Positions 1-64,000 of a stretch of 64,000 bases of DNA are shown in pieces. Numbering within the stretch: the stretch's first letter is position 1; every line of letters begins with the position of its first letter. This stretch comes from Vibrio neptunius (GTDB taxonomy: Bacteria; Pseudomonadota; Gammaproteobacteria; Enterobacterales; Vibrionaceae), in contig NZ_JXXU01000027.1 in NCBI RefSeq assembly GCF_000967495.1, forward strand, positions 1-64,000. The letters are read 5' to 3'. The notes beneath the pieces were generated by a model that was not told the DNA's origin, did not search any database, and was given only the letters and a program-made list of their open reading frames with translations. The translations under genes and the position numbers were made by a program.

Positions 1-357
1 ATTATGGAAAGTATAATAGGCTAAAGCCATTGGTGCCTGTTCCTAAATCATTGACTCATGCAAAACAAAACACTATTGCCTTAGCACGTAGATTTCACCT
101 CATAGAGCAAAAGCTCTCATCTTTGATTGTTATCCCACCAATCTAGAAATAGTAAAAACTCAATTTCAATAATTTTATAAACCGCGCGCATATTCATACA
201 TTAACTAAAACAACAATATGCAACACTATGAATAAGTGCATAGTGTGGATTTTGTTATCAGGTTCTCTTTGGCACAACGAGAGAGCCCACTAGACATGCT
301 TGATGTATTTAGTAGGCCATGTTCAACAATCTCTTTTACTATTCAAAGGAAGACAGT
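1..357. other. Gene-free leader of the first protease copy
   Basis: No convincing gene. It carries one interspersed repeat (24-55) and an AT-rich upstream region that recurs before the second protease copy (about 1860-2135), including the stretch around tagatttcacct and the block ending in gaagacagt just before the start codon. The promoter of the protease is presumably here, but I could not pick an unambiguous -35/-10 pair. Confidence 0.6.
24..55 (+). repeat. Interspersed repeat TGGTGCCTGTTCCTAAATCA, copy 1
   Basis: Near-consensus copy of the short repeat that recurs through the left 36 kb, preceded by the common lead-in aagccat. It marks the left end of the tandemly duplicated protease unit. 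Confidence 0.8.
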
Positions 358-1614
358 ATGTTTAAGAAATTATTAACTTGTTGTATTGCCTCGACTCTTT
401 CAGTCGTCTCAACCTCGGGGCTTGCGCAACAAAACGAAGTAGGAGCTATTGCATCTGAGGACCAAATGCTTGCGCCTTTAATGACAGCGTCGGCAAAATC
501 TGCGATTAAGAATCAATACATCGTTGTGCTAAAACAACCACTGACAATGAGTAATGATCAACAAGCCCTTAAGCAGTTTACCCAGCAAACGGTGTCTGGT
601 CTCGCTAGCCAACATGCAGTTAAAATCGATAAAGTTTATGACCGCTCGTTAAGTGGTTTTGTCGCTACCCTTTCTGATGAACAATTGAAAGCCCTTCGTG
701 CTGATCAACAAGTCGACTTTATTGAACAAGACCAAATCATCTCGCTCGATCCTGTTATCTCGGCGAACGCTAATCAAAGCAATCCTGTTTGGGGATTAGA
801 CCGCATCGATCAGCGTGATTTACCACTCAGCAACAGCTACACCTACAACTACGATGGTTCAGGTGTGACAGCATATGTTATCGATACTGGTGTGACAAAC
901 ACTCACGTTGAATTCGGTGGCCGTGCAAGATCAGGCTATGACTTCGTCGACAACGATAGTGACGCGACTGACTGTAACGGTCACGGTACTCATGTAGCGG
1001 GAACTATTGGTGGTGCTCAATACGGTGTGGCGAAAAACGTCAATATCGTCGGTGTACGTGTACTAAGCTGTCGTGGCTCTGGTACCATTTCAGGTGTCAT
1101 TGGCGGTGTGAATTGGGTCGCTGCCAACGCCTCTGGCCCATCAGTGGCCAACATGAGTTTAGGTGGGGGCGTTTCAACCGCGTTAGATCGCGCGGTAGCA
1201 AGCGCGGTTCAGTCAGGTATCAGCTTTATGCTTGCAGCTGGTAACTCCAACGCTGACGCTTGTAACTCCTCACCGGCTCGCGAAGCGAGCGGTGTGACTG
1301 TTGGTTCGACAACCAGCAGCGATAGACGCGCAAGCTCCTCTAACTGGGGTAGCTGTGTTGACGTGTTTGCGCCCGGTGCGAATATCAAATCGGCTTGGTA
1401 CGATGGTGGCTACCGCACCATTAGTGGTACATCGATGGCAACACCTCACGTAGCGGGCGTTGCGGCTCTGTATCTGCAAGAAAATAACACCCTGTCACCA
1501 GCTCAAGTATCAACACTGATCAGCCAACGTGCGAGCACAAACAAAGTTAGTGATACTAAAGGTACCGTCAACAAGCTGCTATATAGCCTAACCGACAGTG
1601 GCTTGGCACATTGA
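358..1614 (+). CDS. Secreted S8 subtilisin-like serine protease, copy 1
   Basis: This is a secreted endopeptidase of the proteinase-K-like S8A group, 418 aa. An N-terminal signal peptide (residues 1 to about 23, MFKKLLTCC then a hydrophobic run ending at ALA-like GLAQQ) is followed by an I9-type inhibitor propeptide (about 50-130) and the catalytic domain. The triad is Asp176 (VIDTG), His212 (GHGTHVAG) and Ser359 (GTSMATPHVAG), with oxyanion Asn296 (AAGN). The start at ATG 358 is chosen because AAAGGA lies 8-13 nt upstream and it gives a clean signal peptide; an in-frame ATG at 319 would add 13 residues in front of it. There is no long C-terminal PPC domain, unlike larger Vibrio subtilases. 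A close copy follows 1778 bp downstream. Family assignment is firm; substrate is unknown. Confidence 0.95.
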   Translation: MFKKLLTCCIASTLSVVSTSGLAQQNEVGAIASEDQMLAPLMTASAKSAIKNQYIVVLKQPLTMSNDQQALKQFTQQTVSGLASQHAVKIDKVYDRSLSGFVATLSDEQLKALRADQQVDFIEQDQIISLDPVISANANQSNPVWGLDRIDQRDLPLSNSYTYNYDGSGVTAYVIDTGVTNTHVEFGGRARSGYDFVDNDSDATDCNGHGTHVAGTIGGAQYGVAKNVNIVGVRVLSCRGSGTISGVIGGVNWVAANASGPSVANMSLGGGVSTALDRAVASAVQSGISFMLAAGNSNADACNSSPAREASGVTVGSTTSSDRRASSSNWGSCVDVFAPGANIKSAWYDGGYRTISGTSMATPHVAGVAALYLQENNTLSPAQVSTLISQRASTNKVSDTKGTVNKLLYSLTDSGLAH

Positions 1615-1697
1615 CTCCTGAGAGTGTGAGTGACTAACGGCCAACCAGTCACTGGTGGCAGCGGTGCAACTCATTGCCCCCATAACCTTAAATAATC

Positions 1698-1729
1698 ATG
1701 CCAGTCAGTATCTGCTGACTGGCATTTTT
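1698..1729 (+). terminator. Rho-independent terminator of protease copy 1
   Basis: Perfect 11-bp inverted repeat ATGCCAGTCAG / CTGACTGGCAT followed by TTTTT. An almost identical hairpin follows the second protease copy. Confidence 0.85.
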
Positions 1730-1822
1730 CCTAACAATTAGCAGTCAATGAATACTGAATATCGCCAATTTTACACTTAACATTTGCTTCTCAAATCGTG
1801 GCTTTGTAAGTATTAGCGATTT

Positions 1823-1857
1823 TGGTGCCTGTCACTAAATCACAGTCCCTAAATCAC
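1823..1857 (+). repeat. Interspersed repeat, copy 2, at the protease duplication junction
   Basis: TGGTGCCTGTCACTAAATCA followed by a second partial unit CAGTCCCTAAATCAC. It lies exactly between the two protease units, in the place where copy 1 lies before the first and a degenerate copy (3599) lies after the second. Confidence 0.8.
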
Positions 1858-2135
1858 ATTTAGATTTCACCTTATATAGACAAAGCTCTCATCTTTGATT
1901 CTTATCCCATCAATCAAGTAATAGTAAAAACTCTATTTCAATAATTTTATAAACCGTGTGCATATCCATAGATTAACCAAAATAACAATATGCAACACAG
2001 GTAGTAAATGCATAGTGTGAAATTTGTAATCAGGTTCTCTTTGGCACAACGAGAACCCAGTAAACATGCTTGATGTTTGTAGTAGGCCATGTTCAACAAT
2101 CTCTTTTACTATTCAAATATTCAAAGGAAGACAGT

Positions 2136-3392
2136 ATGTTTAAGAAATTATTAAGTTGTTGTATCGCCTCGACTCTTTCAGTCGTCTCAACCTCGGGGCT
2201 TGCGCAACAAAACGAAGTAGGAGCTATTGCATCTGAGGACCCAATGCTTGCGCCTTTAATGACAGCGTCGGCAAAATCTGCGATCACAAATCAATACATC
2301 GTTGTGCTAAAACAACCACTGACAATGAGTAATGATCAACAAGCCCTTCAGCAGTTTACCCAACAAACTGTGTCTGGTCTCGCTAGCCAACATGCATTTA
2401 AAATCGATAAAGTTTATGACCGCTCGTTAAGTGGTTTTGTCGCTACCCTTTCTGATGAACAATTGAAAGCCCTGCGTGCTGATCAACAAGTCGACTTTAT
2501 TGAACAAGACCAAATCATCTCGCTCGATCCTGTTATCTCGGCGAACGCCACTCAAAGCAATCCTGTTTGGGGATTAGACCGCATCGATCAGCGTGATTTA
2601 CCACTCAGCAACAGCTACACCTACAACTACGACGGTTCAGGTGTGACAGCTTATGTTATCGATACTGGTGTGACAAACACTCACGTTGAGTTCGGTGGCC
2701 GTGCAAGATCAGGCTATGACTTTATCGACAACGATAGTGACGCGACTGACTGTAACGGTCACGGTACTCATGTAGCAGGCACCATTGGTGGTGTTCAATA
2801 CGGTGTGGCGAAAAACGTCGATATCGTCGGTGTACGTGTACTAAGCTGTAGCGGCTTCGGTACCATTTCAGGTGCTATTAGCGGTGTGAATTGGGTAGCG
2901 GCCAACGCCTCTGGCCCATCGGTGGCCAACATGAGTTTACGTGCGGGTGTTTCAACCGCGTTAGATCAAGCGGTAGCAAGCGCGGTTCAGTCAGGTATAA
3001 GCTTTACGCTTGCAGCAGGTAACGACAACGCTGACGCTTGTAACACCTCACCAGCTCGCGAAGCGAGCGGTGTGACTGTTGGTTCGACAACCAGCAGAGA
3101 TAGTCGCTCAAGCTTCTCTAATTGGGGACGCTGTGTTGACGTGTTTGCGCCCGGTTCGAATATCAAATCGGCTTGGTACCAAGGTGGCTACCGCACCATG
3201 AGTGGGACATCGATGGCGGCACCTCATGTAGCGGGCGTAGCGGCTCTGTATCTGCAAGAAAACAACACTCTGTCACCAGCTCAAGTATCAACGCTGATCA
3301 GCCAACGTGCGAGCACAAACAAAGTTAGTGATACTAAAGGTACTGTCAACAAGCTGCTATATAGCCTAACCGACAGTGGCTTGGCACATTGA
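2136..3392 (+). CDS. Secreted S8 subtilisin-like serine protease, copy 2
   Basis: Same length (418 aa) and architecture as the gene at 358: signal peptide, I9 propeptide, S8 catalytic domain with the same triad positions (D176, H212, S359). Start ATG 2136 has the same AAAGGA upstream. The N-terminal half is nearly identical to copy 1, while changes cluster in the catalytic domain: the substrate-binding strand motif SLGGG (267-271) is SLRAG here, AAGNSN becomes AAGNDN, and GTSMAT becomes GTSMAA. The catalytic residues are intact, so it is probably active with altered specificity (inference). It is transcribed from its own duplicated leader and has its own terminator. Confidence 0.95.
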   Translation: MFKKLLSCCIASTLSVVSTSGLAQQNEVGAIASEDPMLAPLMTASAKSAITNQYIVVLKQPLTMSNDQQALQQFTQQTVSGLASQHAFKIDKVYDRSLSGFVATLSDEQLKALRADQQVDFIEQDQIISLDPVISANATQSNPVWGLDRIDQRDLPLSNSYTYNYDGSGVTAYVIDTGVTNTHVEFGGRARSGYDFIDNDSDATDCNGHGTHVAGTIGGVQYGVAKNVDIVGVRVLSCSGFGTISGAISGVNWVAANASGPSVANMSLRAGVSTALDQAVASAVQSGISFTLAAGNDNADACNTSPAREASGVTVGSTTSRDSRSSFSNWGRCVDVFAPGSNIKSAWYQGGYRTMSGTSMAAPHVAGVAALYLQENNTLSPAQVSTLISQRASTNKVSDTKGTVNKLLYSLTDSGLAH

Positions 3393-3475
3393 CTCCTGAG
3401 AGTGTGAGTGACTAACGGCCAACCAGTCACTGGCGGCAGCGATGCTACTTATTACCCCCGTAACCTTAAATAATC

Positions 3476-3509
3476 ATGCCAGTCAGTATTCTGCTGACTG
3501 GCATTTTTC
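3476..3509 (+). terminator. Rho-independent terminator of protease copy 2
   Basis: ATGCCAGTCAG / CTGACTGGCAT stem followed by TTTTT; duplicate of the hairpin at 1698 with one extra base in the loop. Confidence 0.85.
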
Positions 3510-3598
3510 TAAAAATTGGCAGTCAATGAATACTGAATATCGCCAATTTTATACTAAACCTTTGCTTCTCAAATCGTGGCTTTGTAAGTATTAGCGCT

Positions 3599-3620
3599 TT
3601 TGGTGACTGTTTCTAGTTGA
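3599..3620 (+). repeat. Degenerate interspersed repeat, copy 3
   Basis: TTTTGGTGACTGTTTCTAG, diverged from the TGGTGCCTGTCCCTAAATCA core but in the equivalent position to copies 1 and 2 relative to the protease unit. Confidence 0.55.
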
Positions 3621-3711
3621 CTGAATAAGTATAAGATAGGGTGAGTGAGTTCATATTGAATGCAAGATTCAATAATTTATCTGTAGAGCAGTTAATCAAA
3701 GGTTTTTAAAT

Positions 3712-4038
3712 ATGACAGATACAATAGCTTCTAGCGCAGCAATGTTTTCTCTGGTGTGGATGTGTGTCTATTTTTATCATCTTGTCGTTTATTCTTTAGG
3801 CGACAAAAAGCATATTAATCAATTGATAGACAACTTAGCGAAAGAGCCAGAAAGTTTTAAGGATAAAAACTACATTGCTATGAATAGTATCGGGGCGGGT
3901 GGTCTATTCTCATACTTCTGTTTAGTTTACCCTCTGGTAAGGCATCGAAGAAGAGAAAAGAAGTATTCTTCTGACATTTTTATGTGTTTAAATTGGTTGT
4001 TTTTTATGACAGTGCTCTCTGTCCTAATTATTGTATAA
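3712..4038 (+). CDS. Small membrane protein, paralogue of the gene at 5317
   Basis: 108 aa, family not recognised. Three hydrophobic segments are visible: an N-terminal one around FSLVWMCVYFYHLVVYSLG, a central one around GLFSYFCLVYPLV, and a C-terminal one NWLFFMTVLSVLIIV, separated by basic stretches (KDKNY, RHRRREKK). It is clearly homologous along its whole length to the 107-aa protein encoded on the opposite strand at 5317-5640, so these two and the membrane protein between them form a local set of inner-membrane proteins. Function unknown. Confidence 0.7.
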   Translation: MTDTIASSAAMFSLVWMCVYFYHLVVYSLGDKKHINQLIDNLAKEPESFKDKNYIAMNSIGAGGLFSYFCLVYPLVRHRRREKKYSSDIFMCLNWLFFMTVLSVLIIV

Positions 4039-4561
4039 AGGGTTAATGCCCCAAAATCATCCGACATCACCAAATCCTCAAATGATTCAAAATGCCGTTG
4101 AGAGGCGGTGCTCTTACTGACTAGCACATTTAAAAGCCGTCTTTTTTCGTTTTTGACTGCTCTTACCGCGGCAGTTTAACGGCAAGAAGAATAGCTATTT
4201 CTTGTTAAGCTTTTCTCTTTAACTCAATGGTTTAGCTAAAATTCATTGTGTATTGATCATTTAAGTAAAGTTCGTTAGTCTCGACGCCAATAAAGAATCG
4301 ACTCACCGACACCGGGTTTGAGTTATCACGCAATGACAAAGCGGTAAAAGAACGTCAAGTTGATCGAGGTTGCCGTGTTTGTTGCACTTGTGACTGGCTA
4401 CTTCGATATTGTTTCCGCACTTCAACGAGAGTTTTCCTAACGTTATTACCCAAGCCATTGGCTGGCTCGGATTGGTAACCGCATTTGTCATTGTTATTCA
4501 TTTTAGATGGTTCGTGTGGTGAATGGTGACGGTATAAACAAACATCCACAAGGGGAGTAAT
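4039..4561. other. Intergenic region with repeat debris and a possible broken small gene
   Basis: Around 4138-4195 there is a relic of the repeat module seen elsewhere (GTCTTTTTTCGTTTTTGACTGC, then accgcggcagtttaacggcaag), without the TGGTGCC core. A probable frameshifted small membrane-protein gene lies at 4360-4522. Confidence 0.45.
4360..4522 (+). pseudogene. Possible frameshifted small membrane-protein gene
   Basis: Reading from TTG 4360 gives a hydrophobic peptide beginning LIEVAVFVALVTGYFDIVS and ending LQREFS-stop. The adjacent frame continues seamlessly as PNVITQAIGWLGLV then AFVIVIHFRWFVW-stop. Removing one T from the TTTT run at about 4432-4435 would fuse both parts into a protein of about 54 aa with two hydrophobic helices. 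No family is recognised, so coding capacity is inferred only from the hydrophobic character continuing across the frame change. Confidence 0.35.
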
Positions 4562-5200
4562 TTGGAAAACAATACGTCTGATATCGATGAATTAGACATG
4601 AGTGATAAGTGGAAGCGTCGTTTTCATTTACTAAGACAATTTGGTGCCGATGAACTTAGCCACGCAATGATGTTAAAAAGCGACGCTTTTCGCCAGTTAT
4701 CGTTTAAAGAACGATGGTCTTATTCGATTATGTTCAACATCGCGGCGTTTATTTTTGGTTTCATGTACTACTTCTATAAACGTATGCACCTGAAAGGCGC
4801 AGTGATCCTTTGTTTTACGTTGTTATGGGTAGCAGCCCTAGCGATGATTGAATTTTTCACCGGGGTTGTCATTCCCAATGTGGTGTATTGGGGACCCTCT
4901 TCTGCGCTATGCGCTCAGTGGGCTAACTATGACCTGTATCGAAAAACGTTTCACAATGAGCAGCTGTGGGACTGGATGCCAGCAAAGTGGTGTAACAAAT
5001 CCAGTGTGCTTGGGTTCCTAGCATTAAGTGTAACGATTTGGGGAGGCACCCTTTACTACGAAGTGACTCACACCTACTCGACCTATGCCGGCTTTGATGA
5101 TCCCAATGCCGTTAGAGTGCCTTGCGGTTCGTACGTGATGTTAGTGACCCAGGAAGAGATCGACTCTCATGGTCAAGAAGTGATTTGCGCCATCGAGTAA
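4562..5200 (+). CDS. Membrane protein with DUF2628-like segment
   Basis: 212 aa. A soluble N-terminus (about 1-50, RRFHLLRQFGADE) leads into the pattern SFKERWSYSIMFNIAAFIFGFMYYFYKRMHLKGA, which has the look of DUF2628 membrane proteins. Further hydrophobic helices follow at about 80-105 and 150-165, and the protein ends in a short polar tail with two Cys. The start is TTG 4562, preceded by GGGGAG at a good spacing; there is no better ATG. It converges with the minus-strand gene at 5317 across a bidirectional terminator. Role unknown. Confidence 0.65.
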   Translation: MENNTSDIDELDMSDKWKRRFHLLRQFGADELSHAMMLKSDAFRQLSFKERWSYSIMFNIAAFIFGFMYYFYKRMHLKGAVILCFTLLWVAALAMIEFFTGVVIPNVVYWGPSSALCAQWANYDLYRKTFHNEQLWDWMPAKWCNKSSVLGFLALSVTIWGGTLYYEVTHTYSTYAGFDDPNAVRVPCGSYVMLVTQEEIDSHGQEVICAIE

Positions 5201-5267
5201 TCGCTTTTAAAGCGTCGCGTGACGTGTTGAAGGTTCGAATTCTTCACTCTCCGCTTCATTCTTCCAT

Positions 5268-5291
5268 AAAGACGTCTTAGGACGTCTTTTG
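5268..5291. terminator. Bidirectional terminator between convergent genes
   Basis: AAAGACGTC TTAG GACGTCTTTT hairpin between the ends of the genes at 4562 (+) and 5317 (-). Its stem is related to the AAAAAAGACGTC-CGAA-GACGTCTTTTTT hairpins at 19045, 21854 and 30827. Confidence 0.75.
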
Positions 5292-5316
5292 TCATTTCTG
5301 ACCGCGCTCGCTATTT

Positions 5317-5640
5317 TTAGACAAAAACAGAGACGTAAACAATGGTCATAAAAAATACCCAATTTAAGCCCATAAAAACGTCAAAAGAACGTTTCTTTTC
5401 TCTTCTTCGATGCCTGATAAAAGGATAAACCAGGCAGAAATAGGAAAATAGCCCCCCAGCGCCAACGCTATTCATAGCAATGTAATTGATGCTCTTAAAA
5501 CGTTGAGGCTCTTTAGCCAAGTTGTCGACCAATTGATTGATATGCTTTTTATCACCCAAAGAGTAAACGACAAGATGATAAAAATAGACCCCTCCCCACA
5601 CGAAAAATAGCAATCCTAATAGTGGTTTTATGTCTGACAT
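5317..5640 (-). CDS. Small membrane protein, paralogue of the gene at 3712
   Basis: 107 aa with the same three-helix layout and shared motifs as the gene at 3712 (YFYHLVVYSLGDKKHINQL, NSVGAGGLFSYFCLVYP, RHRRREKK). Start ATG at 5640 is preceded by AGGGGGA. The two paralogues sit in inverted orientation on either side of the DUF2628-like gene. No function can be assigned. Confidence 0.7.
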   Translation of the reverse strand: MSDIKPLLGLLFFVWGGVYFYHLVVYSLGDKKHINQLVDNLAKEPQRFKSINYIAMNSVGAGGLFSYFCLVYPFIRHRRREKKRSFDVFMGLNWVFFMTIVYVSVFV

Positions 5641-5854
5641 CTGTCCCCCTAGAAAGTCGAGCTCATACTGAAGCCATTAAAATGTTTTTACTTATACACG
5701 TTTCAATACCATCAGCAATACATTGCCCAGTGTGACTTGCGGCTTGTTCAATATACAGGTTTAATCCGACAAATTAATACCTAGGTTGCACTATGTTTTC
5801 GTTTTCAACGGCACTTACCGCGACAGTTTAGTGGCAAGAGGGCGTGGAAGGCAT

Positions 5855-5890
5855 TGGTGCCTGTCCCTAAAACATTCGTCCCTAAAACAT
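5855..5890 (+). repeat. Interspersed repeat, copy 4
   Basis: TGGTGCCTGTCCCTAAAACA followed by a second half unit CGTCCCTAAAACAT, preceded by a module relic (accgcgacagtttagtggcaagagggcg). It lies just 3' of the DUF2063 gene. Confidence 0.8.
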
Positions 5891-5920
5891 GGTCTTGATA
5901 CAGTTGCTTCCTAGAGTGAG

Positions 5921-6808
5921 TTAACCAACATAAGCTGATTCTCTTTCAGGGCTTGAGGCAACCATAAGCTGATTCTCTTTCAGGGCTTGAGGCAACCATA
6001 AGCTGAGTTTCATCAGTAATTCGCTCTCCGGCAACTGATTGTGTTCAACCAATGTCTGCCAAGCAACGGGGGTGGGCGAGCGGTTTGTTTCCTTCTGACC
6101 AAACAGACTGAGGGACCGTACAACATCAGCCTGCCAAGGTTCAAGTTGAGCCATCTTTACCTGAAAGTGATGACGATAAACGAGCAAAGACTCGGCCCCA
6201 AGCGTGGGCATAGTCGGCTTTTCAGCCCACAAACCTTGTTCAAGTGCGGTCGTATGGCGATCTGCGGCCAGTACATAGTCACGCAAGGCAAAATCGTGCT
6301 CTACTAATTCACTGCTGTCAGGCAATGCTAGCGCTGGGAGCTGAAGCAAGCCCCCCAAGTCCGGCGCTTGGTCATATTGAACTCCAGGAGCGCGGATCGC
6401 GTTTGCCTGCGCCCTCTCCAACCTTGCCAATTGCTCCGGGATCTTAAGTTCTACTGCATAGGGTTGACCACTATGTTGACGAGGGCGTGTTGCGGCAAGA
6501 AAGTTGGCGAAGTCTTCACCCAATTGATACAAACTATAGTGACGTGACGGACGCTGTTGCAGATACCCTAAACTAAACAGGCGGAACAGCGCCTCGCCTA
6601 GGTAGTGCTGCAATGCCGGAAACTCTGCCTCCATGCACTCTAACAAACGTAAACGATAACCATCTTGGTAAATAGCCAAACGTGCCGACGACGATAACTC
6701 TGCTGTTCCCATGATGTAGTGACTTGCCATTTGATTGGCCTTGGGGCCTTGTAGAATCGACTCTAACAACCACTGCTGGCGTGCTGCTAACTCACTGGTT
6801 GAGCTCAT
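5921..6808 (-). CDS. DUF2063 (HvfC/BufC-like) partner of the MNIO enzyme
   Basis: 295 aa. The N-terminal part (about 5-110, with RLAIYQDGYRLRLLECMEAEFPAL) is the DUF2063 domain, which in metallo-RiPP clusters accompanies DUF692/MNIO enzymes and is thought to bind the precursor. The start overlaps the stop of the upstream MNIO gene by 4 nt (ATGA), so the two are translationally coupled and probably act as a complex. The C-terminus is abnormal: a 34-bp tandem duplication (5930-5997) shifts the reading frame, so the last residues read MVASSPERESAYVG instead of a tail ending MLVNSL. The main domain is unaffected. Confidence 0.85.
   Translation of the reverse strand: MSSTSELAARQQWLLESILQGPKANQMASHYIMGTAELSSSARLAIYQDGYRLRLLECMEAEFPALQHYLGEALFRLFSLGYLQQRPSRHYSLYQLGEDFANFLAATRPRQHSGQPYAVELKIPEQLARLERAQANAIRAPGVQYDQAPDLGGLLQLPALALPDSSELVEHDFALRDYVLAADRHTTALEQGLWAEKPTMPTLGAESLLVYRHHFQVKMAQLEPWQADVVRSLSLFGQKETNRSPTPVAWQTLVEHNQLPESELLMKLSLWLPQALKENQLMVASSPERESAYVG
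5930..5997. repeat. 34-bp tandem duplication at the 3' end of the DUF2063 gene
   Basis: Two perfect copies of a 34-bp unit beginning ataagctgattctctttc (5930-5963 and 5964-5997), followed by the first 9 bases of a third. Since 34 is not a multiple of 3 the insertion changes the C-terminal reading frame of the minus-strand gene. Confidence 0.95.
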
Positions 6809-7833
6809 TCGACCTCCTGCACAGAATGAAACTGTTTTCGGCCAAGCGCATCGGAAATGGGGGTCGATAGCACCGTATCTTGGTTTACTTTCATTAGTTC
6901 GCGTTGTGGGATGTGCCCTTGTAATACAGATTTGGCAATGTTCAACTCGTCGACCAACTTTGGAAATTCAGGAATATTGGCATCCCATTCAAGCAATGTT
7001 GATATTGGCCTGCCTGCTTGTTCAAGCATTTGTTGATAGAGCTGCCACACTGCTGTCGGTACTGGTTTGTCATGAGTGTCAATCAAATGAGTACCACAAT
7101 CGGTCGGACCCGCTAAATGACATTGCACCACTGCATCCATAGGAATACCAGCCATGTAGTCGTTCACTGAAAAGCCCAGGTTCTTCGCGCTCACATACAC
7201 ATTATTGACATCCAATAACAAGCGGCAACCGCTACGCTGTACCAACTGAGCAAGAAACTCCCACTCTTGGAGATCATTTTCTTGAAAAGCAAAATAGGTG
7301 CTGGGGTTTTCTATAACAAGTGGCCTTTGCAGATAGTCTTGAACCTGTTGCACTCTTGCACACACATGGTTAAGACTCTCTTGGGTAAATGGGATCGGCA
7401 GCAACTCGTGACTATTAATACCCTGAATTCCTGTCCAACAGAGGTGGTCGGAAACCAATGTTGGCTCAAGGTCTTGGCATAATTGTCGCAGTTTACTGAG
7501 GTAGTGTTCATTCAAAGGTTCGCTCGAACCAATTGACATCGAGACACCATGAAGGGCTATCGGGTAGTGTTCTCGAAGCTTAAAGAGTAGGTGACGAGCA
7601 TAACCGTGGTGATCGAGATAGTTCTCACTGATGGCTTCAAACCAATCAACACCACTTTGCTCTGGTAATAGGTGTTGCTCAAGCCAAGCAAAATGACATG
7701 AGCGGAGGCCGACACCAAATCCCATTGAAGTACTTAGTTCTTGATGAGATTTAGAGATCGTTGCGGTTGAAGAACTGGAGGTATCTGAGATGTCGCGCAT
7801 TGGCATCCTTCCAACTGAATCTATGGTCATCAT
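6805..7833 (-). CDS. DUF692 / MNIO multinuclear non-heme iron oxidase (HvfB/BufB-like)
   Basis: 342 aa TIM-barrel enzyme of the DUF692 family. Characterised members (MbnB, TglH, ChrH, BufB) oxidatively modify cysteines of peptide substrates. Metal-ligand type motifs are present in order: FEAISENY (about 65-72), ALHGVSMSIG (H95), SDHLCW, ENPSTYF, LDVNNVYVSAKNLG, QCHLAG, DTHDKPV and LLEWDANIP. I choose ATG 7833 (ATGATG) with GGGAGGT upstream over a GTG at 7848. That Shine-Dalgarno lies inside a 10-bp-stem hairpin (7834-7863). It lies 65 bp downstream of the ferritin-like gene and overlaps the DUF2063 gene, so the three form one operon. The likely substrate is the Cys-rich tail of the upstream protein (inference). 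Confidence 0.92.
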   Translation of the reverse strand: MMTIDSVGRMPMRDISDTSSSSTATISKSHQELSTSMGFGVGLRSCHFAWLEQHLLPEQSGVDWFEAISENYLDHHGYARHLLFKLREHYPIALHGVSMSIGSSEPLNEHYLSKLRQLCQDLEPTLVSDHLCWTGIQGINSHELLPIPFTQESLNHVCARVQQVQDYLQRPLVIENPSTYFAFQENDLQEWEFLAQLVQRSGCRLLLDVNNVYVSAKNLGFSVNDYMAGIPMDAVVQCHLAGPTDCGTHLIDTHDKPVPTAVWQLYQQMLEQAGRPISTLLEWDANIPEFPKLVDELNIAKSVLQGHIPQRELMKVNQDTVLSTPISDALGRKQFHSVQEVE

Positions 7834-7863
7834 GGCCCTACCTCCCACAAGGTAGGTAGGGCC
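7834..7863 (-). promoter_or_regulatory. Hairpin covering the ribosome-binding site of the MNIO gene
   Basis: Perfect inverted repeat GGCCCTACCT-N10-AGGTAGGGCC ending one base before the ATG of the MNIO gene on the minus strand. The 3' arm contains the Shine-Dalgarno sequence. It has no U-tract, so it reads as a translation-limiting or RNA-processing hairpin rather than a terminator. Confidence 0.6.
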
Positions 7864-7898
7864 AAACGCTTAATCAATCTGCAAATTAGGATTCGCCA

Positions 7899-9986
7899 TT
7901 AGGTAGAGGGTGGAAACGCCAAACGTAAATCAGAAGGCTCTGGTTTATCAACGGCGGTTTTTCCATCCACGGCTAACGCTTTACTGTATGCTTGCCAAGC
8001 AACGTCATACACGGCATCGCCTTTGGCAAACTGTACCCCATCGTTGGGGATCTGCTCTGGAGCGTTTCCGGCTCGAAGTTGATAGATCGGCATTAATCCA
8101 CTGTCGGGATAGAGTTGTGACGCAGAAATCGGTACCGCACAACCGCCTAGACCACCACAGGCATTGTCGGCCGGAGGTGAGTATAACTCTGGCGCACCAC
8201 AGCCTGCTTGGACTGCGTTCTTATTGCTCGGCGTAGCGCTGAGGCTTCGACAACCAGCGCCACCTCCGGAGGTTTTCTGCACGAATCCACAACCGCCTTC
8301 CGCTTTACAGCTATTCGAGCCGCGACAGGTGTGAAATATCTGTTTCGATGCGCAGCCATTCTTCGGTTCATCTGGGCCGGGTTGTAGTGCCATACCTTGA
8401 CACGCATGATAAAGATAATCGCGCTCGCGTTCCGGAATACGTTGGTAGTCTGCATCATCTTTGGTTAGCGACAAATCGGGAGCTCGACCAAACACCGCCC
8501 AGCAAATAGAGACACGATCACCCGAGCCAGACATGGATGGGAAAGGGAAGTCGACGTTTTTGTTTGTCCAATACTTGTTAAGTACCGTAGTAATGCCAGC
8601 TATTGCTCCAATTGCGACATGACTCATTTCTTCCCATTGATCATCGCCTCCGGCTTTAAGATTATTGAGCGCAGTTGAGACCGCTTCAGCAGAGGGCAAT
8701 GCCGCAGCATATTGGTTATCTTTATACTCTGCTGTCTGCAAATCGTCAGCCTGCCATTGATTGGCATCTTTCCCGTGCCAGTCTACCCAAGTGGTGATTT
8801 CGCCCGATTCCAACAAGCCTTTCACCTGCTGAAAACGATCATAGTGATCGACGACACCACCAAAAAATCGAGCATGGGCAGCACCAGACATCGGCAGTTC
8901 GTCACCGTGTTCATCATACTGCTTATAATCGGTTTGCAACGCATGGAAGTTAGGCTGGTAGTTCGGCTCGACCGGAGCGCCAACCAAACCGGCGGGCAAG
9001 TCGTGAGCTGGCTCAGTTTTCATGGTCGCTCCTTCACCCTGATCCGTGATCGCGTTCATCAATTGAAAAATTTGCCTTTTCGCTTGGTTGAGATCTTTTG
9101 AATCTACCACGGTTTTCATGCGTGGGAACTCGGCGAGTGGATGGCCAGCTTCTTCGGTATTGAATAAGTCCTGTTGAATAGAGTTCGGATCGAAAAGTTT
9201 ACTAAATAGGCTATTACCATCGCTATAAGTGATGTTTAGATACGCAGCTAGACATTCATACATTGTTGCAATCGTACCAAATAGCGGCAGCTCTGCTTCG
9301 GTTGAGCTTGCGCTCCAACCAGCAAAAGGCACACTACCATCAACGCCCTGATCGTTGGTTGCAATGTACTTATCCCGTTTTTTGGGGCAGATACGACTGG
9401 CGAGAACATCCGATGGCTCCTCAATCAAAAGAAACAGATCAATGCTGTTATCATTTAACTCTTCCAGCGCCACCTTCACCGTGTTGTACGGCGCTTCGGA
9501 CAAATCGGTAAGGTCTAAAATATGCGGAATGGTGGTTTTATCATCACCGTAACAAATCCAGCTGTAGTCAGCGTTCATCAACAATGGCGAGTTAAAATCT
9601 GCTGGCTTTGCTTCGCTACCTGCTACAGTGTTGCTTAAAGCATTGTGAATATTAGCGGCCATTTGCAAGTGCAGCATCTCTTGAATAAAAACACTGAAGA
9701 TCAAGTTGCATGCTTGCTCATTGGCGGTTTGTGGATTAGGCGTGGGCGAAATACCCGGCCAACGGCGACCGAGATAGAGCGCATTACCCTCTCCTGTGAT
9801 TGAGTGCATACCATGTATTGAATACATAGTGGTCATGTATAGCGGTATGGTGAACAGCTCGACATTGATCGCCGCCTGAGTCAGGCAACGCACGGCGTTT
9901 ACATCGGCCAACAAATGGCTAATGTCTCTGTTCGTTAACTGCGCGTTACGTTCTAACTGTAACCCGGCCAAACGTTGAAAATCCAT
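7899..9986 (-). CDS. VioB-type ferritin-like protein with Cys-rich MNIO-substrate-like tail
   Basis: 695 aa. The N-terminal domain (about 20-260) matches the ferritin-like fold of VioB/iminophenylpyruvate dimer synthase proteins, with carboxylate/His iron ligands visible at E43 (NVELFTIPLY) and E103xxH106 (FIQEMLHLQ). Near the C-terminus there is a Gly/Cys-rich segment (about 529-616) with nine Cys, including HTCRGSNSCKAEGGCGF, CGAPELY and NACGGLGGC. This resembles Cys motifs of bufferin-type MNIO substrates. About 76 further residues follow. There is no signal peptide. Start ATG 9986 has AAAGGA upstream. It is the first gene of the operon with the MNIO and DUF2063 genes, which suggests the tail is modified in trans, giving a metal-binding or oxidised-thiol ferritin-like enzyme. 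The ferritin assignment is fairly firm; the substrate role is inferred from motif and context. Confidence 0.8.
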   Translation of the reverse strand: MDFQRLAGLQLERNAQLTNRDISHLLADVNAVRCLTQAAINVELFTIPLYMTTMYSIHGMHSITGEGNALYLGRRWPGISPTPNPQTANEQACNLIFSVFIQEMLHLQMAANIHNALSNTVAGSEAKPADFNSPLLMNADYSWICYGDDKTTIPHILDLTDLSEAPYNTVKVALEELNDNSIDLFLLIEEPSDVLASRICPKKRDKYIATNDQGVDGSVPFAGWSASSTEAELPLFGTIATMYECLAAYLNITYSDGNSLFSKLFDPNSIQQDLFNTEEAGHPLAEFPRMKTVVDSKDLNQAKRQIFQLMNAITDQGEGATMKTEPAHDLPAGLVGAPVEPNYQPNFHALQTDYKQYDEHGDELPMSGAAHARFFGGVVDHYDRFQQVKGLLESGEITTWVDWHGKDANQWQADDLQTAEYKDNQYAAALPSAEAVSTALNNLKAGGDDQWEEMSHVAIGAIAGITTVLNKYWTNKNVDFPFPSMSGSGDRVSICWAVFGRAPDLSLTKDDADYQRIPERERDYLYHACQGMALQPGPDEPKNGCASKQIFHTCRGSNSCKAEGGCGFVQKTSGGGAGCRSLSATPSNKNAVQAGCGAPELYSPPADNACGGLGGCAVPISASQLYPDSGLMPIYQLRAGNAPEQIPNDGVQFAKGDAVYDVAWQAYSKALAVDGKTAVDKPEPSDLRLAFPPST

Positions 9987-10193
9987 AATTGCTTCCTTTG
10001 CTTTCTATACTTTTATAATTGGTGTCCAACACAACAAAGGCTTATTGATACCTATATGCATTAAGACACATAAAGTATATGGTGGATTTTCTATTCCGCC
10101 AGAAATGCACTTAACTCGATTCGGGCGCAGAGGGTATAGGTAGAATTCATCACCTCCCTGTTATTTCTGCTAGACGATTTGTGGATTAATTGA

Positions 10194-10319
10194 ATGAGCC
10201 TAGACACCAAATTAGGTGATAAAGCCTCCACCATAGATGAAATGTTCAACGACAAAACGCTGACGGCCAGTGAAGCGTATGATTTCTTTATGCGGGAAAA
10301 AGAGGAGAATCAGGATTAA
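10194..10319 (+). CDS. Small hypothetical protein
   Basis: 41 aa (MSLDTKLGDKASTIDEMF through EENQD), acidic and soluble in character, with no recognised domain. It sits between the MNIO operon promoter and the VapBC pair. The ribosome-binding site is weak. It could be a remnant of a larger gene; support is composition and an uninterrupted frame only. Confidence 0.35.
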   Translation: MSLDTKLGDKASTIDEMFNDKTLTASEAYDFFMREKEENQD

Positions 10320-10407
10320 GCCTCAACTCAGTGTTTGACGCTTTGATAACATCCAGCGCTCACTGAGGTGGGTGTTGGATGTCATCCACTCCAACGACGT
10401 AAACTTA

Positions 10408-10440
10408 TGGTGCCTGTCCCTAAATGACTTTCTAAATGAC
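10408..10440 (+). repeat. Interspersed repeat, copy 5, upstream of vapBC
   Basis: Exact-core TGGTGCCTGTCCCTAAATGA followed by a second partial unit TTTCTAAATGAC, about 50 bp upstream of the vapBC promoter. Confidence 0.85.
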
Positions 10441-10492
10441 TTTAATGAATTCATAAGCCGCAGAAATTGCGCTGTAAAACGCATGCCTATGC

Positions 10493-10520
10493 TTGACAGA
10501 GATAGCGTATATTTTACACT
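10493..10520 (+). promoter_or_regulatory. Sigma70-type promoter of vapBC
   Basis: TTGACA (10493-10498), 16-bp spacer, TACACT (10515-10520), 37 bp before the vapB start. Toxin-antitoxin promoters are usually autorepressed by the antitoxin complex, but I did not identify an operator confidently. Confidence 0.6.
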
Positions 10521-10557
10521 TAACATAGGTTTGGCATATGCTCAAAAAGAGGGTGTG

Positions 10558-10791
10558 ATGAGAACAGTATCTATTTTTAAAAATGGCAAGAATCAAGCAG
10601 TGCGCTTGCCAAAAGATTTTGAGTTTGACGGCGTCAATGAGCTTGAAATCCACAAAGAGGGTGATGTCATCACCCTGCGCCCAGTTCGTCCAGATTGGCT
10701 TTCATTTGGTGAGCAAGAAAAAGCTGATAGTGATTTTATGGTAAACCGTGAAGATGTGATGAAGGACGAAGGACGATTCAATTTTGAGTAA
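10558..10791 (+). CDS. vapB: VapB-family antitoxin (AbrB/SpoVT type)
   Basis: 77 aa. The N-terminal swapped-hairpin DNA-binding pattern of AbrB-like VapB/VagC antitoxins is visible: VSIFKNGKNQAVRLPKDFEF then ELEIHKEGDVITLRPVRPDW. The C-terminal half (WLSFGEQEKAD to FNFE) is the expected flexible toxin-binding tail. ATG 10558 follows AGAGGG at good spacing; a longer reading frame upstream has no such site. The stop overlaps the start of vapC by 8 nt. It neutralises the PIN-domain RNase and represses the operon. Confidence 0.9.
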   Translation: MRTVSIFKNGKNQAVRLPKDFEFDGVNELEIHKEGDVITLRPVRPDWLSFGEQEKADSDFMVNREDVMKDEGRFNFE

Positions 10792-11206
10792 AAAAATCAA
10801 CTATATGCTCGATACATGTACTTGCGCGTTCATTATGAGAGAGCAACCAATTGCGGTGCTTCAAAAGCTTCAAACAGTGGTTGGTGAACAGCATCGAATC
10901 GTTATTTCAGCCATTACCTATCAAGAAATGCAGTACGGGTTATTGGGGAAAAAAGCTTCACCTAAACATGCTGTGCTTGTTGACGAATTTTTAAAGCGAG
11001 TTGATGAGATTTTACCTTGGGATAAAGCGGCTGTTGATGCAACTACTGAAGTTAAACGCGATCTAATGTCGAAAGGTACACCGATTGGCAACAACGACAC
11101 TGCTATTGCAGGTCACGCCATGTCGGCTGGCTGTGTGCTTGTCACGAATAACATGAGAGAGTTTCAGCGTGTCGAAGGGCTAGAGCTTGAAGATTGGGTT
11201 CGCTAG
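10784..11206 (+). CDS. vapC: VapC-family PIN-domain RNase toxin
   Basis: 140 aa. PIN-domain acidic residues are in the expected order: D10 in YMLDTCTC, E48 in TYQEMQYG, D105 in GNNDTAIAGHA, and the terminal TNNMREFQRVEGLELEDW signature. VapC toxins cleave RNA, often the initiator tRNA. The frame begins with TTG 10784 overlapping the vapB stop; an internal ATG at codon 8 (MLDTC) is an alternative start. The first motif has Cys where MLDTN is more usual, with the catalytic Asp kept. Confidence 0.9.
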   Translation: MSKKINYMLDTCTCAFIMREQPIAVLQKLQTVVGEQHRIVISAITYQEMQYGLLGKKASPKHAVLVDEFLKRVDEILPWDKAAVDATTEVKRDLMSKGTPIGNNDTAIAGHAMSAGCVLVTNNMREFQRVEGLELEDWVR

Positions 11207-11261
11207 AAAGGGAAATTAAAATAGGTTGAACGCTGATTTCTAGATTTTATGGTAGATCTTA

Positions 11262-11296
11262 TGGTGCCTGTCCCTAAATCACCTGTCCCTAAATCA
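11262..11296 (+). repeat. Interspersed repeat, copy 6
   Basis: TGGTGCCTGTCCCTAAATCA immediately followed by CCTGTCCCTAAATCA, a one-and-a-half unit like copies 2, 4 and 5, downstream of vapC. Confidence 0.85.
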
Positions 11297-11458
11297 TCCA
11301 TTAAAGGTATGCTTTTAACATTTAACGACTTTTACTCCAATTTTGTGTCTTCTGGGATGTAAAAAATGTAGTAGCCAAGTTCATTTGACCACTACATCAC
11401 AATATGAGCTCGATTTGGCTTTACAACTGCCTTTTATCGCCGATATGTGTCTTACAAA

Positions 11459-11995
11459 TTAATCAGCCCAACGCACCCAGATATCTTGCATTTTGGCGTT
11501 CAACATCGCATCTACGACACTATCATGTACGAACAGAAATGATGGGTCTTGATCAAGCTTAAACAACAGGCGTTGTTGTAGGGGAATGGCATTGAGTTTG
11601 TTGTCGTCCAAAACAGGGACAGTCACGGCACCGATGGAAGGCGTATCGCAGTGCCATTGTGTTGCGTCTTTGTCCAGTACATCATAGCGATTAAAGACAT
11701 GGAAAAAGACATAGTCGATATCATCAATCGTTTCCAACTCTTGCACGGTTCCGATATCAATTTGAGCTTCTTCATCTAAAGCTGGGCGATAAGGGTTTTT
11801 CAGGCGTTCGACGCCTGCTGGCTCCATCGCGGACAGAATATCCGCGTACTTTTCCGCAAAAAATAGCCGCGGGCATTGACAAAAATCCACCACTAAATCC
11901 GGTTGGATTTCCATCATTCTTACTTTGTTAGCCTGTATAAGGCGATTATTTTTCTGATAGTGAACACTACGATGAAAAATCTGATACTCATTCAT
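11459..11995 (-). CDS. Imm11/DUF1629-like T6SS immunity protein, most distal
   Basis: 178 aa, soluble. The C-terminal signature shared by all immunity proteins in this window is present (NAIPLQQRLLFKLDQDPSF then FVHDSVVDAML), preceded by a diverged N-terminal half. ATG 11995 is preferred because AAAGGA lies upstream; a GTG at 11998 is possible. It is the last gene of the array downstream of the minus-strand PAAR effector, so it is likely a stored immunity gene against a related nuclease toxin. Confidence 0.6.
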   Translation of the reverse strand: MNEYQIFHRSVHYQKNNRLIQANKVRMMEIQPDLVVDFCQCPRLFFAEKYADILSAMEPAGVERLKNPYRPALDEEAQIDIGTVQELETIDDIDYVFFHVFNRYDVLDKDATQWHCDTPSIGAVTVPVLDDNKLNAIPLQQRLLFKLDQDPSFLFVHDSVVDAMLNAKMQDIWVRWAD

Positions 11996-12008
11996 CACTA
12001 TTTTCCTT

Positions 12009-12599
12009 TTAAATTGTCATGCCGAAGCGATCATCCCATTGCAATAATGGCACCAGGTGAAGCCCACTTGCATTCAAGGCAATTAATGGCTCTGCGATGC
12101 TGCTATGGACCAAATAATCCATCATGCCTCTGATTGAAAAAATACGACGCTTATCCAGAGGAATGGAAGCGAGTTTAGTGGGGTCTAATCGACAGTTTCT
12201 AGGGTTTCCAACTTCACCGTCATCTAAACGATCAGAGTATTGACCGTTATCAAAATCGTAAGCATCGACATTATTATCGACGACTAGTACTGAGTACGGG
12301 TACTCATTATCATCATTATGGGTGTACACAGCAGGAAGTAGTTGAACCCTATAAAGATCATAATATTCTAGTACTTTTGTTATTCTCTCCGACAGTACAG
12401 GGTCACTCGGGGCGGCCATCGCTTCGATAAGTGGCACACTTTTTTGCGCTTCTGCAGCGGATTCAATCTGGATAGGAACCTTGAGTGACACAGGATATTG
12501 GAAAACTAGGTAGTGGCTTTTACTACAAGAAACGTAAGGGGAAGGAACTTCACCAGAGCCACATACAAGCACGTAATATTCTTCGTTAATATCTGACAT
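12009..12599 (-). CDS. Imm11/DUF1629-like T6SS immunity protein
   Basis: 196 aa. It begins MSDINEEYYVLVCGSGEVP, like the EYYLIASAGPC start of its neighbours, and has the core LDPTKLASIPLDKRRIFSIRGMMDYLVHSSIAEPL. The middle (about 60-130) is diverged, as expected when each member matches a different toxin variant. It is followed by the next immunity gene after 13 bp, so the two are co-transcribed. Start ATG 12599 has only a weak GGACAA upstream. Confidence 0.65.
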   Translation of the reverse strand: MSDINEEYYVLVCGSGEVPSPYVSCSKSHYLVFQYPVSLKVPIQIESAAEAQKSVPLIEAMAAPSDPVLSERITKVLEYYDLYRVQLLPAVYTHNDDNEYPYSVLVVDNNVDAYDFDNGQYSDRLDDGEVGNPRNCRLDPTKLASIPLDKRRIFSIRGMMDYLVHSSIAEPLIALNASGLHLVPLLQWDDRFGMTI

Positions 12600-12705
12600 T
12601 ATTATTGTCCAATTTGTAGGTCATAGTTTGTCTATCTCAGGTAATAAACAAATCCATCACAGTGAGTAGCTCAATAGCGGGGTAGTCATTATTGGGGCTG
12701 TTGAT

Positions 12706-13257
12706 TTAAGTACATTGTTCACAGGGTATAAAGGTGGTATTGATCGGATTGGTCGCCATGATACGTTCGACAATGGTACGGTGGAACAGAATGTAAGCTG
12801 CCTCTTCCATCTTAAAGATCAGTCGCTGATTGAGTGGCGTTTCAGCAAGGAACTTTTCATCAATGACTATTTTTTTTAATCCCGATACTCCGCCGAATGC
12901 GTTGACACGAGAGTACTCTGACTTATCAAGATCGAGGCATTTAAGCTTTTGCATATAGTTGATGAATAAATAGTCTCTGTGTCCTTTGCTGTTTTTGATG
13001 AACGCCGGCACCCAGTGGATACCGTAGAGGTATTGTAGCCCAGCTTCTATTACCACTCGCTTAGATAAAGCTATGACTCCAGTGCGCACAAATTCCGGAG
13101 TCTCGTAATCGCCTTCCGGCTTAAAGGTTTCGTAAATCCGAATCGGTTCAATAGGCGGGCGGGCACACGCTTTAAAACCAATATAATGTTCATTAAAATC
13201 GCTGACCTCGGCCACCGCGCAGGGGCCCGCGCTGGCAATTAAATAATATTCGCTCAT
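12706..13257 (-). CDS. Imm11/DUF1629-like immunity protein, duplicate of the effector-coupled one
   Basis: 183 aa, very similar to the gene at 13840: both begin MSEYYLIASAGPCA, share ACARPPIEPIRIYETFKPEG, and end HRTIVERIMATNPINTTFIPCEQ. ATG 13257 follows AGGAAA. The 43 bp just upstream (13258-13300) are a copy of the 3' end of the effector gene, showing that the effector tail and immunity gene were duplicated together. Changes between the two copies fall mainly in residues 18-30 and 55-66. Confidence 0.8.
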   Translation of the reverse strand: MSEYYLIASAGPCAVAEVSDFNEHYIGFKACARPPIEPIRIYETFKPEGDYETPEFVRTGVIALSKRVVIEAGLQYLYGIHWVPAFIKNSKGHRDYLFINYMQKLKCLDLDKSEYSRVNAFGGVSGLKKIVIDEKFLAETPLNQRLIFKMEEAAYILFHRTIVERIMATNPINTTFIPCEQCT

Positions 13258-13300
13258 TTTCCTATTTCCAAGTTACCTTTTTTCGTCATCCATTCGCCTT
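13258..13300 (-). repeat. Orphan copy of the effector C-terminal tail
   Basis: On the minus strand this reads GEWMTKKGNLEIGK-stop, against GELMTKKGNLEIGT-stop at the real effector end (14391-14435). It stands directly before the second immunity copy. Confidence 0.85.
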
Positions 13301-13305
13301 TGGTG

Positions 13306-13336
13306 AAAGCCCGCCAAGTGAGTGGCGGGCTTTTTT
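13306..13336 (+). terminator. Hairpin with T-tract
   Basis: AAAGCCCGCC-N10-GGCGGGCTTTTTT. The T-run follows on the plus strand although flanking genes are on the minus strand; on the minus strand only TTT follows. It may block antisense read-through or act as a weak bidirectional terminator. Confidence 0.5.
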
Positions 13337-13416
13337 GTCTAACGCTGTTGATGCTACTGGGCTCGAATAGACGAAGCTGGGGCAAATTCCCCTTGTAAGC
13401 ATCCAATCATAAGGGG

Positions 13417-13830
13417 TTAGTACAATCTATCAAACCACACATCAACTGCGCCTGCTTGTTGCAACCCAATCAGGAAGTCGGTGTTGATCTTCAGCTCTTT
13501 GTTATCCCAAACGAGTGGTGTTTGCTTTGCGACATGGTCATCAAGTGACGATAGTTCCGGTAAGATAGCAAAATCAATAAAGGCATACTCGTCACACGTT
13601 TTATCCAAGTCATGCTCGGTATTGGGCACGTTAAAATCTAACTCTGCCCACCACTGTGTGAGTTGGTCGAGCCACTTTTCATCCAGTTCTTCTAAGATAT
13701 CTTCGTAAATATAGAGGGTTTTGATCTCACCAAAATTCATGTAAACGTCTGGTTGCGTGAAAACAAACTTTGCGCGCTTTTCAGGCAAAATGGTGGCGAT
13801 AGTGGCTTTATCAAAAGGAATAAATGTCAT
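13417..13830 (-). CDS. Hypothetical protein inside the immunity array
   Basis: 137 aa, acidic, soluble, not similar to the surrounding immunity proteins and not recognised. It starts with ATG 13830 (AAGGAC upstream), 9 bp after the effector-coupled immunity gene, so it belongs to the same transcript. Position suggests a second immunity factor, perhaps left from a different toxin tip, but nothing in its sequence proves that. Confidence 0.6.
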   Translation of the reverse strand: MTFIPFDKATIATILPEKRAKFVFTQPDVYMNFGEIKTLYIYEDILEELDEKWLDQLTQWWAELDFNVPNTEHDLDKTCDEYAFIDFAILPELSSLDDHVAKQTPLVWDNKELKINTDFLIGLQQAGAVDVWFDRLY

Positions 13831-13839
13831 GCTATGTCC

Positions 13840-14394
13840 TTATACAATAGACTGTTCGCAAGGTATAAATGTGGTGTTAATCGGATTGGTCGCCATGATA
13901 CGTTCGACGATGGTACGGTGGAACAGAATGTAAGTTGCCTCTTCCATCTTAAAGATCAGTCGCTGATTGAGTGGCGTTTCAGCAAGGAAGTTTTCATCAA
14001 TAACTATTTTTGTTAATCCCGATGCTCCGCCGATTACATTGACATGTGAGTACTCTGACTTTTCAAAATCGAGGCATTTGAGCTCCTGTAGGTAGTTGAT
14101 GAATAAATAGTCTCTATGCCCTTTATTGTTTTTGATGAACGCCGGTACCCAGTGGATACCGTAGATATATTGTAGACCTGCTTCCATTACCACTCGCTTA
14201 GATAAAGCGTCAACTTTGGTGTGTATAAATTCCGGAGTCTCGTAATCGCCTTCCGGCTTAAAGGTTTCGTAAATCCGAATCGGTTCAATAGGCGGGCGAG
14301 CGCACGCTTTATAATCAATATAATCTAGATTTCGAACGCTGACCTCGGTTGACGCGCAAGGGCCCGCGCTGGCAATTAAATAATACTCACTCAT
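13840..14394 (-). CDS. Cognate Imm11/DUF1629-like immunity protein of the PAAR-AHH effector
   Basis: 184 aa, cytoplasmic. Its ATG overlaps the effector stop (ATGA at 14391-14394), the usual arrangement for an effector-immunity pair, so it is the best candidate for the cognate inhibitor. Family features are the EYYLI start, ARPPIEPIRIYETFKPEG, and the C-terminal LAETPLNQRLIFKMEEATYILFHRTIVERIM. Family name rests on the pattern of DUF1629/Imm11 proteins that accompany AHH toxins in Vibrio; no alignment was run. Confidence 0.75.
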   Translation of the reverse strand: MSEYYLIASAGPCASTEVSVRNLDYIDYKACARPPIEPIRIYETFKPEGDYETPEFIHTKVDALSKRVVMEAGLQYIYGIHWVPAFIKNNKGHRDYLFINYLQELKCLDFEKSEYSHVNVIGGASGLTKIVIDENFLAETPLNQRLIFKMEEATYILFHRTIVERIMATNPINTTFIPCEQSIV

Positions 14395-16679
14395 GTTCCT
14401 ATCTCCAAGTTGCCTTTTTTCGTCATTAATTCGCCGTCAGTGTTGACTAATTCGTGATTAACTGACGAGCCATTTTTTCTGTGTTTACAAGGGGTACGTG
14501 GTTTATCTTTGTTTTCTTTCTTGGCATTGGCGCAGCCGATACTCGCACCTTTGCGGTAGTCTTTACCAAACCCTGTAATGGTCCAAGTGAAATTATCAAT
14601 ATGTTCTACCCCACGTCTACTTAAGCTACGCATTTCCTTGAAGAATTCCGTATCCTGCTTTTCATCGTGACAAAATGTCCCTTTTTTGATCATCTGCTCT
14701 ATTTGTTCTAATTGTTTTTCTATCGCTTTTATATAGGTGGCGTTTGAAACGCGTAATCGCTCGTCTTCCGAGTCAGGAATGTCCTGACCTGCTTCAATTA
14801 AGGCCAGCATACTGGTGTAGTCGACTCCTTTGGCATGTGGCCCTTTATGAACCGCGACCCCCAATTGGCAGGCCACATCAGTGGCCGAGGGCAAAAACAC
14901 GCCATTTTTGGTTTCGTCAATATCATACTTAAAATGGCTACGGTATTTCTTCCACTGCTCGTTCATCACGGTTTCAGACGTGATCACATGGTGAGCTTGC
15001 AGATTACCGGAACGGGGATTACGAACATCACACCAAGGGTGCAATTTGTAATCTTTGCTTGCTGGTCTTTTCGCTGTGATCCCAGCCTTCCAGCCCGCAT
15101 TTAACAAATTCTTGGCTAAAAAGGCGCTATTGCCTTCTTTTGCATATTTTCCGATGGTGGGTGCTTTGGCGCCTTTACAAAATGTCGGATCATTCTTTTT
15201 AGCGCCCTTTTTTATCCTTCTATTACACAGTGGACAACGGTTCTTCTTCTTCTTTTTTTTCTGATTCGCGACATCACGCCGATTACCATGCTGAGCGGTA
15301 GGTTTGGCATCATAGGTCGAGCGAGCAGGGTACACCTTGTCGGACTTGGCAGTGATTCGAGCAATGTTATCGTCCATCTCTTTTAGAACATGGTTGAACA
15401 TATCGGGTGCGACATTATCAATTATTTTTAACTCGGCACCGACAGATATTAAGTTATCGCCCAATACGGTATAGCCTAACCGATTTGCATACCCTGCCAT
15501 TTCTTCAAAAGCTTGAATCGAAGGTTTCAGGATATCGGACAAGATTTTGGCACAATCTTGGGTGTATTGTGTGAACTTTAATTCGCGCAAGAACTTGGCT
15601 GGGTTGCCTTTACCAAGTTGGCGTATGAAAGCCAGTAGGTCATCCAACTTGATGTCCTTACCGACTTCGATGATGATTTTCCCAACGCCTTTAAGTAGAC
15701 TTCCGAGTGTAGGAATACAGCCAATTACAGTCAGCCCCAAGGCGCTCCAGTTCTCTGACTCTGCTCTTCCTTCTTCGCTACTTAACTTGATGATATTGGC
15801 GGTAATATCGCGTACGTCGGCAGCTTGGTCAATAAACGGAATCATCGTAATGCCAGTATTCGCGATGATTTGAGCAACGGTTGGGTCTTCGTTGAAGTCC
15901 CCTAGCACCACTCCCCATACCCATTCGAAAGCACCCAATGTAGCCGACTTTGTCGATTCCCAAAATCCGGGTTTGCCTTGTTTGGCTGCATTGATGATGT
16001 CCTCAGCGGTCACGTCAGGGTTAAAGGCTGGGTTGGCCAATGTGGGCTCATTTGGGGTAAATTCTCGGCTATCTTCCCCATATTCTACCGAAAACTCGCC
16101 AGGTGCGAGGCCACTGACCGTAGCTTTGCCTTTAGTGTCGAGTTGTCCTTCAAACTTGGTGTTTTTGCTATCAATAACCGTGTAGGGAGCACCTTGCACT
16201 GGCTCGCCATCTAAATATAGTAGCTCTAGGTCAACAGTATATGTCCCTTCGTCATCTTCGGTGATGATCACAGAAGGGTTTTGTGCACCACCAAGGCACA
16301 TGGTGTTGGCGTTGTTCATGGTCATTTGGTCAGACAAACGACATACACCTTTACCTTCTATTGAAACCGTGGGGGAAGCAGAGATAAATTTGGCTGCGGC
16401 TTCGATGGTGCCTGAAGCAACCCCTTTTTTATCGCCGCCTGCATCTCCGGTACTTGCAGAGAATTTACTGCCCTTAATCGCGATACTGTTACCACCATCC
16501 ATAGTGACGGTGGTCGTTCCATCGACCAGATCAGCAGATTTCGCATTGTTACCATAGGGGATAGGGACAACGGCATTACCGACAGTGGTTAGACAAACGT
16601 CAGGCAATGTGGCATTGGCTTCACCGCCGGAGCCCTTATGAACTACGCTAAGTCCATTTGCGTTAACTGTTACAGCCAT
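14391..16679 (-). CDS. T6SS PAAR-like (DUF4150) effector with C-terminal AHH-type nuclease
   Basis: 762 aa. Residues 1 to about 125 form a DUF4150 PAAR-like tip domain (VNANGLSVVHKGSGGEANA, VPIPYGNNAKSADL, GKGVCRLSDQMTMNNANTMCLGG) that caps the VgrG spike. An Ig-like/carboxypeptidase-regulatory-type linker follows (about 130-190), then an alpha-helical middle. The C-terminal third has a Cys-pair zinc motif after a Lys run (CPLC, about 480) and an AHH nuclease core NLQAHHVITSE (about 563) with HKGPHAKGVDY. ATG 16679 has AAGGTG upstream and starts the tip domain exactly. It is expected to be delivered into rival cells and cut nucleic acid; the adjacent immunity gene protects the producer. No vgrG or hcp is nearby, so this is an auxiliary cargo locus. 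Confidence 0.85.
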   Translation of the reverse strand: MAVTVNANGLSVVHKGSGGEANATLPDVCLTTVGNAVVPIPYGNNAKSADLVDGTTTVTMDGGNSIAIKGSKFSASTGDAGGDKKGVASGTIEAAAKFISASPTVSIEGKGVCRLSDQMTMNNANTMCLGGAQNPSVIITEDDEGTYTVDLELLYLDGEPVQGAPYTVIDSKNTKFEGQLDTKGKATVSGLAPGEFSVEYGEDSREFTPNEPTLANPAFNPDVTAEDIINAAKQGKPGFWESTKSATLGAFEWVWGVVLGDFNEDPTVAQIIANTGITMIPFIDQAADVRDITANIIKLSSEEGRAESENWSALGLTVIGCIPTLGSLLKGVGKIIIEVGKDIKLDDLLAFIRQLGKGNPAKFLRELKFTQYTQDCAKILSDILKPSIQAFEEMAGYANRLGYTVLGDNLISVGAELKIIDNVAPDMFNHVLKEMDDNIARITAKSDKVYPARSTYDAKPTAQHGNRRDVANQKKKKKKNRCPLCNRRIKKGAKKNDPTFCKGAKAPTIGKYAKEGNSAFLAKNLLNAGWKAGITAKRPASKDYKLHPWCDVRNPRSGNLQAHHVITSETVMNEQWKKYRSHFKYDIDETKNGVFLPSATDVACQLGVAVHKGPHAKGVDYTSMLALIEAGQDIPDSEDERLRVSNATYIKAIEKQLEQIEQMIKKGTFCHDEKQDTEFFKEMRSLSRRGVEHIDNFTWTITGFGKDYRKGASIGCANAKKENKDKPRTPCKHRKNGSSVNHELVNTDGELMTKKGNLEIGT

Positions 16680-16925
16680 GATGCACCTTAAGTCATTGAA
16701 AGAGAGGAGAGTAATGATATTAAATTGTGTGCACATTAATCTAACTGAAAGAGCAGTGATAATGCATTATTTAACCTTTAAATTAACCAAATTAATGGTT
16801 ATTGACTGCATGTCTCAAAATGGAATGACACTCGGTGTGTCTTGTCTTTGAGTGAAACTATTGCTGACAGTGCAACGGCATTAGATATTGGTGCCTAGCA
16901 AGGGGGCGGGTAAGACATAAGCCAT

Positions 16926-16947
16926 TGGTGCCTGTGCCTAAATCATT
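16926..16947 (+). repeat. Interspersed repeat, copy 7
   Basis: TGGTGCCTGTGCCTAAATCA preceded by AGGGGGCGGGTAAGACATAAGCCAT (module lead-in), with a truncated unit TTGGTGCCTAGCA just before at 16888. It lies between the effector and phospholipase genes. Confidence 0.8.
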
Positions 16948-16959
16948 TTCCTGAAACAC

Positions 16960-16989
16960 AAAAAACCGATAGGCCTTCACCTATCGGTT
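16960..16989 (-). terminator. Rho-independent terminator of the phospholipase gene
   Basis: Minus-strand AACCGATAGG-tgaagg-CCTATCGGTT followed by a T-run, 23 bp after the phospholipase stop codon. Confidence 0.85.
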
Positions 16990-17011
16990 GGTTTATCACA
17001 CACTAGAAAGG

Positions 17012-18784
17012 CTAGGCTGGCAGCGTCTCCTGACGCTCATGGAGTAACCTCTCTACCTGACGGGTAACCGCCAAAGAAAGGGCGACTGCTTGAGTCTGCG
17101 CCTCGTAGCAGATATCCGTCTGCAACGTATTCGGATAATACGTACCATTAATCACGCCATGGACAAGCCACTCAGAAAGCGTTGGGCTCAAAGCCGCATT
17201 CGCCTTTTGGGCGTAACTCAAAATCGTAGGCGTTCCCAAAGTCGCGCCAGAAATAGAGTTGCTAGTATCCAACGTTAATTGCCAAGAGATGTTCATCATA
17301 AAAGACTGGTTATCATGGGAATGAGAAGTCAACTTCTCCTTTTGATTGGCCACCATTTTCTCAAGCACATTGGTATTTGAATAACCTCCCTCCCCAGGTA
17401 ACTGATCGATGGCCCAAATCCCTGCCTTCGAATCAATGCCCTCAAAACCATTCGGCATCAGCGCAATAACATTGCCTTTACTGAGTAGCTCATTGACCGT
17501 TAACCTCGATAGGTTCGCTGCATCCCCTGTGATAAGGTGCGCGCCAAGAACATCACGAACCATCGAGATAAACAACCTCGATTGCTCTGCAGACAAACCG
17601 TTATCTTTACGATCATCACGCTTCGCCCAATCAATAAAGTGACTGAACTTCAAAATCACCAGTTCACCTTGATTGTTGTCAATAAACGCCGCCACCTGCT
17701 CTAACGCCTCTGATAACGCAACTCCAGCAGCACCTTGAAAGCCAACCTTAAATGTTGCTGCTAAACCGCTATCTTTGCTAATGTCCGTGTAATGAGCAGT
17801 ATAAAAATCACCATTCCAAAGTGCTGGGCGCAAATCGAGCTTACGGGCCCCTTGCATCAGTTGCATTTGGATATCAAAGATCTGAGTTTTTGTCACTGCT
17901 TGAGTACCATACCGAGTGTGGTAGGTGCGCTTGTACGTCCCTGAATCATGAGAGGCTGGCAGACAAATTTCACTGAGCGGCTTATTGCCAAGAAGCGTCG
18001 CATTACTGCTCATCCAAGACGAAGTTTGTGCGCAGTCAAACGGTTCAATCACCCACACTTCATCTTTACCGGGTGTACCTGAATGAAGCTGACTCGCTTT
18101 ACGGGTCATGTACTCGCCATTTTGGACATTTTCCACATAAAATGTATTGCCTTCTTCAGAGTCCACCTCAATTAAACGCCACTTTTGCGCATCCGACGTT
18201 ACGCGGTCAGCCATCGTAAGAATCGAGCTTTGGAAAAACTCGTAATTATCTTGGTTTTGAATCGCTACTGTACCGTCATCGTACGGGATAAACTTGGTCA
18301 AACAGTTGGGCACAACTGGCTCATCCTTCAACTGCGAGGCGTGATTGCATCGATACTCATTATTACTTTGGTTCTTCAAGAAGCCGTAGAAAGACGCCTT
18401 AAAGTCCGGTTTTGCCTCACCACGTGATTCAATCACCCAATGCTCACTCGCCCCCGGAGTACCCTTATGCAACTGACCTGCATGACTTGTCATGTACTCG
18501 CCATTTTCGACATTTTGAATCGTAAACGTTCCTTCAGCCTCAGTAGCGGCCACAATCGTCCAAAGCTGACCGTCTCCCTTAACACTGCTGGCCAATGAAC
18601 GAATATGATTTTGGTAGAATTCCCCATTGTCCACATTCTTAATCGCATAGGTTTCATTGCCATACGGCAACAGCTCAAACAGACATTGTGGGGGTTTATA
18701 ATCAGACGCCAGTTTAGTGGCATGGTTGCAACGATATTTCTTATTGTTAGCGTTTTGCAAAGAGCATAATTTTGGAAGGCTCAT
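17012..18784 (-). CDS. PI-PLC X-domain phospholipase with two beta-trefoil-like N-terminal repeats
   Basis: 590 aa. The C-terminal half (about 285-590) carries the X-domain signature of phosphatidylinositol-specific phospholipase C: LPASHDSGTY with the first catalytic His, GARKLDLRPALWNGDFYTAHYT with the second, and VILKFSHF. The N-terminal half consists of two repeats of about 130 residues (YRCNHATKLASD, NVENGEYMTSHAGQLHKGTPG; then YRCNHASQLKDE, NVQNGEYMTRKASQLHSGTPG) of beta-trefoil/fascin-like type, probably lipid- or glycan-binding. ATG 18784 with AAAAGGA upstream is preferred over a TTG at 18811. There is no signal peptide, which is odd for a phospholipase and fits either an intracellular role or export by a dedicated machine such as T6SS. 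Confidence 0.85.
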   Translation of the reverse strand: MSLPKLCSLQNANNKKYRCNHATKLASDYKPPQCLFELLPYGNETYAIKNVDNGEFYQNHIRSLASSVKGDGQLWTIVAATEAEGTFTIQNVENGEYMTSHAGQLHKGTPGASEHWVIESRGEAKPDFKASFYGFLKNQSNNEYRCNHASQLKDEPVVPNCLTKFIPYDDGTVAIQNQDNYEFFQSSILTMADRVTSDAQKWRLIEVDSEEGNTFYVENVQNGEYMTRKASQLHSGTPGKDEVWVIEPFDCAQTSSWMSSNATLLGNKPLSEICLPASHDSGTYKRTYHTRYGTQAVTKTQIFDIQMQLMQGARKLDLRPALWNGDFYTAHYTDISKDSGLAATFKVGFQGAAGVALSEALEQVAAFIDNNQGELVILKFSHFIDWAKRDDRKDNGLSAEQSRLFISMVRDVLGAHLITGDAANLSRLTVNELLSKGNVIALMPNGFEGIDSKAGIWAIDQLPGEGGYSNTNVLEKMVANQKEKLTSHSHDNQSFMMNISWQLTLDTSNSISGATLGTPTILSYAQKANAALSPTLSEWLVHGVINGTYYPNTLQTDICYEAQTQAVALSLAVTRQVERLLHERQETLPA

Positions 18785-18978
18785 AGGAAGTCCTTTTAGT
18801 TTACTAGCCAAAGCACACAGTGGTGCACGTTCCTATTGAGCGTAGTAATTAATGTGATACTAAGTGCGCATAAGGAGAAAACTATAAGGGCCGTCACACA
18901 ATGTTATGTTTGCCCCCTTTATGCCGATAACACGCAAAAAGTAGCGACCACAGTTTCTCCTGTTAACATTTAAGCCTA

Positions 18979-19000
18979 TGGTGCCTGTGCCTAAATGACT
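18979..19000 (+). repeat. Interspersed repeat, copy 8
   Basis: TGGTGCCTGTGCCTAAATGA followed by CT, upstream of the phospholipase gene. Confidence 0.8.
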
Positions 19001-19044
19001 TTTGCGTACCAGACATAGTGGGTTGGGCTCTCGCCCTAACAAAT

Positions 19045-19072
19045 AAAAAAGACGTCCGAAGACGTCTTTTTT
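19045..19072. terminator. Bidirectional terminator hairpin of the repeat module
   Basis: Perfect palindromic stem AAAAAAGACGTC-CGAA-GACGTCTTTTTT. The same 28 bases recur at 21854 and 30827, each followed by TCGTTTTG and a TTTAGCGAnAAG stretch, so the hairpin travels with the repeat module. Confidence 0.85.
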
Positions 19073-19134
19073 CGTTTTGAACTGCACTCACATCTGCTTT
19101 TTAGCGACAAGGGGGCGGGGAAGACATAAGCCAT

Positions 19135-19156
19135 TGGTGCCTGCCCCTAAATTACT
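19135..19156 (+). repeat. Interspersed repeat, copy 9
   Basis: TGGTGCCTGCCCCTAAATTA with the full upstream module: terminator hairpin, TTTAGCGACAAGGGGGCGGGG, AAGACATAAGCCAT. Confidence 0.8.
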
Positions 19157-19254
19157 GACAGCCTGACCTGTCGATTTTCCCTGATGGCGACGACTGGCCT
19201 TTGGCTTAGGTTACTACGCCTTAAACATTTACATGCATGTTAAAGGCAAAGTGG

Positions 19255-20064
19255 TTACTGGCGTATTGAGGATTTATAGGTGACGTGAATATCAGGGTAT
19301 GGCATGCTATTAGCCTTACGTTTCTTATCGAGTTCTTTCTTCTTAAATTTAACGTATGTACTTAAATCGAAGAACGAAAATGTTTCGATATGATCGGTTG
19401 GAATGATGACTCGAAAATGTTCTTTTGTCAGTGCTTCATGAACCCCTTCTTCGATACCTTCTTCAATGTAGTGAGCTTGGTAGTTATTGGTAAGGTCGAT
19501 AGATAAATCATTTTTATCTCGATGACCACTGAGTAGTGGGATGATGGCAATATGTTCAATCTTGCTATTAATCAGCTCATCACCTAGGCAAATCCCTATA
19601 TAGGTTTTGCGTGATTTCAAACTAATAGCGATCGGAAACTGAGTGTACGACGCTTCAACGATAAACTTTTCAAGATGGTTCTCACTGACAATATCTTTGA
19701 TTTTTTGTGCTTTTCTTTTTGGGAATACTTTGTAAGTAGCGAGAGTAAAAAGTCCTGCAATAAAAGCGAGTATGACAGTCAAAATGGCCCAAGAGCCCTG
19801 TTTCAACATGTCCGCATTTATGGCTAGTTTACTAAAATCCTGCAGCTTCCAGCCATAAGTTTGCATTAGCTTAGCTATGCAATCGTAGTAATCGATTAAG
19901 AAGCATAAAACCATGCTGGAAACGGCAAAGAAGATTCCACGTGCAGCGACAAAGAAGTAGGAATGCCAACCTTCTGTTCTCGTCAGTTTGTAGTGAGAAG
20001 AGAGGTGCAGATAAGAAAAAAGGTAGCCCGAAATTAGGACTACCACGACTAGAGTTATTCCCAT
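19255..20064 (-). CDS. Membrane protein of unknown function
   Basis: 269 aa. Hydrophobic helices are visible at about 3-20 (TLVVVVLISGYLFSYL), 38-58 (YFFVAARGIFFAVSSMVLCFLI) and 92-113 (GSWAILTVILAFIAGLFTLA). A cytosolic C-terminal half of about 150 residues rich in charged residues follows (ETFSFFDLSTYVKFKKKELDKKRK near the end). The start ATG 20064 follows the stop of the upstream small gene by one base, so they are co-transcribed. Not recognised; a sensory or scaffold membrane protein is possible, but nothing identifies it. Confidence 0.65.
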   Translation of the reverse strand: MGITLVVVVLISGYLFSYLHLSSHYKLTRTEGWHSYFFVAARGIFFAVSSMVLCFLIDYYDCIAKLMQTYGWKLQDFSKLAINADMLKQGSWAILTVILAFIAGLFTLATYKVFPKRKAQKIKDIVSENHLEKFIVEASYTQFPIAISLKSRKTYIGICLGDELINSKIEHIAIIPLLSGHRDKNDLSIDLTNNYQAHYIEEGIEEGVHEALTKEHFRVIIPTDHIETFSFFDLSTYVKFKKKELDKKRKANSMPYPDIHVTYKSSIRQ

Positions 20065-20065
20065 G

Positions 20066-20266
20066 CTATACGGCGTATTTTTCTAGTTCATCAAGCTCTT
20101 TGAGTTTATCAATGTGCTTTTGAATCTCTCTTTTTACATCCTCATTTTCGAGGTTTACTCTTACAACGCCGTTGTGACTGATTGTCACTCGCTCATGGTT
20201 TTGTAACATTAATGCCAGCAAGCGATCGGGTTTCTCATCCTTTTTAGATCTAAAAAATCCAAGCAT
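20066..20266 (-). CDS. Small soluble protein paired with the membrane protein
   Basis: 66 aa, MLGFFRSKKDEKPDRLLAL to LDELEKYAV, with a charged helical C-terminus likely to form a short coiled coil. ATG 20266 is chosen for AAAGGA upstream; a longer frame to 20338 would add a hydrophobic extension without a ribosome-binding site. First gene of a two-gene operon with the membrane protein. Function unknown. Confidence 0.6.
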   Translation of the reverse strand: MLGFFRSKKDEKPDRLLALMLQNHERVTISHNGVVRVNLENEDVKREIQKHIDKLKELDELEKYAV

Positions 20267-20585
20267 ACGTGTGTCCTTTGCTGTGAGTGCCATTAAGTTA
20301 TATACAAACATGCTACTAAAGACAGGCAAAATGAGCAATGAGCTTTGTGTTAACTTTAACCAATATGGCTCAATACCTATCCACTATCCTCATTGACTAT
20401 TATAGAGCACATCAAATTTGATGCGAGACGTGATCAATCGAAGGTTCATTAATCACAGCCTACTTTGGACATTTTAAACCCGTGATAGCTTGGCATAGGT
20501 ATGGATAAAGATGAGTTGATACGCATTGTCTTGGTTGTCTAGTTGAATAAGGAAGCAGCTGCTCGTAAAGAAGGGGACTGGCAGT
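20267..20585. other. Divergent intergenic region
   Basis: Separates minus-strand and plus-strand two-gene units and must hold both promoters. AT-rich; no repeat module and no gene seen. Confidence 0.5.
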
Positions 20586-20888
20586 ATGAGTGAAGCAGAA
20601 CTAACAACTCTACTAGAAAGCTGTATACATAAACAGTATTATTTCGGTGTCACTGGTGAGGGGGTTCGTATGTCTAACGAACAGCAACTATTTCAATCTG
20701 CTCTGGATGTCATTATTGATGGCGTGGCCGTTAGTGCTGCACAAGAGGGAAGGGAGGAAGCGGGCCGAGTGCTACTTGAGGGCCTGCTGCCACGATTTGC
20801 TCATCTTTTGGATGATGAAAAAATCACCGCGATCCAGTCGATAATCCGGATGGCTGATGAGGCCGCAAGCCCAAGATTTAAGGTATAG
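20586..20888 (+). CDS. Small hypothetical protein
   Basis: 100 aa, soluble, mostly helical and acidic (MSEAELTTLLESCIHKQYYF to RMADEAASPRFKV). ATG 20586 has GAAGGGG upstream. It ends 2 bp before the membrane protein at 20891, so the two are an operon. No domain recognised. Confidence 0.6.
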   Translation: MSEAELTTLLESCIHKQYYFGVTGEGVRMSNEQQLFQSALDVIIDGVAVSAAQEGREEAGRVLLEGLLPRFAHLLDDEKITAIQSIIRMADEAASPRFKV

Positions 20889-20890
20889 CG

Positions 20891-21622
20891 ATGCAAACTG
20901 AATTAAAATTACCAAATTCACAATCTTTTATCGATTTGCTGGAGTTGTTGGAAAAATTAGATTTGTCAAAGGAGACCTCACAACATGTCGTTTTTGTGTT
21001 AGTTGGCGCGTCTGTTTTGTTCTCTCTATATGTGGCGTATATCTCTTTGATAACTATCAGAGACTATAGCTACATTGGGTTTTACAAACTAATCAAAGGG
21101 CTTGGTCAGCCAATTTCTTGTGGTATGGAAGTGAGACTAGAACAGATTAAATTTAACCGAGGGTGGGGGTTTAAATGTCCATACATGATGGCTGTTCAGT
21201 TTGAAACGGTGTTCCCCAAAGTAAAAGAATCTTTTCCTAGGGAGCATTTTCGCAGCACGGTAAGATGGTTAAAGGTTGAAAGAGGCCAACTGGCACCTGC
21301 GGGCAAATTGCTCAGAAGAGCGGAGGTGTTATTTCTCTCGTTGACAACGTTATTCAGTTTTGTGTTTTGTCTTATTTTCGCGTATTTAGCGACTGTTGCG
21401 ATTACAGGAAACGGGCTGAAAAACATATACCTGTTCCTACCCTGTGTTTTTTATGGATACATTTTAAACAATGGTGTCCAAGCCTTACTAGGCTATCGCC
21501 GCGCAAAAAAACTTATCGAGTTAATTAAAGAAGAGGGTGAAACCATGGAGCAATCTACAGCATGGTCAGTTGTTCCTGAAGTGCCGCCCGTTTCTCCGGT
21601 GACATTGCCCTCACAAGGTTAA
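20891..21622 (+). CDS. Membrane protein of unknown function, 3' end altered by phage debris
   Basis: 243 aa. Hydrophobic helices at about 34-56 (VVFVLVGASVLFSLYVAYI), 150-172 (EVLFLSLTTLFSFVFCLIFAYLA) and 180-200, with a basic soluble loop between the first two. The last 20 or so codons (21555-21622) are antisense to the intact end of an ogr/delta remnant, so the natural C-terminus has probably been replaced. Not recognised. Confidence 0.6.
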   Translation: MQTELKLPNSQSFIDLLELLEKLDLSKETSQHVVFVLVGASVLFSLYVAYISLITIRDYSYIGFYKLIKGLGQPISCGMEVRLEQIKFNRGWGFKCPYMMAVQFETVFPKVKESFPREHFRSTVRWLKVERGQLAPAGKLLRRAEVLFLSLTTLFSFVFCLIFAYLATVAITGNGLKNIYLFLPCVFYGYILNNGVQALLGYRRAKKLIELIKEEGETMEQSTAWSVVPEVPPVSPVTLPSQG

Positions 21623-21764
21623 TGGCCAGTTGGTCAGTGGTTTTCGCACTAGGGCTGAGCGTGTGGCTATAAGACAAATTCATCACAAAGGTATGCCCAC
21701 ATTCTGGGTCACTACACGAGCAGTACAAATCAGCATGTTTGGTGCTCATTCTGTTTGATTTCTG
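21555..21764 (-). pseudogene. N-terminally truncated Ogr/Delta-family phage late-gene activator
   Basis: Reads QKSNRMSTKHADLYCSC then SDPECGHTFVMNLSYSHTL and ends EQLTML-stop. This is the C-terminal two thirds of an Ogr/Delta zinc-finger protein (late-promoter activator of P2-like phages), with the second Cys pair kept. The first zinc Cys pair and the start are missing: homology ends at QKSNR, where a tandem 15-bp duplication (gaagagattcaggac) begins. It is the only phage-derived gene in the window. Confidence 0.75.
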
Positions 21765-21853
21765 GAAGAGATTCAGGACGGAAGAGATTCAGGACACACA
21801 CCAAAAAGGCATGCCACTAAACATCTAAGCGGCTCTTGTGCTCACTAACAAAT

Positions 21854-21881
21854 AAAAAAGACGTCCGAAGACGTCTTTTTT
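21854..21881. terminator. Bidirectional terminator hairpin of the repeat module
   Basis: Same AAAAAAGACGTC-CGAA-GACGTCTTTTTT hairpin as at 19045, downstream of the Big_2 gene (copy A). Confidence 0.85.
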
Positions 21882-21942
21882 CGTTTTGGCTGCGCTTACA
21901 TCTGCTGTTTAGCGATAAGGGGGCGGGCCACGTATAAGCTTT

Positions 21943-21964
21943 TGGTGTTTGTCCCTACATCACT
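21943..21964 (+). repeat. Interspersed repeat, copy 10
   Basis: TGGTGTTTGTCCCTACATCA, slightly degenerate, with the complete module before it (hairpin, TTTAGCGATAAGGGGGCGGG). It ends 7 bp from the 3' end of the Big_2 gene and is absent from copy B. Confidence 0.75.
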
Positions 21965-21970
21965 CCGAGT

Positions 21971-24900
21971 TTACAGCGTATATTCAGAAAAACACGGGGC
22001 GAAGAACGAAAAAGAGTCGCCATGATAGCTAGCCCAACGGTGTTGATTTTCTTCGTTTTTGTAGCCATCCCACCATGATCCTCCTCCTGATGAAGTCCAG
22101 TGATTCTTTTTGTGGTACCAATTGCGAACGATTCGATTTTTGTCATTATTATCGATCAATTCATTAAGTGTCGGTAACCGCCAGTTTGTTCGCCCAGCGA
22201 GTTTGAATTCGTTGTATTTGGCGCATATCGCATCCGCTTGTCGCCATTTGAACACATAAAACTCACCATTGGTTCCATTCGAATGAGCGCTTCCGCCTAG
22301 GCTGAGACTATCTAAGTACGCAATGGATGGGGTGTTGGTCAACAAATCCTTATTGCCGACATTCAATGTGTAAATACACTTACCCGTTAAATTGCTGATA
22401 TTGCATACGTTAGCTTCAACACTATGGCTAAAACCGTTGTATGTGGCCGTGACACCACTACTGCCTGTTTTGACCCCAGTGACCAAACCATCGTCAGTTA
22501 ATGAGATCTCATCGGCGCCGATTGGTGCCCACCAGGTGACAGAGTCACTGACATCGTACGAAGTGCCATCACTGTATATGGCCGAGGCTTTCATCTGTTG
22601 GGTAGCATTTAGCATTAATCCGACAGCGGGAGGCGTCAACGTTAGCTCTGTCATTATCGCGTCGGTGATAACAACATCACTGGTGTTGCTGGTGATGTTG
22701 CCTTTCCTAGCGGTGACAGAGGTTGTGCCAACGCCCACCCCCGTGACTTGCCCTTGAGGAGTGACGATGGCTGTAGTGGTATCAACTGGAATCCAAGTGA
22801 CAGAATCACTGATATCCGCTGACGTGTTATCACTGTAAGTGGCTGTGGCGATTAAAGGTTGGCTATGCCCTTTGGCCACAGTGAGTTCTGTTGGTGTTAC
22901 GTTAATAGCGGTGAGCACGGCGTCACTGACTGCCACGTCGACGGGTTGGCTGGTGATGCTGCCTTTGACCGCTGTGAGGGTAGTGGTGCCGATATTGCTG
23001 CCTGACAATACGCCTTTAGCGGTGACGGCTGCGATACTGGTATCGATAGGGATCCAAGTGACGGACTCACTGACATCTGAAAAGGTATTATCGCTGTATG
23101 TGGCGGTCGCGGTTAGCGTTTGGTTTTGCCCTTTGGCGACATTAACCACCGAGGGCGTGACGTCAATACTGGTGAGCACCGCATCACTGACTTCGACGCT
23201 CACAGAGTGACTGGTGACACCATCTTTGAGTGCAGTGAGGCTAGTGGCTCCAGCATTGCTGCCTGATAATACGCCGTTTTCAGTGACGACTGCGATACTG
23301 GTATCAGAAGGAATCCAAGTAACAGAGTCGCTGATATCCGATGAGGTGTTATCACTGTATATAGCGTTAGCAGTTAAGGTTTGGGTTTGCCCTTTCGCAA
23401 TAGAGATCACTGAAGGTGTCACGCTGATTCCTGTGACCACCGCGTTTGAGACATCGACGCTGACCCTATTGCTGGTAATACCATTTTTAACCGCAGTGAG
23501 GCTGGTGGTTCCGACGTTCACTCCAGTTACTTTTCCTCCAGGTACGACAGTTGCTGTGCTGGGTTCGATGGTGTTCCAAGTGACGTAGTTACTGATATCC
23601 GAAGAGGTGTTATCACTGTAGATGGCCGTGGCCGTTAGTGCTTGGTGTTGCCCTCTAGCGACCGTCACCATTGGTGGCGTGACGCTGATACTGACAAGCT
23701 CGGCTTCACTGACCACCACACCGACGGGTAAGCTTGTAATGCCATCTTTTGTCGCTGTAAGAGTCGTGGTGCCGATATCGTCACCAGACAACACGCCATT
23801 AGAGGTGATGGTGGCTGTGTTGGTATCGAGCCGCCAAACGACGGAGTCACTGATAATTGATGAGGTGCCATCGCTGTAAATGGCGTTGGCGGTTAACGCT
23901 TGATGTTGCCCTTTGGCGATATTAACCACAGAGGGCGTGACACTAATCCTTGTGATTACGGCGTTGGTGACTTCGACATCAACGGTGTTGCTGGTGACTT
24001 CATCTTTTACTGCGGTGAGGGTCGTTTTCCCAGCATTGCTGCCAGACAACACCCCGCTTGAAGTGACAATGGCGGTATTGCTATCGACAGGACTCCAAGT
24101 GACAGAATCACTGATATCCGATGACGTGTTATCACTGTAAGTGGCGATGGCCTTTAGCGCTTGGTTTTGCCCTTTGGCGAGCGTCACTATAGGTGGCGTG
24201 ACGCTAATGCTGGTGATCACGGCGTCACTCACCTCGACGTCAACAGTGTTGCTGGCAACCCCATCTTTGACAGCGGTAAGAGTCGTGATGCCAACATTGC
24301 CACCTGACAGAACACCATTAGATGTGACCGTAGCGGTGTGATTATCGGCTGGGCGCCAAGTGACGGAATTACTGATATCGGATGAGGTGTTATTACTGTA
24401 TATGGCGTTGGCGGTGAGCGTTTGGTGTTGCCCTTTGGCGACAGTCACGGCAGAAGGTGTCACGCTGATGCTGGTGATCACCGCGTCACTGACCACCACG
24501 CCGACGGTATTACTGGTAATGCCATCTTTCATCGCAGTCAGGGTAGTGTGGCCGGCTGCGCTACCAGTTAACACGCCGTTAGCGGTGACGGTGACTGTGC
24601 TGGTATCAATGGGGTCCCAGTTGACGGAATGACTGATATCTGACGAAGTGCCATCACTGTAGCGTGCTCTAGCCGTGAGCGGTTGCTCTTGGCCTTTGGC
24701 AACATTAATGATCGAAGGGTTCACGGTGATCTCGGTAAGCACCGCGTTAGAGACATCAACATTAACGGTGTTGCTGTCAACCCCATCTTTGAGAGCGGTA
24801 AGGGTCGTGGTGCCGACATTGCCTCCTGACAGAACACCATTAGAAGTGACAGTGGCAGTACTGTTATCGACTGGGCGCCAACTAACAGAATCACTGATAT

Positions 24901-26260
24901 CCGATGAAGTGTTATCACTGTATGTGGCGGTGGCCTTTAGCGCTTGGTTTTGCCCTTTGGCGAGCGTCACTATAGGTGGCGTGACGCTAATGCTGGTGAT
25001 CACGGCGTCACTCACCTCGACGTCAACAGTATTGCTGGCAACCCCATCTTTGACAGCGGTAAGAGTCGTGATGCCAACATTGCCACCGGACAAAACACCA
25101 TTAGATGTGACCGTAGCGGTGTGATTATCGACAGGGCGCCAACTAACGGAACTACTGATATCCGATGAGGTGTTATCACTGAAGATAGCGTTGGCGGTTA
25201 ACGATTGGGTTTGCCCTCTGGCGACGGTGACGGCAGAAGGTGTTACGCTAATGCTGGTGATCACGGCATCACTGACCACCACGCCGACCGTGTTGCTGGT
25301 GACATTGTCTTTTACCGCAGTGAGGGTCGTCTTACCGACCTTGCCGCCAGATAACACCCCGTTTGAGGTGACCGTCGCGGTACTATTATCGACAGGCACC
25401 CAAGTGACCGATTCACTGATATCCGACGAGGTATCATCACTGTAGATGGCATTGGCGGTTAACGCTTGGTGTTGCCCCTTGGCGATATTAACCACAGAGG
25501 GTGTGACACTAATCCCTGTGATCACGGCGTTGGTGACTTCAACGTCTACTAATTGGCTGGTTATGCCTTCTTTTATTGCAGTGACGGTGGTAGAACCGAC
25601 ACTCACACCGTTGAGTAAACCGTGTTCGGTTTGTGATGTGATGGTGGCTTTAGAGGGGTCGTCGGACACCCAAGTTACAGAGTCACTGATATTCATTGAC
25701 AGGCCGTTACTGTATGTTGCGGTGGCAGTGAGCGGTTGGTGATGACCTTTGGCAAGAATCACCGCTGAAGGGGTGATGGTGATATCGGTAATGGTGGCGT
25801 CGGTAACCGTCACTTCCAGTGAGTTACTGGTGAGGTTACCTTGGCTAAAAGACACGGTTACTACGCCTGACGCTTTACCTTTCAATACTCCCGATTGAAT
25901 AAATTCGCCCAACTCTGTGTCACTGGATTGCCAATCCCCAACCGTTAATTCCTCGGTTAGCACTTTAGATTGGCCATTCGAGTATTCACCCACAGCGAGA
26001 AACGATTGCTCACTGCCCGTGATCAGTGTGATCTCACTTGTTCCCTTAGTTTTAATCGGGTAGGCGGTAAGAGTCAGCCGCTCTAATTGGACGGGCTCCT
26101 CGCCTTGGTCTGGTGCTGGTCTAGTAGAACCTGAAGAAGGTGGGTTTGATGAAGAGGTGCTGCCTCCTTCGTCTGAACCTCCACAGCCAAGAAGGAGTAG
26201 TACTACTGTGGTCAAGACCATGAGGAGCAAAAAATCCTTAACGTTAAATTGCTTGTCCAT
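21971..26260 (-). CDS. Giant Big_2-repeat surface lipoprotein, copy A
   Basis: 1429 aa. A signal peptide ends in lipobox LLLGC with acylated Cys26, then a Ser/Pro/Thr-rich spacer. A diverged first Ig-like module is followed by 13 Big_2-type modules of about 87 residues (ITSISVTP, AKGQ, YSDNTSSDIS, SVTW, TSNGVLSG, TLTAVKDG). The C-terminal domain (about 1290-1429) contains GRTNWRLPTLNELID, typical of the DUF1566/Lcl C-terminal domain, ending FFAPCFSEYTL. Such proteins are usually outer-membrane or surface anchored and act in adhesion or matrix binding. Several modules are almost identical at DNA level, so module number should vary by recombination. The 1186-aa paralogue at 30931 differs by three modules and a different C-terminal tip. 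Confidence 0.88.
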   Translation of the reverse strand: MDKQFNVKDFLLLMVLTTVVLLLLGCGGSDEGGSTSSSNPPSSGSTRPAPDQGEEPVQLERLTLTAYPIKTKGTSEITLITGSEQSFLAVGEYSNGQSKVLTEELTVGDWQSSDTELGEFIQSGVLKGKASGVVTVSFSQGNLTSNSLEVTVTDATITDITITPSAVILAKGHHQPLTATATYSNGLSMNISDSVTWVSDDPSKATITSQTEHGLLNGVSVGSTTVTAIKEGITSQLVDVEVTNAVITGISVTPSVVNIAKGQHQALTANAIYSDDTSSDISESVTWVPVDNSTATVTSNGVLSGGKVGKTTLTAVKDNVTSNTVGVVVSDAVITSISVTPSAVTVARGQTQSLTANAIFSDNTSSDISSSVSWRPVDNHTATVTSNGVLSGGNVGITTLTAVKDGVASNTVDVEVSDAVITSISVTPPIVTLAKGQNQALKATATYSDNTSSDISDSVSWRPVDNSTATVTSNGVLSGGNVGTTTLTALKDGVDSNTVNVDVSNAVLTEITVNPSIINVAKGQEQPLTARARYSDGTSSDISHSVNWDPIDTSTVTVTANGVLTGSAAGHTTLTAMKDGITSNTVGVVVSDAVITSISVTPSAVTVAKGQHQTLTANAIYSNNTSSDISNSVTWRPADNHTATVTSNGVLSGGNVGITTLTAVKDGVASNTVDVEVSDAVITSISVTPPIVTLAKGQNQALKAIATYSDNTSSDISDSVTWSPVDSNTAIVTSSGVLSGSNAGKTTLTAVKDEVTSNTVDVEVTNAVITRISVTPSVVNIAKGQHQALTANAIYSDGTSSIISDSVVWRLDTNTATITSNGVLSGDDIGTTTLTATKDGITSLPVGVVVSEAELVSISVTPPMVTVARGQHQALTATAIYSDNTSSDISNYVTWNTIEPSTATVVPGGKVTGVNVGTTSLTAVKNGITSNRVSVDVSNAVVTGISVTPSVISIAKGQTQTLTANAIYSDNTSSDISDSVTWIPSDTSIAVVTENGVLSGSNAGATSLTALKDGVTSHSVSVEVSDAVLTSIDVTPSVVNVAKGQNQTLTATATYSDNTFSDVSESVTWIPIDTSIAAVTAKGVLSGSNIGTTTLTAVKGSITSQPVDVAVSDAVLTAINVTPTELTVAKGHSQPLIATATYSDNTSADISDSVTWIPVDTTTAIVTPQGQVTGVGVGTTSVTARKGNITSNTSDVVITDAIMTELTLTPPAVGLMLNATQQMKASAIYSDGTSYDVSDSVTWWAPIGADEISLTDDGLVTGVKTGSSGVTATYNGFSHSVEANVCNISNLTGKCIYTLNVGNKDLLTNTPSIAYLDSLSLGGSAHSNGTNGEFYVFKWRQADAICAKYNEFKLAGRTNWRLPTLNELIDNNDKNRIVRNWYHKKNHWTSSGGGSWWDGYKNEENQHRWASYHGDSFSFFAPCFSEYTL
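24381..24776. repeat. Gene-conversion tract shared with 32609-33004
   Basis: By eye identical over 396 bp to the matching part of the second Big_2 gene (constant offset 8228), whereas flanking modules differ at many positions. Confidence 0.85.
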
Positions 26261-26570
26261 TTTTTAGTTTTCCCTGTGTTTAATTTAAATATTCAAAACG
26301 AAACGCAGGGTGGATTTGAGTAATTAATAGGTAATTTATTGGATATGAATGGGTGATGTGTTTGATTTAATCGATCGATATTTGCTATCAATTTAATTTC
26401 ATAATCTTGCGTTGTTAGAACTCATAATAGAGCTTTCGCTTAGTTTGCGAGACAAATCACCACCACCAGCCAACGCCTGATTTAGTCAGGGGCTGAGGAG
26501 GCAAGCTGGTAACAGCCATTTAGCCAATATTAAGGGTATATAGCGAACAGCTTAAGGCTGTTCGCTTTGG

Positions 26571-26686
26571 TTAGTCGGAGTAGTTTTTCACTTCGAACCC
26601 GAGTGCTTTAAGTTCAGATGCAAACTGCGCTTGCGTGTCGGGTTCGCCATGAATCAAGTGAATTTGCTTCGGTTTGTCAGTAATGC
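26571..26686 (-). pseudogene. Duplicated 3' fragment of the MBL/beta-CASP nuclease gene
   Basis: 116 bp matching the last 38 codons and stop of the gene at 34803-36134 with two differences, then the match stops abruptly at AATGC. This shows the Big_2 block was copied with part of its upstream neighbour. Confidence 0.9.
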
Positions 26687-26693
26687 AGAATCT

Positions 26694-26715
26694 TGGTGCC
26701 TGTCCCTAAATTACT
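26694..26715 (+). repeat. Interspersed repeat, copy 11, at the duplication breakpoint
   Basis: TGGTGCCTGTCCCTAAATTA followed by CT, eight bases from the point where homology to the MBL gene ends. Confidence 0.85.
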
Positions 26716-26721
26716 GTCGCC

Positions 26722-26991
26722 TTATTTGCCGCCATCCATGATGTAGTTTACGGCTTTGGCGCCTGCTGCAGCCATTTGTGTCATAGCGTTAGAGGTCGCT
26801 TGCGTCTGTGTCGCGCCCGTATGGGTGAACTCACGTACCTGCATTTTTGACAGTTCAGAACGGTCGCGTAGGCCTTCTAGGTTTAGGCTTTGCATTGAAG
26901 GGCTAATGGTTTGGTCCGCGACTTTTGTATCTACTCGGTCAGGGGATGATGAAGGTTGGATGCCATCGACTGCGTTGTTTTGATCAGACAT
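26722..26991 (-). CDS. Hypothetical protein
   Basis: 89 aa, MSDQNNAVDGIQPSSSPDRV to YIMDGGK; polar N-terminus, then an Ala/Thr-rich stretch (ATSNAMTQMAAAGAKAVNYI) that could be one amphipathic helix. ATG 26991 has GAAAAGGAAAAG upstream. No family recognised. It lies divergently from the Mokosh-like gene, between the two large direct repeats. Confidence 0.5.
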   Translation of the reverse strand: MSDQNNAVDGIQPSSSPDRVDTKVADQTISPSMQSLNLEGLRDRSELSKMQVREFTHTGATQTQATSNAMTQMAAAGAKAVNYIMDGGK

Positions 26992-27224
26992 AGTCTTTTC
27001 CTTTTCTTTGATTATTAATTAACCCAATGGATCAGGTGGTTACACCTTGTCTGAGGGTTGACGCCAAACAATAGAGTTGATCTCGAACTCGAATAGTCAT
27101 CATCCGCATGGTTCAAAGATCGCGGAGTAAGAAACGGTTCAAAGTTCTAACAAAAAACACTCCAATAACAATAGAAGATTCGACTAAAATCACACACTTA
27201 ACGCGAATATTTCAAGGACCGAGT

Positions 27225-30200
27225 ATGAATAACCAGGGCTGGATTCACTATTGGCGTAATTCTATTGCCGATGCCGAAAGCGCGAAAGGTGGACTAAAAA
27301 AGCAAGATCTGAAGAATTATGTGCGAGTGACAACCGACGAGTTCAAAGAAGGTAAGCTTAAACCTAATTCTGCATTGCTAGAGGATCTGTTTCGTAATGA
27401 ACCAGATACCCTAACCGCCGTACAAATTCATCATCGACCGATTACCTATTACCTTCGGAAAGTTCATGGCAAAGATTACAGCGGCAATATGCCTGGCGTA
27501 CTGGCACCAATTGTGTGCTCTTTATGGGTCAATCGTGAAGGACTACTGTTTCCCCACGGCACGCCATACATACCTCGTGATTTGCTCGCTCCTCAAGGCA
27601 ATGACACCTTTACGATCGCTGACGTCGAAAAGCTCGATGAATTTTTGACAGTCAATGAACTTCCAACGCAGTCTGATGAGAGTATTCCAGCCAAATTCAA
27701 ACAAGAAGAAGAGTATCAGAAGCATCAAAAAGATTGGAGCAACTACTACGTACTCACCCAAAAACTCTTTGCCGATTACTGCGATAGAAACCGAATCGAT
27801 CAGTTCTACGAAGACATTGAAAATCGCGGATTAGTCAACAAAATCAGCGATTGCTTGGGAGCTTCAAGGCATATTCTAAAACTGTACGATAGCCTGAGTA
27901 ATTCAAGCGCATCCGTGCCTCTGCTTGATAGTTATGCGGAAAAAACAGTCACCAACCACGATGAATGTATTGATGTTTCCCAGACAGTGAATTCGCGTTT
28001 TGGCCACTCAAATAGTCAATTTCCGTTAGCTAAAGCGCAATGCGATGCCTTGGCTCATACCTTAGCTATGCAAGAAGGCGATATTCTTGCGGTAAATGGC
28101 CCTCCTGGCACAGGTAAAACAACGTTTGTTCTATCTGTCGTGGCGTCACTGTGGATTGAAGCTGCGCTAAAAGAGAGTCAGCCACCGCTAATTATTGCGG
28201 CATCGACTAACAATCAAGCAGTCACCAACATCATTGATGCTTTTGGTAAAGACTTCGATGAAGGCGACGATGAACTATCAGGCCGCTGGTTACCCGATAT
28301 TTTTAGCTATGGTGGCTACCTACCATCAGCGTATGGAGCATCGGAAGCTGCCAAAAGTTATCAAACTAATCATTTTTATGAAAAAATCGAGCAGTTGGAT
28401 TTTCTTGATCAAGCCCAAGCTCATTACTTGGATAGAGCAAAACAGGCGTTTCCACAACAGAATTTTGCCGATGTAACGCAAGTTAAAGCGTATCTCTTGG
28501 CCGAATTGCGCCAACATCAAAACCAGTTAGATCACATCCAAAACAATTGGCATCACTACAACCGCCAACTGAGTGACATCCATTCTCTGCTGGGGGACAA
28601 CCCCCAACAAACGTTGGCAGATCAACAACAAGCCGTTTCTAATGCACAAGCATTGAAAGATAACGCTAAAGAACAGTTAGCTGCGTGGCGAACTTACCTC
28701 AGCGATGAATCGATATGGTTAACTCTGTTTAAGTGGTTGCCGCCAATCAAGAATAAACTTGAACTTCAGCGTAGGAACTTCATTTTTAACCTAATTGAGC
28801 ACGATGAAGAGCAAATTAAAAATCTATCATCAGAGCAGTTTGAAACCTTACTCAAGCAAGTATTTTCTAGTAAAAAAGACGATTTTGATGAGCAAGAAAA
28901 TCAATATCAATCTTGGTTAGATCAGTATCAAAAGTTTGAGCAATCAAAACTGAATTGGCTTGATGCTATCCATGACTTTGCTCAAGGCTCTCTAGATCAA
29001 GCTATTCCACAACTGGCCGATATCGATTCGGTTTTAGATATCACGACCCGTTTTCGAATGTTCCGCTTAGCTGTCCATTACTGGGAAGCATGCTGGCTGC
29101 TGAGTTGTCGAGATTTAGGCCAAGAGCTGAACAAGCAAGCCCGGAAAACAGGTTTGAAAACGGTACGTCCTCGCTGGCAACGTCGAATGATGCTCACGCC
29201 TTGCATTGTATCGACGTTCCATTCTCTGCCTTCTCACATGACTTACCAGTCTCACGTTGGGAATAATGAATTTGAAACTGACTATCTGTTCAATGAAATC
29301 GACCTTTTAATCGTTGACGAAGCAGGCCAAGTTTCTCCAGAAGTCGCTGCTGCTTCGTTCTCTTTTGCCAAAAAAGCGCTGGTGATTGGTGATATTTACC
29401 AAATTCCGCCCATCAGAAATGTGTGCTCATCAATTGACCGAGGCAATTTAAAGCAGCATAAAGTGATCAGCTCTGATGATGAATACACAGTCATTCAAGA
29501 GGAGGGCAGAAGTGTCGTGACTGGCAGTGTGATGCATGTAGCGCAACAAGCAAGCCGATTTCATTATATGCCGGAAGCTGAGCCGGGAATGTTTTTGCAA
29601 GAACATAGACGCTGCTACGATGAATTAATCTCATACTGCAATGACCTGTGTTATCAGGGTATTCTGCTCCCCAAGCGAGGACAAGCGACCGAAGACAGCC
29701 TTTACTCTCCTTTCAGTCATTTGCACGTCGACGGTATCGCAGAATCATTTAGCGGCAGTCGGCGCAATAAGTTAGAAGCAGAAACTATTGCTGCATGGTT
29801 GCATGCGAATAAGGCTGAAATAGAGAATTACTACGGCGAGCCACTGGCCAAATGTGTGGGTATCATTACTCCATTTTCAGCTCAAGTGAACCAGATCAAG
29901 ACCGCGTGTGGTGAGTACGATATCAAAGCAGGTAAGGAGGATGGCCAACTGACCGTTGGCACCGTTCACTCTCTTCAAGGTGCTGAACGCAAGATCATTA
30001 TTTTCTCCCAGGTGTACACCAGACACAACGACGGCGGGTTTATCGATATGGACCCGTCAATGCTCAATGTCGCCGTCTCACGAGCCAAAGATGCATTCTT
30101 GGTGTTTGGTGATTTGGATATCATTGAAGCTGCGTCTTCAGCTTCTCCACGAGGATTACTCGCCAAGTATCTTTTCACTGATGAGCGAAATGAGCTTGAG

Positions 30201-30749
30201 TTTAGTATTGGTCAACGCCCTGATTTGTTACAAATATGCGGCCATCCGAAACTGCTAACCAATGCCGAAGAGCATGATGCGTTCTTATCAAAGTTGCTGA
30301 GTGAAGTTCAACGACAAATAGATATCGTCTCGCCTTGGTTGCTGCTAGACAAACTGCAATCAACTGGGCAGTTGGAACGACTACAAGCAGCGTTGGACAA
30401 AGGTGTCCAGATAACCATACACACAGACAGACATTTCAATACCACGGTCGCAAACCAACCGGATACCAATAAAGTAAAAGCGTTTCAACATTGCTGTGCG
30501 ACCTTGGAACAGCTTGGTATCGTTATCAATGTGATCAATGGTGTTCATAGTAAAAGCGTTTTTGCGGATGATCGGTATATGGCGGTGGGGTCATTTAATT
30601 GGTTTAGTGCAAGCAGAAGCGGAAAATACGCCAATATCGAGACATCATTAATCTATGTCGGTGAATTAGAAAAAGAGATCAAAACTCAACTCGATTTCTT
30701 AAATAGCCGAAGCTGCAACACAAACAAGGAGCCCGTGGCGTTGAGATAA
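27225..30749 (+). CDS. mkoC: COG1112-type SF1 helicase fused to PLD nuclease (Mokosh type II, MkoC-like)
   Basis: 1174 aa. Walker A NGPPGTGKTTFV lies at about 290, a long charged/coiled insertion at about 400-620, Walker B VDEAGQVSPE at about 697, GDIYQIPPI after it, and the SF1 C-terminal motifs VGTVHSLQGAERK and NVAVSRAKDAFLVFGD. The C-terminal part carries one phospholipase-D nuclease motif HSKSVFADD...GSFNW (about 1108-1125). One polypeptide with a COG1112 helicase and PLD domain is the architecture described for type II Mokosh anti-phage defence. ATG 27225 has AAGGA at good spacing; a 39-codon upstream extension lacks one. It stands alone between two direct repeats with its own promoter region. 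Confidence 0.82.
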   Translation: MNNQGWIHYWRNSIADAESAKGGLKKQDLKNYVRVTTDEFKEGKLKPNSALLEDLFRNEPDTLTAVQIHHRPITYYLRKVHGKDYSGNMPGVLAPIVCSLWVNREGLLFPHGTPYIPRDLLAPQGNDTFTIADVEKLDEFLTVNELPTQSDESIPAKFKQEEEYQKHQKDWSNYYVLTQKLFADYCDRNRIDQFYEDIENRGLVNKISDCLGASRHILKLYDSLSNSSASVPLLDSYAEKTVTNHDECIDVSQTVNSRFGHSNSQFPLAKAQCDALAHTLAMQEGDILAVNGPPGTGKTTFVLSVVASLWIEAALKESQPPLIIAASTNNQAVTNIIDAFGKDFDEGDDELSGRWLPDIFSYGGYLPSAYGASEAAKSYQTNHFYEKIEQLDFLDQAQAHYLDRAKQAFPQQNFADVTQVKAYLLAELRQHQNQLDHIQNNWHHYNRQLSDIHSLLGDNPQQTLADQQQAVSNAQALKDNAKEQLAAWRTYLSDESIWLTLFKWLPPIKNKLELQRRNFIFNLIEHDEEQIKNLSSEQFETLLKQVFSSKKDDFDEQENQYQSWLDQYQKFEQSKLNWLDAIHDFAQGSLDQAIPQLADIDSVLDITTRFRMFRLAVHYWEACWLLSCRDLGQELNKQARKTGLKTVRPRWQRRMMLTPCIVSTFHSLPSHMTYQSHVGNNEFETDYLFNEIDLLIVDEAGQVSPEVAAASFSFAKKALVIGDIYQIPPIRNVCSSIDRGNLKQHKVISSDDEYTVIQEEGRSVVTGSVMHVAQQASRFHYMPEAEPGMFLQEHRRCYDELISYCNDLCYQGILLPKRGQATEDSLYSPFSHLHVDGIAESFSGSRRNKLEAETIAAWLHANKAEIENYYGEPLAKCVGIITPFSAQVNQIKTACGEYDIKAGKEDGQLTVGTVHSLQGAERKIIIFSQVYTRHNDGGFIDMDPSMLNVAVSRAKDAFLVFGDLDIIEAASSASPRGLLAKYLFTDERNELEFSIGQRPDLLQICGHPKLLTNAEEHDAFLSKLLSEVQRQIDIVSPWLLLDKLQSTGQLERLQAALDKGVQITIHTDRHFNTTVANQPDTNKVKAFQHCCATLEQLGIVINVINGVHSKSVFADDRYMAVGSFNWFSASRSGKYANIETSLIYVGELEKEIKTQLDFLNSRSCNTNKEPVALR

Positions 30750-30826
30750 AGCGTGAGAGATTCGGGGCACACACCAAAAAGGCCTGCCACTAAGCACCTA
30801 AGCGGCTCTTGTGTTCACTAACAAAT

Positions 30827-30854
30827 AAAAAAGACGTCCGAAGACGTCTTTTTT
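30827..30854. terminator. Bidirectional terminator hairpin of the repeat module
   Basis: AAAAAAGACGTC-CGAA-GACGTCTTTTTT between the convergent Mokosh-like gene and Big_2 copy B. The following TTTAGCAATAAGTGGGC lead-in is kept but no TGGTGCC core follows. Confidence 0.85.
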
Positions 30855-30930
30855 CGTTTTGGCTGTGCTTACATCTGCTGTTTAGCAATAAGTGGGCTGC
30901 ACTCAACTTAACCATTTGAGACATTGAAGT

Positions 30931-33900
30931 CTAAGGCTCAGAAACACATGAGGCATAGAATTTAAAAGAGTTGATGTAAGAGCTCCGCCAGTTGTTATAC
31001 ATGTATACGCTCCAGTACGTTGGATTGCCGCTGCTACTATTTCCAGCTGTCGTCGAGGCCCAGTAATGGGTTTCAAGTGTCCAACCGCGTTCGGTAGACA
31101 GCTTTCCGCGTATAATAGGACTAACCCCGTAATAGGCGTAGAGCTCATCACTTAACTCGTCCACTGTCGGTAAACGCCAATTTGAGCGTCCTGCCAGTTT
31201 GATTGTATTGTATTTAGGGCACAGCGCATTCGCTTTTGTCCAAGTGAATTTGTAAAACGTACCTGCATTATCAATGCCGTCCGTATGAGTGCTTCCTCCT
31301 AGACCAAGGCTCCCAAGATAAGCAACGGATGGTGGATTGGTAAACCACTTGCCATTACCTGTATCGAAGAGATCAATGCACTTACCTTCTAAACCGTTAC
31401 TGTCTAAATTACATACGTTGACGTCAATACTCTTCGTAAAGCCGTTTTTCGATACTGTTATTGTGCTACTTCCTGAAGTAAGCCCTGTGACCATACCATC
31501 AGAAGTGACAGACATCTCGGCTGTACCCACAGGTATCCACCAAACGACAGATTGACTGACATCGGAGGAGGAGCCATCACTGTAGTTAGCGGTGACTGTT
31601 ATCGCTTGCGTTTGACCTTTGACCACTCCGATTAACGGGGGGCTCAAAGTAAGCCCTGTCATGATAGCGTTGGTAACATCAACATTAATCGTGTTGCTGG
31701 TGATATTGTCTTTGACAGCGGTCACTGTCGTGGTGCCAACGTCAACCCCGGTGACTTGCCCTTGAGGGGTGACGGTGGCAGTACCAGTATCGATAGGGGC
31801 CCAAGTGACAGAATCACTGATATCGGATGAAGTGTTATCACTGTAAGTGGCTGTGGCGATTAAAGGTTGGCCATGCCCTTTGGCCACAGTGAGTTCTGTT
31901 GGTGTTACGTTAATAGCGGTGAGCACCGCGTCGTTGACCTCAACGCTCACTGAATGACTGGTGACGTTATCTTTGACTGCGGTGAGGGTAGTGGTACCAA
32001 TATTGCTGCCTGACAGTACTCCGTTAGCGGTGACGATGGCGATACTGGTATCGATAGGGATCCAAGTGATGGAGTTACTAATATCTGAAAAGGTGTTATC
32101 GCTGTAAGTGGCGGTCGCGGTTAGCGTTTGGTTTTGCCCTTTAGCGATCGTAATGACGGAAGGAGTCACACTAATGTTGGTTATCACGGCGTCACTCACT
32201 GCGACGTCGACGGTGTTGCTGGCAACCCCATCTTTGACGGCGGTGAGCGTTGTGGTACCAACATTGTTGCCTGACAGAACTCCATTCGAAGTAACCGTGG
32301 CTGTATTGTTATCGACTGGGCGCCAAGTAATAGAATCACTGATATCCGATGAAGTGTTATCACTGTAGGTCGCGATAGCGGTCATCGCTTGGTTTTGCCC
32401 TTTGGCGATAGAGACCACAGAAGGTGTCACGCTAATGCTGGTGATCACCGCATCACTGACCACTACGCCGACCGTGTTGCTGGTGACATTATCTTTTACC
32501 ACTGTGAGGGTAGTCGCTCCGACACTGCTGCCAGACAGCACCCCGTTAGAGGTGACCGTGACTGTGTTGGTATCGATAGGGCGCCAAGTGACGGAATTAC
32601 TGATATCAGATGAGGTGTTATTACTGTATATGGCGTTGGCGGTGAGCGTTTGGTGTTGCCCTTTGGCGACAGTCACGGCAGAAGGTGTCACGCTGATGCT
32701 GGTGATCACCGCGTCACTGACCACCACGCCGACGGTATTACTGGTAATGCCATCTTTCATCGCAGTCAGGGTAGTGTGGCCGGCTGCGCTACCAGTTAAC
32801 ACGCCGTTAGCGGTGACGGTGACTGTGCTGGTATCAATGGGGTCCCAGTTGACGGAATGACTGATATCTGACGAAGTGCCATCACTGTAGCGTGCTCTAG
32901 CCGTGAGCGGTTGCTCTTGGCCTTTGGCAACATTAATGATCGAAGGGTTCACGGTGATCTCGGTAAGCACCGCGTTAGAGACATCAACATTAACGGTGTT
33001 GCTGGTCACCCCATCTTTAAAGGCAGTGAGGGTGGTGTTACCTGCGTTTCCGCCGGTCAGCAATCCACTAGAAGTGACGGTGGCAGTACCAGTATCGGCA
33101 GGGCTCCAAGTGACCGAGTCACTGATATCCGATGAGGTGTTATCACTGTAGATCGCGATGGCGGTCATCGCTTGGTTTTGCCCTTTGGCGATAGAGACCA
33201 CAGAAGGTGTCACGCTAATGCTGGTGATCACGGCGTCACTCACCTCGACGTCAACAGTATTGCTGGCAACCCCATCTTTGACAGCGGTAAGAATTGTGGT
33301 GCCGACATTGCCGCCTGACAGAACACCATCAGAAGTGACTGTGGCGGTGTGGTTATCGACAGGGCGCCAACTAACTGAATCACTGATATCCAATGAGGTG
33401 TTATCACTGAGGATAGCGTTGGCGGTTAACGATTGGGTTTGCCCTCTGGCGACAGTGACGGCAGAAGGTGTCACGCTAATGCTGGTTATTACCGCATCAC
33501 TGACCACCACGCCGACCGTGTTGCTGGTGACATTGTCTTTTACCGCAGTGAGGGTCGTCTTACCGACCTTGCTGCCAGACAAAACCCCGCTCGAGGTGAC
33601 CGTCGCGGTGCTATTATCGACAGGGCGCCAAGTAACGGAATTACTGATAATTGATGAGGTGCCATCACTGTAAACGGCGTTGGCGGCGAGCGTTTGGTGT
33701 TGCCCTTTAGCAATATTTACAATGGAAGGTGTCACGGTGATCCCTGTGATCACGGCATCAGAAACATCGACGTTTACTGATTGGCTGGTTATGCCTTCTT
33801 TTATTGCAGTGACGGTGGTAGAGCCGATACTAACACCGTTAAGTAAACCGTGATCGGTTTGTGATGTAATGGTGGCTTTAGAGGGATCGTCCGATACCCA

Positions 33901-34491
33901 AGTGACAGAGTCACTGATATTCATCGACAGGCCATTACTGTATGTCGCGGTGGCAGTGAGCGGTTGGTGATGCCCTTTGGCAAGATTCACCGCAGAAGGG
34001 GTGATGGTGATATCGGTAATGGTGGCGTCGGTAACCGTCACTTCCAGTGAGTTACTGGTGAGGCTATCTTTGCGTAAAGACACCATTACTGCCCCTGGCG
34101 CTTTCCCTTTCAATACCCCCGACTGAATAAATTCGCCTAACTCCGTGTCACTGGATTGCCAATCCTCGACAGCTAATTCCTCGGTTAACACTTTAGATTG
34201 GCCATTCGAGTATTCACCCACAGCGAGAAAAGATTGCTCGCTACCGGTGATCAGTGTGAGCTCACTCGTTCCCTTAGTTTTAATCGGGTAGGCGGTGAGA
34301 GTCAGCCGCTCCAATTGCGCGGTAGTCTCGCCTTGGTCTGGTGTTGGCCTTGTCGAGCTTGAAGAAGGAGGGGGTGATGAAGAGACGTTGCCTTCCTCTT
34401 CTTCTGAACCCCCGCAGCCAGACAGGAGTAGTGCTATCAGGGTCAAGGCCATGAGGAACAAAAGGTCTTTTACATTGAATTGGTTGTCCAT
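30931..34491 (-). CDS. Big_2-repeat surface lipoprotein, copy B
   Basis: 1186 aa, paralogue of the gene at 21971. Lipobox LLLSGC with Cys26, Ser/Pro spacer, one diverged and ten Big_2-type modules, then a C-terminal DUF1566/Lcl-type domain with GRSNWRLPTVDELSDEL, ending FYASCVSEP. The first modules align one to one with copy A; a central part has three modules fewer. The C-terminal domains share the WRLPT core and Cys positions but differ strongly elsewhere, which suggests different ligands on similar stalks. A 396-bp tract identical to copy A points to recent gene conversion. Own promoter region upstream resembles that of copy A. Confidence 0.88.
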   Translation of the reverse strand: MDNQFNVKDLLFLMALTLIALLLSGCGGSEEEEGNVSSSPPPSSSSTRPTPDQGETTAQLERLTLTAYPIKTKGTSELTLITGSEQSFLAVGEYSNGQSKVLTEELAVEDWQSSDTELGEFIQSGVLKGKAPGAVMVSLRKDSLTSNSLEVTVTDATITDITITPSAVNLAKGHHQPLTATATYSNGLSMNISDSVTWVSDDPSKATITSQTDHGLLNGVSIGSTTVTAIKEGITSQSVNVDVSDAVITGITVTPSIVNIAKGQHQTLAANAVYSDGTSSIISNSVTWRPVDNSTATVTSSGVLSGSKVGKTTLTAVKDNVTSNTVGVVVSDAVITSISVTPSAVTVARGQTQSLTANAILSDNTSLDISDSVSWRPVDNHTATVTSDGVLSGGNVGTTILTAVKDGVASNTVDVEVSDAVITSISVTPSVVSIAKGQNQAMTAIAIYSDNTSSDISDSVTWSPADTGTATVTSSGLLTGGNAGNTTLTAFKDGVTSNTVNVDVSNAVLTEITVNPSIINVAKGQEQPLTARARYSDGTSSDISHSVNWDPIDTSTVTVTANGVLTGSAAGHTTLTAMKDGITSNTVGVVVSDAVITSISVTPSAVTVAKGQHQTLTANAIYSNNTSSDISNSVTWRPIDTNTVTVTSNGVLSGSSVGATTLTVVKDNVTSNTVGVVVSDAVITSISVTPSVVSIAKGQNQAMTAIATYSDNTSSDISDSITWRPVDNNTATVTSNGVLSGNNVGTTTLTAVKDGVASNTVDVAVSDAVITNISVTPSVITIAKGQNQTLTATATYSDNTFSDISNSITWIPIDTSIAIVTANGVLSGSNIGTTTLTAVKDNVTSHSVSVEVNDAVLTAINVTPTELTVAKGHGQPLIATATYSDNTSSDISDSVTWAPIDTGTATVTPQGQVTGVDVGTTTVTAVKDNITSNTINVDVTNAIMTGLTLSPPLIGVVKGQTQAITVTANYSDGSSSDVSQSVVWWIPVGTAEMSVTSDGMVTGLTSGSSTITVSKNGFTKSIDVNVCNLDSNGLEGKCIDLFDTGNGKWFTNPPSVAYLGSLGLGGSTHTDGIDNAGTFYKFTWTKANALCPKYNTIKLAGRSNWRLPTVDELSDELYAYYGVSPIIRGKLSTERGWTLETHYWASTTAGNSSSGNPTYWSVYMYNNWRSSYINSFKFYASCVSEP
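32609..33004. repeat. Gene-conversion tract shared with 24381-24776
   Basis: Identical by eye to the tract in copy A; sequence differs immediately outside (CAGATGAGG against CGGATGAGG on one side, GCTGGTCACC against GCTGTCAACC on the other). Confidence 0.85.
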
Positions 34492-34802
34492 TTGATAGTT
34501 TTCCCTATGTTTAATTAAAAAGATTAAAAACGAAACGTAGGGGGAATTTGATTAATTAATGGGTAATTTATTGGATATGTACGAGTGATGTGTTTGATTT
34601 AATCGATCGATATTTATTATCTATTTAATTTCATAATCTTGTGTTGTTAGAATTCATAGTAGAGCTTTCGCTTAGTTTGAGAGATAAGTCACTGCCACCA
34701 GCCGCCGCCTGATTTAGGCAGAGGCTGAGGAGGCAAGCTGGTAACAGCCATTTAGCCAATATCAAGGGTATATAGCGAACAGCTTAAGGCTGTTCGCTTT
34801 GG
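34492..34802. other. 5' flank of Big_2 copy B
   Basis: AT-rich promoter region with ATCGATCGAT, the conserved intergenic element (about 34650-34770) and the stem-loop GCGAACAGC-TTAA-GGCTGTTCGC (34774-34800), which sits 3' of the MBL gene and may terminate it. No gene. Confidence 0.55.
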
Positions 34803-36134
34803 TTAGTCGGAGTAGCTTTTCACTTCGAACCCGAGTGCTTTAAGTTCAGATGCAAACTGCGCTTGCGTGTCGGGTTCGCCATGAATCAAGTGAATTTGCT
34901 TCGGTTTGTCAGCAATGCCATTAATAAAGCGCAGTAGATCGTGTTTATCTGCATGGGCAGAGTAGCCTGACATTGTATGAACCTGCGCTTTGACTTCGAG
35001 CTTTTCACCGTCAATTTCTACATCCATCGCGCCAGTTTGAATATCTCGGCCCAAAGTCCCTTGTGCTTGATAACCTGCTAGAAGAACATCGGTTGTTTCC
35101 AAAGGCAGTAGCGCTTTCAGATAGTCCATGATACGACCACCTTGGCACATTCCAGAGGCCGCGACGACTATCGCAGGTTCTTGGGTTGATTGGAGGCGAT
35201 TAACCAAGCGCTGATGGGTGCGATGATCTTCGACCGTAATACATTGCTCAAACGCGAGTGGGTGGCGATGCCTCTCTAGACGCTGTTTCGCTTCCTTGCC
35301 CCATAACTGTTTGAAATGGCGATAGGAGCGAGTGACACGTTGGGCCATGGGTGAATCGAGAATAATAGGGATAGAAACATCAATTTGATGGTGGTGGATG
35401 AGCTGCTCAATATCGAACAACAATTCCTGAGTACGTCCAACACTAAACGCAGGGATCAAGATCGCTCCTCCATCTTCAAGAGAGCGATCTATGATGGCAT
35501 TTAATCGTTCCGCTCGCGTGGCGACATCTTCATGTTGTTTGTCGCCATAGGTTGTTTCAATCAGCAGGTAATCGGCACGCTGTGGAGATTTAGGATCAGG
35601 CAGGAGTGGGGTGTTACTTGGACCGAGATCGCCAGAAAAGACTACCACTTCTTGATTCGCCAAGCGCACTTCCACATAGGCCGAACCGAGTATATGCCCC
35701 GCGGATTGAAAACGTATCGTCATCGAACTTATGGAGTGAATCTCGTCTAGGCAATGCCAACAATTGTAGTCCAATGGCTCAATCAGACGACGTATCTTGT
35801 TTAACACTCGCTCGGTTTGTTTGCGGTCTAAACCGAGTTGCAGCTTTAGGCTATCTTCGAGCATTAACGGGATCAGTTCGGCTGTTGCGGTAGTGCAGTA
35901 AATAGGTTGGTTATAGCCAGTTGCGAGTAACCACGGCAATCGACCTATGTGGTCAATATGGGCGTGGGTAATGACAATCGCGGTCAAGTGAGAGGTTTCA
36001 AATTCAATATCCAACGGCCGAGCATCAGCGCCTTGAAATAGCCCGCAGTCGATAAGAATGGCTTGGGCCTCTGATCTGAGCTCATGGCAAGAGCCAGTAA
36101 TCGTTTGTTTGCCGCCATGGTGAATGATCTTCAT
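34803..36134 (-). CDS. MBL-fold/beta-CASP RNA exonuclease-like protein
   Basis: 443 aa. The metallo-beta-lactamase signature THAHIDHIGRLP, further ligands (SAGHILGSAYVE, FSGDLG), the beta-CASP insert and the C-terminal RMMBL motifs (VHTMSGYSAHADKHDLL, HGEPD) identify a CPSF/Ysh1-like nuclease of the type annotated as RNA-specific exonuclease. ATG 36134 with GAGGA upstream begins directly at MKIIHHGGKQ. Members process or degrade RNA; some prokaryotic ones act on DNA. Its 3' end is duplicated at 26571-26686. Its place between defence genes may be coincidental. Confidence 0.88.
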   Translation of the reverse strand: MKIIHHGGKQTITGSCHELRSEAQAILIDCGLFQGADARPLDIEFETSHLTAIVITHAHIDHIGRLPWLLATGYNQPIYCTTATAELIPLMLEDSLKLQLGLDRKQTERVLNKIRRLIEPLDYNCWHCLDEIHSISSMTIRFQSAGHILGSAYVEVRLANQEVVVFSGDLGPSNTPLLPDPKSPQRADYLLIETTYGDKQHEDVATRAERLNAIIDRSLEDGGAILIPAFSVGRTQELLFDIEQLIHHHQIDVSIPIILDSPMAQRVTRSYRHFKQLWGKEAKQRLERHRHPLAFEQCITVEDHRTHQRLVNRLQSTQEPAIVVAASGMCQGGRIMDYLKALLPLETTDVLLAGYQAQGTLGRDIQTGAMDVEIDGEKLEVKAQVHTMSGYSAHADKHDLLRFINGIADKPKQIHLIHGEPDTQAQFASELKALGFEVKSYSD

Positions 36135-36270
36135 GTTAAATCCTCGCAACCGTTTCAAGCTGACTGTGCCGACAAAGCTATTTTACGACAACTAGCCCAG
36201 CCAAATTTGCGAGGATTGAACACTTTTGGCAGTAAGTTATAGAGTACTCAGTGGTTTATCTGTAAGGCAT

Positions 36271-36292
36271 TGGTGCCTGTTCCTAAATCACT
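36271..36292 (+). repeat. Interspersed repeat, copy 12
   Basis: TGGTGCCTGTTCCTAAATCA, preceded by AAGGCAT. Directly after it (36298-36375) comes a third, partial copy of the conserved intergenic element from the Big_2 5' flanks. It is the last copy seen in the window. Confidence 0.8.
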
Positions 36293-36297
36293 TCTAG

Positions 36298-36375
36298 AGT
36301 TGAAGCTTAGTCTGCGAGAAAAATCACCGCCACCAGCCAGCGCCTGATTTTAGGCACAGGCTGATGATGGGGATT
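36298..36375. repeat. Partial third copy of the Big_2 upstream element
   Basis: GCTTAGTCTGCGAGAAAAATCACCGCCACCAGCCAGCGCCTGA-type sequence matching about 26440-26510 and 34670-34730. On the minus strand all three can fold a hairpin around a CCTGA/GCCT...AGGC core inside a CCAGC/GCTGG outer stem in copy A. Confidence 0.6.
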
Positions 36376-36406
36376 AGTATCCAGAATGGTTGATTGTGGT
36401 TGTCTG

Positions 36407-37351
36407 TTAGCCGCGGTATTCAAATTGGGTTTCATGACCACACGAGCAGCTTAAGGTGTAAACCTGTTTGCGTTTGGACACCCGCGTTTTCTTGTTGCCA
36501 CACTCTCGGCAGGGCAGTTTCATCGACGTGTTGGTGTTGCATTCAGTGCAATTAACGTAGTAGCCGAACTTACCGTATTTAGGCACAGTGTTACTGCTAG
36601 AGCACTGCTTGCAGACCACACCAAAGTGGGTTGAATGAGCGGTGCTTATTTCTTCAGTGAGCGGAGTAACAGCCTCCGGTTCTGGGCTATCGAGCGGTTC
36701 TGGCTCGCTATCTAGATTGTTGAGTGGCTTATGTTCAGCAAGCAAAAAGTACTTAATGTTATTTAATTCATTGCTATTAAAAGAGGGGTTGGGTTTTAAC
36801 ACATTGCTGTGTTGAGCAATGATCTCTTTGACGCGCAAAGGAATACCCTCTGCTTTGACTATCTGTTGTGAGAGCTTAGAGGGGATATGAGCTCGGTCAA
36901 TGATGGCATCATTCGATGCCGCGCAAAGCGTATCCCAGCAGCGCCCGCCAAAGTAGCCTTGTAGGCCGAGTATTTTCACCAACAAGGTATCGGCATGATC
37001 ATTCAACAAGTTTTTGAGTAGCTCTGCCTGAATAGAAGCCTGAGTAATGGGTGAGGGCATACCGATCCATTGGCCTCGAACCGTTCTTTGCCATTCCAAT
37101 TGCTCATTCACTGTGACCGTACCTTTGATAGACTTTGACTCAATCACAATAAAGCCTTTCTTGTACACCACTAAGTGATCTATCTGGGCCGCTTCTCCTT
37201 TATGTTCGAATCGTAAGTCGTGAAAAATGAGGACGTTGCTCTGTTCTGAAAACTGTCTTTTTAAATAGAAAGCGACGTTATTCTCTACCTTATTACCCAG
37301 TTTTTGCTTGTAGTCACTTGTGGGAGAAAGGGCTTTTTCTTTGACTATCAT
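36407..37351 (-). CDS. NERD-domain nuclease with C-terminal zinc ribbons
   Basis: 314 aa. Residues about 12-125 show the nuclease-related (NERD) domain: KLGNKVENNVAFYLKRQF, the catalytic-type core AAQIDHLVVYKKGFIVIESKS, and W-Q-type residues after it. A Pro/Glu-rich linker leads to C-terminal CxxC pairs (VCKQCSS, NCTECNT, CRECGNKK, SCSCG) of two zinc ribbons, suggesting nucleic-acid binding. ATG 37351 (MIVKEKAL) is preferred over upstream GTG-type starts, though its ribosome site is weak. NERD proteins occur often in defence islands and on plasmids; specific activity is unknown. Confidence 0.85.
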   Translation of the reverse strand: MIVKEKALSPTSDYKQKLGNKVENNVAFYLKRQFSEQSNVLIFHDLRFEHKGEAAQIDHLVVYKKGFIVIESKSIKGTVTVNEQLEWQRTVRGQWIGMPSPITQASIQAELLKNLLNDHADTLLVKILGLQGYFGGRCWDTLCAASNDAIIDRAHIPSKLSQQIVKAEGIPLRVKEIIAQHSNVLKPNPSFNSNELNNIKYFLLAEHKPLNNLDSEPEPLDSPEPEAVTPLTEEISTAHSTHFGVVCKQCSSSNTVPKYGKFGYYVNCTECNTNTSMKLPCRECGNKKTRVSKRKQVYTLSCSCGHETQFEYRG

Positions 37352-37571
37352 GATTGAACCTATGGCTTTTCTTTTTATGCTACCACGCACTTATTGGTTG
37401 TAGGGTGATTGGGGGTAGAGTATATGCTCAATTTGTGATCGATGTTTCTCTTCCAAACTGTCTCGGCTCTGATAAGACTGCCATCACAATAAATCATTCT
37501 TTTCTAATACTTTATCGCCTTATATCACTGAGAGATATATCATGTGTGCATTGTGATATGTGGTTTGATGT

Positions 37572-39281
37572 ATGTCCGCAACGAGTTCTTTTTACGATAA
37601 CAATGCCCTTCAGCTTGCTAAGCAATACAACGCCCTAGACTTTGAATCTGTCCATCAGTCTTGGTCTGCTTATTGGCCTAAATCTGGCGATGCCGTTTTA
37701 GATATCGGTGCAGGCTCTGGGCGAGATGCCCAATGGATGAGCGAACAGGGCTGTGAGGTGATTGCCGTTGAGCCTAGCGATGCACTGCGTCAAATAGGGC
37801 AAGCAGGCACCACACCACAAGTGACTTGGCTTAATGATTCCTTGCCCGCTTTAAAAAGCGTCCAAAGCCTTGGAATGCGCTTTGACCTTATTCTTATCAG
37901 CGCCGTTTGGATGCATCTAGCGCCTTCAGTGCGTGAAAGAGCTTTTCGAAAACTATCGGGTTTATTGTCTCCGAATGGAAAACTAGTGATCAGTTTACGT
38001 CATGGGTCGTTTACTGACGGTCGAGTAGGCCATCCGGTTTCGGTGGCAGAACTGGAACAGTTTTCAAAAGACTATGCGCTCAACACGATACTGGTCTCCG
38101 ATAGTGAGGATAACCTAAATAGGACGGATGTCTCTTGGCAGACGGTGGTGTTCAGTTTGTCTGATGATGGAGCCGGCAGCCTAAATAAGGTTCGACGTAT
38201 CATTGTTCATGACCACAAGTCGGCAACCTATAAGTTGGCCTTGCTAAGAACGTTGATCCGTATTGCGGACGCCCATCCCGGCGCCGTTTTAGATAGGACG
38301 GATGGCAAAGTCAGTATTTCTGCTGGCCTTGTGGCCTTGTATTGGGTGAGGCAATTCAAGCGTCTTATCGACATTGATATTGAAGGCTCTGGTATTCAAC
38401 AAAACTCCAACACACGCAAGGGGCTGGGGTTTGTCAAAGATGATGGCTGGAATAAGCTCAAGCACCTTGCGGCTGATGACCTTGCCATCGGTTCACTCTT
38501 TGTTGGCGAAGAAGCGGTGGCTATTCAGGCACTGTTTACTCAGACGTTAAAGACCATAAAGGAAGGCCCAGTCACCTATATCTATCAGGGAGATAAGCAT
38601 AACAAGCTGTTCCAAATAGAATCAGCATCAAAGCGCGGAAAACGTTCGCAAGCGATTGTATTGGACGGCGAGTTTTTTGCCAGTTTTGGTCAGTTTGTTT
38701 TGGATGAAAAGCTGTGGGATTGCTTCCGGCTGTATTGTGCTTGGATAGAGCCATTGGTGGTGAACCAATGGATAACGGAAATGCAGCGTTTTGAGCTGAA
38801 TCGAGCGCGCAACATTACTCTGCAAACTTACCATGAATGCTTAGTGTGGCTTGATTCATCACGTGATACGCGTGAAGTCCGTAAACGAGTTGATGAGTTA
38901 CGCGCCCAAGGCGAAGCGGTGCCGAATGTTTGGAGTAACACCAAGCTAACGAACCAATACGATGTGGACCACTGCCTTCCTTTTACCTATTGGCCTAATA
39001 ACGATAAGTGGAACCTCCTGCCGACCACCTCAAAACAGAATCGAAGCAAGAGTGATCGTGTGCCTAAGGCTCAGCGTTTGTCCGAATCCCGTGAACGCAT
39101 CTTGCAGTGGTGGCAGATGGCGTGGGGCAGCGACCCCTTACAGCAACAACGCTTTTTTAATCAAGCCGCCCTTTCTTTACCTAACGTAACAGCGCAATGC
39201 GATGACTTTGAACAAGTGTTTGAAGCGATGGTATTGCAAGTGAAAGGCCTGAAGGCCCGCTTGCTGGTTTCGGAATGGTAA
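37572..39281 (+). CDS. SAM methyltransferase fused to an HNH-type nuclease
   Basis: 569 aa. The N-terminal domain (about 1-200) is a class I SAM methyltransferase with motif I VLDIGAGSGRD (42-52) and acidic EPSDAL. A middle region (about 215-400, LLRTLIRIADAHPGAVLDR, ISAGLVALYWVRQF) resembles that of HNH-associated defence proteins. The C-terminal region has an HNH-like core YDVDHCLPFTYWPNNDKWNLLPTTSKQNRSK (about 460-495). It begins a three-gene unit with the SRA/HNH and NUDIX genes (42-bp gap, then 4-nt overlap). Methylation plus cleavage in one chain suggests restriction-modification or a modification-triggered nuclease; I do not recognise it as a named system. Confidence 0.8.
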   Translation: MSATSSFYDNNALQLAKQYNALDFESVHQSWSAYWPKSGDAVLDIGAGSGRDAQWMSEQGCEVIAVEPSDALRQIGQAGTTPQVTWLNDSLPALKSVQSLGMRFDLILISAVWMHLAPSVRERAFRKLSGLLSPNGKLVISLRHGSFTDGRVGHPVSVAELEQFSKDYALNTILVSDSEDNLNRTDVSWQTVVFSLSDDGAGSLNKVRRIIVHDHKSATYKLALLRTLIRIADAHPGAVLDRTDGKVSISAGLVALYWVRQFKRLIDIDIEGSGIQQNSNTRKGLGFVKDDGWNKLKHLAADDLAIGSLFVGEEAVAIQALFTQTLKTIKEGPVTYIYQGDKHNKLFQIESASKRGKRSQAIVLDGEFFASFGQFVLDEKLWDCFRLYCAWIEPLVVNQWITEMQRFELNRARNITLQTYHECLVWLDSSRDTREVRKRVDELRAQGEAVPNVWSNTKLTNQYDVDHCLPFTYWPNNDKWNLLPTTSKQNRSKSDRVPKAQRLSESRERILQWWQMAWGSDPLQQQRFFNQAALSLPNVTAQCDDFEQVFEAMVLQVKGLKARLLVSEW

Positions 39282-39323
39282 TACCCGCAGTACCCCAACA
39301 ACGAAGTAAAACAGATAGATATA

Positions 39324-40160
39324 ATGGTTGATTTTTCACTACCTGCCCCAGGCACAAAACTTAATAATAACGAGTTACGCGAAACATTTGGCTGTAGCCC
39401 ACAAGGCGGCATGCGCCGCGCCCACAAAACCAATACTTTGGTTATTGTCTCTAATCATGTCGAATCAATCTATGATGACCGTTGGTCTGGTGGCGTTCTG
39501 CATTACACCGGCATGGGAACTAAGGGCGACCAAAGCCTAACGTTTCAGCAAAACAAAACCTTGGCTGAGTCGGGTTCCAACGGTGTCGCCGTTCACTTAT
39601 TCGAGGTGTTTAGAGATAAAGAATATACCTATATCGGTCAGGTCGAACTTGAAGGCGAACCTTATTCGGAAGTGCAAGATGATCAACAAGGCAACCCAAG
39701 AAAGGTTTACGTGTTTCCTTTGAAACTTGTCTCGGGAGTGCGTCAGGTTAAAAAGCAAGATCGAGATAATGTAGAGACCATCCGTACTCGCAAGGCGAAA
39801 AAGTTAACTCTTGGGCAGCTCAAGACATTGGCGGTCAAGTCTGGCAAAAAAGCCACTCGTTATCTACAACAGTCAACCAGCTATGAGCGAAATATTTGGG
39901 TAGCAGAGCTGGCTAAAAGGCTGGCGAAAGGGACTTGTCAGTTATGCCTCCAACCCGCGCCTTTTAAAAATGCAAAGGGGGAGCCATACCTCGAAACGCA
40001 CCATATTATTTGGCTCTCCAAAGAGGGCGATGACACGAGTGAAAATACCATTGCCTTGTGCCCCAACTGCCATAAGAAAATGCACATCGTCGATGATAAA
40101 AAGGATGTTGAGGCACTAAAAATCCGCAGCCAAAAATTATTGGAAGAGCATAATCAATGA
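39324..40160 (+). CDS. McrA/SRA-like HNH endonuclease
   Basis: 278 aa. The N-terminal part (about 1-140) has the pattern of the ScoMcrA-like SRA base-recognition domain (FGCSPQGGMRRAH, HYTGMGTKGDQ, NKTLAESGSNGV, HLFEVF, YTYIGQVEL). The C-terminal part is a canonical zinc HNH nuclease: CQLC (about 205), LETHHIIWLSKEGDD (about 222), NTIALCPNCHKKMH. Proteins of this build cut DNA carrying modified bases (type IV restriction). The stop overlaps the NUDIX start by 4 nt, so the two are coupled. Confidence 0.85.
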   Translation: MVDFSLPAPGTKLNNNELRETFGCSPQGGMRRAHKTNTLVIVSNHVESIYDDRWSGGVLHYTGMGTKGDQSLTFQQNKTLAESGSNGVAVHLFEVFRDKEYTYIGQVELEGEPYSEVQDDQQGNPRKVYVFPLKLVSGVRQVKKQDRDNVETIRTRKAKKLTLGQLKTLAVKSGKKATRYLQQSTSYERNIWVAELAKRLAKGTCQLCLQPAPFKNAKGEPYLETHHIIWLSKEGDDTSENTIALCPNCHKKMHIVDDKKDVEALKIRSQKLLEEHNQ

Positions 40161-40558
40161 TTAAGAAGCACATTGAAGTTGTCGCTGCTGTGTTGAGAAA
40201 CAAGGGCGAATTCCTAGTCGTACAAAGAGGGCCATCGGAGTTAGATTATGTTAGCAAAAAATGGGAGCTTCCAGGGGGGAAGGTAGAAGCAGGTGAAACG
40301 CTGGTTGCCGCGATTATCAGAGAGTTAGATGAAGAACTCAGAGTTACCGTTACCGAACCTCAGCTTTTGTTAACGATTGAACATTGCTACCCAGACTTTG
40401 ATATCACCATGCATTGCTTTGTTATCGAAGTGCCCACAAGAGATTTGGTTCTCACTGAACACATCGATTCTCGCTGGCTGTCTAAAGAGAAACTTTGGGA
40501 TGTGGATTGGGCTGCGGCCGATATACCGGCCGTTGAAAAGATCCAAGCGACATTCTAG
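40157..40558 (+). CDS. NUDIX hydrolase (MutT/8-oxo-dGTP diphosphatase-like)
   Basis: 133 aa. Complete NUDIX box from G41 to E60 (GKVEAGETL...RELDEEL), with the family start KHIEVVAAVLRNKGEFLVVQRG. Such small NUDIX proteins hydrolyse modified or alarm nucleotides and are often coupled to HNH or DUF3427-helicase defence genes. Here it overlaps the HNH gene, so it probably supports that system, for example by hydrolysing a nucleotide or cleaning the dNTP pool (inference), rather than being the housekeeping mutT. Confidence 0.88.
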   Translation: MIKKHIEVVAAVLRNKGEFLVVQRGPSELDYVSKKWELPGGKVEAGETLVAAIIRELDEELRVTVTEPQLLLTIEHCYPDFDITMHCFVIEVPTRDLVLTEHIDSRWLSKEKLWDVDWAAADIPAVEKIQATF

Positions 40559-40580
40559 AGGTTAGCGAAGATGGATTTAG

Positions 40581-40600
40581 AGGCGGGCACAGCCCGCCTT
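40581..40600. terminator. Hairpin between convergent NUDIX and WYL genes
   Basis: AGGCGGGC-ACA-GCCCGCCT stem located between the two stop codons; no long T-tract, so a modest bidirectional terminator. Confidence 0.6.
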
Positions 40601-40620
40601 AACTATTGTGCTTGTTCTGC

Positions 40621-41484
40621 CTAAAAGTTTAAGTATGGTTTTAGCTCCTCAAAATTACCCACAATAATCTGCTGACCTTTAGGATTCGAATCCAATACAT
40701 TAATATCGATGTTATAAGCGTCGAGCACATAGCGAACTAATGCCGCATTGGTCGGTATTTTGAGGACGCCTTTATCCATTCCATAATCATGAGCAACGAC
40801 CTTAGCTTGAGCTTCTGTCAGCCGTGGTTCAGGCATTAAATCAATGGTTAGGGGAGTATTCCATAACTCATCATGCTTTTTCCCTTTGACTTGTTTCGCC
40901 TCAAGAATTGGCACGCCGTGTATGCGGCTAAGTACAAAGTCGCGATAACCATTTCCATGCTCACAATAGGCACGAACGTGCCAACGAAGTGGGGTACAAA
41001 CAAGAGTGTGGGGAGAAATAATTCGCTCAACTTCAACACCATCTTTGACTGATGTGTAGCTTATGTCGACACGTTTTTTTTCGCGAATAGCCTGAGCCAA
41101 CGGACGTAATACTTGTGGCAATATATTGCGAGCAACAGGGCGAACCATAGCTGTGTTCTCAAACCCCATATCAAGTTCATTAAATGTGATGGTCATATCT
41201 TCACTTCTTGAAAGAATGTGCAAATATTCATCCGCATGACCCTTTGTTACTTGTGGGATAAAGCTACTGCTGGGTTTGTAGCCTTTTAACTGCTTATCAT
41301 AGACAAGGTTACCTGGCGCGATATCGGTGAGGTAGGTGTTGATGTCTTTTGATGCTTGCTGTCTGCCAATACCAAAACTTTGAATTAAATGGTTAGTCGT
41401 AAGTCGCCCTTCCCACAGAGCAATGATTTCTATCATTCTGTAGCGGAACAGCAGATCCCAGCGTATTGGCCATTTGCTCATCAT
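40621..41484 (-). CDS. WYL-domain transcriptional regulator of the Wadjet locus
   Basis: 287 aa. An N-terminal helix-turn-helix (about 10-60, LTTNHLIQSFGIGRQQASKDI) is followed by a WYL domain (about 135-215, KKRVDISYTSVKDGVE, SPHTLVCTPLRWHVRAYCEH, FVLSRIHGV) and a C-terminal extension. Start ATG 41484 has AGGAG 5 bp upstream. It is divergent from jetA with 143 bp between, the arrangement of BrxR/CapW-type repressors that hold defence operons off and release them on a nucleic-acid or nucleotide signal. Confidence 0.88.
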   Translation of the reverse strand: MMSKWPIRWDLLFRYRMIEIIALWEGRLTTNHLIQSFGIGRQQASKDINTYLTDIAPGNLVYDKQLKGYKPSSSFIPQVTKGHADEYLHILSRSEDMTITFNELDMGFENTAMVRPVARNILPQVLRPLAQAIREKKRVDISYTSVKDGVEVERIISPHTLVCTPLRWHVRAYCEHGNGYRDFVLSRIHGVPILEAKQVKGKKHDELWNTPLTIDLMPEPRLTEAQAKVVAHDYGMDKGVLKIPTNAALVRYVLDAYNIDINVLDSNPKGQQIIVGNFEELKPYLNF

Positions 41485-41627
41485 GTAACTCCTGTCTATT
41501 TATGCGACGTGTGTATGTAATCAGTATTTACCTGTCGTTGATGGCGTCATATTATTTTTGAGGTATCTAAGAGTCAACATAGAGCAAGACTTGTTGGGAT
41601 TTAATTTTACAAATAAGGTAATGACAG

Positions 41628-42905
41628 ATGGCTGCACCTAAAAGTCTCATCTTTCAGCTACACCAATGTTGGGAGGTGGTTGAGCAGTTAACTCGGCTTT
41701 CGAGAGAGTTTCCAGCGTTTGAGATGAGCGTACTAAAACAGGTTATCAATCAGTACAAAAGTAAAAATACAGATACTAATAGCGTGCTCACTAGTCTTGT
41801 TAATGCAGACATATTGCAGCCTATCAATCGCAGCAGCGACTATCAGCTAAACACGCTAGTTGTCGACTTTGTTAGAGGCTTAACCCAGGAGCATGAGTTA
41901 GGTCTTTCAGCAGTACTTAAGGCGCGTGTTGATGCGATTAAAGACGCTACAGGCCAAGTTTTAGAGGGGCTTGATGGGGCGGACAATGATTTACTTCGTA
42001 CTGGTGCAAACAGGTTGTCGGAACTGGTTAGAAAAATTACCCAGCAATTAACTCAAGATAAACAAGCGATCTTTGAGATAGCAGAATTGGCGAAGTCTGC
42101 GGACACCAGTGTCCCAATTGAACGTCGTTACCGTGAAGTGTTAGAAGTATACGATCAATACGTTGAGCCTATGAACGAAATGATGGATAGCGGTCTTGGA
42201 GGAAGTTTCTACCCCTTATTAGAAAAGGCGGAAGAAGCACTTGATAGTGCCGTTGACATACTTTCCATACGTGGTTCTTTGTATCAACAGAGGCTGGCAA
42301 TGCGCCAGATAGCTTATCAAGTCAAAGATCTTCGATATCAAGGGCGAGTTATTGCTCAGCAATGTGCCGATACTTTGTTGCCATTAAGAGAGGAAGCTAG
42401 GCAACACAATCAACTTTCAACGGTGATCAGCAAGCAGCTAAGCCAAGTTCGTAAAAAGGGTTTAGCGCGAGGACTGAATGCCGAAGGTTTGCCTATGTGG
42501 AAAAGTAGCCGGGTGACTAAAATTCAATTGGGTAATGAGGTTCGCGAGTTGATGGCAGAATTCTTGGACTTTGAACCTGGCTCTATACCGTTCCCGGATG
42601 AAGAGGAAGCGACTGAAAGTCCAATGATCAACTGGGTTGATGAAGAGCTTTTGAGGGAACAACTTGCTGACTCGCTACCGCTCGCGAATCTAATGACGTG
42701 GCTCAGAGGAAACTATCAGCACCTACCAGATGCCGAGCTGTTGCGGCTCTATCACGAGCTTGTTCGCGACCCTCAGTGGCAAAGCACATTAGGGGCGAGC
42801 TCAAGTACTACAGCGCTGAACACAGTAGCCGTAACCTACCACCCTCACGAAATAAAGATGTTGACTGGCTCAACAAATGCAAAGGATGTTGATAATGCAA
42901 ACTAG
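41628..42905 (+). CDS. jetA: Wadjet JetA (MukF/kleisin-like)
   Basis: 425 aa. N-terminal winged-helix-like part (about 1-90) then long helices, as in the JetA/MksF kleisin that bridges the SMC-like dimer. Identification rests on gene order (A, B, SMC-like C, toprim D) and size more than on a motif. It starts an operon with an 11-nt overlap into jetB. In Wadjet the JetABC condensin extrudes loops on plasmid DNA and JetD cuts small circles. Confidence 0.88.
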   Translation: MAAPKSLIFQLHQCWEVVEQLTRLSREFPAFEMSVLKQVINQYKSKNTDTNSVLTSLVNADILQPINRSSDYQLNTLVVDFVRGLTQEHELGLSAVLKARVDAIKDATGQVLEGLDGADNDLLRTGANRLSELVRKITQQLTQDKQAIFEIAELAKSADTSVPIERRYREVLEVYDQYVEPMNEMMDSGLGGSFYPLLEKAEEALDSAVDILSIRGSLYQQRLAMRQIAYQVKDLRYQGRVIAQQCADTLLPLREEARQHNQLSTVISKQLSQVRKKGLARGLNAEGLPMWKSSRVTKIQLGNEVRELMAEFLDFEPGSIPFPDEEEATESPMINWVDEELLREQLADSLPLANLMTWLRGNYQHLPDAELLRLYHELVRDPQWQSTLGASSSTTALNTVAVTYHPHEIKMLTGSTNAKDVDNAN

Positions 42906-43458
42906 CAAAATCGATTTAAATGAGCTGGCTCATCTGACTGAGCTATTTACCTTTTTTAATTCTGGCCGGCACCTAAATCGCTCGACAGATGCGGCTCTAT
43001 GGCATGAGCTAGAACAGCAAGCAGAGCAGTACCAGTACCTATTTGCTAACTTGGGTTTTGACTTGCGCATTGATGGACGGGGTTTTGCTTGGTTCCATGA
43101 TGAAGATGGTAACCAGAACATCAATAAACAATCACGCCAGTTAGCACTATTGCTGATGGTGATATTTGACCATCAAGCTGATAGCGGCCGCTCCCTCGGT
43201 CAGTTTTACCAATGGACGATTGATAATGCCTTGCTAGATGAGATCTACGAAAGGCATCAAGAGCTTTTGGATGCAGAAGAGATCGACCAAGATGCACTAG
43301 CAAAGATACTCGATAACGCAGTGCGAAAAGGCTTTGCCGCTCAAGAGAATAATCACTGGCGTTTGCTGCCTTCGGTATATCGATACCTAGACCATTTCGA
43401 AGCTATCACTGAACAAACATCCGAAAGTGATGTGGTCGCTTATGAGGAAGATGAATAA
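42895..43458 (+). CDS. jetB: Wadjet JetB (MukE-like)
   Basis: 187 aa. Winged-helix MukE/MksE-like protein: LTELFTFFNSGRHLNRS near the start, SRQLALLLMVIFDHQAD in the middle, and NHWRLLPSVYRYLDHFEAI near the end. ATG 42895 has AAAGGA upstream and overlaps jetA; a frame from 42877 lacks such a site. It binds the kleisin JetA next to the SMC-like JetC. Confidence 0.88.
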   Translation: MQTSKIDLNELAHLTELFTFFNSGRHLNRSTDAALWHELEQQAEQYQYLFANLGFDLRIDGRGFAWFHDEDGNQNINKQSRQLALLLMVIFDHQADSGRSLGQFYQWTIDNALLDEIYERHQELLDAEEIDQDALAKILDNAVRKGFAAQENNHWRLLPSVYRYLDHFEAITEQTSESDVVAYEEDE

Positions 43459-46250
43459 TGTTAAGTTACGGCTTTCAACGTTTAGCGTTAATTGGCAGTG
43501 CTGGGTACCAGCGAGCAGAACTTCCTCTTGATGACTCTGTGTCACTAATTGCACCAAATAACCATGGCAAAACAAGCTTAATTAACGCACTCCAGTTTCT
43601 GCTCATTATCGACCAAAGAAGGATGGATTTTGGCTCTCATACATTAGAGAAAGCTCGCCGTTTTTACTTCCCGAACAATAGCGCTTACATTCTGCTAGAG
43701 GTCATCTTGCCACAAACTGGCACCGTGGTGTTTGGCTGTGTTGGTAAAGGGGTAGGTTATGACTACGAATACTTCGCTTACAAAGGTGAATTAAACCTAG
43801 ATGATTTCCGAATGGATGATGGCAATATCGTTGCCCAACCAAAGTTAGTCAACCACTTAGCGACGAAGCAGCATCGAGTCTATAAATTCAATGATAAAGA
43901 GTTTCGACACTCTATTTATGGTGGTGCCAAAAGCAAGAAAGCAAGCGACATCGACTTTACGGTATTCAAACTGGAGAGTGTCAGTCATGCTAGCCCTTAC
44001 CAGCAAGTACTAACTAAAACGCTTAGGCTCGATAAGCTCAACTCCAGTGATGTGAAAGACTACTTGTTGAAGATATTTAGTCGAGAGCTACCTAATTCCA
44101 GCATCGATTTTAAGCAGGAGTGGGAGAAAGCATTTCAAGATATCAATCTAGAACGTGAGCAGTACCTAGCAGCCGTTAATAATCTGGAAACGATTCATGA
44201 GCTTGAACAAAAGTTTGAGCTTACGTTGTCGCTACGAGGAAAGATCGCCGCATGTCAGCCTAAAGTTAATGAGCTACTGCAAGATTGGCACGGTCATGTT
44301 CAAACTCAAAAAGAGAACTTAAATTATCAGAAAACAGAGTTGGAACAGAAGCAATCTGGCCTGCAAGAAGAAGATAGAGAAAACGTTAAAAAAGAGGAGC
44401 AACTCAAAGTTAGCTTAAAAGAATGCCAGAAGGCTGATGAAGAGCAGGAATCATTATCTATTCGTTTCGCTCTGGTCCCCGATGAGTCATATATGAATAG
44501 ACAGCTGCTATCAGCTAAGCGTGAATACGATATTCAAGCAGCACTGTGTGTTCAATCTCAAAAATTCTCCTCAAAGGAACTGGAGAAACAGCTAAACGAA
44601 CGTAAGACCCAACTTGTTACTTTAGAGTCACAACGTAAAACGTTGGGAGACAATCTTTATCTTCATCTATCTAAACGGCTCGATACTCCCGAGTTAGAAA
44701 AGCTAAATAAAGTGCTGAACTCACAAGTGATGCAATTGCCACCAGAGCAGTATTCACTCGACATTAATCAGCTGCGAGAAGTACTGAAAGGTGAATCATT
44801 CAATAAACTCTCTCTGGCTGGCTTAACGTTATCGCTCAATGAGCTTATTCCTCAGCATGTTCAAAAAACAGAGCAAGAGCTTATTGAAGAAATACACAGT
44901 GTTAATGAGCAGATAGAGAACCTTAAAGATTTGCTTGAAGCAAGCAAAGAAAGTGAGATTGCTGAAAACAAAAAGAGCGAATTAAACCGTGCAGTAAGGC
45001 AGTGTGAACAGGATCTTGAGGATTACCAAAAGCTTCAACAGTTAACAAAAAGTCAGGCTCAGCGATCTGAGCAAAAAGAGACGCTTGGGCAAGAGCTAAA
45101 AACCATTACTGCTGAGCTAGATAATGCAGAACAAAGGCATAAAACGATAACGGCCCAAATCAATGAAATTGCAGGTAAGTTAGCTCAGCTTAAAACGGAT
45201 AGTGAAAGTGTTGAAAAGCTAAAAAATCAAAGAATTGATGATCAATCGCTGTTTAGCATGCTTTCGGAACAACCACATACCCCATGGATAGTGATGGATG
45301 AGTGGTCTCTCGAGTATCTACCTGTTCGCCTCGAACAGTTTATCGAGGATTGTAAAGACCTCGATAAGTTGTCCAAAGAATTGCGTCAAATGAAAAACGA
45401 GTTAAGCCAAAAGGGCCTCACTAAGTTCCAGATGGCACAAACTCAGGATGAAGAGTTAAAAGGCATCATTAAATTCAGTCATTGTTTGGATAATGAGAAG
45501 AAAGCACTGGAAAGACGAGCCCGCTCGGCAGTGGTAAACGTCACCGCTAGTCTAAGAGAGCTGCGTAGTGGACTCTATGCACTACAAAGCAAGATGAAGG
45601 AATTCAACCGGCTAATCAGTCATAGGCAGTTATCAGATCTCAAAACATTCAAGATTGAACCAGTTGAGGAGAGCCAGCTTGTAGATGCGATGAATGTATT
45701 GATACAGCAAGCAGAGCAAACTGAAAGCGGCCAGAGTTTTGAGCTGTTTGATCAAGGCAGTATCCTTGATGACGCCGAGTTAGATCGAGCGAAGAGCCTG
45801 TTGATTGATGAAGGTAATGCTCGCCAAGGGCTGAGGGTGGCAGACTTGTTCAGACTTGAGTTTGTCGTTGCCAAGCAAGGGCAACAACAAGAGTCATTTG
45901 AAGATATTGATAGTGCGGCTTCTAACGGAACCGTATTGATGGCCAAGCTTGTGACAGGTCTTGCGATGCTCCATCTAATGCAAGATAAACGTCACCAAAT
46001 GAAAGCGGTATGTTATTTGGATGAGGCGTTGGCACTGGATACCAAGAACCAAGCTAATTTGATTGAAATTGCTGAACAGTTCGGTTTCGCACTGATTTTT
46101 GCTTCTCCAGCACCGTTAACCACGGCGCGTTATTGTGTGCCAATCCACCAGACTAATGGTAAGAACCACATCAGCAAAAATAGTTGGCAGATTTTCGAAC
46201 CAATTGAGAGCCAAGAATTGTCGCAACCACAAGTGGAGCCATCACTATGA
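43458..46250 (+). CDS. jetC: Wadjet JetC (SMC/MukB-like ATPase)
   Basis: 930 aa. The N-terminal ATPase half has Walker A APNNHGKTSLINALQFLL (32-49). Long coiled-coil segments occupy about 230-480 and 480-760, and the C-terminal half has a signature-like NGTVLMAKLVTGLAMLHL and Walker B VCYLDEALALD. The family's SMC-like subunits are around 900-1100 aa, so this is full length. TAATG overlap with jetB and 4-nt overlap with jetD show a tightly coupled operon. It drives ATP-dependent loop extrusion on invading plasmids. Confidence 0.93.
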   Translation: MLSYGFQRLALIGSAGYQRAELPLDDSVSLIAPNNHGKTSLINALQFLLIIDQRRMDFGSHTLEKARRFYFPNNSAYILLEVILPQTGTVVFGCVGKGVGYDYEYFAYKGELNLDDFRMDDGNIVAQPKLVNHLATKQHRVYKFNDKEFRHSIYGGAKSKKASDIDFTVFKLESVSHASPYQQVLTKTLRLDKLNSSDVKDYLLKIFSRELPNSSIDFKQEWEKAFQDINLEREQYLAAVNNLETIHELEQKFELTLSLRGKIAACQPKVNELLQDWHGHVQTQKENLNYQKTELEQKQSGLQEEDRENVKKEEQLKVSLKECQKADEEQESLSIRFALVPDESYMNRQLLSAKREYDIQAALCVQSQKFSSKELEKQLNERKTQLVTLESQRKTLGDNLYLHLSKRLDTPELEKLNKVLNSQVMQLPPEQYSLDINQLREVLKGESFNKLSLAGLTLSLNELIPQHVQKTEQELIEEIHSVNEQIENLKDLLEASKESEIAENKKSELNRAVRQCEQDLEDYQKLQQLTKSQAQRSEQKETLGQELKTITAELDNAEQRHKTITAQINEIAGKLAQLKTDSESVEKLKNQRIDDQSLFSMLSEQPHTPWIVMDEWSLEYLPVRLEQFIEDCKDLDKLSKELRQMKNELSQKGLTKFQMAQTQDEELKGIIKFSHCLDNEKKALERRARSAVVNVTASLRELRSGLYALQSKMKEFNRLISHRQLSDLKTFKIEPVEESQLVDAMNVLIQQAEQTESGQSFELFDQGSILDDAELDRAKSLLIDEGNARQGLRVADLFRLEFVVAKQGQQQESFEDIDSAASNGTVLMAKLVTGLAMLHLMQDKRHQMKAVCYLDEALALDTKNQANLIEIAEQFGFALIFASPAPLTTARYCVPIHQTNGKNHISKNSWQIFEPIESQELSQPQVEPSL

Positions 46251-47119
46251 GCCAGGTATTGGCTAAAGCACTAACGCGACTAATTGAGGTGTACCCTGAT
46301 TCCATTGCCGGAAGCACATTGACGCCATCTCAGAAGAAGCAGCTTGAAGAGTTCAGCCGCAAAACTCAGAGTGTACAAGTTACTCCTAAAGGCCGTGGAG
46401 TGGTCTACCGCATTCTAGATATGGATGTCGTTAAAGTCACACTGGAGCAGCTGGCACCAAATCAAAACGTGTCTCCATCAGCCCCGCAAAGAGCCGTAAA
46501 CATAGCCTCCACACGCAGCAGCAAACAAGGAAGAGTAGGTCACGATGTCACCTACGTGCTGGCTAAAGCGGTTGCAAATCCGTTATGGGAGGTTTCTGGA
46601 GCACTCACTGAGCACTTAAATGTAGCGACAGAAGAGTTTGGTGTTTTTTCCCTTGAGGTGGGCGGAGAAAGAAATAGCGATCTTAACACTCGTCACTCTA
46701 TTTGGCTGGTGGAAAACCAAGCATTGTTTGACCGTCTAGATTGGCTACCCAATAACGTACCCACGACCGTTATATGGTATCGAGGGCAACTACACAACAA
46801 GCTGATCGAATGGCTATCCGTACCTGAAAGGGCGTCGATGGTCTATTTCTTTGCCGATTATGACGGCGTAGGGCTGAACAACTACCGACGCCTGAATGAT
46901 AGGCTTAAAGAAAGAGCTGAGTTTTGGGTGATGCCTAACTGGAAGGAACTTTTGAACCGCTATGGGCAAAATCAGCTTTGGGTGGATACTGCCCGTGAAT
47001 TTGACGCTTTCGAGCGAAACAGCCAAAGACTTTTAGATCAATATACATATCTGCGAGAGCTCGTGACCGAAATGAAGAGACAAGGCTTAGCTTTGGAGCA
47101 AGAGGCTATCTGGCTGTAG
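46247..47119 (+). CDS. jetD: Wadjet JetD (toprim nuclease)
   Basis: 290 aa, within the small end of the JetD range. The DUF3322/DUF2220 pattern is visible: WEVSGALTEHLN, the toprim Glu in IWLVENQALFDRLD, and the acidic pair in VYFFADYDGVGLNNYRRL. It is the topoisomerase-VI-like nuclease that cleaves circular DNA after extrusion by JetABC. Last gene of the operon; 187 bp separate it from the next helicase gene. Confidence 0.92.
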   Translation: MSQVLAKALTRLIEVYPDSIAGSTLTPSQKKQLEEFSRKTQSVQVTPKGRGVVYRILDMDVVKVTLEQLAPNQNVSPSAPQRAVNIASTRSSKQGRVGHDVTYVLAKAVANPLWEVSGALTEHLNVATEEFGVFSLEVGGERNSDLNTRHSIWLVENQALFDRLDWLPNNVPTTVIWYRGQLHNKLIEWLSVPERASMVYFFADYDGVGLNNYRRLNDRLKERAEFWVMPNWKELLNRYGQNQLWVDTAREFDAFERNSQRLLDQYTYLRELVTEMKRQGLALEQEAIWL

Positions 47120-47306
47120 CTTGGTTTGAAAATGAACTTTATGAGTGGATGGATGAGTGTCTAGCTTTAAGGTAATTCAATACCGCTTTGTTTTTAAGGT
47201 AGCCGTCACACTCTATCAGTCTTTTGTCATTCTTCATCGCCTTATGCAATCAGGCTGTATATTATCGTAACTTAATGATCTTTGAGGTATTGATAGGCGT
47301 TAATTC

Positions 47307-50300
47307 GTGGATAGTAGAAAAGAAGACTCGATAAATATATTGAAATCCTGGCATTTAGTGGAGTTTTTTCAAGCCTACTCGTTACCAGACAAAGATGACA
47401 GTAAAATTGCACCAGTAAACGTGTCCGGTTACGAATTGCAGTCCCAAGGTAATCATCTACTTCCTTGGTTAAATCCTGCGGTTCGTGACTCACTCGGTCT
47501 TACCCCAGGTAAAAAGTGTGTTTATACCTTATATTTGGGGCTGTTCAATAAATCGGCGATAGATAAAAAAGTTGCAGAGTATTTTTCCACCAACAACCAG
47601 GAAGAATGTGTCTCTGAAGAAATAGAGCAAAGAAGAGACAATGAAGGGGCATCTTGCTTTGCTAAGTTGATGTTGGATGAGTTTGGCACCCCTCGTCTGG
47701 ACACATTTTCGGTAAGCACGTTACCTTGGGCACTAGCAGAGTTACTCGCGGGGAGAGCTACAGCAATATCTCAAGAACGATTTGATAGTCGGTGTGACGA
47801 TCTTAACGAATTTTTGGAGCGCTGGGAAACCACTTTGCCTAACCACCCTAGCTCAGAGGGTAGGCATACTCTTTGTGTGAAAAGCCTAATGAGCATGGTT
47901 GAGGGGCTTTACCAATGGGCTGGTATTTCTAATCAAGATTTGTTGCTTTCAGAGAACTCAAAGGTTTACCCGTTTCAGATGGCTTTTTATGAGTATGAGG
48001 CGAAGTCAGACAATCTTTTGGAGAACAAAAAGGCTCCAGGAAAAGTTGAAGATGAGAACGAAGATGAATCTAAAGAAGACGAATCTCAGTTACCTATTCT
48101 AAATAGCTTTTATATTCGAGACATAGAGCGAGCTATTAATGCGATTTCCACTGGCAAGGCTAGCAAGCCTCTACAAACCTACCTGGGACAAGCCACTTAT
48201 AAGCATGTCGACCTGTATACCAACGATTCGATACCGTTAATTCATAATCACTTGAACCCCAAAGAAACACCAGAAGGAAGGTGGCTGACAGAGCCTGCAC
48301 ATAACATGTCTTTAATGCAGCAGTTCGCCATCAATACGGTATTTAAGGAGCTGAAAACAGGTGGAATGATCTCAGTTAATGGTCCTCCTGGCACCGGTAA
48401 AACGACGTTATTACGGGACATAATTGCGCAAAACATTGTTGAGAGAGCGAAGGTATTAGCTTCTTTTTCGAAGGTTAGCGATGGGTTAAGTTCAGAAGGA
48501 TTTCTTATTGAAGAGCTTACTGATTTTGAAATGGTTGTGGCGTCATCGAACAATGCCGCCGTTGAAAATATCTCAAAAGAGCTTCCTCAAGCAAAGTCGA
48601 TAGCTGACAGATACGCTGATATCAGTTTTTTTCGTTCTGTAGCAAATCAAGTTAGTGCTGATGAAAAGAAAGGTCGTTTACAACCTTTGGACGATAAAAA
48701 GCAGAGCTGGGGAAATATCTCAGCCGCTATGGGAGCTTATAAAAAGAGGCAAAGGTTTTTCGAACGCTTTTTCTTTAAATATCATTATGAAAAAGGCAAT
48801 GAGCCAGCGGTTAGAGAACCTTCTTTGGACTTCTTGAATTTTTGGCAATATCGCTCAACTTATACAGGGCCCTCTTTTCACATTGCCAAAAGGACCTTTA
48901 ACGAGAAGCTATCTCGTTTCCATGAGTTGAATGACAAGTTAGCCTATTTTGATAGCCTGCAAAAGACTTTCGATGAACATCAATTTGATGTTGATTTGCA
49001 TCAAATGAACCTAGTTCTAAATGAGCTAGAAAACTATGCCCATACGCTCTCTGTAGAGCTAGATGTCCTTAGTTCAACAAGAAATGCTGAAGTGAGAAGG
49101 GAAGAAGAAATTTCTATTTCCCTTGAGCTATTGAAGGTTAACTCACCAGGTTGGTTTAGTCGGTTCTTTAACACTAAAAAAAATAAACAATATAAGGCTT
49201 CACTATCTCAAAAACTCGGTGAGTACGAAAATGTCAAAAAAGCTATTCGGTTGATTGTTGGTGATGTTGAAGCCAAAGAAACCGAGAGAAAAGGGTGTGC
49301 AAAGAAAATTTCACAGCAGCAGGTCGATATTCAATCTAAAGAGCTTAAAAAGCAAAAGCTTTTAGATGAGTTAGATGCTTATAGAGACGAGTTTAAGGGG
49401 TATCACTTACCAGAAACTACTGATGACATTGAGGGGCATGACAGACAGAGACACGCGTGCTGGCAGCAGGAAAAGATCAATGCACTGAGGTCTGACGTGT
49501 ACGCTGCAGCGTTACTGCTTCATGAGGCTTGGTTGATCGAGGCTAGCAACCTGAATAGTTTTCGGTCTCAGATACATAAAGTGAATGATGTTGTTTTAGG
49601 GAAGAGTCGTGAGAATGCACTAGCGATTTGGCAGATACTATTTATGTTTGTCCCCGTGGTTTCGACGACTTTTGCTTCATTGGGAAATATGTTTTCTAAG
49701 CTACCGCCAGAATCTCTAGGTTGGCTCATGATTGATGAGGCAGGGCAAGCAATACCCCAAGCCGCAGTGGGTGGTTTGCTTCGTGCTAAGCGAGCTGTGG
49801 TAGTTGGGGACCCTCTGCAAATCGAACCTGTGTTTACTTCGCCTCCAGAGCTGATTGACTACTTAATGCAATCTAAGTTGCGAGAGAAATCAGAGAAGTG
49901 GGACCCTTGTATGTGGTCAGTTCAGACGTTAGCCGATCGCGTCAATCCATATGGCTGTATGATAAATATGGACGGTGAAGATCAATGGATAGGCATACCA
50001 TTATGGGTACATCGCCGATGTATCGAGCCAATGTTTAGCATTTCGAATGAAATAGCTTACAACAATCGAATGATACATGGCTCTGACAACGATAAAGATG
50101 TTGAGCCAAGAATTCACAAGACTTTAGGGCATAATCGCTGGAATGATTCACAAGGAGACTGTGTACTCAAACAATACAAGCGTGAGTTAGGTGAGGATGT
50201 TAAAACTCTTTTACTTGAATTAGCAGCGCATGATGGCGACTTAAACAGCATCTATCTTATAACGCCATTTAAAGCGGTAAGAAAAGAGTTGAAAGAAGAT

Positions 50301-50666
50301 CTTCGGCGTAGCAAGTCAGAACTGCTTAACAATTCTAGTTGGTGTAACAAGGAGTTTAACAACTTTTTGAAATACAACGTCGGGACTGTACACACCTTTC
50401 AAGGGAAAGAGAATGATACCGTTATTTTGGTTCTCGGTTGTGACACTAAAAACAGTGGCGGGGCATTTTGGGCTTCTTCAAAACCAAATTTGTTGAACGT
50501 GGCTGTTACCCGAGCCAAAAAACACTTGTTTGTTATCGGCGATATTCAGGTTTGGTCGGACAAGCGCTATTTTGATACAACATACAGAAAGCTGACCCAT
50601 CTTCGTAACGATGATTCTTCGCATGGCAATTGCGTAAAGACATGTGAAGAGACACTGTTTGTGTAG
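47307..50666 (+). CDS. COG1112-type SF1 helicase, stand-alone
   Basis: 1119 aa. Walker A NGPPGTGKTTLLRDII (about 358), Walker B IDEAGQAIPQAAVGG (about 808), GDPLQIEPVF, then VGTVHTFQGKENDTVILVLG and NVAVTRAKKHLFVIGD. Between motifs I and II there is a large insertion (about 440-760) with coiled-coil character. The N-terminal 330 residues are not recognised, and there is no PLD domain, unlike the gene at 27225. Start is GTG 47307 with a weak upstream site. Its place right after Wadjet suggests a further defence gene, perhaps acting with an effector not yet recognised in its own N-terminus. Confidence 0.82.
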   Translation: MDSRKEDSINILKSWHLVEFFQAYSLPDKDDSKIAPVNVSGYELQSQGNHLLPWLNPAVRDSLGLTPGKKCVYTLYLGLFNKSAIDKKVAEYFSTNNQEECVSEEIEQRRDNEGASCFAKLMLDEFGTPRLDTFSVSTLPWALAELLAGRATAISQERFDSRCDDLNEFLERWETTLPNHPSSEGRHTLCVKSLMSMVEGLYQWAGISNQDLLLSENSKVYPFQMAFYEYEAKSDNLLENKKAPGKVEDENEDESKEDESQLPILNSFYIRDIERAINAISTGKASKPLQTYLGQATYKHVDLYTNDSIPLIHNHLNPKETPEGRWLTEPAHNMSLMQQFAINTVFKELKTGGMISVNGPPGTGKTTLLRDIIAQNIVERAKVLASFSKVSDGLSSEGFLIEELTDFEMVVASSNNAAVENISKELPQAKSIADRYADISFFRSVANQVSADEKKGRLQPLDDKKQSWGNISAAMGAYKKRQRFFERFFFKYHYEKGNEPAVREPSLDFLNFWQYRSTYTGPSFHIAKRTFNEKLSRFHELNDKLAYFDSLQKTFDEHQFDVDLHQMNLVLNELENYAHTLSVELDVLSSTRNAEVRREEEISISLELLKVNSPGWFSRFFNTKKNKQYKASLSQKLGEYENVKKAIRLIVGDVEAKETERKGCAKKISQQQVDIQSKELKKQKLLDELDAYRDEFKGYHLPETTDDIEGHDRQRHACWQQEKINALRSDVYAAALLLHEAWLIEASNLNSFRSQIHKVNDVVLGKSRENALAIWQILFMFVPVVSTTFASLGNMFSKLPPESLGWLMIDEAGQAIPQAAVGGLLRAKRAVVVGDPLQIEPVFTSPPELIDYLMQSKLREKSEKWDPCMWSVQTLADRVNPYGCMINMDGEDQWIGIPLWVHRRCIEPMFSISNEIAYNNRMIHGSDNDKDVEPRIHKTLGHNRWNDSQGDCVLKQYKRELGEDVKTLLLELAAHDGDLNSIYLITPFKAVRKELKEDLRRSKSELLNNSSWCNKEFNNFLKYNVGTVHTFQGKENDTVILVLGCDTKNSGGAFWASSKPNLLNVAVTRAKKHLFVIGDIQVWSDKRYFDTTYRKLTHLRNDDSSHGNCVKTCEETLFV

Positions 50667-50871
50667 AATTGTTTTTGCCTTATATCCTGTTAGGTACTGG
50701 GCCATCAACACAATGACAAGCTACTGTTATAGCTAACACTGTATTGATAGCGATGGGAGACTACCAATGGAACTAGTCTCCCAACTCGCTATACCATGCA
50801 GTGCCAAGTGGGCTGCGCTACTACTCTGCCTAAACCGCTGTTCAGAAGCCATGATGTGTACTAATTCATTA

Positions 50872-51252
50872 CTATTTTGCTAACAGTATGCCATTGAGCG
50901 CACTACCATCTGAGAGAGTAAAAACTTCATTATTGAAAAACACGATATCTGTTGTCGTGAAATCATCACGTTTAGATTCTGGAACCATCAGCTCATAGCG
51001 CCCTTGCACGTTACCACTCTCTGATAGCACAGTTATAATTACGGCATCTTGTGTTGGCTCTTGCACTATAAACCATCCGAAAGCTTTGCCTCCTAGAAAC
51101 CTTGCGGTTGGATAGCCTTTCAGTCTAGTTTCACCTAGTTCATCAACATACGCTGCTGATTGAGTTTTAAGATGAAAGTTTATTATCGCTGCCGCGATAA
51201 CTAATAGAATGATGCTTACAAGTCCAAAAGTTATTTTAAGGGGTTTAGTCAT
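50872..51252 (-). CDS. Small membrane-anchored protein
   Basis: 126 aa. One N-terminal transmembrane helix (about 5-24, ITFGLVSIILLVIAAAIINFHL) followed by a periplasmic domain of beta character (LKGYPTARFLGGKAFGWFIV, VFTLSDGSALNGILLAK). ATG 51252 is chosen over GTG 51267 because it places a short basic head before the helix. No family recognised. Confidence 0.6.
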   Translation of the reverse strand: MTKPLKITFGLVSIILLVIAAAIINFHLKTQSAAYVDELGETRLKGYPTARFLGGKAFGWFIVQEPTQDAVIITVLSESGNVQGRYELMVPESKRDDFTTTDIVFFNNEVFTLSDGSALNGILLAK

Positions 51253-51619
51253 ATCCCGCTCTCTCACAAAGCCTAAGCTTGGGTACTTATAAAGGATTGC
51301 TCATTACCTCGGCCAATATTTTCGTGAACTTTTGCAGTACTGAAGCAATGAGAGGCTGAGGAGAGCCAGTCGAGTCAATCAACCGCTCGTTGGAAAATAG
51401 TTTGCGGCGAGTTTCACAAAACCAAACTAAAGATCAAAGCCTCAAGTGGGCAAATGAACGGGCCAAAGCGTCAAAGTGAAGGGTGAATCTGGGTATATGG
51501 TTAACTAAGCTCTATTTTAACTAGGCGGAATGCGGTAAAGAGCTGTCATTCTAACAGTAGATAAGCCTAACTATCACCGTTATAGTCATATGCACTTTTG
51601 TTGATATTGGGTTTTGATT
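51253..51619. other. Intergenic region before the second T6SS cargo cluster
   Basis: No gene or repeat module seen. It should hold the promoter of the DUF6484-DUF4150 operon. Confidence 0.5.
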
Positions 51620-52075
51620 ATGCGTGGTTCTTCTAATGATGCTTCAACGCTAAAGCATCCCCCTTGCGTTGCCAAGATAAAAGAAATTCACTCAGAGGGC
51701 AATCGAGTGAGAGTTGAATTTCGTGGTAAGGCACACGAGCAACCTGTCTGGGCGGCGTTGGGCCGGCTTTTCACTTGTTCAGAGCTTCATTTGGCGATAG
51801 ATAACCAGCTCGATTGTCTAATAGAGTTTGTTGACGATGACCCGAGCATTCCGAGTCTGACCGATATTTATTTCTCCTTACTTGGGCGAGAAGAGATCAT
51901 CATCAAAGCCGAGCGGATGATTCTCGAAGGGAAACAGGAATTGACGATGAGATCTGGCGAGACTGAAACCAAATACAGTGACAATGATGGTCGCATTACG
52001 ACCAAAGCGACACATATCACGAGCCAAGCTGAGAAAGTCAACAGGATCAGAGGTTCCAAAATCGAACTGAACTGA
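51620..52075 (+). CDS. DUF6484 T6SS-associated protein
   Basis: 151 aa. N-terminal beta-rich domain of DUF6484 type (PCVAKIKEIHSEGNRVRVEF, DDDPSIPSLTDIYFSLL), then a regular beta-repeat-like tail (IIIKAERMILEGKQELTMRSGETETK, RITTKATHITSQA) resembling the needle-like repeats at the end of VgrG proteins. ATG 51620 lies two codons inside a TTG-started frame. It ends 27 bp before the PAAR-like gene and probably helps load it on the spike. Confidence 0.8.
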   Translation: MRGSSNDASTLKHPPCVAKIKEIHSEGNRVRVEFRGKAHEQPVWAALGRLFTCSELHLAIDNQLDCLIEFVDDDPSIPSLTDIYFSLLGREEIIIKAERMILEGKQELTMRSGETETKYSDNDGRITTKATHITSQAEKVNRIRGSKIELN

Positions 52076-52102
52076 ACTGACCGAACTTAACAAGGAGTTG
52101 AT

Positions 52103-54877
52103 ATGTCAGTGACCATTAATGCGAACGGGTTAAGCATCGTTCATAAAGGCTCTGGCGGTGAGGCGAATGCCACATTGCCCGACGTTTGCCTGACCACCGT
52201 CGGCCCTGCTGTGGTTCCTATCCCTTATGGCAACAATGCCAAGTCGGCAGATTTGATCGATGGCACCACAACGGTAACAGCAGATGGCGGCAACAGTATT
52301 GCGTTAAAGACCAGTAAGTTCGCTAAGAGTACTGGTGATGCTGGTGGGGACAAAAAAGGCGTGGCATCGGGTACGATTGAGTCCGAAGCCGAATTCATTT
52401 CCGCTTCACCGAATGTCTTTATTGAGGGTAAGGGAGTGGCTAGGCTGTCTGACCAAATGACGATGAACAAGGGCAACACCATGTGCCTAGGTGGAGTTCA
52501 AAACCCGTCAGTTACGGTTAGCGAAGATGAAGAAGGCACTTACACCGTCTACGTTAAGGCCAGATACCCTGATGGTGTGCTGCTTAAAAATGCCGATTTT
52601 GATATTACCGATGTTTCTGGCGGTGTATTGGCGCCCGGTCATTTTGCGGCATCTGGAAAAAGCAAAGTGTCTGGCTTAAAGCCCGGTCAAATCAAAATCC
52701 TTGTCAAAGAAAGTACCGACGAGTTTATCCCTAAGCCAGTCCGTATCACCAACTCTCATTATGTCTCAGATTACAGCGATGCTGACTTTTTTGATAGGTC
52801 GGCTGGAGGTCAACAAACCTTCTGGCAGCCAAAGCGTATTGCTCCACCCGTTGAAGGTTGGGGGTTTATGGGGCCAAGTCTCACGGCTGATCGATACTTT
52901 GCCGATATTGTGAAGTTAGAAGTTAAAACCCATTTCAAAATGCATCATCCGGAATTTAAGTTTGATGACCTGGCGGAATCGATTATCGCAGGCATTGAAA
53001 GTATGTCTGACGAGAGCATGGACAGCGTCATCTCGTTTGGCTTGCCTATGATGATGGAAACAGGCGAAATTCTTTCCGTTTTATTCAGGTTGCCTCAGCA
53101 TGAAACTGTAAATCGCATGTTGGCCTATATGCGAGCACGTGGTAAAGGTAACCCGCAAACCTATTTGAAGGAACTCGACTGGAACGGCGCGCAAAAAAAC
53201 GTCGGGGGAGAACTAGAATCCTTACTTAAGAAAATTAAAGGCAGAGTTGAGTCTCTCAGCGCAGAAGCTGGCAAACTGAACTACGTATATTTGACTTCGG
53301 ACGTTTTTGATAAGCACATTAGTACGATTAACACCTATGCTAAAAAACTCAATGATAACCTTTCCAGCGCCTTTAAACGCTTAAAATCAAAATCTGACCA
53401 TCTACTGAACGATGTGTCGGAAGTGTCAGTGATACAGGCTGCCGACAACGTCTACTCTGCGGAAGCAGGAACGATTGAAGTGGTAGTTAATGCGATACAG
53501 AAAATAGATCTAGAGGAACAGAAGTGGATTAAGGTTCGTGCAATATATTCCGATCGTTGGCAGACACCTATCTATGCGCAAAACCTCAAAATAACCACTA
53601 ACTCGGTGGTGCATAAAGAGAACGCCTCGCTCAATGCATTTCCCTTGAATAGTACGGAATCTGAAACGATCGATTTGGCTGTCGAAACCAATCAAGTTGA
53701 AGGTGGCGTAGCGGTATTTGACACATTAAAACCTACCACAGATATTGTGACAGCAGAGTTCGTAGGTGAGCCTGGTATTGAGGAACAAATAGTCAATATC
53801 CAAGACAGCGTTGAGGCAACACTTGATGGTGCATACAACGCACTTATTGAGGACATGAAAGGGTTCCAGCAACAATGGGATGAAGAAAGCTATTGGAGTT
53901 TAGGTGATGGTGTGATTGACGGTGCCCAAGCTTGGGGCGCTGATATTGTTGATATGTTGTCTCCTAGTTTTTGGGGAGACGCTGCGACCACTATCTCAGA
54001 TTTATCTTCTTCTGCTGTCGATAAATTGGCGATTTATTCAGTCGATCAGTTCAACTCCATCACCAAGGCAATACTTAATGAGAAGGGGCAACTTATAAAC
54101 CCGACTTGGGTATTGGACACATTAGGGAGAGAGTTTGAATCATTCCAAGACAGTGTTTTTGAATCTGTTGATGAAGCGATAGAAGATGTCAGTAAGCTGT
54201 ACGCGGAAAGCCAAGATGTGGTGCGAAAGTTAGAGTGTATTGCTAAACATCGACAGGCGATTCTAGAACTGCCACAGAGAATCTCTAATGGTGATGTCGA
54301 TGCAGTCGAAACCTTTGTAGACACAGTGTTGATGGAGCTTGACCCCGATTGGGCACAGGAAATAAAGAGCCATGAGCAGTTCCCTAATGCAATGGCAATC
54401 ATAGAAGACCACGACACGATTCTGACCTATGTGACTTATCTCTCTTTAATGCTTGAGGCTATTCCACCTAATTTCTATTTCTACTACGGCGGTAAAGCGG
54501 GTACCTATTTGATCCTTGAACTGATTCTCACCGTTGTGCTGGCTATTTGTACGTTAGGCACGGGAGTAGCGGCTCGTATCGCGACACTAGTAGCACGTTT
54601 TGCGGGAGGGGCTAAGAAGGTCAAGGGAATAAGAAATGCGGCCAAAGCATTGGATTCATTTATTAAGGCTGTGGAAAGCTTGATCAATGTACTGTCTGAT
54701 TATCAGGAGCTAGCGAAAAAACTGGTTAAACGCCCACTTGGAAAATTTAAAGGCAAGCCCGTTACAACCATGACTGCGAAAAAGAAAGCGGTGAAACGAG
54801 ATGCAAGCTGTAGGCTTTGTCATTCGAACCAACATAAAACGCCGCGTTTTAAATTTGGTGAGTTAGAGTATATTTAA
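52103..54877 (+). CDS. T6SS PAAR-like (DUF4150) effector body, toxin domain in the next gene
   Basis: 924 aa. DUF4150 tip domain at 1-125, nearly identical in pattern to the effector at 14391 (INANGLSIVHKGSGGEANA, GNNAKSADLIDG, GVARLSDQMTMNKGNTMCLGG). An Ig-like linker (about 130-210), long helical middle and a hydrophobic stretch (about 795-830, YLILELILTVVLAICTLGTG) follow. It ends with a zinc-like CRLCHS motif and GELEYI-stop. ATG 52103 follows AAGGAG. The expected AHH nuclease core is encoded 9 bp downstream in another frame. One extra T in the ATTT run before the stop would fuse the two, so this may be a frameshifted effector or a naturally two-piece one. Confidence 0.82.
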   Translation: MSVTINANGLSIVHKGSGGEANATLPDVCLTTVGPAVVPIPYGNNAKSADLIDGTTTVTADGGNSIALKTSKFAKSTGDAGGDKKGVASGTIESEAEFISASPNVFIEGKGVARLSDQMTMNKGNTMCLGGVQNPSVTVSEDEEGTYTVYVKARYPDGVLLKNADFDITDVSGGVLAPGHFAASGKSKVSGLKPGQIKILVKESTDEFIPKPVRITNSHYVSDYSDADFFDRSAGGQQTFWQPKRIAPPVEGWGFMGPSLTADRYFADIVKLEVKTHFKMHHPEFKFDDLAESIIAGIESMSDESMDSVISFGLPMMMETGEILSVLFRLPQHETVNRMLAYMRARGKGNPQTYLKELDWNGAQKNVGGELESLLKKIKGRVESLSAEAGKLNYVYLTSDVFDKHISTINTYAKKLNDNLSSAFKRLKSKSDHLLNDVSEVSVIQAADNVYSAEAGTIEVVVNAIQKIDLEEQKWIKVRAIYSDRWQTPIYAQNLKITTNSVVHKENASLNAFPLNSTESETIDLAVETNQVEGGVAVFDTLKPTTDIVTAEFVGEPGIEEQIVNIQDSVEATLDGAYNALIEDMKGFQQQWDEESYWSLGDGVIDGAQAWGADIVDMLSPSFWGDAATTISDLSSSAVDKLAIYSVDQFNSITKAILNEKGQLINPTWVLDTLGREFESFQDSVFESVDEAIEDVSKLYAESQDVVRKLECIAKHRQAILELPQRISNGDVDAVETFVDTVLMELDPDWAQEIKSHEQFPNAMAIIEDHDTILTYVTYLSLMLEAIPPNFYFYYGGKAGTYLILELILTVVLAICTLGTGVAARIATLVARFAGGAKKVKGIRNAAKALDSFIKAVESLINVLSDYQELAKKLVKRPLGKFKGKPVTTMTAKKKAVKRDASCRLCHSNQHKTPRFKFGELEYI

Positions 54878-54885
54878 GGTGCAAA

Positions 54886-55500
54886 ATGGGATATAGAGAA
54901 TCAGTATTGGATCCGGCTATAGAAGATCCAAATCATCCAATAAATCACGGTTTTCAAATGCAGGTACACCACCTTTTATCAAAGGCTGGTGTTAAAAAAA
55001 CAGGTAACGGCCCCAAATTGAAGTCTTACGGTTATGATATTAATTTGCCGGGTAATTTAGTCGCTTTACCTTGCACTTTGGAAGGCGCGTGTCATTTACA
55101 AGTTCAACTACATAGAGGTGATCACCCTGCTGTTATTGATACCAATGATAATGATAAGGAGCATCCTAAGGATTACCACATAAAAGTATTCAAGCTAGTA
55201 GAAAAAGCATATAAGACCATAAGTAAGCGTTGTGAAAAGCAGGATAACCCTGGTATTCAGCGTTATATGGATTACCACAGTTTGTTGATATTACGTAAAA
55301 TTCGTAGCTTTGAACTGCCCTTAACCAGTGTTGCCAATGCCTTTAAGCGGGGCGGGGTGGGGTGTTTAGGCGCCACAACAGTGCCAGAGCTAAGTTTAAA
55401 GTTAAAGGCTAGCCCAAAAGAGTGTACATGCAATGGAAGAAAACATGATAAATTTAGTTCTTTCAAAGAGATACCCTATAACCTAGAACGAGGAAAATAA
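54886..55500 (+). CDS. AHH-type nuclease toxin domain, separated from its PAAR carrier
   Basis: 204 aa. The nuclease core is QVHHLLSKAGVK followed by LPGNLVALPCTLEGACHLQVQLHRGDHP, the spacing of AHH/HNH-fold toxins, and a Cys/His-rich C-terminus (CTCNGRKHDKF). ATG 54886 has AAGGTG upstream so translation after the carrier stop is possible. In-frame codons before it read LRCK back to a TGA. It is followed after 2 bp by its immunity gene. Either an independent toxin or the displaced C-terminus of the upstream effector. Confidence 0.75.
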   Translation: MGYRESVLDPAIEDPNHPINHGFQMQVHHLLSKAGVKKTGNGPKLKSYGYDINLPGNLVALPCTLEGACHLQVQLHRGDHPAVIDTNDNDKEHPKDYHIKVFKLVEKAYKTISKRCEKQDNPGIQRYMDYHSLLILRKIRSFELPLTSVANAFKRGGVGCLGATTVPELSLKLKASPKECTCNGRKHDKFSSFKEIPYNLERGK

Positions 55501-55502
55501 TT

Positions 55503-56147
55503 TTGAGTGCGTTGAATATTTATGATGAATCTTACTATATTATATTTCCAGACTATGAATTAGAGGACTATGACATTGATCTCACCCCAACTCAATATAC
55601 CGCCAATACTCATTGGAGTTTTGAAAAGCTTAACTTTGGTATAAAGCCACTTACCTTTGTTGCCGATAATGAAAATTTGGATTTTTTGCAGCAAGATTAC
55701 GCGATAGCATTTAACGGAAATAACTTTGTAGTCACAAAAAAACTTAAAGAACTGCTGGAAGATGGACTTTATGGTAGTCAGTTTTTTCCAGCAATTATTC
55801 AAGATGAGAACAATAATTCGGTTGAAGGCCTCTGGGCTCTGAATACTTTTGATGACTTAGACTGTGTTGATCTAAAAAGAAGTCAATATTTTATGCCAAG
55901 TGATGGAACCACAGAAATTGATGGTTTTGCAATTAGCCCTGATATGGATAATTACCGATTTCGAGAAGATGTATTCGATGCCATTCCAGAAAACGAACGC
56001 TTAATATTCCAAGTTGGAAATACAACAACAGGAGAGTTTTTCTTTCATCAAAAAGTCGTCGATATTTTTAAAAAGTATGATGTTAAAGGTATTCGGTTCT
56101 TTAAGGCGAGTGAGTATCATGTCGGTGATGAGTTCAACGTTTTTTAA
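55503..56147 (+). CDS. Imm11/DUF1629-like immunity protein, cognate to the AHH toxin
   Basis: 214 aa. TTG start at 55503 with GAGGA upstream, 2 bp after the toxin stop. Family pattern: YDESYYIIFPDYE start, GSQFFPAIIQDENNN, WALNTFDDLDCVDLKRSQY, DAIPENERLIFQVG, FFHQKVVDIF, FKASEY. Translational coupling to the toxin makes it the most likely cognate inhibitor. The next gene is a close tandem duplicate. Confidence 0.75.
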   Translation: MSALNIYDESYYIIFPDYELEDYDIDLTPTQYTANTHWSFEKLNFGIKPLTFVADNENLDFLQQDYAIAFNGNNFVVTKKLKELLEDGLYGSQFFPAIIQDENNNSVEGLWALNTFDDLDCVDLKRSQYFMPSDGTTEIDGFAISPDMDNYRFREDVFDAIPENERLIFQVGNTTTGEFFFHQKVVDIFKKYDVKGIRFFKASEYHVGDEFNVF

Positions 56148-56450
56148 GCGGTATGCTTGCTTAATTCAATTCCTAAAGCAGAGGGGGATCTCCCCTTTGT
56201 ATTGAGTGTTAATAAGTCTTAGCGTATGTCTGACTTGCTTAATAAGGTGTAACCCACTTACTTTAGCATCAAGGGTTGGGCGTTTTATTCTTTTGGTAAG
56301 TTTGAACGACACAGCGGAGTAAGATGGAAAAAACCATTCCATACCAGAGTATAATATGGATAACTAAGGTAGTACGATGAGTCAATGCTATATTGTATTC
56401 AAAAAGCAACGATTAATATTAGTAAATCACCTAGAACGAGGAAAATAATT
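56148..56450. other. Spacer between duplicated immunity genes
   Basis: Contains a weak hairpin GAGGGGGATCTCCCCTTTG (about 56180-56198), unrecognised sequence, and at 56432-56450 a copy of the end of the toxin gene (CTAGAACGAGGAAAATAAT), the scar of the tandem duplication. Confidence 0.6.
56432..56450 (+). repeat. Orphan copy of the toxin gene's 3' end
   Basis: CTAGAACGAGGAAAATAAT matches 55484-55502, the last codons and stop of the AHH toxin gene, and precedes the duplicated immunity gene just as the tail scar at 13258-13300 does in the other cluster. Confidence 0.85.
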
Positions 56451-57086
56451 TTGAGTACGTTGAATATTTATGATGAATCTTACTATATTATATTTCCAGA
56501 CTATGAATTTGAGGACTATGACAATGACCTCACACCAACCTCATATACGGCAAATACTCATTGGAAGTTTGAAAAGCTTAACTTTGGTATAAAGCCACTT
56601 ACCTTTGTTGCCGATAATGAAAATTTGGACTTTTTGCAGCAAGATTACACTATAGCATTTAGCGTACCGAACTTTGTCGTCACAAACAAACTTAAAGAGC
56701 TGCTTGAAGATGGACTTTATGGTAGTCAGTTTTTTCCAGCAATTATTCAAGATGAGAACAATAATTCGGTTGAAGGCCTCTGGGCTCTGAATACTTTTGA
56801 TGACTTAGATTGTATCGATCTAAAGAGAAGTCAATTCTATATGCCAAGTGATGGAAGTAAGGACATTGATGGGTTTTCTATTAAACCAGATATGGATAAT
56901 TACCGACTTCGAGAAGATGTGCTGGATGCTATTCCAGAAAACGAACGTTTAATTTTTCAGCTCGGAAATACATCAAGAGGAAAAATCTTTTTTCATCAAA
57001 AAGTAATCGATATTTTTAAGAGATATGATGTTGAAGGCATAAAATTCTTTAAAGTTAGTGAGTTTGAGTATGGGGACCAACATTAA
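56451..57086 (+). CDS. Imm11/DUF1629-like immunity protein, tandem duplicate
   Basis: 211 aa, starting at TTG 56451 with the same GAGGA as the copy 948 bp upstream. Nearly identical over most of its length; differences cluster around residues 22-30, 60-70, 128-140 and the C-terminal 25. A longer frame from 56385 includes copied toxin-tail sequence and is not the real start. Probably a diverged spare immunity gene. Confidence 0.75.
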   Translation: MSTLNIYDESYYIIFPDYEFEDYDNDLTPTSYTANTHWKFEKLNFGIKPLTFVADNENLDFLQQDYTIAFSVPNFVVTNKLKELLEDGLYGSQFFPAIIQDENNNSVEGLWALNTFDDLDCIDLKRSQFYMPSDGSKDIDGFSIKPDMDNYRLREDVLDAIPENERLIFQLGNTSRGKIFFHQKVIDIFKRYDVEGIKFFKVSEFEYGDQH

Positions 57087-57174
57087 AAATTCGTAATCCA
57101 AAAGACAACTAATATTATTGAGCTTGATATGAGATGCTCCAGAGTATTAGATACACGTCTCACCCAATGAGAAA

Positions 57175-57199
57175 GGGAGTTATCGCTCCCACCTTTTTT
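57175..57199 (+). terminator. Rho-independent terminator after the second immunity gene
   Basis: GGGAG-TTATCG-CTCCC stem followed shortly by CCTTTTTTC, on the plus strand. Confidence 0.65.
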
Positions 57200-57271
57200 C
57201 GTTGATGGGTTCCATTGAAATATTATGAATATCGCGCTAAGACTATATAGATTTTGAAGTCGGTAGATAAA

Positions 57272-57892
57272 ATGAAAGATTACAATGAAGATTACTATTT
57301 ATTGTTTGCAAATCCAGACTATGAAGAATATGACATTGAACCTGATGACTCTTCAGCAAAGCGAAACTATGATTCAGAAGAGCTTGATTTTGGACAAAAA
57401 CCTTTAATTTTTACAACCGAAACATCTGATTTGAGCTTTGCTAGTGGTGATTATGAGATATTTTTCCCAATAGGCAGTATTGTTGTTACGGACAAGTTAA
57501 AGGTTGAGTTGGAAGAAGGCTTATACGGTTCTAAATTTTATCCTGCCATTGTAAAAGGTGAAGATAAAGGAATCAGAGAGGATGTATGGGCGCTAAATAT
57601 CTTTAAACCTTTGGATTGTTGGAACCGAAATAAATCAATTGCCGTATACCCTGGAGGGGTCAATTCCTTACAAGGAATAGATGTTCTGCCTTCTATTAAA
57701 TCATTTCATCTTTCTCATGAAGTTCTAGATGAAATACCTGAGAATGACAGACTGATTTTTGTAATGGATAATACTGACGTTACAAATATATTTGTTCATA
57801 AGCGAATTGTTGATATTTTCTCAAAAAATAATATCAAAGGAGTAAACTTTTTCAAAGTTAGTCAATATCGTTTTGGAATGGAATTTGTTTAG
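57272..57892 (+). CDS. Imm11/DUF1629-like immunity protein
   Basis: 206 aa, MKDYNEDYYLLFANPDYEEYD start, LYGSKFYPAIVKGED, WALNIFKPLDCWN, DEIPENDRLIFVMD, FVHKRIVDIF and FFKVSQYRFGMEF at the end. ATG 57272 begins the conserved pattern; an in-frame TTG at 57254 would add six residues. More diverged from the first two than they are from each other. Confidence 0.7.
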   Translation: MKDYNEDYYLLFANPDYEEYDIEPDDSSAKRNYDSEELDFGQKPLIFTTETSDLSFASGDYEIFFPIGSIVVTDKLKVELEEGLYGSKFYPAIVKGEDKGIREDVWALNIFKPLDCWNRNKSIAVYPGGVNSLQGIDVLPSIKSFHLSHEVLDEIPENDRLIFVMDNTDVTNIFVHKRIVDIFSKNNIKGVNFFKVSQYRFGMEFV

Positions 57893-58071
57893 AGTTTAAC
57901 TCAAATTCAAATAAATTAATTTATTTAGGATTAAGAAAAGGTAATGCTTTGAATGTTTATGGAGTGTTAGTTGAAGTCAGGGGGCTGTCCTGATAACGGA
58001 TAACGATTGCTGCTGTTAATCATAGGTACTGCTATAGATTTCCCACAAAACTGGGCTTTGAAGAGAAAAAT

Positions 58072-58677
58072 ATGAAAAACTACGAGCAAGAGTACTTTAT
58101 TTTAAAAAGAGTCCCTTACCGTGAAAAATTTCTGTCACTGCGAGCAACGTTAGATACAGGAAGAAGAAATCATACGTACGAGCGGTTAGATTACGGTGAT
58201 GGTCCTGTTTTTTTTGAGAATGGTTATAAAGGCGAAATACCTTTTTATCTTACTAATGCTCAAATGGATAGTATATATCCAGTAGTATCAGAGGATGTTG
58301 CTTCAGTAGTGAACCAATATGACATACATGGTTTTCAGTTGTTTCCAGCAGTCATTATAGGTGATGATGGAAAGTGGCATGAGGAGTTTTATTTCTTCAA
58401 CTTTTATCGAGATATAGATTGTGTTGATTTTCAAAACAGTGTTGTAAGGAATTACTCACCAGCCAAAAGGAACAACACCGTTTTACAATACAAACTTGAC
58501 GAAAGTGTGCTAAGTGCGATCCCTGAAGAAAATAGGCTAATGATAAAGCTGTCGGGTGTGACAGGAGGCGCTTTATTGTTTCATGAAAAGATAGTTAACG
58601 CATTAGCCAAGTTTAATATTGAAGCTTTTCAGTTCTTTAAGCTGAGTGACTACCGTAAAGGGATGGAGTTTGAATAA
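58072..58677 (+). CDS. Imm11/DUF1629-like immunity protein
   Basis: 201 aa, MKNYEQEYFILKRVPYREKF start. It belongs to a subgroup with the next two genes, sharing TGRRNHTYERLDYGDGPVFFENG, IHGFQLFPAVIIGDDGKWHEE and FQFFKLSDYRKGMEFE. ATG 58072 is preceded by GAAGAGAAA. The last 8 bp overlap the start of the next gene. Confidence 0.72.
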   Translation: MKNYEQEYFILKRVPYREKFLSLRATLDTGRRNHTYERLDYGDGPVFFENGYKGEIPFYLTNAQMDSIYPVVSEDVASVVNQYDIHGFQLFPAVIIGDDGKWHEEFYFFNFYRDIDCVDFQNSVVRNYSPAKRNNTVLQYKLDESVLSAIPEENRLMIKLSGVTGGALLFHEKIVNALAKFNIEAFQFFKLSDYRKGMEFE

Positions 58678-59281
58678 CTACAACGATGTCTATTACCTTT
58701 TAAAAGGCGTACCTTTTCGAGAAAAATTCTTGGAGTTAAAGGCTTCTAAAAATACCGGAAGGCGCAACCATACATTTGAGAAACTTGATTATGGTGACGG
58801 TCCAGTTTTTTTTGAAAATGGCTTTAAAGGCGAAGTCCCTTTCTACCTGACAGACGGTCAATTTGATGGAATCTACCCAGTGGTGTCCGAGAAAATCGCG
58901 TCTGTTATTCGAGAGTACGATATTGATGGTTTTCAGCTCTTTCCCGCGGTGATTATTGGTGATGATGGCAAGTGGCATGAGGAATTTTACTTTTTTAACT
59001 TTTACTCTCCTTTTGACTGTGTCGACTTTGAAAAAAGCGATGTAAGAAGGTATAAGCCTAATGCGAAGTACAACGAAGTTTTAAAGTATAAATTGAATCA
59101 TGAGTTATTGGATAAAATTCCTGAAGAGAATCGTTTAATCATTAAGTTAGATCGTGTCCAAGGCGGCGCATTGATTTTCCACCAAAAAATAGTTGATGCA
59201 TTAGCCCGCTTCGACGTTGAAGCTTTCCAGTTTTTTAAACTCAGTGAATACAGACGGGGCTTGGAGTATCGCATGGGTTAA
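58670..59281 (+). CDS. Imm11/DUF1629-like immunity protein
   Basis: 203 aa. The likely start is TTG 58670, inside the stop region of the previous gene (TTGAATAA), because it gives MNNYNDVYYLLKGVPFREKF in register with its neighbours and has AAGGGATGGAG upstream; a GTG at 58646 is the alternative. About three quarters of positions match the previous gene. Confidence 0.72.
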   Translation: MNNYNDVYYLLKGVPFREKFLELKASKNTGRRNHTFEKLDYGDGPVFFENGFKGEVPFYLTDGQFDGIYPVVSEKIASVIREYDIDGFQLFPAVIIGDDGKWHEEFYFFNFYSPFDCVDFEKSDVRRYKPNAKYNEVLKYKLNHELLDKIPEENRLIIKLDRVQGGALIFHQKIVDALARFDVEAFQFFKLSEYRRGLEYRMG

Positions 59282-59360
59282 CGAGAGCCTGTGGTTGGTA
59301 AACGCTACAAACACAGGTGCGACAACAAACGTAAGGTGACTGAGTACCTGAGATAATAAT

Positions 59361-59969
59361 ATGCAAAACTATGAACAACAATACTACAAAGTGTTTGAAG
59401 TCCCATGTCGGAAAACTTACCTGCATTTAAAGGCATCACAGGATACGGGGCGCCGTCGTTATAGCTTCACTCAATTAGATGTTGGCGATGGGCCCATATT
59501 CTTTACCAATGCAGATAAAGGCGAGATGCCATTCATTGTTAGTGATTTTTTGCTCCATGGTTTTTTCCCTGTGGTTTCTAAGAAAATTGCCGAAATAATA
59601 ATGCCTTACTCCATTAATGGTTTTCAGTTGTTTCCAGCGGTGTTGATTGGTGATGATGAGAAGTGGCATGAAGATTTTTTCTTCTTTAATGCTTATAACA
59701 GCCTCGACTGTATTGACTTTGATCGCAGTGAAATACTTGATTATTCGCCAGAAGACAGTAGGCATGAAATCATCCGATACCAATTAAAGAGTGACGTGTT
59801 AGATGCGATTCCATTGGAAAATCGTCTGATCGTACGCCCAAGCAAAGTCGCTGGCGGTGGTTTACTCATTCATGAAAATCTAGTGACGCAGATTCGTCGC
59901 TACATAGACCCTGATGCTTTTAGGTTTTTTCAACTGAGTGAATATAGATTGGGCGACAAATACCTATAA
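59361..59969 (+). CDS. Imm11/DUF1629-like immunity protein
   Basis: 202 aa, MQNYEQQYYKVFEVPCRKTY start, with TGRRRYSFTQLDVGDGPIFF, INGFQLFPAVLIGDDEKWHED, LDAIPLENRLIVRPSKVAGG and FRFFQLSEYRLGDKYL. Its stop codon is directly joined to a fragment of another immunity gene (59968-60171), a recombination seam. Confidence 0.72.
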   Translation: MQNYEQQYYKVFEVPCRKTYLHLKASQDTGRRRYSFTQLDVGDGPIFFTNADKGEMPFIVSDFLLHGFFPVVSKKIAEIIMPYSINGFQLFPAVLIGDDEKWHEDFFFFNAYNSLDCIDFDRSEILDYSPEDSRHEIIRYQLKSDVLDAIPLENRLIVRPSKVAGGGLLIHENLVTQIRRYIDPDAFRFFQLSEYRLGDKYL

Positions 59970-60171
59970 CACCGTTTTACAATACCAACTTGGCGACAGT
60001 GTGCTAGATGCAATCCCTGAAGAACATAGGCTAATGATAAAGCTAGCGGGTGTAACAGGCGGCGCTTTATTGTTCCATCAAAATATAGTTAACGCACTAG
60101 CGACATTTAATATTGAAGCTTTTCAGTTCTTTAAGCTGAGTGACTACCGTAAAGGAATGGAGTTTGAATAG
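59968..60171 (+). pseudogene. C-terminal fragment of an immunity gene
   Basis: Encodes NTVLQYQLGDSVLDAIPEE to FFKLSDYRKGMEFE-stop, matching the last 67 residues of the gene at 58072. The match begins at AACACCGTTTTACAATAC, exactly at the TAA of the previous gene, so about two thirds of this copy are lost. Confidence 0.85.
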
Positions 60172-60186
60172 GTTGCAGGTGTCAAG

Positions 60187-60214
60187 AAGGCCGAGTGAGC
60201 TAACGTTCGGCCTT
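60187..60214 (+). terminator. Terminator of the immunity array
   Basis: AAGGCCGA-N12-TCGGCCTT hairpin followed by T-rich sequence, at the plus-strand end of the second T6SS cluster. Confidence 0.75.
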
Positions 60215-60258
60215 TACTGAACGGGACTCTTGATTGAGCCATAACCATCACCGTTATC

Positions 60259-60657
60259 TCAACACCCCCCAACCACTAACTCGCTATACCCTGTAGTGTC
60301 ATCTTGCTCTCTAGAAAAGCTTAGGCTTGGGTATGTGTGAAGGATCAGTTCGGCAGTGGTATCGATAAGGCTGTTGTCGAGAAGGTGGCCGCCAATGACT
60401 TTGCCGTTACTATCAGCAACAGAAATGTGAATGTGCTGGTGGTTTGGCGTCAGTGTCCCCATCACCGACACTATTTCAAAAGGTTGCGTCAGCGTGATGG
60501 ATTGCTCAGCGCCCGCAAGGCGAAGGCTAACTTGCTCTAAACACCCGACACACGAGGCGATAGTGCCGGCTTGAATCTTATGCTTTGTTACCAGAGACTG
60601 AATTTGCTTTTTTAAGTCCTGGCCTTTGGTGAGTCGAACGGCGATGGGCTGAATCAT
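60259..60657 (-). CDS. PPC/DUF296 domain protein
   Basis: 132 aa, the full length of a single PCC/DUF296 domain: MIQPIAVRLTKGQDLKKQI, AGTIASCVGCLEQVSLRLA, FEIVSVMGTLTPNHQHIHISVAD, VIGGHLL. The conserved His/His/Glu-type region for metal binding is suggested by NHQHIH. Single-domain bacterial members are trimeric and of uncertain role, often annotated as DNA-binding. Confidence 0.88.
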   Translation of the reverse strand: MIQPIAVRLTKGQDLKKQIQSLVTKHKIQAGTIASCVGCLEQVSLRLAGAEQSITLTQPFEIVSVMGTLTPNHQHIHISVADSNGKVIGGHLLDNSLIDTTAELILHTYPSLSFSREQDDTTGYSELVVGGC

Positions 60658-60685
60658 AGTCGGTTCCGGTATCCATGTGGTGTGT

Positions 60686-60713
60686 AAAAAAGGAGCAAAT
60701 GGTTTGCTCCTTT
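60686..60713 (-). terminator. Rho-independent terminator of manA
   Basis: Minus-strand AAAGGAGCAAA-CCAT-TTGCTCCTTTTTT, 32 bp after the manA stop. Confidence 0.88.
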
Positions 60714-60744
60714 CAAATGTTGGGTCGGTTCGCCAAGCAGCGGC

Positions 60745-61929
60745 TTAATGCGCTCTTGCTACTGTGCCTTGCGAGCTGACGGTGAGCGCCTTAGTCGATA
60801 GTGGTACAAAAGCAGATTGCCCCTTGGTCAAGACAAGTGTCTCATCACCAGCTTGCAGTGTAACATCGCTATCCACCGCAAATAAGATCTCAGCGCGGTT
60901 CAGCGTCAGCGGCTTGTTTTTTGGTTGCTTCAGCACAGAAAACTTAAAATCTTCCACAGGCACTGGGAAGTTGAACTCACCGTCGCTTTCGACTGGTTGC
61001 GTGAGGATTTTATCTTTATCCAGCGCAGCAAATTTACAGCTGCTGACCAACTCTTCAACGTCCATGTATTTTGGCGTTAGACCCGCGCGCAATACGTTAT
61101 CCGAATTGGCCATGATCTCAAGGCCTGTGCCCTTGATGTAGGCGTGCGGGGTGCCCGCATCCAAGAACATGGCTTCACCGGGCTGAAGCTCAAGCACGTT
61201 AAGCATCAGCGGGGCCAGCAGGCCAACGTCATTCGGGTATTGGCTATTTAGCTCCACCACCAGCACTGCCAACGGATCTGGGTTGTTATTGGCCCAGCTA
61301 AGCAGTGCGTCTAGGGCCTGAGACTTTTTATCGCCATCCAGTTCTAACATGGCTTTAAAGAAGGCCTGTAAACCTTGTGAGGTCAGGTTATGACGAAAAG
61401 CGTCAACATCTTGCTTTAGCGCGGGGGCATTCAACGCATCAAACAGGGCAATGGTTTCTTCAAAGTCACGGAAGCCGTTCATCGCCATGTAAGGCGTCAG
61501 CGCGTAAACCAGCTCGGGCTTGTGGTTTGGATCTTTGTAGTTGCGGTTAGCCGCGTTGCGCGCAATGCCAGCGGCGTCTTCTCTGGCAAACCCTTCTTCA
61601 GCTTGGGCTTTGGATGGGTGAACCTGAATGGAAAGCGCCTGAGCGGCGGCCAGTACTTTAAAAAGGAAGGGCAGTTCACCAAATCGCTGTTGGGTCTCGG
61701 CACCAAGGGTTTGCTCTGGGTTGTGGTTGATAAAATCAGACAGCAAAACCGTCTCATTCGCGATTTGAATTTTTGAGCATCCGTTAGGGTGGGCACCCAT
61801 CCAGATTTCAGCTTGAGGCTGTTGCTCAGGGTTGGCAATGCCAAACAAAGTGTTGATCGAATCTCGGCTACCCCAAGGGTAGGGTTGAATAACATTTTCC
61901 AGCAGGAAAAATGGAGCAGGGTTAGACAT
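60745..61929 (-). CDS. manA: Mannose-6-phosphate isomerase, class I
   Basis: 394 aa, normal length. Type I PMI motifs: LENVIQPYPWGSRDSI, AEIWMGAHPNG, zinc ligands in SIQVHPSKAQAEEGFA, DPNHKPELVYALT and AGTPHAYIKG. It interconverts mannose-6-phosphate and fructose-6-phosphate in the cytoplasm. ATG 61929 with AAGGTAT upstream. Divergent from the fructokinase gene, so both probably serve hexose entry to fructose-6-phosphate. Confidence 0.95.
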   Translation of the reverse strand: MSNPAPFFLLENVIQPYPWGSRDSINTLFGIANPEQQPQAEIWMGAHPNGCSKIQIANETVLLSDFINHNPEQTLGAETQQRFGELPFLFKVLAAAQALSIQVHPSKAQAEEGFAREDAAGIARNAANRNYKDPNHKPELVYALTPYMAMNGFRDFEETIALFDALNAPALKQDVDAFRHNLTSQGLQAFFKAMLELDGDKKSQALDALLSWANNNPDPLAVLVVELNSQYPNDVGLLAPLMLNVLELQPGEAMFLDAGTPHAYIKGTGLEIMANSDNVLRAGLTPKYMDVEELVSSCKFAALDKDKILTQPVESDGEFNFPVPVEDFKFSVLKQPKNKPLTLNRAEILFAVDSDVTLQAGDETLVLTKGQSAFVPLSTKALTVSSQGTVARAH

Positions 61930-62087
61930 TCTTATACCTTAAAAAAATACAGCTAGCAAAAAGCCCAAACAGGCCTAAACACACCTAGTTTACAAACTTG
62001 CCAATACCATGAGCAAGATAAAAGAGATAAGAGTGTGACTGTGTCATGATGTGGTGAAACGTTTAGTGGTGAATGGAGAGAAAAACA

Positions 62088-62990
62088 ATGCTTGTTGGGC
62101 TAGATATTGGTGGGACAAAAATAGAAGGTGTTGGTCTTGATAAGGAGAGCTATGCAACCTTAGTCAAACATCGTGAGCCGACCAATACACACAGCTATCA
62201 GGAGTTTCTTGATTCGGTATTAGCGGTCATAAAAGAGGTGGCGCAACACGGTGAGATCGAGTCTATTGGTATCGGGTGCTGTGGTTCGGTCGGCAATGAT
62301 GGTTTGATGCAAGGGGCGAACGTTACGGTTCTCAACGGTCAGGATTTTATTGGTGACTTAACGCGTTATATTGATGTGCCGGTTGCCTTAGCCAATGATG
62401 CAGACTGTCTCGCTCTGTCTGAATTTAAAGATGGGGCGGCGAAACACGCCCAGCATTCGTGTGTTGCTATCATTATTGGCACTGGGTGCGGCTCTGGTGT
62501 GGTGATCAACAACGGCTTAGTGACGGGGTTGAACAAGCTGGGGGGAGAGCTGGGGCATAACCCTTTACCGGGTTTCGATAAAGACAAAGATGGCGCGCCA
62601 GTACAATGTTACTGCGGGTCATTAAACTGCACAGAATCCTTTGTATCAGGAACGGGTTTTAGCCGCTCGTTTGCAGAAAAACACGGCCCTGCGGATGCCA
62701 AACAAATCATGGCGCTTTGCGCCGAGGGCGATACAGCAGCACAGCAGCACTTTGATCTATACTGTGATCAGCTGGCACGTGTGTGTGCGTCAATCGTTAA
62801 CTTTGTCGATCCTGAAGTGATCGTCCTTGGCGGCGGTATGTCCAATGTTGACGCTATTTACCCGTTGGTGAACGCCAAACTTAACCTCTACACCTTTAAT
62901 AAATCTGCCCAAACGCGCATTGTCAAAAGTGTCCATGGTGATTCATCTGGCGTGCGAGGGGCGGCGTTTTTGCACTCCCTCGGCCAGTGA
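62088..62990 (+). CDS. mak: ROK-family fructokinase
   Basis: 300 aa. N-terminal LVGLDIGGTKIEGV phosphate-binding motif, the ROK zinc cluster CYCGSLNCTESFVSGTGF (about 174-191), GHNPLPG before it, and the Mak-type endings VIVLGGGMSNVD and VHGDSSGVRGAAF, which favour fructokinase over NagK or glucokinase. It phosphorylates fructose to fructose-6-phosphate. ATG 62088 with GGAGAG upstream is preferred; ATG 62073 would add MERKT. Confidence 0.88.
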   Translation: MLVGLDIGGTKIEGVGLDKESYATLVKHREPTNTHSYQEFLDSVLAVIKEVAQHGEIESIGIGCCGSVGNDGLMQGANVTVLNGQDFIGDLTRYIDVPVALANDADCLALSEFKDGAAKHAQHSCVAIIIGTGCGSGVVINNGLVTGLNKLGGELGHNPLPGFDKDKDGAPVQCYCGSLNCTESFVSGTGFSRSFAEKHGPADAKQIMALCAEGDTAAQQHFDLYCDQLARVCASIVNFVDPEVIVLGGGMSNVDAIYPLVNAKLNLYTFNKSAQTRIVKSVHGDSSGVRGAAFLHSLGQ

Positions 62991-62991
62991 G

Positions 62992-63297
62992 TTACTTAAC
63001 GGAGTAACGTTTGACATTGGGTTGGCTCTCTTTTGGCTCAGCTTGAGTTTGGCTATCGAGAGGCGCCCATTTTAACGCACCATTGGTTTCAAAGTCGTTG
63101 GCTTGGGTGCACGTCATATAGTGGTCACCAACCTGAATAACGGCGCCGAGAGAGTAGCCCTGATCTTGGTAGTAGCAGACTCGCTTGGCGGCTTCGCTGC
63201 CATCGATGGCAATCACGGCATTGCCGGGTGTGGTGATCACGTTGGCACAAGTGGATGCCGATGCCAGTAGTAGCAAAGTGAATAGATGGATGCGCAT
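62992..63297 (-). CDS. DUF1496-like secreted protein
   Basis: 101 aa. Signal peptide MRIHLFTLLLLASASTCA, then the DUF1496 pattern RVCYYQDQGYSLGAVIQVGDHYMTC with two Cys likely disulphide-bonded, then a polar tail. Periplasmic or surface location is expected; function unknown. Converges with mak with one base between stops. Confidence 0.8.
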   Translation of the reverse strand: MRIHLFTLLLLASASTCANVITTPGNAVIAIDGSEAAKRVCYYQDQGYSLGAVIQVGDHYMTCTQANDFETNGALKWAPLDSQTQAEPKESQPNVKRYSVK

Positions 63298-63394
63298 AAA
63301 CTCTCCTTAGATTAACCCATCAACTATGGGCGACCGATAGTGAGTGAAGATTAAATGACTCGCGAGAAAAACATTCGCGGGTGGCGATGCCTCT

Positions 63395-64000
63395 TTAATC
63401 GCCATATTTGCGCTGATATCGAGGCAACATACTTTCGTTGCCCAACACGCCTCCCTGATGCACATAGATAATGGTTTTGTCTCGGTGTTGCTCAGACCAA
63501 GATTGTAAACACTGCCACATCATAGGGTCGTAAAGCAGGTCAAACTCCACATTGGTTTGTTCGAGAAGTTTACGCCAGATTTCATAATCTTGACGATAAA
63601 GTTTGCCAAAATGATGTTTGCTTTCCAGTTCGAGTATGTGCGGAAAATCGCGTTCACCGAGCTGCTTAAATTGCTCGATTAAGTAGTCTTTGCCGCCCAC
63701 ACAAGGGCAGGTCAGGACTTGGATACCGTGCACGTGGAGAAAACGGTGCAAGTACAGTGCTGTGGTGCCCGTGCCGGATGGCAGCGCCACAACAAATTCT
63801 TTTCCTGTTTGAAAGCGGCTCCAAGATAGGATCTCACGGCCAAGCTGCTCAATGCCCAATCTAGCGTCGGTGGAGCGGCCGCCTTCTTCAATGACGAGGC
63901 AGCGTGCATCTGGCTGGCGAACAGTATCAATGAATTGTGCTGGGTGAAGGTTGGATTCATTAACAGGGATGACACGCGCGCCCAGTTCGAGCGCGCCTCG
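63395..64000 (-). CDS. PLP-dependent D-cysteine desulfhydrase/ACC-deaminase-like enzyme, 5' end beyond the window
   Basis: The frame is open to the window edge (first codon seen at 64000), giving the C-terminal 201 residues. Fold-type-II PLP motifs include ALPSGTGTTALYLHRFL (phosphate-binding Gly loop region), VIEEGGRSTDARLGIEQL upstream and IIYVHQGGVLGNESMLPRY at the end, as in D-cysteine desulfhydrase-related proteins. The Lys-containing N-terminal part lies outside. A TTG at 63859 is internal, not a start. Confidence 0.85.
   Translation of the reverse strand, partial: RGALELGARVIPVNESNLHPAQFIDTVRQPDARCLVIEEGGRSTDARLGIEQLGREILSWSRFQTGKEFVVALPSGTGTTALYLHRFLHVHGIQVLTCPCVGGKDYLIEQFKQLGERDFPHILELESKHHFGKLYRQDYEIWRKLLEQTNVEFDLLYDPMMWQCLQSWSEQHRDKTIIYVHQGGVLGNESMLPRYQRKYGD

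Follow-up and report, generated by a model that had tools for sequence, protein, structure and literature searches.

What does an MNIO (DUF692) enzyme act on when the gene directly ahead of its own encodes a ferritin-like protein of 695 residues? The question is raised by an operon of Vibrio neptunius lying in the window analysed here, the 64,000-nucleotide stretch at positions 1 to 64,000 of contig NZ_JXXU01000027.1. The three coupled minus-strand genes named in the original prediction are confirmed as open reading frames at 7899-9986, 6805-7848 and 5921-6808, and all three products match Pfam families above curated cut-offs (Table 1). We propose, with a probability of about 0.7, that a Cys-rich segment within the ferritin-like protein is the MNIO target and would be oxidised in place, in what would be a di-iron-type metal-handling protein. 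That the target is a domain of this large protein and not a small precursor, as had been suggested, is the most likely answer, given the gene linkage and the co-occurrence of segment and MNIO.

Table 1. Features of the three-gene locus, with positions in the window and residue numbers of the 695-aa protein.
Feature	Position	Strand	Basis
PF12902 ferritin-like protein (695 aa) containing the Cys-rich segment; putative MNIO substrate	7899..9986	-	PF12902 E 4.7e-21; architecture shared by 84 distinct rows including the window's
Ferritin-like (CC_0557/3HL1-like) fold, residues 14-506	8469..9947	-	VIA-align Z 28.9, rmsd 2.6 over 283 residues; E43, E103, H106, E189, E318 conserved
Cys-rich segment (residues 529-616) with nine Cys, six of them invariant	8139..8402	-	Family alignment; pLDDT
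Bufferin-2-like Cys core CxG..N.C....H.C[RK]GSNxC..xG, residues 529-564	8295..8402	-	hhalign prob 79, E 1.5e-5
C-terminal part, beta-beta-alpha, residues 629-695, ends PPST	7902..8102	-	Block pLDDT 72-82 for 621-690; PPST in 82/85 rows
RNA hairpin at substrate-MNIO junction, enclosing likely ribosome-binding site GGGAGG and ATG 7833	7828..7868	-	-27.2 kcal/mol, z -5.96
MNIO (DUF692) enzyme	6805..7833	-	Likely start ATG 7833; open frame from GTG 7848 (347 aa); PF05114 E 2.6e-102; NF050167 348 bits over 310
DUF2063 partner protein, type-1 MNIO partner, 295 aa	5921..6808	-	PF09836 E 8e-18

The first gene product scores 76.1 bits against PF12902 (cut-off 22.3). Its description as VioB-type holds for the Pfam family only, the fold match found being CC_0557 (PDB 3HL1), which has the fold of residues 14-506 and the ligand motifs in common with the window protein but, at 289-317 residues, nothing matching residues 507-695. 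The ferritin-like ligands first read from the sequence, E43 and E103xxH106, are present and, like E189 and E318, are 99-100% conserved in a family alignment of 85 rows (84 distinct, the window's included, since L009 and L048 are one record). Conservation of these ligand-type residues makes the PF12902 part a candidate for holding a di-iron centre. The signal peptide was correctly said to be missing as far as hydropathy alone can tell: no such stretch precedes the first ferritin helix, with a median of 0.35 across 84 rows, where ten bufferins reach 1.84-2.57, and the six rows of highest hydropathy (1.63-2.66) have long 5' extensions. The Cys-rich "tail" also exists as a segment but does not end the protein, about 65 moderately confident residues ending in PPST coming after it; most rows are about 625-800 aa long.

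The segment contains the nine Cys expected at about 529-616, at positions 529, 545, 554, 560, 566, 579, 596, 610 and 616, together with both of the motifs that had been picked out, HTCRGSNSCKAEGGCGF and NACGGLGGC. Invariant in the 85-row alignment are Cys 529, 554, 560, 566, 610 and 616, and because these six recur in 84 distinct rows the segment is not a chance composition. It is predicted to be unstructured, with pLDDT below 50 at residues 553-560, 564-567, 573-597 and 606-619, a pattern consistent with disorder but no proof of it. A search of NCBIfam with the segment alone gave no match, and a Foldseek search limited to the segment and C-terminal part had no hit below E 0.001, a result that says little because the model was poor (pLDDT 55.8).

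Evidence for a functional link between segment and enzyme comes from the company the gene keeps. Scanning genome contigs with the window protein by itself turned up no relative; an alignment-based scan found 266, of which the closest 80 loci were kept, so that distant relatives are less well covered. These loci span five phyla, with Janthinobacterium and Caulobacter among the carriers of the operon, and in 78 of them an MNIO gene and then a DUF2063 gene lie directly downstream on the same strand, with gaps of at most 162 and 179 bp when counted from the longest open frames. The other two stop at a contig edge, which leaves an MNIO in 78/78 testable loci; the three-gene unit is a conserved module. 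Among 398 sampled genomes, 17 were PF12902-positive. All three PF12902 genes with the Cys segment adjoin an MNIO, whereas the 14 sampled loci without the segment have no adjoining MNIO (11 of those genomes have none at all, and three, G451, G250 and G486, have one elsewhere). Homologues that carry the Cys segment yet never adjoin DUF692, which would have counted against the original prediction, were thus found neither in the testable loci nor in the 398 genomes. A match to the tail profile in G297 was set aside for its six in-frame stops, and a class-wide search around G193 (78 genomes) returned just G193 itself and a short match to the ferritin part in G162.

The enzyme of this module appears intact. 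It scores 342 bits against PF05114 (cut-off 25) and is accepted by the NCBI BufB equivalog model NF050167. Residues H100, H135, E180, D213, N216, H244, D257, H259 and D289, which are candidate iron ligands and the candidate catalytic Asp, are identical in all 111 MNIOs compared; they were assigned by order and spacing against the VcMbnB residues given in PMC8888699. Translation probably begins at ATG 7833 rather than at the GTG, because the protein read from that codon begins like an 85%-identical relative. The MNIO presumably oxidises residues of a gene-encoded substrate. Its partner scores 64.9 bits against PF09836 (cut-off 27.2), stays under the HvfC equivalog cut-off (24.7 vs 142) and has no sequence match in the PDB at E 0.01. 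By their ORF ends the DUF2063 and MNIO genes overlap by 4 bases. A 34-bp tandem duplication at 5929-6006 closes the DUF2063 gene. No clear shared promoter motif was seen in four upstream regions compared, and scans for sigma-70 sites and terminators gave fewer sites than the shuffle means.

Bufferins (Buf2/BufA2 with BufB-BufC) are classed with oxazolin and others as captophorins. The original prediction had set the locus in contrast to them, which is too strong: the segment has a core like that of bufferin-2, with its Cys in matching register, the enzyme matches the BufB model, and a habit of junction hairpins is shared. Against a BufA2 profile of 15 sequences (from the 18 loci that passed the cut-off, minus L116, L124 and L126, for which the wrong ORF had been picked) the segment gave an hhalign probability of 79 and E 1.5e-5 over 30 columns, not the full length. 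A Buf1 profile, made from six of 12 fetched loci under the cut-off and the locus of the same genome, matched in the same Cys register with a probability of 22 and E 1e-3. None of 300 column shuffles of either core reached the score, shuffled columns being the only control. The NCBI BufA2 model NF050166 did not match the window protein or four of five relatives, and gave the fifth and most divergent 12 bits (cut-off 60). The order of genes is also that of bufferin operons, precursor, MNIO and partner (PMC12452194). The window family differs in that its substrate is a large protein of ferritin-like fold with no visible signal peptide, and thereby departs from the correlation reported so far of type-1 partners with signal-peptide precursors (PMC12452194). 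Its MNIOs differ as well. In a tree of MNIOs, a single branch (100/92) separates the 82 associated with the family from 17 Buf2-associated enzymes and 12 labelled Buf1, a label that means loci under the BufA2 cut-off, with DUF2282 confirmed by Pfam for L001, L128 and L139 only; L118 and L129 yielded no MNIO for the tree. The residue after the catalytic base is Ala in 79/82 associated MNIOs but Asp in 14/17 Buf2 MNIOs, and this site, Ala290 in the window enzyme, controls selectivity around Cys (PMC13097082).

The junction between the substrate and MNIO genes provides a further point of likeness. A relative, L010, has a hairpin of different sequence at the same place as that of the window, and 39/80 junctions had z < -3 in a first run without controls. 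Junction z-scores are the best of 14 sub-windows and so biased low, and the same procedure was therefore applied to control places: z < -3 was reached at the substrate-MNIO junction in 36/79 loci, at the MNIO-DUF2063 junction in 2/79, and at three control places inside genes in 6, 7 and 15 of 79. About half of the loci (43/79) lack a strong junction hairpin. Since a T run follows only 2/37 of the strong ones, they do not look like terminators. Bufferin genes, for their part, are followed by a hairpin at 10 of 21 junctions, L118 being one of the 21, against 1/21 at the control place.

These comparisons bear on whether the Cys segment is modified at all. Cys/Gly-rich stretches are able to bind metal unmodified, and the segment could be an ordinary zinc, iron-sulphur or copper-thiolate site while the MNIO and DUF2063 protein act on a substrate elsewhere; an in-trans substrate does exist, since the same genome has a bufferin-1 operon on contig C90 (DUF2282, MNIO, DUF2063, DoxX). 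We consider this improbable, given that the C90 operon already has its own MNIO and partner, that linkage is strict in all 78 testable loci, that the associated MNIOs group apart, and that the segment has a Buf-like motif and the loci junction hairpins. The Cys segment is, on this evidence, a likely MNIO substrate.

Still less probable, we judge, is a RiPP pathway with an overlooked small precursor, in which the ferritin-like protein would act as a second tailoring enzyme, although for many MNIO clusters the precursor is reported to be difficult to find (PMC12452194). At 84 loci, from about 1.2 kb upstream to 1 kb downstream, small ORFs of 22-199 aa with three or more Cys included none common beyond near relatives, the largest group being six Sphingomonas loci. 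Nor did a conserved wider cluster emerge from the 25 largest neighbour groups (ORFs of at least 60 aa in at least six loci), which represent broad superfamilies, ABC ATPases and LysR among them, or else reflect shared gene order in related strains, for the most part in seven Sphingomonas loci; at many loci the flank was shorter than 8 kb. No DoxX or sigma/anti-sigma gene was recognised by eye among these 25 groups, and no metal gene stands out among them, so that the identity of any bound metal is a guess.

Taking the Cys segment as the MNIO target, we infer from sequence the modification itself, its sites and chemistry, and the location, metal and function of the protein. The operon would make a large, probably cytosolic protein along with its modifying enzyme pair. 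Residues 14-506 would adopt the CC_0557-like fold with di-iron-type ligands, and about 529-616 would form a flexible, bufferin-2-like Cys segment. The DUF2063 partner would recognise the substrate, and the MNIO would oxidise some of its conserved Cys, with C554 and C560 of C[RK]GSNxC[KHR] as the likeliest sites and C545, C566, C610 and C616 as further possible ones. By analogy, the product would probably be a 5-thiooxazole with 4 H lost per Cys, a group for which PMC13097082 gives a loss of about 4 Da per Cys and absorbance near 302-305 nm. The modified protein would then stay in the cell and bind a soft metal, probably copper, beside the iron site, ending as a metal-handling or redox protein and not as a secreted peptide.

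The ferritin-like domain may do more than carry the segment. The di-iron-type ligands are 99-100% conserved alongside the Cys, and the domain is therefore probably an active site, not a mere carrier. It is conceivable, though unlikely, that the MNIO modifies the Cys segment first and the di-iron domain in the same polypeptide then carries its oxidation further, which would make the segment an in-cis substrate or a protein-derived oxidase cofactor. The segment lies directly behind the fold and is followed by the conserved C-terminal part, and such a layout has a precedent in borosins, where one protein unites a catalytic domain with the core peptide it acts on. Weighing against this, PF12902 proteins without the segment are commoner in our sample (14/17 genomes). 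We also know of no activity for a CC_0557-like domain. We entertain, tentatively, a di-iron-type oxidase that bears, in cis, a cofactor or core peptide made by an MNIO: this dedicated MNIO would turn the Cys segment into metal-binding heterocycles, and the outcome would be either a centre of mixed iron and copper or a self-tailored RiPP that has remained on its enzyme.

Larger proteins with bufferin-type domains have been reported. PMC12452194, whose main text does not contain the word "ferritin", lists the fusions MerC|Buf1, MerC|Buf2, Buf1|cytochrome c|FGE-sulfatase and Buf_EGKCG|EF-hand, in which, as in the window family, the domain sits on a larger protein. The Buf1/Buf2 fusions are few instances, whereas the window combination is the fixed form of a five-phylum family. 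The same paper describes TIGR04222 membrane proteins with C-proximal Cys-rich segments near MNIOs; like the window family, they are large, lack a signal peptide and have a Cys-rich part that is possibly modified. They are, however, membrane proteins with type-2 partners and only sometimes an MNIO link, in contrast to the ferritin-like fold, type-1 (DUF2063) partner and strict MNIO linkage seen here. The three-gene unit was not described in the literature searched.

That MNIOs also modify proteins has been proposed from sequence (PMC12452194), yet these enzymes are known mainly from peptides, and a large, probably cytosolic ferritin-like protein would be an undescribed kind of target. Architecture, linkage, conservation and intact enzyme residues can all be read from the DNA itself, and the family offers a clear and widespread test case, with a defined fold, its own enzyme group, invariant candidate Cys and only three genes to reconstitute. 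An in-cis oxidase, if true, would be the first MNIO product working within a folded enzyme, as far as the literature searched goes. If the proposed oxidation of the Cys segment is true, bufferin-type chemistry would extend inside the cell and to metalloproteins.

The three minus-strand genes of the original prediction, encoding a PF12902 ferritin-like protein, an MNIO (DUF692) and a DUF2063 partner, are borne out by the open reading frames and their Pfam matches (table below), and the nine Cys and the motifs quoted for residues 529-616 are present in the 695-aa ferritin-like protein. The MNIO scores 348 bits against the NCBI equivalog model (cut-off 310) for BufB, the MNIO of bufferins, which are small peptides of precursor-MNIO-DUF2063 operons. 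A second MNIO of this genome, on contig C90, lies within a bufferin-1 operon (L001: DUF2282, PF05114, DUF2063 and DoxX, every one above its Pfam cut-off); that operon is complete and useful as an internal control. The DUF2063 gene ends in a perfect 34-bp tandem duplication (5929-6006, 2.3 copies), and the last 11 residues of its product do not align with relative L010.

Features of the ferritin-like/MNIO operon
Feature	Positions	Strand	Details
PF12902 ferritin-like protein ORF	7899-9986	minus	Pfam PF12902 E 4.7e-21
MNIO ORF	6805-7848	minus	Pfam PF05114 E 2.6e-102; likely start ATG 7833
DUF2063 ORF	5921-6808	minus	Pfam PF09836 E 8e-18
Hairpin, ferritin-like gene/MNIO junction	7828-7868	minus	-27.2 kcal/mol, z -5.96

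A profile scan of genome contigs yielded at least 266 relatives, and among the best 80, which were kept, the ferritin-like gene is followed on the same strand by MNIO and then DUF2063 genes at 78, where the gaps, measured from the longest open frames, do not exceed 162 and 179 bp; the remaining two (L057, L073) stop at a contig edge. Judged by gene order, the three genes form a conserved module. By tree labels it occurs in Pseudomonadota, Bacteroidota, Actinomycetota, Acidobacteriota and Ignavibacteriota, as well as on two Pseudoalteromonas plasmid records of 1.2-1.3 Mb, and its occurrence is patchy (2/99 genomes of the genus and 3/398 of the phylum, the window's own counted in both). Genome G020, labelled as the same species, gave no operon match; the operon flanks are found there at 92-96%, separated by ~9.4 kb in which one short piece from directly upstream of the window operon matches. 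A 57-base stretch directly upstream of the operon (~10203-10259) matches six G020 places at 89% identity; the variable region is therefore bordered by a repeated element or the start of a gene.

Cys segments in homologues without a neighbouring DUF692 gene, which the original prediction had set as evidence against itself, did not appear among the 398 genomes. PF12902 matches 17 of these; the Cys-segment profile matches three of the 17 (G000, the window's genome, G348 and G193), and an MNIO adjoins the gene in all three. A fourth profile match was spurious, with six in-frame stops. At the other 14 PF12902 loci (stretches of 2.9-3.7 kb), neither Cys motif was found in any frame, nor was there an MNIO or DUF2063 match. 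Whole-genome searches with PF05114 found none in 11 of these 14 genomes; in G451, G250 and G486 the MNIOs lie >1.7 Mb from the PF12902 locus or on a different contig.

In the alignment of 85 family rows (the window's among them; 84 are distinct, as L009 and L048 are the same record), C529, C554, C560, C566, C610 and C616 are invariant, and C579 (95%), C545 (93%) and C596 (75%) less strict. The pattern C..xN.C...G.C occurs in 84/85 rows, and every row has N.C followed by G[GS]C; the residue after C554 is Arg or Lys in 84 rows and that after C560 is Lys, His or Arg in 76. The ferritin-like ligands proposed at E43, E103 and H106 held up, being 99-100% conserved together with E189 and E318, and PPST forms the C-terminal end in 82/85 rows. 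An AlphaFold2 model (42 rows; mean pLDDT 81.5, pTM 0.87) places residues 14-506 onto CC_0557 (3HL1), a PF12902-type protein of known structure, with VIA-align Z 28.9 and rmsd 2.6 over 283 residues (next rows Z <=3.5). Its pLDDT falls below 50 at residues 553-560, 564-567, 573-597 and 606-619, and block means return to 72-82 over residues 621-690; residues from 500 on, modelled alone, gave a poor model (pLDDT 55.8) and no fold match. The fold match, conserved ligand-type residues and low pLDDT over the Cys thus point to a predicted iron-type fold bearing a flexible Cys segment and, after it, a small C-terminal part.

The segment resembles bufferins. Against profiles built from 15 BufA2 and 7 Buf1 sequences it matches in the shared register CxG..N.C....xCxG, with probability 79 (E 1.5e-5) and 22 (E 1e-3), respectively; the match is short, and 0/300 column shuffles of either bufferin core, the one type of control, reach the segment score. 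NF050166, the BufA2 model with which bufferin-2 loci were fetched (matches in 43/299 genomes, 18 above cut-off), stays below cut-off on all six family members tried, and we therefore term the segment bufferin-like rather than file it as bufferin. The most divergent member, L011 (G193, 8805-11033 minus, 24% identity), has a Cys segment closer to bufferin-2 (CMGLNSCK, CHVLNDCKHQGGC) but no PPST end; by sequence, it may represent an early stage of the fusion.

Among 111 MNIOs placed in a tree, the 82 from ferritin-like operons fall on the same side of a single branch (100/92). In the midpoint-rooted drawing they lie closer to the Buf2-associated enzymes (17 rows) than to most of those that we labelled Buf1 (12 rows, several with long branches); the nearest row outside the 82, L131, is one of those labelled Buf1. 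Nine candidate ligand and base residues, with roles taken from passages of PMC8888699 and PMC13419390, are invariant. Directly after the base, 79/82 operon MNIOs have Ala, whereas 14/17 Buf2 enzymes have Asp and Buf1 is mixed; according to PMC13097082, this position is Phe in Lys-Cys and Asp in Cys-Lys MNIOs and affects which neighbours of Cys are tolerated. After the conserved HLAG, Pro stands in 76/82, versus His or Phe in 29/29 others. As for other substrates, no Cys-rich small ORF around 84 loci is shared by more than close relatives, the largest group comprising six Sphingomonas loci, and the 25 largest groups of neighbour genes represent either broad superfamilies or the synteny of related strains.

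Within the junction hairpin lie GGGAGG and the likely start of the MNIO, and L010 has a hairpin of different letters at the same junction. Among 79 loci, z is < -3 at 36 ferritin-like/MNIO junctions, versus 7 and 15 at two control places within the ferritin-like gene, 6 at one within the MNIO and 2 at the junction of the MNIO and DUF2063 genes. Bufferin operons are alike, with a strong hairpin after 10/21 bufferin genes versus 1/21 at the control place (MNIO found at 20/21 loci). Strong junction hairpins mostly lack T-runs. We infer that the hairpin would lower enzyme relative to substrate, as a stoichiometric substrate needs; such hairpins may be a general device for setting this ratio in MNIO operons.

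Elsewhere in the window, 14391-16736 on the minus strand encodes a Tox-PAAR-like/AHH-nuclease protein of 781 aa. After it come three proteins whose Imm11 matches are weak and below cut-off (13840-14394, 12706-13257, 11459-11998) and two ORFs without match; the stretch 11459-16736 has the appearance of a gene for a secreted nuclease toxin and a series of immunity genes behind it. Tandem plus-strand subtilase genes with I9 inhibitor prodomains lie at 319-1614 and 2070-3392, the second stretch having two matching places in G020.

Among the papers listed by our searches of open-access literature, none pairs DUF692/MNIO with a ferritin-like, PF12902 or VioB-type protein, and the MNIO-linked ferritin-like Cys-segment family is therefore undescribed as far as our searches reach. 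PMC12452194 proposes protein substrates for MNIOs and names some bufferin fusions; 'ferritin' and 'VioB' are absent from its main text, though its networks may include the family without a label. 'Ferritin' is also absent from PMC13097082, and in passages of the DUF692 paper PMC8224329 ferritin-like proteins appear solely in a reference title.

Architecture, linkage, invariant Cys and intact enzyme residues are direct observations; that the Cys segment is the MNIO substrate we put at roughly 85%. The MNIO-DUF2063 pair likely oxidises Cys in the flexible segment, with a thiooxazole-type product somewhat favoured. A copper-related function is a tentative suggestion, and our guess is that copper or another soft metal would be bound in the cytosol beside an iron site.
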